From positions 1 through 24,285 of the IMG/VR virus record IMGVR_UViG_3300031884_000136: a stretch of 24,285 nucleotides of DNA. One strand, given 5' to 3'. Every line of letters starts with the position of its first letter. Position 1 is the stretch's first letter. The position numbers and the translations under genes were made by a program. This document shows positions 1-24,285 of this stretch, one piece after another. Source of the DNA: a virus. The notes beneath the pieces were generated by a model. It did no database searches. It saw only the letters and a list, made by a program, of their open reading frames with translations, and had not been told where the DNA came from.

Positions 1-2
1 AT

Positions 3-1355
3 TTTACAGTTGGCCCTACAAACGATCAAAACGCATCTGGTGGAACATTTGTTGCCTATATATTTAGTATTGGTGGCACAGGTGGTTTTGGGCTAACAGG
101 AACGCAAGACATCATTAGTTGTGGTTCATTTACTACTAATAGTAGTGGAAATGCGACTATTAGTCTTGGTTGGGAGCCTCAATATTTTTTATATAAAAGA
201 TATAGTGGAAGTAGTGTTTGGTATGTATTTGATGAAATGCGTGGATTCAATAATACATTTGCCCAAGCTCTTTATCCAAATTCCACAAGTTCTGAAGGTA
301 ATATAAGTTCTCCCTATGAAATACCAACAGCTACAGGCATCAATGTAATTGGTGATACAGCATCATCTAGCTACATCTACATAGCCATACGCAGAGGCCC
401 AATGGCTACTCCTACTACTGGGACTAGTGTGTTTAATCCTGTTGTTGCTACACCAAGTGGTGCAACTACAATTTCAACAGGATTTGTTAGTGATTTATTG
501 ATAGGCACAGAAAATTCTCAATCAGCAGGAGCGTCAACACCAATAGTTTTTGATAGATTGAGAGGCGATAGTACATCTAGTTACACTTTTTTAAGAACAA
601 CTACAACTGGAGCTGAAATATCATCAACTGGAGGCGGAATAGGGTTTGATAATAATACTAGCATTGTAGATAATTTCTTTAATACTATTTCATCAATTAC
701 AGATGCAGATACTTATTGGAATTTTGCTAGAGCACCAGGATTCTTTGATGAAGTTGTATATACCGCAACTAACGCAACAACAACATTGCCACATAATTTA
801 ACTGTTGCGCCTGAAATGATGATTGTTAAAGATAGAAGTGCAGGTTCTTGGTATGTTTACCATAAATCATTACATGGTGGAGTTAATCCGCAACAATATT
901 ATTTAGCTTTAAATGTTACTAACGCTCAAAATGCAACTGCAAATACAACAGTTTGGGGAAATACTGCCCCTACATCTACTCAATTTACTGTAGGTAATTT
1001 ATTTGGCTCTACTACTGATAGCATTGTTACTTATTTATTTGCTACTTGTGCTGGTGTTTCTTATGTAGGTTCATACACAGGAAACGGTGGAACTCAAGCT
1101 ATATCATGTGGGTTTGGTGCTGGAGGGGCTAGGTTTATATTAGCAAAAGCAACAAGCACGACAGGTAATTGGTATGTGTTTGATAGCGCAAATGGCCTTA
1201 CATCAAGTTCAAGCCCCTATTTGTTGTGGAATTCAACTGCTGCACAAACCACAGGAAATAACGGTGTATATGCCTCAAGCGGAGGTTTTACATTAACATC
1301 TTCGTCACCTGTCAATACATCAGGTGGGACATTCATCTTCTTAGCAATCGCATAA
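3..1355 (+). CDS. Tail fibre/appendage protein with DUF7483-like repeats (5' end outside window)
   Basis: The reading frame is open from the first full codon, so the gene starts upstream of the window; the first internal ATG (237) is not the start. The protein repeats a motif in which a hydrophobic strand is followed by a Lys and then W-Y-V-[FY]-D/H. I see it near 170-235, 815-865 and 1130-1185. A second shared block (FTVG, then a VAY/VTY-type strand, then ISCG) occurs at about 3-130 and 985-1110. This matches the DUF7483-type repeats of phage fibre-like proteins. The composition is Thr/Ser/Gly/Asn-rich with almost no charged residues, typical of beta-rich extracellular virion parts. Its role as a receptor-binding or decoration appendage is inferred. 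It is followed nine bases later by a tail chaperone-like gene. Confidence 0.8.
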   Translation, partial: FTVGPTNDQNASGGTFVAYIFSIGGTGGFGLTGTQDIISCGSFTTNSSGNATISLGWEPQYFLYKRYSGSSVWYVFDEMRGFNNTFAQALYPNSTSSEGNISSPYEIPTATGINVIGDTASSSYIYIAIRRGPMATPTTGTSVFNPVVATPSGATTISTGFVSDLLIGTENSQSAGASTPIVFDRLRGDSTSSYTFLRTTTTGAEISSTGGGIGFDNNTSIVDNFFNTISSITDADTYWNFARAPGFFDEVVYTATNATTTLPHNLTVAPEMMIVKDRSAGSWYVYHKSLHGGVNPQQYYLALNVTNAQNATANTTVWGNTAPTSTQFTVGNLFGSTTDSIVTYLFATCAGVSYVGSYTGNGGTQAISCGFGAGGARFILAKATSTTGNWYVFDSANGLTSSSSPYLLWNSTAAQTTGNNGVYASSGGFTLTSSSPVNTSGGTFIFLAIA

Positions 1356-1364
1356 GGACAAAAA

Positions 1365-1883
1365 ATGCAAATCAGAATTAGATCAACAGGACAAGTGATG
1401 TATGAGGAAGCCTTTAGGCAACACATACAACAATCTGGTGGCCCATCATGGGGTCAAACCACAACAGATATTCTCAATGAATTGGGTGCTGACGTTGTAT
1501 TTGATGGCCCACAACCCACTCTGACACCTCCTTACCAAGTATCCGTACCCAACGGTGTGGTTGAAGAAAATGGTCAATGGTACACATCATTCATTGCTGG
1601 GCCTGTGTTTACAGACACAACAGAAGATGGTGTGACCACAACTGCTTCCCAACATCAAGCTGCTTATCAAGCTCAGATGGACGCAACACAAGCCACAAGC
1701 GTTCGTGCTCAACGTGATGAAAAGTTAACTGCTTGCGATTGGACACAAGCACCTGACAATCCAATGGCTAGTGCAACAAAAACTGCTTGGGCAACTTACA
1801 GACAAGCATTGAGAGATTTGACTAAGGAAACAGGATTTCCTTGGACTATGACATGGCCTACTGATCCTACTGGAGATAAATAA
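1365..1883 (+). CDS. Tail fibre assembly chaperone-like protein (Phage_tail_APC type)
   Basis: 172 aa. The C-terminal third has the pattern of the phage tail-assembly chaperone family (PF16778 type): R-x2-[KR]-L-x2-CDW-x-Q, then WATYRQALRDL, an aromatic/Pro stretch and TWP near the end. Family members are encoded next to tail fibre genes and are thought to help fibre folding or attachment. The N-terminal 100 residues are not recognised. The start has AAGGA (1354-1358) six bases upstream of ATG. It sits between two fibre-like genes, and its stop overlaps the next start (TAAATG junction). A second gene with the same C-terminal domain lies at 6405. The domain assignment is from motif memory; the function is inferred from family and context. 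Confidence 0.75.
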   Translation: MQIRIRSTGQVMYEEAFRQHIQQSGGPSWGQTTTDILNELGADVVFDGPQPTLTPPYQVSVPNGVVEENGQWYTSFIAGPVFTDTTEDGVTTTASQHQAAYQAQMDATQATSVRAQRDEKLTACDWTQAPDNPMASATKTAWATYRQALRDLTKETGFPWTMTWPTDPTGDK

Positions 1884-2555
1884 ATGACTATTCCTCGCAA
1901 TCTATCATTTCTAGCAGAAGGTGCTAGTTCAACTGGTGTATTGGGTACTGCTAATGGTGGTACTGGATTAAACACATTAGGAACAGCAGGACAAGCGTTG
2001 GTTGTTAACTCTGGTGCTACTGGGTTGACTTATTCAACTCCTAGTGCTGGTGCTATGGCTTTAATTAGTACACAGACTGCATCTGGATCATCTTCAATAG
2101 CTTTTACTGGATTAAGTGGATATGATAAATATTTTTTAATTTTGCAAAATATATTGCCATCGGCAGCAAATGGAATTTTAGAAATGCAAGTTGGAACAGG
2201 TGCTGGCCCAACATATATAACTTCTGGATATGCAAATCAAATATCGGAAATTACAACCACATTAAATGCTGTAAGAAATGGAGATACAACTGTTTTAGTA
2301 TATGCAAGTTCTCAAGTAGGTTCATCAAATAGTGTTAATGGATTTTCTGGAAAATTAGTTTTTACAAATATGACAAGTGGTGGAGCTACTGATGTTACAG
2401 GTGTATTAGGATGGGCAGACGCATCAACTACTATTGTTAGCGCACCTCTCTCTGGCTTTACTACAAATACAACAGCAAAAACAGCAATTAAAATATTTTT
2501 CAATACTGGAAATATTACATCTGGAAAAGCATCCCTTTACGGAATATCCTCATAA
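1884..2555 (+). CDS. Tail fibre-like structural protein
   Basis: 223 aa. The N-terminus carries the phrase G-T-A-N-G-G-T-G near residue 21, followed by GQALVVN and G-L-T-Y-S-T-P. This Gly/Thr linker is common at the start of phage tail fibre and appendage domains. The rest is a Ser/Thr/Gly-rich, beta-like domain with few charges, consistent with a compact receptor-binding or decoration head. The gene follows the preceding stop immediately. Its end is followed by the same CATAAGGACA-type junction that ends the first gene of the window. The exact ligand and position in the virion cannot be told from sequence. Confidence 0.65.
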   Translation: MTIPRNLSFLAEGASSTGVLGTANGGTGLNTLGTAGQALVVNSGATGLTYSTPSAGAMALISTQTASGSSSIAFTGLSGYDKYFLILQNILPSAANGILEMQVGTGAGPTYITSGYANQISEITTTLNAVRNGDTTVLVYASSQVGSSNSVNGFSGKLVFTNMTSGGATDVTGVLGWADASTTIVSAPLSGFTTNTTAKTAIKIFFNTGNITSGKASLYGISS

Positions 2556-2564
2556 GGACAGAAA

Positions 2565-2855
2565 ATGACACTAAACAACCAAATCATTGCTTATTTAACA
2601 ACCAATAACATTGCTTATTCTGTTGGTGACTACCAAACAGGACAACCTGAAGGCCAAGCAGATCAAATATTGCATTGGGATGCAAAACTAGGAACACAAC
2701 CTACACAAGCTCAATTAGATTCAGCATATTCAACATACCAAGCGCAATTAACTGCTCAAGCACAAGCAAAAGAAGCTGTAAAGGCATCTGCTTTGGCTAA
2801 GTTAACTGCTTTAGGCTTAACTGCTGACGAAATCAAGGCAATAGTAGGCACTTAA
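2565..2855 (+). CDS. Small XkdW-like tail-associated protein
   Basis: 96 aa. The middle has I-L-x-W-D followed by T-Q-P-T-Q-A-Q-L-D-S-A, as in small XkdW-like proteins found after tail fibre genes. The remainder is an Ala/Gln/Lys-rich helix ending in LTALGLTADEIKAIVG, a closing motif common to many phage tail-region small proteins. The start has AAGGA (2554-2558) six bases upstream. A chaperone or fibre accessory role is inferred from position after a fibre gene. No catalytic motif is visible. Confidence 0.6.
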   Translation: MTLNNQIIAYLTTNNIAYSVGDYQTGQPEGQADQILHWDAKLGTQPTQAQLDSAYSTYQAQLTAQAQAKEAVKASALAKLTALGLTADEIKAIVGT

Positions 2856-2868
2856 AAGGAATTAAATA

Positions 2869-3393
2869 ATGTCTGAGCAAGGTTATACCCCGTTAAGAAT
2901 TCCTTTTGCGAACATGAGCAAGGAGTATTTACATTCTTTGTTTGAGTACAAGGATGGCAAACTATTTTGGCGCAATGATAAAGCAAAGGGCAAAATCAAA
3001 GCGGGAGATAGATCGGGGTCTTTAAGCACTAGAGGTTATTGGAGAATAACTGTAGATTACAAAGAATATCCTGAGCATAGGCTTATTTTTATGATGCACT
3101 ACGGTTATTTTCCAAAAGAAATTGACCATATAAACAATGATTGTTTAGATAATAAAATAGAAAATTTAAGAGAAACTACAAGAGTTAACAATTCTTTTAA
3201 TAGAAGGTTGTTTAAAACAAATACAAGTGGTTGCAAAAATGTTTCTTGGATTAAATCAAGAAATAAATGGTTAGTGGAAGTAAAAGCTCATGGAAAACGA
3301 AATCAATGGTGGATAAAAGATTTTGAACTTGCCGAGTTAGTTGCCAAAGAAGCAAGGAATAAATACCATAAGGAATTTGCAAATCATGGCTGA
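2869..3393 (+). CDS. HNH homing-type endonuclease with AP2-like C-terminus, fused to a copy of the next gene's N-terminus
   Basis: 174 aa. Residues 6-17 (YTPLRIPFANMS) are identical to residues 5-16 of the downstream structural protein. From about residue 18 it is a typical free-standing phage HNH protein: EHRL at 69-72, IDHINND at 85-91, then N95, N99 and L100, matching the HNH_3 metal-finger core. It continues with K-T-N-T-S-G-C-K-N-V-S-W (116-127) and a basic AP2-like DNA-binding region ending KEARNKYHKEFA. Such genes make site-specific double-strand breaks and spread by homing. SD AAGGA (2856-2860) lies eight bases from ATG. The end overlaps the next start by eight bases. The duplicated N-terminus suggests the gene entered at the 5' end of the neighbour. 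Confidence 0.88.
   Translation: MSEQGYTPLRIPFANMSKEYLHSLFEYKDGKLFWRNDKAKGKIKAGDRSGSLSTRGYWRITVDYKEYPEHRLIFMMHYGYFPKEIDHINNDCLDNKIENLRETTRVNNSFNRRLFKTNTSGCKNVSWIKSRNKWLVEVKAHGKRNQWWIKDFELAELVAKEARNKYHKEFANHG
2884..2919 (+). repeat. Duplicated 5' coding segment, copy A (in HNH gene)
   Basis: Twelve codons encoding YTPLRIPFANMS. They match copy B (3398-3433) at 12 of 12 residues but 27 of 36 bases by my count. Seven of the twelve codons differ, all synonymously. The longest shared run is ATTCCTTTTGC. An AAGGAATT sequence also precedes both start codons. Confidence 0.85.
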
Positions 3394-5047
3394 TTCATAC
3401 ACACCATTACGAATTCCTTTTGCTAATATGTCATTTAGCCCAGATGTTCCAAGTAATGCTCTTTTGCCTAACGAATACAACTCAGGGTATAACATTGAAG
3501 CAGATGTCAGGGGATTAAAGAAAGTTGACGGAGAACAATCAATTCTGTCAGCAATACCTGGCAACGCAATCTTTATTGAGGGCGGTTTTCGCAACGGTAA
3601 CCTTTGGTCATTCATTGCCGCAAACTCTTCAGGAGCCTGGTATCTGATCAACCAATCAGGTATCAGTACGATTACTCCTGCTTCTCCTTATACAACTTCT
3701 AGTATTTACACGGGCTATAGCTATTCAGGAACTACAGCCGCAACAGCCGCACCTATTACTGGCTCATGGATTGGACAAGTATTTTTTATCAATGATGGGA
3801 TTAATCCTCCCATGTACTTCTATCCCAATGCCACGCAAATCTATATGTACGACAATGCTCCAGACAATTATGTTTGGAACTATGAGTCATCAATAGGTGT
3901 TACTGCCGTACAAGCTTCTTTTGTTAGAGAATATTCTTCTCCTAACATTGGCAACATTTTGATTGCTGGTAACCTGACTAAAACTCAATCCAGCATCACG
4001 ACTTTGCACCCCACTTCTGTTAGATGGAGTCAGTCATTTGCAAATACGGGAGTACCTGCAACATGGGCTCCTACTTTGACAAACACAGCCAATGAGTTAG
4101 AAGTTCCTGTTCGTGGACCTTTGATTGATGGATTTTCATTAGGGGCTAACTTCTTTGTTTGCTCTTATTGGGATACAGTAATCTTTTCTCCTATTGCTTA
4201 TCAAAGCTTTAGTGCTCCTTTGTTTGGTATTTCTTTGTTTAAAAAAGGCAGAGGATTACTTAATCAAAATTGTTGGGACAATGGAGACGATATTGTTTAT
4301 GGCGTTGATGCCAGGGACATTTGGGCTTTTGACGGTACTAATTTTTATTCCTTGGCTAACCAAAAGTTAAAGAATTACTTTTACGCAAATTTAAATTCTA
4401 ACTACATTCAACACGTTCATGTGGTTAATAATACAAAGAAGAATCAAGTAGAGATTTACTATCCTTCTTTAAGTTCTTCAGGGTTCTGCGATCAAATGCT
4501 TTCTTATCGATACGATTTGAAAGTATGGAATGCTCCTAAAACAATCAACAACTCAGCAATGGCTGTTGAAGCTCCTGTCTATAACGGTAGTTCATTTAAC
4601 ACCGCTACTAGATGTACTGTTTATGTTCCCAATACGGGAGCAGGAAGCCGTCAATTGGTCCAGACAGGTATAGGTACTTCTTTCTCTGGAAACGCTATCT
4701 CAAGCCTATTTGAGAGGGATAACTTGGCTTTGCTTGATGATATGGGCAACCCAGTAACTTATCCTCACCATATTTATGTTCACAGGCTTTTCCCAGAAGT
4801 TTCAACCACTACGCCTGGCAACAATCCTTACATTAGCATTACTGTTGGTGGGGCTAATTCGACAGCTCAACCTCCTGTATTTGGGGACACGCAAACTGTA
4901 GCAATCGTTACTGATAACCCTTGGGTGATTACAAATCAAAACGATGTTAGAACTGTGGCTTTAAAGGTGAGTTCGTCAGACGCTATAAATACTTGGAACA
5001 TTACAGCAATGACATTCTTATCGACTGTTGTTGAGGATTCATTCTAA
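3386..5047 (+). CDS. P22 gp10-like packaged-DNA stabilisation / tail nozzle-type structural protein
   Basis: 553 aa when started at ATG 3386, which has AAGGA (3370-3374) upstream; an earlier in-frame ATG at 3341 lies inside the HNH gene and lacks support. The layout matches the beta-propeller family of phage stabilisation/nozzle proteins. It has an N-terminal IP-F-x-P-D-V strand region, a mid-protein VRWSQ-x-P-x-x-W motif, GPLIDG, and GLLNQNCWDNGDDIVYGVDA followed by IWAFDG. Near the end is a VEIYYPS / LSYRYDLKVWNAP block. Such proteins plug the portal-tail channel and keep DNA inside the capsid. It is the best evidence here for a podovirus-like tail. The first 16 residues are duplicated in the upstream HNH gene. 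The family assignment rests on motif pattern only. Confidence 0.7.
   Translation: MADSYTPLRIPFANMSFSPDVPSNALLPNEYNSGYNIEADVRGLKKVDGEQSILSAIPGNAIFIEGGFRNGNLWSFIAANSSGAWYLINQSGISTITPASPYTTSSIYTGYSYSGTTAATAAPITGSWIGQVFFINDGINPPMYFYPNATQIYMYDNAPDNYVWNYESSIGVTAVQASFVREYSSPNIGNILIAGNLTKTQSSITTLHPTSVRWSQSFANTGVPATWAPTLTNTANELEVPVRGPLIDGFSLGANFFVCSYWDTVIFSPIAYQSFSAPLFGISLFKKGRGLLNQNCWDNGDDIVYGVDARDIWAFDGTNFYSLANQKLKNYFYANLNSNYIQHVHVVNNTKKNQVEIYYPSLSSSGFCDQMLSYRYDLKVWNAPKTINNSAMAVEAPVYNGSSFNTATRCTVYVPNTGAGSRQLVQTGIGTSFSGNAISSLFERDNLALLDDMGNPVTYPHHIYVHRLFPEVSTTTPGNNPYISITVGGANSTAQPPVFGDTQTVAIVTDNPWVITNQNDVRTVALKVSSSDAINTWNITAMTFLSTVVEDSF
3398..3433 (+). repeat. Duplicated 5' coding segment, copy B (native gene)
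   Basis: Codons 5-16 of the gp10-like gene, encoding the same YTPLRIPFANMS as copy A at 2884-2919. Third-position changes and one Ser codon switch (AGC versus TCA) account for all nine base differences. This is not a recent direct repeat, because a fresh duplication would be identical at the DNA level. Confidence 0.85.
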
Positions 5048-6408
5048 TGACCTACTTTGTAAACTCAGGTAGCAGTAACACAGACATTGTGTCTGCGGTT
5101 AACTATATATTGGCAAACCTAAACACCAATTACTTGTCTAATTCCAACACGGGGATTATCACGACAAGTACGACTGCTACTTCAGCTACATCAACCACGG
5201 GTCAAACAACCAGGTATTTGTACAGATATTTAGATGTTGCATTTGCTGATAACTATGCAGGTAATCAGAATTTCTCCTCAACGCCTTTGTCTACTTCAAA
5301 GTTCTTTGGGCTGAGAAATACAAATACGAATGCTTGGGACAGCAATCCTACTGACTATGTTTGGTATCAGGTAGCTGGTGGGTTTCCTACAGGTACTTTT
5401 CTTTGGTATCAGACCTTTGGTGGCCTACAGATTAATCTGGTGGTTTCTGCGTTTGCTCCAAGCCCTGCTTATCAAATTTGCCCTAATGCTGTTCCTATTG
5501 ATTTAACCATCATTTCGACAGCAACAAATCTATTGGCTAGAACAGCCTATACGATTTCTTACGACACATTAGCAAACACTCCTGCTTCTTACACAACAAC
5601 AGGAAACTCAACTTTTCCTCCTCCAGGCACTTGGGATACAACCAATCCTGAGACTTGGGTAGCAAACCCTCCTTCATACAATGCCGCACAAAATCTTTGG
5701 GAAATTGACGGTATTTACAATCCATCAACCAATTTAACCACTTGGGCGGCTCCTTACTTAGCCACACTAAAAGTAGGGACTTTAAGCGCAATTACGACAA
5801 ATACGGGCAGTTTGAACGTCACAGGCACGTTTCAAGCCAATAATGCGGCATTAAGTGGAACTGGGATGACAGGTTCTGGAGGTGTTTTATACCCTACTGG
5901 ATACTTTGCTTTTGGTAATTCATCATCAAACATTACCAATTCAGCATCAGGTGTGTTTATTAATGGGTTTACTACCAATACCACAGGTTCTTTTGCTGGT
6001 GGATACATTACAAGTACACCTACAACTCTTTTGAGTTTTTCAATACCAGGAACAAATGTCTCTTATCCTGCAATATTAACCACTTCAGGTTGTGTTAATG
6101 CTCAAATTCCTAACACTACTTCTGCTTATGTATTGATTGATTTGAGGTTTGGAACATATAACACGACTCTTGGTGTTTATGAGTTTAGTTATTATCCATC
6201 ATTTGCTTTAGGTACTTTTAATATTGGTACTAGTGGTTGGGTAACTGTTCCTTATTCATTAACTGGAGTAGGTAACTTACCAGCAGGTAATTACAACTTC
6301 ATAGTGACAGCAACTTGTACTTTTTATACTGCCGCAGGAGTTTCATTGGGTACAGGATACATTCAATATCTTGATGTTTTCACTTCTTTTTTACAGCCAT
6401 TGGTATGA
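5047..6408 (+). CDS. Large tail tip/fibre-type structural protein
   Basis: 453 aa. The start shares a base with the preceding stop (TAATG). Residues about 1-230 are Thr/Asn/Ser/Tyr-rich with several W and P residues. Around residues 240-270 is LKVGTLSAITTNTGSLNVTG, the repeat-like linker found in C-terminal parts of tail tip (J/DUF1983-like) and fibre proteins. The C-terminal 180 residues form a Gly/Thr/Ser-rich beta domain. Few charged residues are present. It is followed by a tail chaperone-like gene overlapping by four bases, which supports a fibre or tip role. The exact family was not recognised. Confidence 0.6.
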   Translation: MTYFVNSGSSNTDIVSAVNYILANLNTNYLSNSNTGIITTSTTATSATSTTGQTTRYLYRYLDVAFADNYAGNQNFSSTPLSTSKFFGLRNTNTNAWDSNPTDYVWYQVAGGFPTGTFLWYQTFGGLQINLVVSAFAPSPAYQICPNAVPIDLTIISTATNLLARTAYTISYDTLANTPASYTTTGNSTFPPPGTWDTTNPETWVANPPSYNAAQNLWEIDGIYNPSTNLTTWAAPYLATLKVGTLSAITTNTGSLNVTGTFQANNAALSGTGMTGSGGVLYPTGYFAFGNSSSNITNSASGVFINGFTTNTTGSFAGGYITSTPTTLLSFSIPGTNVSYPAILTTSGCVNAQIPNTTSAYVLIDLRFGTYNTTLGVYEFSYYPSFALGTFNIGTSGWVTVPYSLTGVGNLPAGNYNFIVTATCTFYTAAGVSLGTGYIQYLDVFTSFLQPLV

Positions 6409-6866
6409 AAAATTACACAATATACAACCCTGCCAATGGTGAAATCATTCGATCAGGCAATTGCCAAGATCAAGATTTTGAATTGCAAACCATTGCCAAT
6501 TGTTTAACCATTGAAGGTAAAAGCAATTACACAACCAATTATGTTTTGAATGGTCAGATTCAAACATACACACCTGAGCAACAGACAGCAAAGTCTCAGC
6601 CTCAGCCTTGGTATATGCAATGGAGCAATCAGACGTTTTCTTGGGTTGATAGCAGAAATACTGATCAAATAAAACAAGACAAAATCGTTTCTGTAGATGC
6701 CCAAAGATCAGAATTGTTAAGTAATTCTGATTGGATTGTTATTAGGGCTACAGACCAAGGAACACCAATACCACAAGCTTGGAAAACATATAGACAAGCT
6801 TTAAGAGACATTCCAACGCAATCAGGTTATCCATTTAATGTGATTTGGCCTGTTGCTCCAACTTAA
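6405..6866 (+). CDS. Second tail fibre assembly chaperone-like protein
   Basis: 153 aa, starting at an ATGA overlap with the upstream fibre-type gene. The C-terminal 60 residues repeat the pattern of the 1365 gene: R-x-E-L-L-x-N-S-D-W, then A-W-K-T-Y-R-Q-A-L-R-D-I, and I-W-P near the end. This is the Phage_tail_APC-type domain. The N-terminal half (YTIYNPANGEIIRSGNC) resembles the short beta domain that often precedes it. Each of the two paralogues directly follows a fibre-type gene, suggesting one dedicated chaperone per fibre. Partner specificity is inferred. Confidence 0.72.
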   Translation: MKNYTIYNPANGEIIRSGNCQDQDFELQTIANCLTIEGKSNYTTNYVLNGQIQTYTPEQQTAKSQPQPWYMQWSNQTFSWVDSRNTDQIKQDKIVSVDAQRSELLSNSDWIVIRATDQGTPIPQAWKTYRQALRDIPTQSGYPFNVIWPVAPT

Positions 6867-6902
6867 ACTAAAATTAAGTTTATTTAACAAAAAAGGTTAA
6901 TC

Positions 6903-7163
6903 ATGGGATACCAAGCATCTTCAGGCACAGGACAACCTAGCGGCAAATCAGGTGGGATGATGCAACCTCCTCCTGTACAAGGTCAAGCAAATACTTTGAT
7001 GAGCGTCACGCCTCCTGGTCAAGCACAAAACACAGTAACGTCTGGTCAACCTATAATGGGGCAACCAAATCAATACATGAATACGGTAGGTGCAAATACT
7101 CAACCATTATTCAATAACCAAGCATATCGCCCACAAATTAGTGGTGGGAAAGGGAAGGGATAA
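6903..7163 (+). CDS. Small Gly/Gln/Pro-rich virion-region protein
   Basis: 86 aa, low complexity, rich in Gly, Gln, Pro and Asn with a basic Gly/Lys tail (GGKGKG). AAAAAAGG lies six bases upstream of ATG. No domain was recognised. Similar short disordered proteins commonly sit between tail and internal virion genes in podovirus-like genomes. A structural or scaffold-like role is only a guess. The start follows a 36-base gap, and the next gene begins two bases after the stop. Confidence 0.55.
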   Translation: MGYQASSGTGQPSGKSGGMMQPPPVQGQANTLMSVTPPGQAQNTVTSGQPIMGQPNQYMNTVGANTQPLFNNQAYRPQISGGKGKG

Positions 7164-7165
7164 TC

Positions 7166-8176
7166 ATGGGTGGACTATCTGGCGGTAAATCATCTGGCAA
7201 TCAAAGCACGAGTGCTCAACTAACGCCACAGCAAACCGAAACACTTAACCTAGAAAATAATTTTCTACAAAGTTATATACCTACTTTGACTGGCACTACT
7301 TCTGGTGCTAATCAGGTTTATCAAAGTCAAGCTCCTAATGTTAACCAGGCGGCCTCCAACGCTGTAAACACAGCCAATACTGCTGGTAACATTCAAGGCA
7401 ACTATGGTGCAGGTGCATTAGGAAGTGGCATCTCTGGACTAGAAAGCTTATTCAGTCCTCAGTACGAACAAAGCCAGGTTGCTGGTGCTTTGGCTCCTGC
7501 AATGTTTGGTGCTCAACAAGCCAACGTAGGTATGAATGCTGGATTTGCTGGTGCAGGTGAGCAAGGCTCTGCTAGAGAAGCATTGGCTAATCAGGCCACA
7601 CAAGCCCTTAATACACAGATGTTGGGCAACATTGCCGCTACTACTGAAGCAGGTATTTCAAACGCAAGAGCGAACGCTGGTCAAGCCCTAGGGACTCTTG
7701 GAACGACCAATTTGAATGCGGCTCCAACTACCATTGGTTCGACTATTGGATACTCAGCCGCACCTTTAAGTAACTATGGACAATATGCAAGCACTATTTA
7801 TGGTGCACCTTCTCAGACTCCTAATTATTCTGGCACTCAAGGGTCTACTTCTAGCGGCACTTCTAAGGGTGTGGGCAAAAGCGATATTAGACTTAAAAGG
7901 TTTGTTCATGCGCTTAATTATGGGCTGAGTGAAGTTCAAAAACTAAAGCCTGTTTCATGGCTTTGGAAAGATTCACAAGCATATGGACCTCAAGCAGAAA
8001 TAGGTTTTGTTGCTCAAGATGTTCAACAAGTTATCCCTGAAGTAATTCACGAGATTGAAGGTATTTTGCATATTGACTATGCAAAGCTGACTGCTGTCTT
8101 AACCAACGCAATCATTCAACAACAAGCTCAGATCGATGCTTTATCTAAGAAATTAGATGAAAGAGAGGTTGTATGA
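7166..8176 (+). CDS. Virion protein with C-terminal S74 intramolecular chaperone/autocleavage domain
   Basis: 336 aa. Residues 1-235 are Ala/Gln/Asn/Gly-rich and look helical, with the feel of internal virion or DNA-ejection proteins: SPQYEQSQVAGALAPAMFGA, then GEQGSAREALANQA. At residue 239 a Peptidase_S74 domain begins: S-D-I-R-L-K with S239 and K244 at the six-residue Ser-Lys spacing of the endosialidase self-cleaving dyad. Then come PVSWLWK, GFVAQDV, PEVI, DYAKLTAVL, and a terminal coiled coil with IIQQQAQIDALSKKL. Self-cleavage before S239 would release about 98 residues. S74 domains usually trimerise and fold tail spikes, so its place on this N-terminal region is unusual. Domain identification is firm; the role of the N-terminus is inferred. 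Confidence 0.8.
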   Translation: MGGLSGGKSSGNQSTSAQLTPQQTETLNLENNFLQSYIPTLTGTTSGANQVYQSQAPNVNQAASNAVNTANTAGNIQGNYGAGALGSGISGLESLFSPQYEQSQVAGALAPAMFGAQQANVGMNAGFAGAGEQGSAREALANQATQALNTQMLGNIAATTEAGISNARANAGQALGTLGTTNLNAAPTTIGSTIGYSAAPLSNYGQYASTIYGAPSQTPNYSGTQGSTSSGTSKGVGKSDIRLKRFVHALNYGLSEVQKLKPVSWLWKDSQAYGPQAEIGFVAQDVQQVIPEVIHEIEGILHIDYAKLTAVLTNAIIQQQAQIDALSKKLDEREVV

Positions 8177-8529
8177 ACTTTGTACCTGGACTACCTCAAA
8201 TCACCCAACAAAATCAGGGGATGAATTATGGAAATTGGGAGCAGTATGCTGGTTTCAATAGAACCAATCCTTTTGGTGGTACTGGCGGTGCTTATGGAGC
8301 TACTGGAGGAATAAAGCCTAATACAGTTAGAGCTATCCCTGCTCCTGTTGAAGATAAATCTGTAAACGCTGATGGCTCACCTGTTGCGCCTGGTGTTGAT
8401 TATTCTTTGACTCCTAATGCCAATACAACAATGGGATCACAAGTAACACCCACAATGGGCTTTAAGATGCCTTCAAGTGGAGACTTAAAGCAAAGCATTT
8501 ACAGTGCATTTGGAGTTGAAAATGACTGA
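8173..8529 (+). CDS. Small virion-region protein of unknown function
   Basis: 118 aa, with an ATGA overlap to the S74-domain gene. It is Gly/Pro/Asn-rich with YGATGG-type segments and no recognised domain. It is probably co-translated with its neighbours. A minor structural role is likely from position, but nothing in the sequence proves it. Confidence 0.6.
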   Translation: MNFVPGLPQITQQNQGMNYGNWEQYAGFNRTNPFGGTGGAYGATGGIKPNTVRAIPAPVEDKSVNADGSPVAPGVDYSLTPNANTTMGSQVTPTMGFKMPSSGDLKQSIYSAFGVEND

Positions 8530-10117
8530 CGCAGTAATGCCAACAACAGATTATTCTTTGATGGGTGGTGTGCCTCCTAAGCAAGAAGGCATGAAAGTCT
8601 CATTGCCTCAAAATAATTCTGCCACGCCTGTAACTGGATGGGACCCTTCTCCTGAAGAGGTGAAAGTAAATGCAGAAGCCAAAGAAAAGCATGATGCTGA
8701 ACACGGTCCAGTTATCAAAGCATTGATGCAAGGTACAAGTCCTAATGCAACGCCTGAGCAAAGAAAAGTTGTTGCTGATCATTTAAACAATGCCAACTTC
8801 AATGTGCCTACTGCTGATAAAACTCAATGGGGTGAGTTGATTAATGCGTTTGCCAAAGGTGATTGGGCTGGAGTCAACAACGCCTGGAACGGTGGTAACG
8901 ATAAATATCTTGAAGGTTTTGATGCCGTAAAGAATAAGTATTGGAAAGTCTACAACCAACGTGGTGAACTCAGAAGAATTGAAGACGCTAACTACAAGCC
9001 TTTGAGTCCTGAGCAAGAAGCCCAGGTTGGCGGTATCACGACTAAAGGGGACATGAGTCCTGCTCAAACAGCAATGTACAAAGCATTGCAAGCCAACTAT
9101 TCAAATGTTGCGGCTGTGCAATCAGACTTATTTAACAAGACCTTAAAGACAGCCAATGTTGCGGCTACTGAAGCTCCTGCAATTATTGATGCGACTAACA
9201 GGTTAAAAGAAATTACTCCTCAGCTTTACAAAGCTTCTGTTGATCCTGCTACAAGAGCTTTTGTATCAGGTATTCAAACCATTGGCACAGGAAATACAAA
9301 AGGTATTGAAAGCGCTGTTGAGATTATGAAGTCTGCCGAAAACGGCAACAAGGCTTCTAGCGAGATCGATAACAGTACTGCTAGAGACATTGGTGCTCAA
9401 CTAGGACTTCACTACATTGAGAAAAAAGGTTGGCTTGATCAAAATGGTAATGTAGTTACTGCCAACGACATTGATCGCAGAGCTAACAACTTAAAGAGAA
9501 ACGAAAGTAGTGAAGAGAAGATCAATGCAAGAAAAGAAGATTTAGCAAATAAAGCTCAGATTCTTTTTGCTAAAGACCCAAAGACTTTAGATTTGATCAA
9601 TCAATACATTGACGCACAATCACAAATCGGTATTTCTAAAAGCAAGTTAGAAGATGCTGGTGGTATTCCTGGCATAAAACCATCATTGCCTCATGCAGTA
9701 ATGGATAGCTTTTCTGCTGGAGACATCAAGAATATTCACGATGAAGCCTACGCAAAAATAGCTAGTGCATGGGTGCAGTTTGTGCAAGACAAGAAAGCTA
9801 CACTTGCACCTGGTCAAACACCAGACACAACACAATGGTTGCTTGAGTTTAACAAGAACCCAGAAATTGCTAATTTGAAAAAAGAAGCCGCACAAAAGGC
9901 TGTTGAGATAACCAACAAAGTTCCTACTACGCCAACAGTAAATGGCCCAGTAGTGCCTGGTTTGGTTAGCAGTTCAACAGCTAAAAGCTTGGGTACGCCA
10001 ACAGTTGAAGTGGCGGCTCCTGAGCCTAATGCGCCTTCTAGAACACCGACTATCACCAAGGCTACTTCTTCTACTGATAAGAAGGCTAAATTGAAAAGTA
10101 TATTGGGAGCAGAATGA
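8522..10117 (+). CDS. Putative internal virion / ejection protein
   Basis: 531 aa from ATG 8522, chosen because GGAG (8512-8515) lies six bases upstream; an in-frame ATG at 8504 has no such support. The product is hydrophilic and probably helical through residues 60-420, rich in Ala, Lys, Asn and Glu. It ends in a Pro/Thr/Ala-rich disordered tail and a basic KKAKLKSILGAE end. No signal peptide or transmembrane segment is seen. No family was recognised. Size, helical character and position between the S74 protein and another large protein before the lysis genes fit podovirus internal core proteins. A minor structural protein is the alternative. Confidence 0.65.
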   Translation: MTDAVMPTTDYSLMGGVPPKQEGMKVSLPQNNSATPVTGWDPSPEEVKVNAEAKEKHDAEHGPVIKALMQGTSPNATPEQRKVVADHLNNANFNVPTADKTQWGELINAFAKGDWAGVNNAWNGGNDKYLEGFDAVKNKYWKVYNQRGELRRIEDANYKPLSPEQEAQVGGITTKGDMSPAQTAMYKALQANYSNVAAVQSDLFNKTLKTANVAATEAPAIIDATNRLKEITPQLYKASVDPATRAFVSGIQTIGTGNTKGIESAVEIMKSAENGNKASSEIDNSTARDIGAQLGLHYIEKKGWLDQNGNVVTANDIDRRANNLKRNESSEEKINARKEDLANKAQILFAKDPKTLDLINQYIDAQSQIGISKSKLEDAGGIPGIKPSLPHAVMDSFSAGDIKNIHDEAYAKIASAWVQFVQDKKATLAPGQTPDTTQWLLEFNKNPEIANLKKEAAQKAVEITNKVPTTPTVNGPVVPGLVSSSTAKSLGTPTVEVAAPEPNAPSRTPTITKATSSTDKKAKLKSILGAE

Positions 10118-11796
10118 TGGGTGAAGAAGACCAAAGATATGGACCGTCAGACACCAATCCGATTCATAAAAATATTCTTGATGCTTTAGAAGCAGGGTAT
10201 AACCCACAAGACATTATTGACGTTTACAAAACCAGTAAAAAGCCTGAGCACCAAGAATGGTACAGAAACTATGCTGAGAAACAAAAAGAACGTGATGATG
10301 ACAATACTGTAGTTTCTCCTGCTGGTCCTGATAATAGAAATACTTCAGGGCCTGGCAGTCCCATGATGGATTGGGTTGATACTAAATTGCATGGCCTGTC
10401 TCCTACAGAGCTTATGTTAGGCGCTGGTGGCCTAGCTGTCACTGCTGGTACTCTTGCTGGAGCAAGCACTCAAATTGGTAAAAACATCATAAGTAGAGTT
10501 TTACCTTCTGCTCAAGACATTAACAAGCGTGAAAGCAATGAAGTCTTTAGAGAGCAAACTGCTAAGATGCGTAACGCCAATGTTACTAATCCAGCAGAAG
10601 AAGAGCACCAAGCTAAATTAAGAGATATGGAACTTGCTATCAAGCAAGAGAAGCTCAATCAAGAAAAGGCTAGAACTGCTAAGTTAAGCGCTGTTCCTGC
10701 GCCAAGCCAAACAACTCCTGTATCACCTGCCCAAGCTAATAATTCTGTTGAGTTGCCTGATACAAGTCAAGTTAAGGTTGAGACTACACCTACTGATGAT
10801 GCGCTTGAATTTGTTAAGAGCACCATCAATCCCCCACAAGCAGGGGCACAACCTCCTGCAACGGCTCCTGCTCCTGTTAACCCAAGCACAGCATCAAGCC
10901 CACAATCTATAGGACCAAATGTCTCTCAGGACAATTGGGCTAATCAAAACAATCCTACTCCTGCTGTACAACCTAAATCTCCTGCTGAGCAAGTGGTTGA
11001 TACCGTTGAAGGCAAGGCTCCAGAGGCTCCAGTACCTGCTCAAGCGCCTACAGGTCAACCAGTACCTAATACTCCTGCAAGCGGTGACAATGCAAGTCCT
11101 TTGCACGAGCCTGGCGCTTCTGCTGGTGAAAAGCCTATTGATACTATTAAACAATCATCAGGCAACCCACAATCAGAAGGTGAGCCAACTACAGAAACAA
11201 ACACTACAGCGCCTAAGTCAAAGTCAACCAAGACTATTCAGTTAAATGATACGCCAGAACAATGGCAGAAGTTAACAAAAGAAGGTACAACATTCTTGCC
11301 TGGCTATGGACCAGGTGATAACAACTTGTACAACACTTTTGGTGCTGAAGGCAGAAAAGCTTTGCTTGAGAAGTACAACAACGGCAAACCTATTGGCTCT
11401 TATGAAAATTATCTTGCTTTTAAAGATAAACTTGCCAAGGGAGTTCCTAGTTCCGATGTGCCTGAGTTGATGGCTAGATTCCCGACAGAAGATGAGGCTG
11501 GTAACTTTGGTGCTTTAGGCAGAAAAGGCTTAATCAAAGGTGCTGGTACAGCAGGTCTATTGGTTACTGCGGCACAATTGTCTCATGCGGCTGAAGAAGC
11601 CAAAAAAGGAAATTATGCACCTGCTAGAGAAACAGGGTTTAATTTAGCTTCTGCATTGCTAGGCAGAGTTGGACCTTTGGCAACTTATCATGGAAGCCTT
11701 AATGAAGGTGAAGAAAAAGCACTTGCTCAACAAAGATATAAGTATGAAATGTCTAAGAAGAACGGTGCAGGTCGTGGTCAAATTAACAGAGAATAA
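10114..11796 (+). CDS. Putative internal virion protein with Pro/Ala/Thr-rich centre
   Basis: 560 aa, with an ATGATG start overlapping the preceding stop. It begins with a short acidic region (YNPQDIIDVYKTS), then one hydrophobic Gly/Ala-rich stretch near residue 100 (LMLGAGGLAVTAGTLAGA) that could insert in a membrane. A charged helix at about 140-190 follows. Residues about 200-370 are Pro/Ala/Thr/Gln-rich and probably disordered. The C-terminal 170 residues are more ordered (FLPGYGPGDNNLYNTFGAEGRKALL). No enzymatic motif was recognised. A membrane-active segment plus a long flexible region would suit a DNA-ejection protein, but that is inference from context. Confidence 0.65.
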   Translation: MMGEEDQRYGPSDTNPIHKNILDALEAGYNPQDIIDVYKTSKKPEHQEWYRNYAEKQKERDDDNTVVSPAGPDNRNTSGPGSPMMDWVDTKLHGLSPTELMLGAGGLAVTAGTLAGASTQIGKNIISRVLPSAQDINKRESNEVFREQTAKMRNANVTNPAEEEHQAKLRDMELAIKQEKLNQEKARTAKLSAVPAPSQTTPVSPAQANNSVELPDTSQVKVETTPTDDALEFVKSTINPPQAGAQPPATAPAPVNPSTASSPQSIGPNVSQDNWANQNNPTPAVQPKSPAEQVVDTVEGKAPEAPVPAQAPTGQPVPNTPASGDNASPLHEPGASAGEKPIDTIKQSSGNPQSEGEPTTETNTTAPKSKSTKTIQLNDTPEQWQKLTKEGTTFLPGYGPGDNNLYNTFGAEGRKALLEKYNNGKPIGSYENYLAFKDKLAKGVPSSDVPELMARFPTEDEAGNFGALGRKGLIKGAGTAGLLVTAAQLSHAAEEAKKGNYAPARETGFNLASALLGRVGPLATYHGSLNEGEEKALAQQRYKYEMSKKNGAGRGQINRE

Positions 11797-11798
11797 AG

Positions 11799-12029
11799 AT
11801 GGAATTGTCTACAGTAACCCATGAGCAAATCTATGAGCGTCTATGTGAAGTTGAAAAGAAAGTCACAGAGATAGACAACAATACAACGATACTTGTAGAT
11901 ATTGCTAAAAATCTAGAAGGCTTTATCAATGTATGCAAATTCATTGGTAAGTTGGCTATACCTATTCTTTGGTTGGCAGGTTTAGTCAGTGCTGTTGCTA
12001 TGATGTGGCAAACATTTAGAGGTAAATGA
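11799..12029 (+). CDS. Small membrane protein, XhlA/holin-like
   Basis: 76 aa. The N-terminal 45 residues form a charged helix (YERLCEVEKKVTEIDNN), followed by one strong transmembrane segment (LAIPILWLAGLVSAVAMM) and a short basic tail (TFRGK). This charged-helix-then-anchor layout resembles XhlA-type haemolysin/holin accessory proteins. It opens the lysis block two bases after the preceding gene. Its use as holin or holin partner is inferred. Several other small membrane proteins follow, so the true holin is not certain. Confidence 0.6.
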   Translation: MELSTVTHEQIYERLCEVEKKVTEIDNNTTILVDIAKNLEGFINVCKFIGKLAIPILWLAGLVSAVAMMWQTFRGK

Positions 12030-12030
12030 A

Positions 12031-12747
12031 ATTGATCCATTTACCCTTGTTGCCCTTGCGTCAGGAGCTTTTAAGCTTTGCAAAGACGCTTGTGAAATGT
12101 ACAAAGAAGGTAGGCAAATTGTTACTGACATTGCCAAGGAAGTTGATGGAGTTGTCAAAGACGTTAAGAGCGTACAAAAGAAAGCCAAGGGGTTACTTGG
12201 GTTCCTAAGTAGTGTCTTTAGCAAAAAGGAGGAAGTGCAACAAGAAGTTGCACAACCTACCAAAAAGGTCAAAAAGAAGAAAGAGCCTCCTCCAGAGTTT
12301 GATGAAAACCTTATTTACCAACAAGTAAGTGATGCTCTCATCAAGTTCTTCCAGGCATACAACGCCCTGAAGAATTACGTCAAAGAACAAGAAGAGTTTG
12401 CTCTTCATGCGAACAATGAAGAAGGTCAAGAAGCGGCAATTAAGATCACGATTGCAAACCTTCAAATGGAAAAGCTAAATACTGAATTGAGTAATTACAT
12501 GGTGTATCACGTTCCTGTTGAACTAAAGGACTTGTACACCAGAGTAAATGAACAAATTGGGCACATTGCTAATGTACAGGCGCTTGCAAGGCGAGAGGAA
12601 ATGCTTAGGGAGCGACAAGCAAAATGGCAACGCAAGCAAAGAGCAGATCAAATCAAGGGAAGAATGGCGGCTTCAGTAATTACAGTGCTGTTGCTGATGT
12701 GGATATGGTTAATGATTCTAACTCTGACTCACTCGCCATCTTATTGA
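12031..12747 (+). CDS. C-terminally membrane-anchored lysis-region protein, probable ATT start
   Basis: The frame from 12097 is clearly coding, but the same frame continues upstream as IDPFTLVALASGAFKLCKDA with no ATG, GTG or TTG before an in-frame stop at 12001. GAGGT (12019-12023) lies seven bases before ATT 12031, which would give a 238-aa protein starting M/I-D-P. I recall phage proteins that begin MIDP, so ATT 12031 is my preferred start; ATG 12097 (216 aa) lacks a ribosome site. The product is a long Lys/Glu-rich helical protein with basic KKVKKKKEPPPEF at about residues 80-92 and one C-terminal transmembrane segment (VITVLLLMWIWLMILTL). Function unknown. A one-base deletion in an original ATGGAAATT is the main alternative. 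Confidence 0.65.
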   Translation: MDPFTLVALASGAFKLCKDACEMYKEGRQIVTDIAKEVDGVVKDVKSVQKKAKGLLGFLSSVFSKKEEVQQEVAQPTKKVKKKKEPPPEFDENLIYQQVSDALIKFFQAYNALKNYVKEQEEFALHANNEEGQEAAIKITIANLQMEKLNTELSNYMVYHVPVELKDLYTRVNEQIGHIANVQALARREEMLRERQAKWQRKQRADQIKGRMAASVITVLLLMWIWLMILTLTHSPSY

Positions 12748-12866
12748 TTGTGATTTTGTTGGTTATTCTTTTGTTTCTTGTTCCATTGATTGCTTGGATG
12801 TATGTCGATGTAAGACAAATGGAACTCAGAGTAAATAAAGCTTTGACAAGGATTGAAGGCAAATGA
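12705..12866 (+). CDS. Small single-span membrane protein
   Basis: 53 aa from ATG 12705: a short acidic N-terminus (VNDSNSDS), one long hydrophobic segment (AILLIVILLVILLFLVPLIA) and a charged tail (RQMELRVNKALTRIEGK). It overlaps the end of the previous gene in another frame. An earlier ATG at 12624 would add 27 low-complexity residues read through the previous gene; AGGGAG stands 11 bases before it, so that start is possible. The next gene starts inside the stop (ATGA). A holin or pinholin-like role is possible from size and place, but unproven. Confidence 0.55.
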   Translation: MVNDSNSDSLAILLIVILLVILLFLVPLIAWMYVDVRQMELRVNKALTRIEGK

Positions 12867-13123
12867 TTAAAAAATGGATTTTTGTATACATAAACTATGC
12901 GATATGGATACTTTTTCCATTTTTGTTTACAGGTTGTCACGACTCTTTTCGATATACCTGCCAGGACCCTGCTCACTTTCAAGATGCTGAGTGTCAGAAA
13001 CCTTTATGTGAGTTTAATCAAACTTGTCCCGAGTATTTAGTAGCACCAGTATTGGAGAAAAAAATTGAAGGAACTACTCTTAGCATTCCTCAACAGCAAC
13101 AAGGAACGGTTAACTGCCGATGA
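12863..13123 (+). CDS. Cys-rich small lipoprotein of the lysis region
   Basis: 86 aa, ATGA-coupled to the upstream gene. It starts with KK, then a hydrophobic stretch ending FLFTGC, a plausible lipobox with Cys25 as the lipidated residue. The mature part has five more Cys in a compact pattern (C33, C44, C49, C55, C85) with CQDP and KPLCEFNQTCPEYL. Similar short Cys-rich proteins occur in other phage lysis or internal regions, though I cannot name the family. Disulfides in the periplasm are likely. An outer-membrane or superinfection role is speculative. Its last 59 bases overlap the next gene. Confidence 0.65.
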   Translation: MIKKWIFVYINYAIWILFPFLFTGCHDSFRYTCQDPAHFQDAECQKPLCEFNQTCPEYLVAPVLEKKIEGTTLSIPQQQQGTVNCR

Positions 13124-13547
13124 AATAGAAGTCCGAATAAGGGCTTTTGTGGTCATCATGGTGACCTTGATTTTGTTCTTTATTGTGGTTACGCTGATCT
13201 ACAGCATTATGTTTGTCACACAGCCAATTAAACAAATGGCTCCGATAGACCAGGCTTTCTCCAAGATGTTGAACGACATCGTATTGCTCATTGTGGGCGG
13301 TATAGGCGGTATTTTGACCAAGGGAGCTACAACTGAGGCTAGAGCCATGTTGGATGCTGCAAAAGCCAATACAGCGGCTTATGTGGCTCCTCCGCCTCCT
13401 CCTCCAGCTCCTGTGATGATGTTTACCCCTCCCCCAACACCCTCCCCCAATACGGGGTACACCCCTCCTCCTCCTCCACAGACTCCTCCTACGCTAGAAG
13501 CTGACCATGAAAGGGAGAGAATGGCACAAGCAAGGGCAAGCGTATGA
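13065..13547 (+). CDS. Two-span membrane protein with proline-rich tail, holin candidate
   Basis: 160 aa beginning at TTG 13065, chosen because GGAG (13054-13057) is seven bases upstream and no ATG is available early in the frame. Two hydrophobic segments are visible: FVVIMVTLILFFIVVTLIYS and IVLLIVGGIGGILTKG. They are followed by a Pro-rich tail with runs of six and five prolines and a charged end (EADHERERMAQARA). Two-span phage proteins beside spanins and endolysin are often holins. The poly-Pro tail is unusual for a holin and may contact other lysis proteins. The stop overlaps the next start. Confidence 0.65.
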   Translation: MKELLLAFLNSNKERLTADEIEVRIRAFVVIMVTLILFFIVVTLIYSIMFVTQPIKQMAPIDQAFSKMLNDIVLLIVGGIGGILTKGATTEARAMLDAAKANTAAYVAPPPPPPAPVMMFTPPPTPSPNTGYTPPPPPQTPPTLEADHERERMAQARASV

Positions 13548-14122
13548 GTTGGTTGGCCTGGTTCTTTGATGACCTTTTTTACTGGATTGCACTTATTGCA
13601 CTTGTGGCAGGAAGTGTTGCTTATTTGCTAAGTTACCTAATAGGGATTTTCCCTATGTTAAAGCCCCATGCCCTCTTGATGAAGGTTGTGGGATTGGCGT
13701 TAGTTATCACTGGAGGTTTTTATGTCTCAGATCATCATGGTTATGAAAGACGTGTTGCTGAAGATAAAGCAGAAATTGAACGACTTAATACAGAAGCTCG
13801 GGCAAAAGAAGTAGAGCTTAGTCAAAAGCTATCAGTAGCAAACAATCAATTGAAGAAAGCTAAGAATGAAATTAAAGTTAAACAGGCTGACATTGATGCT
13901 AGGGTTGACTCTGGCGAGTTGCGCCTCCCCTCCTCCTGTGGTGTACAAGCCAGTACAAGTGCCTCCAATGGAGATCAAGCCAATGGAGCCGAATCTGACA
14001 GACAGGCTATTAAAGATATTGTCGCAATCGCCTCAGACGGAGACAAAGCAATCGTCAAGCTCAACGCCTGTATTGCCCAGTACAACCAAGTGATGCAGAC
14101 TGTCAATGAAGGAGTTAAGTAA
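13544..14122 (+). CDS. Rz-like inner-membrane spanin (i-spanin)
   Basis: 192 aa. Two hydrophobic stretches occur near the N-terminus (IALIALVAGSVAYLLSYLIG and VVGLALVITGGFYVS). A long charged coiled coil follows from about residue 65 (RRVAEDKAEIERLNTEARAK), then LRLPSSCG and a helical end. The coiled coil, the C-terminal Cys and the nested lipoprotein gene in another frame identify an Rz-type spanin, which joins with the Rz1 lipoprotein to fuse inner and outer membranes. Classical Rz has one N-terminal span; two spans here raise a topology question. It has an ATGA overlap with the upstream gene. The stop overlaps a 25-aa ORF. Confidence 0.8.
   Translation: MSWLAWFFDDLFYWIALIALVAGSVAYLLSYLIGIFPMLKPHALLMKVVGLALVITGGFYVSDHHGYERRVAEDKAEIERLNTEARAKEVELSQKLSVANNQLKKAKNEIKVKQADIDARVDSGELRLPSSCGVQASTSASNGDQANGAESDRQAIKDIVAIASDGDKAIVKLNACIAQYNQVMQTVNEGVK
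13866..14093 (+). CDS. Rz1-like outer-membrane spanin lipoprotein, nested in the i-spanin gene
   Basis: 75 aa in the +1 frame and wholly inside the Rz-like gene. It begins MKLKLNRLTLMLGLTLASC: a basic start, a hydrophobic core and an L-A-S-C lipobox with Cys19 as the lipidated residue. The mature protein is Pro/Ser/Thr-rich (SPPPVVYKPVQVPP), exactly the character of Rz1 proteins. The GAAGAAAG sequence at 13852-13859 can serve as ribosome site. The embedded arrangement is the lambda type. It acts with the i-spanin to disrupt the outer membrane at the last lysis step. Confidence 0.82.
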   Translation: MKLKLNRLTLMLGLTLASCASPPPVVYKPVQVPPMEIKPMEPNLTDRLLKILSQSPQTETKQSSSSTPVLPSTTK

Positions 14123-14199
14123 TGGATAGATTCTTAGTTGGCATTTGTATCGCTGTAAGTTTTCTGATGCTTTATTTGTTATTGAGTGGCAACATATGA
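14122..14199 (+). CDS. 25-aa single-span membrane peptide
   Basis: A 25-codon gene between spanin and endolysin: M-D-R-F, then a hydrophobic span (VGICIAVSFLMLYLLLSG), ending N-I. AAGGAG (14109-14114) lies seven bases before ATG, an excellent ribosome site. The start shares a base with the spanin stop (TAATG) and the end overlaps the endolysin start (ATGA). Such exact packing strongly suggests a translated gene. It could be a pinholin, an antiholin or a translational coupler for the endolysin. No family was recognised. Confidence 0.6.
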   Translation: MDRFLVGICIAVSFLMLYLLLSGNI

Positions 14200-14795
14200 T
14201 TACAGCAGAACAACTCCATGCCTTAAACATAGGTCCTCAATGGGTAGAGCCACTAAATGCAACCATCCAAAAGTTCAGCATTTTTACCCTTAAAGAACAA
14301 GCCGCCTTTATCGGACAGCTTTCGCACGAGTGCAACCATTTCACAGTCCTTCAAGAGAACCTTAATTACAGAGCTGAAACCCTACAAGCCCTGTTCCATA
14401 CTCACTTTAAACCAGAAGAATATGCCCTTTTTGCCCATCAACCTGAGAAGATTGCAAATAGAGTCTATGCAAACCGATGCGGTAACAGAAATGAAGCAAG
14501 TGGGGACGGTTTTCGCTACAGGGGAAGAGGTTGTATCCAGCTAACCTTTCACGATAATTATTGGCATTGTGGACAAGCCCTAGGACAAGACTTTGTTGCC
14601 AATCCTGACCTAGTTTCTACGCCCTTATGGGCTGTTATGAGTAGTGGTTGGTTTTGGGCTACGCATGGGTGTAATCAATTGGCCCAGGCTGAAAATGAAG
14701 AAGGTTTGTGTAAAAGGGTTAACGGGGGGCTAAATGGTTTAAGTAGCCGAATAGAGTTAACTAAGAAAGCTTATCAAGTATTGTCAGGTGGGTAG
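14196..14795 (+). CDS. Endolysin, glycoside hydrolase family 19 (chitinase-like lysozyme)
   Basis: 199 aa from ATG 14196, at an ATGA overlap with the 25-aa peptide. The GH19 lysozyme pattern is clear: AAFIGQLSHECNHF with likely catalytic Glu45, ENLNYRAETL with Glu54, IANRVYANRCGNRNEASGDG, then FRYRGRGCIQLTF, SSGWFWATHGCNQLA and CKRVNGGLNG. It cuts the peptidoglycan sugar backbone. Length is normal for a single-domain enzyme, and no signal peptide is seen, so it needs a holin for access. It is the last rightward gene of the late block and is followed by a hairpin. Confidence 0.9.
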   Translation: MITAEQLHALNIGPQWVEPLNATIQKFSIFTLKEQAAFIGQLSHECNHFTVLQENLNYRAETLQALFHTHFKPEEYALFAHQPEKIANRVYANRCGNRNEASGDGFRYRGRGCIQLTFHDNYWHCGQALGQDFVANPDLVSTPLWAVMSSGWFWATHGCNQLAQAENEEGLCKRVNGGLNGLSSRIELTKKAYQVLSGG

Positions 14796-14844
14796 GTAAA
14801 AGGGGGAAAGGAGTCCAAGCCAAAAGAACCCCAATCACCTACCC
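14790..14844. terminator. Possible terminator hairpin between converging operons
   Basis: GGGTAGGT (14790-14797) pairs with ACCTACCC (14837-14844), and an inner GGGG/CCCC adds a second stem across an internal loop. It lies where the rightward late block and the leftward early block converge. No strong U tract follows, so factor-independent termination is uncertain. The first bases fall in the last codons of the endolysin. Confidence 0.4.
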
Positions 14845-14856
14845 TAAACTTAAATA

Positions 14857-15111
14857 TTAAAACGGCACGTCTGAGTCATCCTCGGGAATATCTCTGCGTG
14901 TAGGCTCATTGTGATCTCTGTCCTTGGGCTTTACTGACAAGCTGAAGAACTTCTTTCCGTCCTTCTTGCTTTCTCTTACCCAAGCACTTAACCAGTACTC
15001 TACACCATTGACGTTAACTTGTCCTTTGTATTCTGCATCAGTATCTTTTGTTTTTTTATCGTTCTTAAACAAAGTACCACGGTTTGTATTGTCATATTGT
15101 TTGAATTCCAT
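14857..15111 (-). CDS. Small SSB-like single-strand DNA binding protein
   Basis: 84 aa. The core (RGTLFKNDKKTKDTDAEYKG, then V-N-V-N-G-V-E-Y-W-L-S-A-W) looks like a short OB-fold strand pattern of the DUF736/phage SSB-like kind. The end is acidic and finishes DDSDVPF, very close to the D-D-x-x-P-F tip by which SSB proteins recruit partners. AAAAGGAG overlaps the end of the annealing-protein gene upstream, seven bases from ATG. Pairing with an ERF-type gene is typical. It probably binds ssDNA during replication and recombination. The OB fold is inferred; the tail is visible. Confidence 0.65.
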   Translation of the reverse strand: MEFKQYDNTNRGTLFKNDKKTKDTDAEYKGQVNVNGVEYWLSAWVRESKKDGKKFFSLSVKPKDRDHNEPTRRDIPEDDSDVPF

Positions 15112-15113
15112 TC

Positions 15114-15740
15114 TTACGCTCCTTTTAAGCTTTCGCCATGTTTTTTGATTGCTGATCTAACTTTGCTGTCTAACTTGTCCCACAAATAGGTTTTCTCTTC
15201 TGCATCGGTAACCTTTTGACATTGTGCATAAGCACCCACAATGTCATCATTCTCAAAGAATAGGCTCTCTATGCCGACTTTAAGGTCAAGTAGATACTTC
15301 TTACGGTCATCCTCAACTAAATCGCTTGTAGACCTTGTAGGCTTGTGTGTGGGGGTATCTTTGCCTGTTGTAGCGTCAATAGAGTCATGCTCAACGATAC
15401 AAAGCGCCTGGACCCACAGATACCTGGTTAAATAGGTCTGTACAGCACCTAGATTCTGGACAGGGTGGCATCCCTTCAAGGCGGCCTCACTCATGGGGGA
15501 GGTTAGTGTAATCACCGCATCGTCTGGTTTATCAGAGTTAACAATGGTCATTGTGGCTGTTTCAAGCCCAAAGGAGATCGTGGCTGTTAGGCCATGTAGT
15601 CCAAATAGTTGGAGGGCAGGTACAAGAAAGTCAGCAAGCTCAAAGTATTGATAACCTGCAAACTTATTTAGACCGCTTTTCTTGAGAGGCTTTTCGTGGA
15701 ATGTCGCTCTCACTAAGTTCAGCTTCTGGTATGTATTCAC
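15114..15740 (-). CDS. ERF-family single-strand annealing protein
   Basis: 208 aa starting at GTG 15740 with AAGGA six bases upstream. The N-terminal half fits the ERF superfamily: K-K-S-G-L-N-K-F-A-G-Y-Q-Y-F, LADFLVPAL, then PMSEAALKGCHPVQNLGAVQ and TYLTRYLWVQALCIVEHD. Such proteins anneal complementary single strands in phage recombination and genome end-joining. The C-terminal region is charged and less conserved. It is followed by the SSB-like gene two bases away, so the two are likely co-made. An overlapping gene in another frame covers its first 77 bases. Confidence 0.85.
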   Translation of the reverse strand: MNTYQKLNLVRATFHEKPLKKSGLNKFAGYQYFELADFLVPALQLFGLHGLTATISFGLETATMTIVNSDKPDDAVITLTSPMSEAALKGCHPVQNLGAVQTYLTRYLWVQALCIVEHDSIDATTGKDTPTHKPTRSTSDLVEDDRKKYLLDLKVGIESLFFENDDIVGAYAQCQKVTDAEEKTYLWDKLDSKVRSAIKKHGESLKGA

Positions 15741-15927
15741 TCTTAATCCTTGTTCTATAAAGCAGATTTGCTGCTATCACTTTCCAATCAAAAACGGTAC
15801 TGCAAGCACCGCACCTAATCCAACCTTGATATTTTACTTTCGACAGGTCAGGGTACTCTGTCCTCAAGGCTTTGGTGTGGCGTTTTAGACCACAATATTT
15901 GCCTGAATCAGAGCACTCTTCACGCAT
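15664..15927 (-). CDS. Small Cys-motif protein, possible zinc ribbon
   Basis: 87 aa. Four cysteines are arranged as C5, C12 and then C39-x2-C42 (WIRCGACSTVFDWK), plausible for zinc binding. The RC-x-ACST-x-F phrase recurs in the protein at 19668. The start overlaps the upstream gene by eight bases. The last 77 bases are read through the start of the ERF gene in another frame, so the C-terminal 25 residues (ending SQEKRSK) may be an extension rather than conserved protein. Role unknown. Confidence 0.5.
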   Translation of the reverse strand: MREECSDSGKYCGLKRHTKALRTEYPDLSKVKYQGWIRCGACSTVFDWKVIAANLLYRTRIKSEYIPEAELSESDIPRKASQEKRSK

Positions 15928-16126
15928 ACCGATCTAGCTCGGCAGACACGATCTTTCTTTGAGTTTTCTTATCAAAGTCTTCAAACAATAACCATTGTTC
16001 TTTTAAACATTTAGAGCACTTCAATTGATCTTCTCTAATCTCTAGATCATTGATGCAGTACTCCAGCCCGTAAAACTCTTTGAGTGTTTTACTTACGAAA
16101 TCTTCGTAGTGCTCTTTTAATTTCAT
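15920..16126 (-). CDS. Small CxxC protein of unknown function
   Basis: 68 aa with AAGGAG seven bases upstream of ATG 16126. It is Lys/Glu-rich, with C24 and a CSKC pair (LKCSKCLKEQW) that could hold a metal. It belongs to the tightly packed leftward early operon. No family was recognised. Another short ORF (16089-16193) overlaps its first codons. Confidence 0.6.
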   Translation of the reverse strand: MKLKEHYEDFVSKTLKEFYGLEYCINDLEIREDQLKCSKCLKEQWLLFEDFDKKTQRKIVSAELDRYA

Positions 16127-16193
16127 CTTGGAACTCCTTAAAGTAATTAACTAATCTTTTCTTAAATGTCCATTTGTAGGGGCCTTCAATCAT
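16089..16193 (-). CDS. Very small basic peptide ORF
   Basis: 34 codons starting at an ATGA overlap with the stop of the winged-helix gene and ending 38 bases into the next gene. The product is strongly basic and aromatic (YKWTFKKRLVNYFKEFQ, then RRFRK). A GAGGG sequence sits four bases before ATG. It fills an otherwise empty 63-base gap, which favours it being real. Its size makes it uncertain. Confidence 0.42.
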   Translation of the reverse strand: MIEGPYKWTFKKRLVNYFKEFQDEIKRALRRFRK

Positions 16194-16507
16194 ATGGCCC
16201 TCAACACTCTTTGACTTCTGCCACTAGACCCAGCTCTTCTTTCGCCAGTATCTTCAATTAAATTCTTCTTGAGCAAAGGTCTGTATCGGGGGGTGATAGA
16301 GTTTGCTTTAATGGGGTACAAGACGTTTTCTACTTGTTCGCTGATGCACCCATTGGGAAAGCTTCTAATGGCCTCTAAAACGATTATTTCAAGCTTAATA
16401 GCATCAACGGTGCTTGCCGCCTGTTTAGAGGTTTCTGGGTCTGTTTTACGAGCCAAGCCCTTGTCTGCAAATCCAAAAACTTTTTCTATTTCTTTAAAAA
16501 TGTTCAT
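16190..16507 (-). CDS. Winged-helix DNA-binding-like protein
   Basis: 105 aa from ATG 16507, which lies one base after the upstream stop and has AAAGGT upstream; ATG 16534 is less well placed. The sequence follows a common phage pattern: ARKTDPETSKQAAST, then a helix (IIVLEAIRSFPNG), CISEQVE, SITPRYRPLLKKNLI and a Gly/Ser/Arg end (RRAGSSGRSQRV). The T-P-R-x3-L recognition-helix region and basic wing suggest a winged-helix DNA-binding domain. It may regulate early genes or assist replication. No target site is known. Confidence 0.62.
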   Translation of the reverse strand: MNIFKEIEKVFGFADKGLARKTDPETSKQAASTVDAIKLEIIVLEAIRSFPNGCISEQVENVLYPIKANSITPRYRPLLKKNLIEDTGERRAGSSGRSQRVLRAI

Positions 16508-16508
16508 C

Positions 16509-16697
16509 TCAATACCTTTCATAAGCCAAGTCATAAATCAAACAAGAGTCATCATTCAACTCTTCCAGCTCTTCTTTAGTTAACTCAGTACCATCAGTAA
16601 AGAGTGCAAACTTAACATAATATGTCTTCTCTCTTGCCTGGTAGTCAACTTCACACTCCATCTCAATTGAATCAAAATTAACTTCTTTGTTTAGCAT
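16509..16697 (-). CDS. Small conserved-type phage protein, unknown function
   Basis: 62 aa with GGAG upstream (AAGGAGATAGAAG before ATG). It is acidic, ending in LTKEELEELNDDSCLIYDLAYERY, a pattern I associate with small uncharacterised early proteins of tailed phages. The N-terminal part looks like a beta hairpin (VDYQAREKTYYVKF). No catalytic motif. It overlaps the upstream gene by 20 bases. Confidence 0.58.
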   Translation of the reverse strand: MLNKEVNFDSIEMECEVDYQAREKTYYVKFALFTDGTELTKEELEELNDDSCLIYDLAYERY

Positions 16698-16851
16698 CTT
16701 CTATCTCCTTGTGTTCTTTAATCCAGATAATCAAATCAACCATGTCTTTGAATTGAATTCCTGTGGTTTGTCTAATTACGTCTAACAGGGATTCTCTAGA
16801 CCTCGCAAACCCTCTACTCCATGCGTCATCAATGTCTTTAATGTCGTACAT
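16678..16851 (-). CDS. Small early protein, unknown function
   Basis: 57 aa from ATG 16851, which overlaps the upstream stop (TGATG) and has GGAG about eight bases before it; an ATG 15 bases earlier is possible but less well placed. The protein is helical and charged (YDIKDIDDAWSRGFARSRES). It overlaps the following gene by 20 bases. No family was recognised. Confidence 0.55.
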   Translation of the reverse strand: MYDIKDIDDAWSRGFARSRESLLDVIRQTTGIQFKDMVDLIIWIKEHKEIEDAKQRS

Positions 16852-17093
16852 CACTCTTCTCCGCATTGTTTAAGATTTTCCCAAACCAGCTCTTCGATCT
16901 CATAGAAATCTTCTTCGTCAAACAAGTCAGAAACATTTAAACCTTGATAGAAGACTTCTCTAATGTCAACAGAAGCATCAATATCAGGCTCTCTAGGCAA
17001 GCCCCATTGATCTCTAGCACTTCTCTCTTCTGGCTCAAAGTCAAAGTGAACCTCTACTTCTGCATTGTTAAACCAAACTAATTCTTTTCTCAT
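16851..17093 (-). CDS. Acidic small early protein, first gene of leftward operon
   Basis: 80 aa with TAAGGAG six bases before ATG 17093. Strongly acidic (VEVHFDFEPEERSARDQWG, then DLFDEEDFYEIEELVWENL). First gene after the divergent control region, so it should be the earliest leftward product. Acidic phage proteins of this size are sometimes DNA mimics or host-enzyme inhibitors; nothing specific is recognised here. Confidence 0.6.
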   Translation of the reverse strand: MRKELVWFNNAEVEVHFDFEPEERSARDQWGLPREPDIDASVDIREVFYQGLNVSDLFDEEDFYEIEELVWENLKQCGEE

Positions 17094-17113
17094 GTTGGAC
17101 TCCTTAAAAGTTA

Positions 17114-17134
17114 ATCAGCTTTCGATCTGCTGAT
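17114..17134. repeat. Inverted repeat in leftward leader
   Basis: ATCAGC (17114-17119) and GCTGAT (17129-17134) form a six-base inverted repeat about 20 bases upstream of the first leftward gene. It could be a protein site or a small RNA hairpin in the leader. Confidence 0.4.
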
Positions 17135-17148
17135 GTAAGAAGTTTACT

Positions 17149-17162
17149 ATCATAAGTTAACT
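17149..17162 (-). promoter_or_regulatory. Candidate leftward -10 and adjoining AGTTAACT site
   Basis: On the minus strand TATGAT (17149-17154) is preceded directly by the palindrome AGTTAACT (17155-17162). No good -35 is seen at 16-19 bases, so the promoter would be weak or activator-dependent. The same octamer lies inside the right-end promoter. Confidence 0.4.
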
Positions 17163-17196
17163 AAATCTAGTGTTTGTTGCAAAATAACACAACTAA

Positions 17197-17213
17197 AAAC
17201 CCTAATAGGGTTT
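17197..17213. promoter_or_regulatory. 17-bp perfect palindrome, probable operator
   Basis: AAACCCTAATAGGGTTT is a perfect eight-base inverted repeat around one central base, midway between the two divergent early operons. Size and symmetry fit a dimeric helix-turn-helix repressor site. It does not lie in an ORF and lacks a U tract, so a terminator is less likely. Confidence 0.55.
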
Positions 17214-17245
17214 GTACTCATATTTAGTAAATATGTAGCACCCAT

Positions 17246-17272
17246 AGGTTAACTGAACTATGTTATAGTTAA
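17246..17272 (+). promoter_or_regulatory. Rightward early promoter (extended -10) with flanking TTAACT / AGTTAA half-sites
   Basis: TGTTATAGT at 17261-17269 fits an extended -10 (TG-N-TATAnT). A TTAACT (17249-17254) and AGTTAA (17267-17272) inverted pair, 12 bases apart, brackets it. There is no clear -35, consistent with an extended -10 promoter. It would drive the Cro-like gene with a short leader. Binding of a repressor here is inferred. Confidence 0.5.
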
Positions 17273-17295
17273 TTCACTTTTTATGGAGATTAGAA

Positions 17296-17520
17296 ATGGT
17301 AGACAAGAAGATAGATCACATTAGCGTACAGGAATTAGAGAGGAGAGCAGGTACTATGTACAAGGTAGCAAAGGTGCTTGGGGTATCTGTAGTTGCGGCA
17401 TACAAGTGGCGTGTAAAGAACAAAGTTCCTGCCAAAAGAATTAAATCTTTAATGCTATTAAAACCTGAATGGTTTGAGCCAGAGCAAGAAGTCAAAAAAG
17501 ATGCAATTTCTGTAAATTGA
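17296..17520 (+). CDS. Cro-like helix-turn-helix regulator
   Basis: 74 aa. A helix-turn-helix of the Cro/YdaS type is clear at about residues 19-45: TMYKVAKVLGVSVVAAYKWR, then K-V-P-A-K-R. GGAG (17284-17287) lies eight bases upstream of ATG. It is the first rightward gene opposite a leftward early operon, the classic position of Cro. It probably binds the palindromic sites in 17094-17295 to choose between the two arms. No partner CI-like repressor with a cleavage domain is present in this window, so lysogeny is not shown. Confidence 0.75.
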   Translation: MVDKKIDHISVQELERRAGTMYKVAKVLGVSVVAAYKWRVKNKVPAKRIKSLMLLKPEWFEPEQEVKKDAISVN

Positions 17521-17558
17521 TATATTGGAGTCATTGCAGTCGTACGCAATAAATTGAA

Positions 17559-17631
17559 GCCATTTAAGAAACCTTCTCTCCCCTATTCTTTAGGGGGTAC
17601 GACAGAGGAGGCTCCTTAAGTGGCTTTTTTT
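17559..17631 (+). terminator. Intrinsic terminator / possible attenuator after Cro-like gene
   Basis: GCCATTTAAG (17559-17568) pairs with CTTAAGTGGC (17615-17624) with one G-U pair, followed by seven T residues (17625-17631). Inside, CCTTCTC and GAGGAGG plus CCCC/GGGG extend the hairpin. An upstream GTCGTAC (17539-17545) is complementary to GTACGAC (17597-17603) within the hairpin, and GGAG (17527-17530) to CTCC (17612-17615). An alternative fold could therefore compete with the terminator. Confidence 0.75.
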
Positions 17632-17640
17632 ATTCTCCGA

Positions 17641-17880
17641 TGCAATCGTACTCCACACGATAGCAAAGCATTTACATGGATGGCTTGGAAGAAAACATAG
17701 GGCAACGACACACCCCGTTGATAACCTTTACGAACTGTGTGCGAGGTATCGTAGTAGACATAGGGCCAAGGTGAGACAAGACCTATGTTGATTGAATCGC
17801 ACCCCTCTGGGGAAGTTAGTTACCTCTGGTAATGGACTTGGGATGATTGGCTAATCACCCTTGGGGAACCTATGCCTAAA
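17641..17880 (+). ncRNA. Structured non-coding RNA or long regulatory leader
   Basis: No credible ORF lies here, but complementary segments are dense. ATCGT/ACGAT pairs at 17645-17661, extended by TGC/GCA. CAACG/CGTTG pairs at 17703-17720, and ACATAGG/CCTATGT at 17758-17788. CCCC-TCT-GGGG lies at 17802-17812, TTACC-TCT-GGTAA at 17820-17832 and GGG..TGATT/AATCA..CCC at 17840-17860. CATAGG (17696-17701) and CCTATG (17869-17874) could close the set as a multibranch junction. It follows a terminator and precedes AAGGAG of the next gene. Orientation, boundaries and function are inferred; no known RNA class was recognised. Confidence 0.5.
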
Positions 17881-17894
17881 AAAGGAGTAAGAAA

Positions 17895-18239
17895 ATGGAA
17901 ATGAGAGTAATAGAGAAACTATTCTTAAGACTAGAAGAGAAGTATGGAGAGTGGGATCACTCGGAGCAAAACAAAGTAGTCTGGTTAACTGAGCTTAAGA
18001 GCTTTGCACACAACCTTCACTTGATCAAACTAGGATTAATAAACTTAACAGACAAAGCACCTACTGCCAAACAGTTTAAGGAGAGTTGCAATATCTCTTT
18101 AAAACCCAGAGGTGAGATGGTTGATCACAAGAGATGGGCAAAAGTCATACTACAGAGGCATGAGGCTGGAAAGGACGTTAAACCCATATCACTTCGATTT
18201 GCTAGGGAGGCTTTGAAAGTACATGACGCTAGACTTTGA
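17895..18239 (+). CDS. Putative replication protein, lambda P-like (helicase loader type)
   Basis: 114 aa with AAGGAG upstream of ATG. It reads as the small P-like domain of phage replication genes: V-I-E-K-L-F-L-R-L-E-E-K-Y-G, then W...VVWLTELKSF, L-I-K-L-G-L-I-N-L, and A-P-T-A-K-Q-F-K-E-S-C. Lambda P and relatives share this rhythm (YG, W-L, GL, P-x3-F-x2-C) and load the host DnaB helicase. No O-like origin binder is adjacent. The C-terminal half is basic and helical. Similarity is by pattern only, so a different early role is possible. It overlaps the next gene by 17 bases. Confidence 0.5.
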   Translation: MEMRVIEKLFLRLEEKYGEWDHSEQNKVVWLTELKSFAHNLHLIKLGLINLTDKAPTAKQFKESCNISLKPRGEMVDHKRWAKVILQRHEAGKDVKPISLRFAREALKVHDARL

Positions 18240-18438
18240 AACCCTTACAGAGCACATGATCGAGCACTATGCGACTATGGCTCTCACACCTGGCTGGTTA
18301 GATTACTCACGCAATGCTGTGGGTAAGCTACAAAGAGAATCCCCTTACTTTAAAGACCTAGGAAAACTTGTTAAGCAGAGAATGGAGTTAATTTATGAAC
18401 AAAGACAAAGCAATCACGATACTGAGAAGGCACTTTGA
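18223..18438 (+). CDS. Small early protein, unknown function
   Basis: 71 aa, overlapping both neighbours. Aromatic-rich start (FETLTEHMIEHYATMALTPG), then a basic helical end. AGGGAGG stands 12 bases before ATG, a little far. It probably acts with the replication-type gene it overlaps, but no family was recognised. Confidence 0.55.
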   Translation: MTLDFETLTEHMIEHYATMALTPGWLDYSRNAVGKLQRESPYFKDLGKLVKQRMELIYEQRQSNHDTEKAL

Positions 18439-18580
18439 CAAGAGTAGTACTCATCAATGGAAGGAGATCGAGGAAGCCCTTGATTACTTAGACTTGAGTC
18501 AACCTGTAAACGATGAATCTTTAGTGCGTCTTCAATTCGACATTCAAAAAGCAATCCATGACTTTTGTTCTACTGTTTAA
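18395..18580 (+). CDS. Small early protein, unknown function
   Basis: 61 aa with GGAG seven bases before ATG 18395. Helical, mixed charge (AITILRRHFDKSSTHQWKEI). It overlaps the upstream gene by 44 bases and the RusA gene by 23 bases. No recognised domain. Confidence 0.55.
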   Translation: MNKDKAITILRRHFDKSSTHQWKEIEEALDYLDLSQPVNDESLVRLQFDIQKAIHDFCSTV

Positions 18581-18986
18581 TGTTGAAATAACCCCTGTAG
18601 CCAAGGGTAGAGCCAGGTACGCCAGAAGGGGAAACTTTGTCTCAACTTATACCCCTAAGAAAACAAAAGATTACGAAACTGTAATTCGAGAGCAAGCAGT
18701 ACTTTTTATGGGGGAAGAAAAGCCCTTAGAAACGCCTGTAAGCGTGAGTATTGAATTCAGTATGCCAATGCCTAAGAGCACCCCTAAAAAGCTCCTAGAA
18801 GCCCATTTAAACGGCTCTATCAGGCACACCAAGAAGCCCGATCTTGATAACTTAGCAAAAGCAGTACTTGATGCAATGAATGGTGTTGTATTTTTAGATG
18901 ATTCTCAAATAGTTAAGTTAACTTTATCTAAAAGGTATAGTAAACTAGGAAACATACAAATTTTTGTATCTGAAGATTTAGATTAG
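18558..18986 (+). CDS. rusA: RusA-type Holliday junction resolvase
   Basis: 142 aa. The RusA pattern is plain: ITPVAKGRARYARRG, YTPKKTKDYE, MPKSTPKK, RHTKKPDLDNLAKAVLDAMN and GVVFLDDSQI. Catalytic acids are likely D95, D97 and D114/D115, matching the spacing of the three Asp of E. coli RusA. It cuts four-way junctions formed in replication and recombination, which helps resolve branched DNA before packaging. Length is normal. Its partners, the ERF and SSB-like genes, lie on the leftward arm. Confidence 0.9.
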   Translation: MTFVLLFNVEITPVAKGRARYARRGNFVSTYTPKKTKDYETVIREQAVLFMGEEKPLETPVSVSIEFSMPMPKSTPKKLLEAHLNGSIRHTKKPDLDNLAKAVLDAMNGVVFLDDSQIVKLTLSKRYSKLGNIQIFVSEDLD

Positions 18987-18995
18987 GAGTCCAAA

Positions 18996-19193
18996 GTGAA
19001 TGACAGAGAAGGCCAAAAGAGAATCACGGTGTACGTCAATGAAAGTATTGATGGCATCAAAGATAAGTTGCATGAGGCCACAGGAGTTAAGTTAACTTAT
19101 AACCAGACATTTGATTTTTTGATTAAGTATTACTTAACTCATTCAACAGCACCCAAGACCACATGGTCCACATTGGTAGGAGACAAGAAATGA
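18996..19193 (+). CDS. Small protein with ribbon-helix-helix-like N-terminus
   Basis: 65 aa starting at GTG 18996, with AGGAG six bases upstream as part of TTAGGAGTCCAAA. The sequence R-I-T-V-Y-V-N-E-S-I-D-G-I, then a helix and F-D-F-L-I-K-Y-Y-L, resembles a ribbon-helix-helix DNA-binding protein. Regulation of early genes is possible. The family call is tentative. Confidence 0.55.
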   Translation: MNDREGQKRITVYVNESIDGIKDKLHEATGVKLTYNQTFDFLIKYYLTHSTAPKTTWSTLVGDKK

Positions 19194-19291
19194 TCACATT
19201 GTTTTTTATTGCGATGTTGTGTGCGCTTTGTTCTGCGATACCTTATGTGTTTTCGATTTGGTTTCTTTATGGTTTATTGATTAAGGATTGA
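19190..19291 (+). CDS. 33-aa membrane peptide
   Basis: ATG 19190 overlaps the previous stop (ATGA), and the stop lies one base before the next start. AGGAG (19179-19183) is upstream. The product is almost wholly hydrophobic (MITLFFIAMLCALCSAIPYV, then FSIWFLYGLL) and ends IKD. Exact packing between two genes supports translation. Function unknown. Confidence 0.55.
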   Translation: MITLFFIAMLCALCSAIPYVFSIWFLYGLLIKD

Positions 19292-19292
19292 T

Positions 19293-19508
19293 ATGAGAAA
19301 GAAAGTAGATTTGATTAACAGTCCTCCTCACTACACTTCACACCCGTCTGGCGTAGAGTGCATTGATGTGACCAGGCACATGAACTTTAACTTAGGTAAT
19401 GCAGTTAAGTACATATGGAGATGTGATTTAAAGAGGGATGATGTTGAGGACTTGAAGAAAGCTATTTGGTACTTGCAAGATGAAATCACCAGAAGAGAAG
19501 GTTCCTAA
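19293..19508 (+). CDS. DUF3310 family protein
   Basis: 71 aa. It shows the DUF3310 signature: S-P-P-H-Y, G-V-E-C-I-D-V, M-N-F-N-L-G-N-A-V-K-Y-I-W-R, and DLKKAIWYLQDE. The family is common in phage early regions; its biochemical role is not established, though it is often annotated beside nucleotide-metabolism genes. Length is normal for the single-domain form. It overlaps the next gene by 29 bases. Confidence 0.82.
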   Translation: MRKKVDLINSPPHYTSHPSGVECIDVTRHMNFNLGNAVKYIWRCDLKRDDVEDLKKAIWYLQDEITRREGS

Positions 19509-19671
19509 GCCCAAAGGGGGAAAGCGTCCTGGTGCTGGTAGAAAGCCCAAGGATGACCCGAGAAGAATTTATATCACGATTAACCCATTGCAGAAGAGAA
19601 ATCTTTATGAGTTAACAGGTGAGGTTAGGCTTCAGCAAGCGGTACAAGCATACATCAACATGAATTTATGA
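19480..19671 (+). CDS. Small basic protein with AT-hook-like motif
   Basis: 63 aa. Residues about 11-25 (KPKGGKRPGAGRKPKD) form a G/R/K/P-rich stretch close to an AT-hook, and such KRPGAGRKP starts are frequent in phage DNA-binding small proteins. The C-terminal part (RRIYITINPLQKRNLYELTG) may form a ribbon-helix-helix. It probably binds AT-rich DNA. The start lies in the end of DUF3310. Confidence 0.6.
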   Translation: MKSPEEKVPKPKGGKRPGAGRKPKDDPRRIYITINPLQKRNLYELTGEVRLQQAVQAYINMNL

Positions 19672-19907
19672 TTGAAACGATTAGAAATGGAATTAGGAAG
19701 TTTTACAGGTGTACAGCCTGTTCAACATTGTTTAACAAACTAGGAGATAGTAATGAGCATTCATGCGTCACTATTACAAAAATCAGTTTCAAGCACCAGG
19801 TCAATCAAGGTGAGTCAAACGGACTTCGAGGAGCACCTCAGAAGGCTTTCAAACGATCTTATAACATCGAGGTCCCTATTAAAGGGGTTAATAGAGGCAA
19901 TCGATAG
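19668..19907 (+). CDS. Small zinc-ribbon-like protein with overprinted tail
   Basis: 79 aa, with an ATGA start. FYRCTACSTLFNK and then H-S-C (C-x2-C...H-x-C) suggest a small zinc site, close to the RCGACSTVFDWK in the leftward gene at 15664. From 19753 onward a second gene with a better ribosome site uses another frame of the same DNA, so residues after about 28 may not be conserved. Confidence 0.48.
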   Translation: MIETIRNGIRKFYRCTACSTLFNKLGDSNEHSCVTITKISFKHQVNQGESNGLRGAPQKAFKRSYNIEVPIKGVNRGNR

Positions 19908-19968
19908 CAAAGACTCTGAGTCCTTTGTTAATTTTGTCAATTTGTCTAGAAAGTTTATGGAGAAATAA
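19753..19968 (+). CDS. Small early protein, unknown function
   Basis: 71 aa with AGGAG six bases before ATG 19753. Mixed-charge helical protein (TDFEEHLRRLSNDLITSRSL) with a C-terminal FVNFVNLSRKFMEK. It overlaps the zinc-ribbon-like ORF by 155 bases. No family recognised. The next gene follows after one base. Confidence 0.6.
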   Translation: MSIHASLLQKSVSSTRSIKVSQTDFEEHLRRLSNDLITSRSLLKGLIEAIDSKDSESFVNFVNLSRKFMEK

Positions 19969-19969
19969 C

Positions 19970-20152
19970 ATGGTTGACTTACAAGACATTATTGAAACCC
20001 AAAAGAACTTAATTGTTAAGCAAAGGTTTCTATCGGATGAGATCAGGAATGCTGTTCTTGAAGAGGTAGCTCAAGAGATAGAGAAATTCACCAATTTTGG
20101 TCAAGACACAATATCTTCTTTTGCAATTTACATAAGGAACATGAAGAAATGA
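19970..20152 (+). CDS. Small early protein with conserved-looking C-terminus
   Basis: 60 aa from ATG 19970, supported by GGAG seven bases upstream rather than the in-frame ATG at 19925. It is helical with VLEEVAQEIEKFTNFGQDTI followed by SSFAIYIRNMKK. The closing phrase is a pattern I know from small uncharacterised phage early proteins. ATGA overlap with the next gene. Confidence 0.62.
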   Translation: MVDLQDIIETQKNLIVKQRFLSDEIRNAVLEEVAQEIEKFTNFGQDTISSFAIYIRNMKK

Positions 20153-20421
20153 GCAAGGGTTCAGGCAGAAGACCTAGAGAAGTAGAGTTAGAGACATTCA
20201 ATAAGAACTGGGAGAACATTTTTGGACGAGACAAGAGAAACAATCGAGACAATCAATCCTCACAAAGCGATTCAATACATTCAGGAAAACGCACAGAAGT
20301 ATGCCACAGCAAAAGCTTCTCGAGTGGAGTTGGAAAGTCTACTGAAGACAGTAAAGTCAATGCTGATGAACGAGGAAAGCGGAAGCGTGGCGGCAAAGGA
20401 AGCCTATGCGTACAGCCATGA
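20149..20421 (+). CDS. Small MSKGS-type phage protein with overprinted tail
   Basis: 90 aa, ATGA start. The first 30 residues (MSKGSGRRPREVELETFNKN then WENIFGRDKR) match a common short phage protein type that usually ends soon after I-F-G-K. Here the frame runs on for 60 more Ser/Arg/Lys-rich residues through the next gene, which has its own ribosome site. The tail looks like overprinting. The N-terminal part is the trustworthy portion. Confidence 0.55.
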   Translation: MSKGSGRRPREVELETFNKNWENIFGRDKRNNRDNQSSQSDSIHSGKRTEVCHSKSFSSGVGKSTEDSKVNADERGKRKRGGKGSLCVQP

Positions 20422-20569
20422 CCGTTACATAGAGTCTTGTGCTGAGATTAAGAAGCACATGGTGCAAGAAGAATACTACAGACACATGATCGATGCCGCC
20501 AAGATGCGAATTGAAGTATGGAAGGTGCAACAGTACACGCTTCGCACAGAGATGAAGGTTGGCATATGA
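20222..20569 (+). CDS. Helical early protein, unknown function
   Basis: 115 aa from TTG 20222, with GGAG (20210-20213) eight bases upstream. Long amphipathic helices (HKAIQYIQENAQKYATAKAS, then VELESLLKTVKSMLM) and A-Y-A-Y-S-H-D-R-Y point to a coiled-coil protein. Genes of this kind often accompany RusA/SSB modules, and a recombination-accessory role is possible. No catalytic motif seen. Confidence 0.62.
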   Translation: MDETRETIETINPHKAIQYIQENAQKYATAKASRVELESLLKTVKSMLMNEESGSVAAKEAYAYSHDRYIESCAEIKKHMVQEEYYRHMIDAAKMRIEVWKVQQYTLRTEMKVGI

Positions 20570-20790
20570 CTGATGACGAAATCATAGAGATGTCTAGTAA
20601 GGCTGGCTTCAATGGTCTTTTTTCACTGATTGTATTTGCCAGAATGGTGGCAGAGCGTGAACGTGAGGCGTGTGCTGAAATTTGTGATGGTTTTTACTTA
20701 TCATGGATAGACATACAAGGTAGATATGAATTCATGGGTGAGGGAGCAAGCGAATGTGCTGGTGCAATCCGAGCAAGGGGACAAGAATGA
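20566..20790 (+). CDS. Small conserved-type phage protein
   Basis: 74 aa from ATG 20566 (ATGA overlap). It ends with the widespread phage pattern VAEREREACAEICDG...ECAGAIRARG, usually found in short early proteins of unknown role. The N-terminal part reads MTDDEIIEMSSKAGF. Cysteines C44 and C48 are close to each other but metal binding is not evident. Confidence 0.65.
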   Translation: MTDDEIIEMSSKAGFNGLFSLIVFARMVAEREREACAEICDGFYLSWIDIQGRYEFMGEGASECAGAIRARGQE

Positions 20791-20909
20791 TTCAACCCTC
20801 ATTACACATTGATATTGTGATGGATAGTGATACGGTTTATGCAATTGCTTTTGTTATTGTTGCAATTGTTATTGCATTGGCTTGGAATGTAAGGAATAAG
20901 AATGACTAA
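20787..20909 (+). CDS. 40-aa single-span membrane peptide
   Basis: ATG 20787 overlaps the upstream stop (ATGA) and the end overlaps the next start by eight bases. The product has a short polar N-terminus (IQPSLHIDIVMDSDT), one hydrophobic span (VYAIAFVIVAIVIALAW) and a charged end (NVRNKND). It is exactly packed and therefore likely translated. Function unknown. Confidence 0.55.
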   Translation: MIQPSLHIDIVMDSDTVYAIAFVIVAIVIALAWNVRNKND

Positions 20910-21303
20910 AGATGAAGCATTACAACTTGCATTAGAAGCAATGGAAGAAATCATACATTGGTATCCTGTTCGTGATAGAAATAATGTTTTTTTAAATTTT
21001 GTTGACCAGAATCCTGAAATACAAAAAATAATGAAATCCATCACCGCTATTAAAGAAACATTAGAAACAAAAGATGAGCCTGTGGTGTGGATGAACAGAC
21101 ACGGTGCTTGTAAGACTTCTTTGTTTATAGAGGTGGAAGCTGGCGCAAAAGAAGAATACACCATACCTCTTTACACAACACCACAACGCACATGGGTAGG
21201 ACTGACTAATGATGAACTTGTTGATTTAGTAATAAAACACGCAGGTTTCCCAACTTTGTTATCAGAAGCAATAGAAGCCAAGCTGAAGGAAAAAAATAAT
21301 TAA
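20902..21303 (+). CDS. Early phage protein with PVVWM...PLYTTPQRTWVGLT pattern
   Basis: 133 aa. It combines an N-terminal helix (MTKDEALQLALEAMEEI), an A-I-K-E-T-L helix, EPVVWMNRHG, and IPLYTTPQRTWVGLTNDELV. This module order is common in phages of Burkholderiales and relatives and is annotated only as hypothetical. The C-terminal part after WVGLT resembles a separate short helical motif (ELVDLVIKHAG). The role is unknown. It is the last gene before a 109-base gap. Confidence 0.65.
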   Translation: MTKDEALQLALEAMEEIIHWYPVRDRNNVFLNFVDQNPEIQKIMKSITAIKETLETKDEPVVWMNRHGACKTSLFIEVEAGAKEEYTIPLYTTPQRTWVGLTNDELVDLVIKHAGFPTLLSEAIEAKLKEKNN

Positions 21304-21412
21304 AATCAAACGGGGAGGTTAACCAGACATTCAAGGACGTTGTACATGAGGAATTTTTCTGGTTTCTGCCTCATCTAGTTGAACAACTAAATTGACTCCC
21401 AACTATTAAAAA

Positions 21413-21667
21413 ATGAAATGCACTAGAAAATATTGTTCTAACAACACAGAACACAGAAGTAAGCTTTGCAAAGATCACAGAAAAGAATGGAGCAAAGGAT
21501 ATATACAAGCCATGAAAGACACACAATGTATAGAGACTCAGATTTACTCAAGCTTGCTCAAGGACAACCTTGTGTCCTCCAAGCAATTGATAACTGCCTT
21601 GGAGAAAGTGATACTACCGTTAGTGCCCACTCTAACCAACTTGTTCACGGAAAAGGACGGGGGTTAA
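21413..21667 (+). CDS. Small Cys/His protein overlapping the YbcO-like gene
   Basis: 84 aa. The N-terminus M-K-C-T-R-K-Y-C, then LCKDHRKEWSKGYIQAMKD, offers Cys and His spacing suited to a zinc finger and looks like a real short phage protein. After about residue 38 the same DNA is used by the nuclease gene in another frame. No ribosome site is seen upstream. Confidence 0.42.
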   Translation: MKCTRKYCSNNTEHRSKLCKDHRKEWSKGYIQAMKDTQCIETQIYSSLLKDNLVSSKQLITALEKVILPLVPTLTNLFTEKDGG

Positions 21668-21885
21668 AAGCTGAAGACTGCTATACGATTTGGAGTTGTA
21701 GTAGATGTCACAGTTGGCTCGATCAAGGAAATGCCTCAAAAGAAGAAAAGAATGCTCATTTTGATGAAAGATTTCCTTACCAGGTATGGGAATGGAAAAA
21801 AATATATCAGGACCCCCTTGCTAAAGAATGGAAAAGAGATACTTGTATGAGAGTCCTGGAATACTTGGAAGTGATAAACATTTAA
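21526..21885 (+). CDS. YbcO/DUF1364-type nuclease-like protein
   Basis: 119 aa from ATG 21526 (MYRDSDLLKLAQGQPC). The family pattern is clear: L-L-K-L-A-Q-G-Q-P-C-V-L-Q, T-T-V-S-A-H-S-N-Q, GKGRGLKAEDCYTIWSCSRC, and HSWLDQG. These Cys and His residues form the metal-finger core of YbcO-like, HNH-related nucleases carried by lambdoid prophages. It probably cuts branched or structured DNA, complementing RusA. An in-frame ATG at 21466 would add 20 residues not typical of the family. It is the last rightward gene of the early block. Confidence 0.75.
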   Translation: MYRDSDLLKLAQGQPCVLQAIDNCLGESDTTVSAHSNQLVHGKGRGLKAEDCYTIWSCSRCHSWLDQGNASKEEKNAHFDERFPYQVWEWKKIYQDPLAKEWKRDTCMRVLEYLEVINI

Positions 21886-21918
21886 ACGGGGGGTGTTTTG
21901 GACGGGGGGGTGTTTTTG
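21886..21918. repeat. Tandem G-rich repeat
   Basis: ACGGGGGGTGTTTTGG (21886-21901) is followed at once by ACGGGGGGGTGTTTTTG (21902-21918), two near-identical copies directly after the last rightward stop. Both contain long G runs on the + strand. Confidence 0.7.
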
Positions 21919-22211
21919 TCAAAAAAGCTCAAAATTTCCATTTTTTTCAGATTTTTAGTGTTTTTTTGGTCAATCGAACAGCAAAATCATGCCGATTAAA
22001 CGCCACACAATGCGATTGTGGCTTGAATTCAGTTAAGCATATGCCAAGATATACCTCAAGCAAAAAAACGGCTTAAAACGGGTTTAAATCGGTCAAAATC
22101 AAAGCATAGGCAAGGGCCTTTTAGAGATAACAGAAAACCACAGCGTAAAACCCAAAAGGTAACGCATAGGATAAGGTAAACCTAGTGCATTTAAGCATAG
22201 GCGCAACAAAG
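21919..22211. other. Non-coding, repeat-bearing region, possible origin or control region
   Basis: About 290 bases with no credible gene. T tracts follow the G-rich repeat. AAAACGG, AAAACGG and AAATCGG occur at 22065, 22075 and 22086, nearly one helical turn apart, and then AAAATC. GCATAGG occurs at 22104, 22164 and 22195. Such iterated short motifs plus A/T tracts are typical of origins and protein-binding regions, but no initiator has been linked. Confidence 0.4.
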
Positions 22212-22260
22212 TAACCCCAATGAAGGGTTATAAACAAAAAAACCCCAATGAAGGGGTTTT
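22212..22260. terminator. Two tandem hairpin terminators, bidirectional
   Basis: TAACCC/GGGTTA (22212-22230) and AAAACCCC/GGGGTTTT (22239-22260) stand in tandem. Both enclose a loop reading AATGAA. The second has an A run on one side and a T run on the other, so it can terminate both the rightward early operon and the leftward right-end operon that converge here. Confidence 0.75.
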
Positions 22261-22277
22261 AATTAATTAGGGTTTTT

Positions 22278-22442
22278 CTATTCAATAGTTTCCCCTAATA
22301 TATGCATATCAATTGCAATAGCCCACAATTGGGACTCTTTTAAATTCTCTAAATCATTAATTGAAGGGCCTTCTCCTAAAACGCTTTCTAAATCATTGTT
22401 GAAATAATTAAAAATAAGATTAATTAATTCTCTTTTATGCAT
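22278..22442 (-). CDS. 54-aa protein, last gene of right-end leftward operon
   Basis: 54 codons from ATG 22442 with AAAAGGGG about seven bases upstream. The product is acidic and helical (MHKRELINLIFNYFNND, then LENLKESQLWAIAIDM). The start follows the GP88-like gene by 28 bases, and the stop lies 17 bases from the terminator. No family recognised. Confidence 0.65.
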   Translation of the reverse strand: MHKRELINLIFNYFNNDLESVLGEGPSINDLENLKESQLWAIAIDMHILGETIE

Positions 22443-22470
22443 AGTAAACCCCTTTTACTTGATAATTCAT

Positions 22471-23118
22471 TTAAGCCACCTTTAAGATGTTAATAACCTT
22501 TTGCATTTTTTTTCCATGTGCTGGATATGCAATAACCTTTATCTTCTTGTCATAGCACGCACGGCAGCCGTCACATGTTCCTAGTGATTGATATGCTTTG
22601 CACAATGTCATATCTTTTTTAACGTCATCTGGCGTAGAAATAATAACGGAACCATGTAAACCTTTTACATATTCGCCGTTGACGGAATCACTAGAAAAAC
22701 GAACAGAAACATTTTTTAAACTTTGCATTTCTTGAAGTACAAGAGCAAATTTAGGGAATTTATGCATTCTGGTGGGCAACCAATGCTTCACCCAAGGTGT
22801 GCGTTTCATTATTTCTAGCATTTTCTCGGCTAATCCTAAGGAATACATATCTCCAGAATCAAACCATCTAAAATAACGATCATTTTCTAATGCTTGGACC
22901 ATGTCATCGACCCAATTAACCCTTTGCCAGTCTAATTTATTGTGATTTCTAGGGGCTTTGACATTTGGAAAACGATAATTTCCCGTAGTGGCATAGCATC
23001 CTTTGCATGCATCAACTAACACGCCAGGGCTTTCTAGTGAGCCAGGACATGTATCCAATGCATTAAGGGACCATGAGCGAATCCCGTCAAGCTTTGAAGT
23101 AACAGATAATTTAACCAT
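22471..23118 (-). CDS. GP88-like phage protein with Cys clusters
   Basis: 215 aa. It matches the pattern of the phage GP88 family: KLDGIRSWSLNALDTCPGS, DACKGCYATTGNYRFP, N-K-L-D-W-x-R-V-N-W-V, YFRWFDSGDMYSLGLAEKML, WLPTRMHK and VSVRFSSDS. Cys24, Cys38 and Cys41 form one group, and C-x8-C-x2-C-x2-C near the C-terminus forms another. The layout (Cys set, CYA, then R-W-F-D-S-G-D and W-L-P-T-R strands) recalls the Gp37/Gp68 radical-SAM-like phage proteins, so an iron-sulfur cluster is possible. The reaction is unknown. AGGGG upstream of ATG gives a good ribosome site. Confidence 0.72.
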   Translation of the reverse strand: MVKLSVTSKLDGIRSWSLNALDTCPGSLESPGVLVDACKGCYATTGNYRFPNVKAPRNHNKLDWQRVNWVDDMVQALENDRYFRWFDSGDMYSLGLAEKMLEIMKRTPWVKHWLPTRMHKFPKFALVLQEMQSLKNVSVRFSSDSVNGEYVKGLHGSVIISTPDDVKKDMTLCKAYQSLGTCDGCRACYDKKIKVIAYPAHGKKMQKVINILKVA

Positions 23119-23129
23119 TTTTAAACCCC

Positions 23130-23330
23130 TTAATTCAATACTTTAATGCAAACAGAAATATAAATTTCTTTACCATTTTCTGTTAATGTTTCACTGCTTA
23201 AGCCGTGTCTTGGCTTAAAGTAACTCATAATTTTGCACAATCTGGCGTATTCTTTGGACCATTGTCCAGAGTGACATTCAGAAAAAGCCAAATAATAAGC
23301 TTCGACAATATCAAATCGATCAAAATACAT
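23130..23330 (-). CDS. Small MYFDRFDIVEAYY-type phage protein
   Basis: 66 aa with AAGGGG seven bases before ATG. The sequence MYFDRFDIVEAYYLAFSECH, G-Q-W-S-x-E-Y-A-R-L, and YFKPRHGLSSETLTENGKEI is a familiar short phage protein type of unknown function, common in phages of Gram-negative hosts. It ends in a basic/hydrophobic strand. It is part of the leftward right-end operon. Confidence 0.7.
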   Translation of the reverse strand: MYFDRFDIVEAYYLAFSECHSGQWSKEYARLCKIMSYFKPRHGLSSETLTENGKEIYISVCIKVLN

Positions 23331-23341
23331 AATTTAACCCC

Positions 23342-23425
23342 TTAATAAATGCAATAAGACAAGAGAAAAGCAAGCCATGAAATTAAAGCAATAGAAAGCA
23401 AACCTTTGAGTAATAAGCTAATCAT
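23342..23425 (-). CDS. 27-aa membrane peptide
   Basis: ATG 23425 overlaps the upstream stop (ATGA), with AGAGGT about six bases before it. The product is hydrophobic (MISLLLKGLLSIALISWLAF, then LLSYCIY). It fits exactly between two genes. Function unknown. Confidence 0.55.
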   Translation of the reverse strand: MISLLLKGLLSIALISWLAFLLSYCIY

Positions 23426-23607
23426 TGTTTTACCTCTTGATTATCAATAATGTTATCGAATGCAAGCAAAGCCGCCTCAAGTGTTTCATTGTCAGACTCG
23501 TAAGAATCGCTATCTGAATACTTTTCATCTTGTACAAAGTATTCGGATAACTTAAGCGCCCATTCAATATGTTTTAATTGATCTTCAGTTATTAAATAAG
23601 TTTTCAT
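23422..23607 (-). CDS. Acidic small protein, unknown function
   Basis: 61 aa with AAAGGAGTCCACACC before ATG. Acidic and Ser/Asp/Glu-rich (YFVQDEKYSDSDSYESDNET), helical at both ends. Second gene of the leftward right-end operon. No recognised family. Confidence 0.6.
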   Translation of the reverse strand: MKTYLITEDQLKHIEWALKLSEYFVQDEKYSDSDSYESDNETLEAALLAFDNIIDNQEVKQ

Positions 23608-23620
23608 GGTGTGGACTCCT

Positions 23621-23719
23621 TTAAATGTTTTTTGAATCTTTGAGCATTCTCATAATTAAGCAATAGATAGCTATTGGTGTAATTGAATAGAAAGCAATTA
23701 ATGAGAGAAAGTTAATCAT
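23621..23719 (-). CDS. 32-aa membrane peptide, first gene of right-end operon
   Basis: 32 codons from ATG 23719 preceded by AAAGGAGTCCACACT, almost the same ribosome site as the next gene. The N-terminal 22 residues are hydrophobic (MINFLSLIAFYSITPIAIYC) and the end is charged (MRMLKDSKNI). First open frame after the strong leftward promoter. Confidence 0.55.
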   Translation of the reverse strand: MINFLSLIAFYSITPIAIYCLIMRMLKDSKNI

Positions 23720-23760
23720 AGTGTGGACTCCTTTGGTTAATTAAAGAACTATCGTTAAAT

Positions 23761-23799
23761 AGTTAACCTATTATATCGTTACTAGTTAACTTTATTCAA
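23761..23799 (-). promoter_or_regulatory. Strong leftward sigma-70 promoter with AGTTAAC operators
   Basis: On the minus strand TTGAAT (23794-23799) and TATAAT (23770-23775) are separated by 18 bases. A perfect palindrome AGTTAACT (23784-23791) sits in the spacer and AGTTAACC (read on +, 23761-23768) just after the -10. The two GTTAAC cores are 23 bases apart, about two helical turns. This suggests repression of the promoter by a dimeric protein, perhaps the Cro-like one. Confidence 0.7.
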
Positions 23800-24285
23800 T
23801 AGGGAAAAGTTAAATATTTTGCTTGTCAAGCACATATATATTTATCGGAACAGAGAAACCAATAGTAAAAGTTAATTAATATAAACCCAATAGAAACCTC
23901 TTAACTGATAAACATTCACATAGTAAGAGATACAAGAGACAAGAGAACAATCAATCAATTCAGTAAACAATATTATGTTAAGTTATTTTTAAGGTAATAA
24001 ACCCTTTGATTACTTAAATGCTTAACTTATAGGATTCGGAAAGTATAGAAACCCTTAGATTGTATTAGGCAAATATAGAGAGAAACATATAGGGAAAGAG
24101 ACAAGGCTTTCCAGCGCCAGTAAACCTAATTGAGATAAGAGTAATAGCTTGGAGTGATAGGGCCCTTCCCAGTTAACTATTAATGCCCCTGCCCTTAGAA
24201 TGGATTTAGGGCAAGGGGGTAGTACGGTTTGTGGAGGGAAAAGGGGGGGCCCACTCCCCCATTCCCAAAATTTATCCATAAACTT
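23800..24285. other. Non-coding AT-rich region with GC-rich hairpins at the end
   Basis: I see no gene with a convincing start and composition. The first 350 bases are AT-rich with repeated short purine runs. Near the end CCCC-TGCCCT (24186-24195) pairs with AGGGCA-A-GGGG (24208-24218) in a ten-pair stem with one bulge, and GGGGG (24243-24247) can pair with CCCCC (24256-24260). The function is unknown; a control region or packaging-related site is possible. Confidence 0.5.

Follow-up and report, generated by a model that had tools for sequence, protein, structure and literature searches.

A putative homing-endonuclease cassette that supplies new 5′ ends to the phage genes it invades

An HNH endonuclease gene and the virion structural gene that follows it begin with the same twelve residues (YTPLRIPFANMS) in the window, the whole 24,285-nucleotide stretch of viral DNA analysed here (IMG/VR record IMGVR_UViG_3300031884_000136). 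The arrangement is probably the work of a mobile cassette, built around a homing endonuclease, which on entering a gene substitutes a 5′ end of its own for the existing one. Such a cassette would consist of an HNH_3 nuclease gene, the last codons of which hold a ribosome-binding site and the ATG of the next gene, followed by about 14–21 recoded codons of the target. Its insertion would leave the leader, start codon, and first few codons of the target upstream and in frame with the nuclease; the old expression signals would now make the nuclease, and the recoded 5′ end would restore the target protein. We infer that the nuclease cuts uninterrupted alleles within their first ∼20 codons, that repair from a cassette-bearing phage copies the cassette in, and that the recoded copy escapes cutting. 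Comparison between loci shows the architecture, its recurrence at unrelated genes, and target-specific nuclease lineages; at loci other than the window it also shows that the start carried by the nuclease is of native origin and that recoding is restricted to the replacement 5′ end.

The locus in the window

The features of the locus are collected in Table 1. The start of the gp10-like gene overlaps the stop of the HNH gene by 8 nucleotides, and its product belongs to phrog_3287 (head and packaging, E = 9.2e-31). The twelve shared residues are encoded at 2884–2919 in the nuclease gene (copy A) and at 3398–3433 in the virion gene (copy B), ending at codon 17 of the former and codon 16 of the latter. 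A preliminary description had reported that the two copies encode the same residues with different codons, and direct reading confirms this: 12 of 12 residues and 27 of 36 nucleotides are identical, and 7 of the 12 codons differ, every one silently.

Table 1. Features of the nuclease locus and its surroundings (window positions).
Feature	Position	Strand	Details
Upstream neighbour, XkdW-like small protein (context only)	2565–2855	+	Pfam XkdW, 25.1 bits, cut-off 24.6
AAGGA ribosome-binding-like site in the native 5′ leader, now before the HNH ORF	2856–2860	+	Direct reading; just 5′ of the ATG at 2869
HNH ORF	2869–3393	+	174 aa; starts MSEQG-YTPLRIPFANMS-KEYLHSLFEY
Copy A, first 17 codons (MSEQGYTPLRIPFANMS), fused in frame to HNH	2869–2919	+	Taken as the native virion-gene 5′ end
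HNH_3 homing-endonuclease body with C-terminal AP2-like region	2920–3393	+	Stop TGA at 3391–3393
3′ end of the HNH gene, doubling as the translation start of the next gene	3370–3388	+	Direct reading
Target gene, gp10-like virion structural protein	3386–5047	+	553 aa; starts MADS-YTPLRIPFANMS-FSPDVPSN
Copy B, virion-gene codons 1–16 in recoded form (MADSYTPLRIPFANMS)	3386–3433	+	27/36 nt; 7 codons silently different in the shared 12

Elsewhere in the window, a small ORF (13866–14093) is embedded in another frame within a membrane-anchored ORF (13544–14122), and the two look like an Rz/Rz1 spanin pair; a GH19 endolysin (14145–14795) comes after them. A virion protein at 7166–8176 carries a C-terminal Peptidase_S74 intramolecular chaperone domain, and a GP88 family protein (Pfam PF17338, E = 2.6e-31) is encoded on the minus strand at 22471–23118.

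Several lines of comparison identify the nuclease. It matches HNH_3 in Pfam (E = 3.3e-13; 49.5 bits, above the curated cut-off of 24.8) and phrog_99 (E = 5.8e-55), with a match to AP2 (E = 0.0013) that, at 19.4 bits, lies below the cut-off of 33.3. A profile match links it to I-HmuI (1U3E, E = 3.1e-7). The same entry ranked top in a structural search, but the match was weak (E = 0.03, low TM-score), so that membership in an I-HmuI-like family rests on sequence. The conserved DH...N active-site residues (D86, H87, N95, and N99) are invariant in 25 aligned relatives, and the protein is a predicted HNH_3 homing endonuclease of the I-HmuI-like type. An AlphaFold2 model of the nuclease has a mean pLDDT of 87; residues 1–10 are modelled with low confidence (pLDDT 52) and the first long helix begins only at residue 18; on this evidence the shared leader resembles an addition to the nuclease. 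I-HmuI itself is encoded in a group I intron, whereas an Rfam scan of positions 2400–3800 gave no intron match, and downstream the target is encoded by a complete, separate ORF. The window nuclease thus appears free of intron or intein, and a group I intron carrying it was rejected on the Rfam result. In family it belongs with the I-HmuI-like HNH_3 homing endonucleases (PDB 1U3E; phrog_99; IPA-HNH, PMC10448857), possibly in their HNH-AP2 subgroup; phage records with a nuclease of this family number ∼3000.

The last codons of the nuclease gene appear to serve two proteins. Its end, K-E-F-A-N-H-G-stop, reads AAGGAATTTGCAAATCATGGCTGA: AAGGA (3370–3374) lies inside the K-E-F codons, and the ATG-GCT start of the virion gene follows, with its ATG (3386–3388) in another frame of the H-G-stop codons. 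From this reading, the 3′ end of the nuclease gene probably drives translation of the target. The start of the next gene is overlapped in this way at 47 of 163 HNH loci, and 34 of the 47 have a motif resembling a ribosome site just upstream. Where this overlap occurs, Met-Ala is a frequent beginning of the rescued protein, regardless of which residue is second in the native one (for example, MPKNK becomes MAKNK).

The shared stretch is not a product of chance. In a screen of 163 non-redundant HNH loci, made up of relatives of the nuclease, each N-terminus was aligned with the start of the next ORF (BLOSUM62, local). The pair from the window scored 67, compared with a maximum of 34 over 1622 mismatched pairs, which excludes chance as the source of the shared residues. 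Furthermore, L001 and L005, two more IMG/VR contigs, carry the locus with 100% identical protein sequence, bringing the metagenome contigs to three, and the same architecture is seen in GenBank phage genomes, so that an assembly artefact is unlikely. Nothing was found in favour of chance, convergence, or artefact, and the probability that any of them made the shared stretch is negligible. The screen also revealed duplications before several unrelated target genes. The lysin loci of Jerseyvirus scored only 33–34 in it, level with the mismatched-pair maximum, and are counted because of the direct comparison of two phages described below. L114 was dropped as a duplication, its score of 31 falling below that maximum.

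Among 73 loci related to the gp10-like gene in IMG/VR, an HNH gene lies directly upstream only in the window type and in L037 and L038; the others have a single start. The proposal that a homing cassette had entered the structural gene was thereby borne out in one respect: in HNH-less relatives the gene starts once, and none shows both starts. The alternative that the leader is common to unrelated HNH proteins also found no support, as other HNH proteins bear the first codons of their own neighbours rather than the leader of the window. No close HNH-less relative of the window was found in IMG/VR, where the nearest is L006 (78% protein identity), or in the phage collection, where the best match is 55%. 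Copy A resembles the start of L006 (MSDQGYTPLRVPFANMS), with MSEQGY in the former and MSDQGY in the latter. Synonymous codons, tried as a means of deciding polarity in the window, gave 51 matches of 126 for either copy, and this approach was dropped. Based on the residues and on the other loci, copy A is probably native and copy B imported.

The same event at other genes

The event is seen, with and without the nuclease, at four genes: the gp10-like gene (L037/L033), the lysin gene of Jerseyvirus (SB3/SF5), a tail-type gene (L152/L270 and L316/L330), and a DUF5856 gene (L147/L352). At each of them the native 5′ leader and first 3–18 codons are fused to the nuclease, followed by a recoded 5′ end of 14–21 codons and then the native gene. 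The native target start is found on the nuclease in L037, SB3, L152, L316, and L147; the target's own start is not left intact. At all five pairs the insertion reading of the preliminary description holds as regards a native leader and first codons now on the HNH gene and a recoded 5′ end downstream; copy B may have come from a related phage, as that description proposed, or selection may have made it different.

For the gp10-like gene, L037 and L033 decide the matter. Over more than 100 nt leading to the start codon the two do not differ, and the first HNH codons of L037 (ATGAGCGAT) are the native start MSD, a copy A of only 3 codons. From the second start, 12 of 15 synonymous codons are changed within the first 18 codons of the virion gene; copy B diverges from L033 over 51 nt, after which nucleotide identity is ∼95% to the end of the gene. 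The L037 nuclease is the nearest relative of the window nuclease (54% identical), fused after codon 3 compared with codon 17 in the window, and a search for its own close relatives returned only the two known contigs.

In Salmonella Jerseyvirus, SB3, which has the nuclease, and SF5, which has none, are identical at 298 of 300 nt across the upstream region and the lysin gene as far as codon 11. MSNRNISDNGL, the start of the SF5 lysin, opens the SB3 nuclease, and the SB3 lysin restarts with a recoded tract in which 6 of 13 synonymous codons differ; the remainder is identical to SF5, with 0 of 139 synonymous differences. In uncultivated phages, the tail-type gene has received four insertions (L152, L153, L316, and L326). 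Copy A of L316 matches native L330 at 54 of 54 nt and its copy B at best 41 of 54 to any native start compared; for L152 the figures are 41 of 42 and at best 32 of 42. Copies A of L326 and L153 match native starts less closely (48/54 and 37/42). At the DUF5856 gene, comparison of L147 with L352 and others shows that the nuclease has the native leader and start, and that the gene itself opens with ∼60 nt of recoded sequence. Duplication with silent differences is also seen at a DUF5131 gene (L218) and a small unknown gene (L184), which are candidate cases.

Two observations extend the range of outcomes at these sites. In Salmonella phage S106 (L102, 1387–2375), a second, distinct nuclease begins with MSNRNISDNGL of the native lysin; the lysin behind it has another recoded start (MRSMSDNGLKF), and two cassettes are thus known from one site. 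A relative of the L147 nuclease (L169, 361–1100) precedes the same DUF5856 gene, the start of which is not duplicated; duplication is thus one outcome among several.

The four tail-gene nucleases are 83–90% identical in DNA, yet only 7–16 positions agree in the 40 bases that precede their starts. Copies this similar in four unrelated upstream contexts indicate that the nuclease moves. In a tree of nuclease bodies, those that precede the same target gene are nearest relatives. These patterns fit target-specific nucleases that move between phages together with a recoded copy B, copy A being the remnant of the recipient.

Alleles that resemble copy B are also found without a nuclease. Nuclease-free L044 (3341–3400) has the native leader joined to copy-B-like sequence, identical to copy B of L037 over codons 9–18. 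In phage PVP-SE2 (L101, 1386–1446), also nuclease-free, the native start is joined to copy B, with 54 of 57 nt matching that of SB3. PVP-SE2 may represent either a cured locus or a donor; more generally, it and L044 could be cured or immune alleles, donors of copy B, or chance alleles. Among public records of the Jerseyvirus lysin, 138 match the native allele, 53 the copy-B-like sequence, and 36 the nuclease junction; the 53 Jerseyvirus-type records match the PVP-SE2 allele, and some of them carry a nuclease. Sensitive, carrier, and putatively immune alleles coexist in public phage genomes, so that both resistance to a drive over the long term and loss of the drive are open to direct test in ordinary laboratory phages.

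Origin and role of the recoded start

Recoding is concentrated at the new 5′ end. In four clean pairs, the tracts have 37 synonymous differences at 58 sites and the gene bodies 125 at 799 (Fisher p = 5e-15), and serine switches between the AGY and TCN classes at 4 of 9 and 0 of 50 codons, respectively (p = 3e-4). Because the limits of the tracts had been fixed by eye ahead of the count, the p-values express a contrast and are not an unbiased test. The tracts also hold some amino-acid changes, such as MPKNK to MAKNK in L152. The first perfect 15-nt run past the tract starts at nt 40–64 of copy B. On the left, fusion points fall after 3, 10, 11, 14, 17, or 18 codons, a spread that no single fixed site at the left end would give. 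This suggests that only the right side of the insertion is set by homology.

Different models may account for the recoding. The same insertion could have taken place with recoding that has no function, copy B being the 5′ end of a divergent donor that was carried in by co-conversion and records ancestry only. We consider this possible, if rather doubtful. The amino-acid changes in the tracts are in keeping with it, as are the HNH-less possible donors PVP-SE2 and L044, with their close matches to the copies B of SB3 and L037. However, no native allele among the relatives compared is close to copy B of the tail gene (32/42 at best), the tract always covers just the first 14–21 codons, and the serine class switches are concentrated within it. 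Imported sequence could give passive resistance even on this account; donor descent and protection from the nuclease are compatible as causes of the recoding, and either or both may have acted. Alternatively, the silent changes may hinder recombination between the direct copies, with deletion of the nuclease, rather than cleavage. Copies A and B are direct repeats, and PVP-SE2 and L044, in which native leader or start meets copy-B-like sequence, look like the products of such recombination. Against this, repeats of 9–33 nt need little recoding, and the recoded codons exceed the duplicated ones at three loci (18 compared with 3 in L037, ∼16 compared with 11 in SB3, and ∼20 compared with 10 in L147), so recoding is not only a guard against repeat recombination. 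As the main cause, we regard it as unlikely.

Two further accounts carry far less weight. Had the nuclease duplicated its own target site on insertion, with silent drift of copy B in place, both copies would be explained without a donor; yet the recoded tract is longer than copy A, and drift in place is ruled out for SB3 and SF5, where the tract differs at 6 of 13 synonymous codons and the rest of the lysin at 0 of 139. This makes local duplication very improbable. The shared N-terminus might instead serve the nuclease as a tag, by which it could for instance be packaged into the virion, and the target in the window is indeed a virion protein. The layout also occurs with lysin, DUF5131, and DUF5856 genes, L037 shares MSD only, and the leader is modelled with low confidence (pLDDT 52 for residues 1–10), all of which speak against a tag; we hold it to be most unlikely.

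The cassette reading preferred here can be extended to a widespread class of HNH_3 phage nucleases, natural and self-contained, that would work by ‘cut, copy and rescue’. Each lineage would be specific for the first ∼20 codons of one conserved gene, the recoded 5′ end would have been selected to escape its own nuclease, and the nuclease 3′ end would have evolved into a ribosome site and start. Loss of the nuclease through recombination of the copies would then leave immune alleles that spread in phages. We put this extension forward tentatively, as quite possible.

Related systems

A selfish nuclease inside an essential coding sequence must preserve the function of that gene and spare its own carrier. 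For introns and inteins the answer is splicing; that of the phage element appears to be a short recoded start equipped with its own translation signals. A close likeness is to mobile ORFs (mORFs) of fungal mitochondria, such as those in Allomyces atp6 and in Glomus atp6, atp9, cox2, and nad3, which bring in foreign C-terminal gene ends (PMC3630166). In both, a homing-nuclease ORF sits in a gene, a foreign and largely synonymously different end restores the protein, and the native end is displaced. The resemblance to duplications of the Allomyces atp6 type, which the preliminary description had pointed out, stands as a mirror image at the 5′ end with another nuclease family: the fungal elements replace the 3′ end and encode LAGLIDADG or GIY-YIG nucleases, compared with the 5′ end and HNH_3 here (PMC3630166). 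A displaced and duplicated native end is present at other phage loci (54/54 nt in L316/L330, and SB3/SF5) and is deduced from residues in the window; a synonymously divergent replacement end with the rest of the gene native is likewise present (37/58 compared with 125/799). Unlike the mORFs, the phage nuclease has the displaced native start joined to it, and its gene provides the site where translation of the rescued protein would begin.

Free-standing phage nucleases are known from intronless homing, for example the seg genes of T4 (PMC2988022) and HNH genes of Skunavirus (PMC12724721), in which the recipient is assumed to become resistant as donor sequence replaces the cut site. Like the present nuclease, they lie outside introns and inteins and often adjoin an essential phage gene. 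They stand apart from their neighbours or overlap the ends of these without taking over a start, whereas here the coding sequence was entered and its start rebuilt with a short recoded tract. An out-of-frame HNH insertion in phage methylase genes (ShiLan, PMC11855218) also places an HNH gene in a phage coding sequence with overlapping reading frames; the host gene there is readable through the insert, and the abstract mentions no duplicated or recoded gene end. In principle, a cutter in an essential gene combined with rescue is also the design of HomeR (PMC7968924), an engineered CRISPR drive in Drosophila with no relation by descent, and the phage element looks like a natural counterpart of such home-and-rescue drives. 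A search of the open-access literature, which was not exhaustive, turned up intronless homing and the fungal precedent at the 3′ end, and no report of 5′-end replacement in phages.

The cassette would also explain some puzzling phage annotations, namely HNH genes with fused N-termini and overlapping starts of HNH and next genes.

Other HNH genes were encountered in the course of these comparisons. The Felixounavirus exonuclease was rejected as a case: the nuclease lies at the 3′ end and there is no N-terminal duplication. In Escherichia phage fjerdesal (L098, 2965–3977), tandem HNH and GIY-YIG genes occur, the first of which overlaps the 3′ end of a 5′-3′ exonuclease gene. In the Skatevirus phages INT55 (L094, 2977–3600) and VSt472 (L095, 548–1150), the gene for the terminase large subunit (TerL) begins within the end of the HNH gene, overlapping its stop in the same CATGGCTAG arrangement, with no duplication of the TerL start. 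Compared with nuclease-free phages, the 5′ end of TerL is different, but over a long polymorphic stretch, so that no clean recoded tract can be claimed, and it was rejected as a recoded case. In Enterobacter phage ENT1 (L093, 2743–3480), a single ORF joins an N-terminal segment that is LexA-like by eye (MMLTQRQRDVFDFIVNYIAENGVSPTVAEIA...) to an HNH body, and is possibly another fusion to a displaced gene start.
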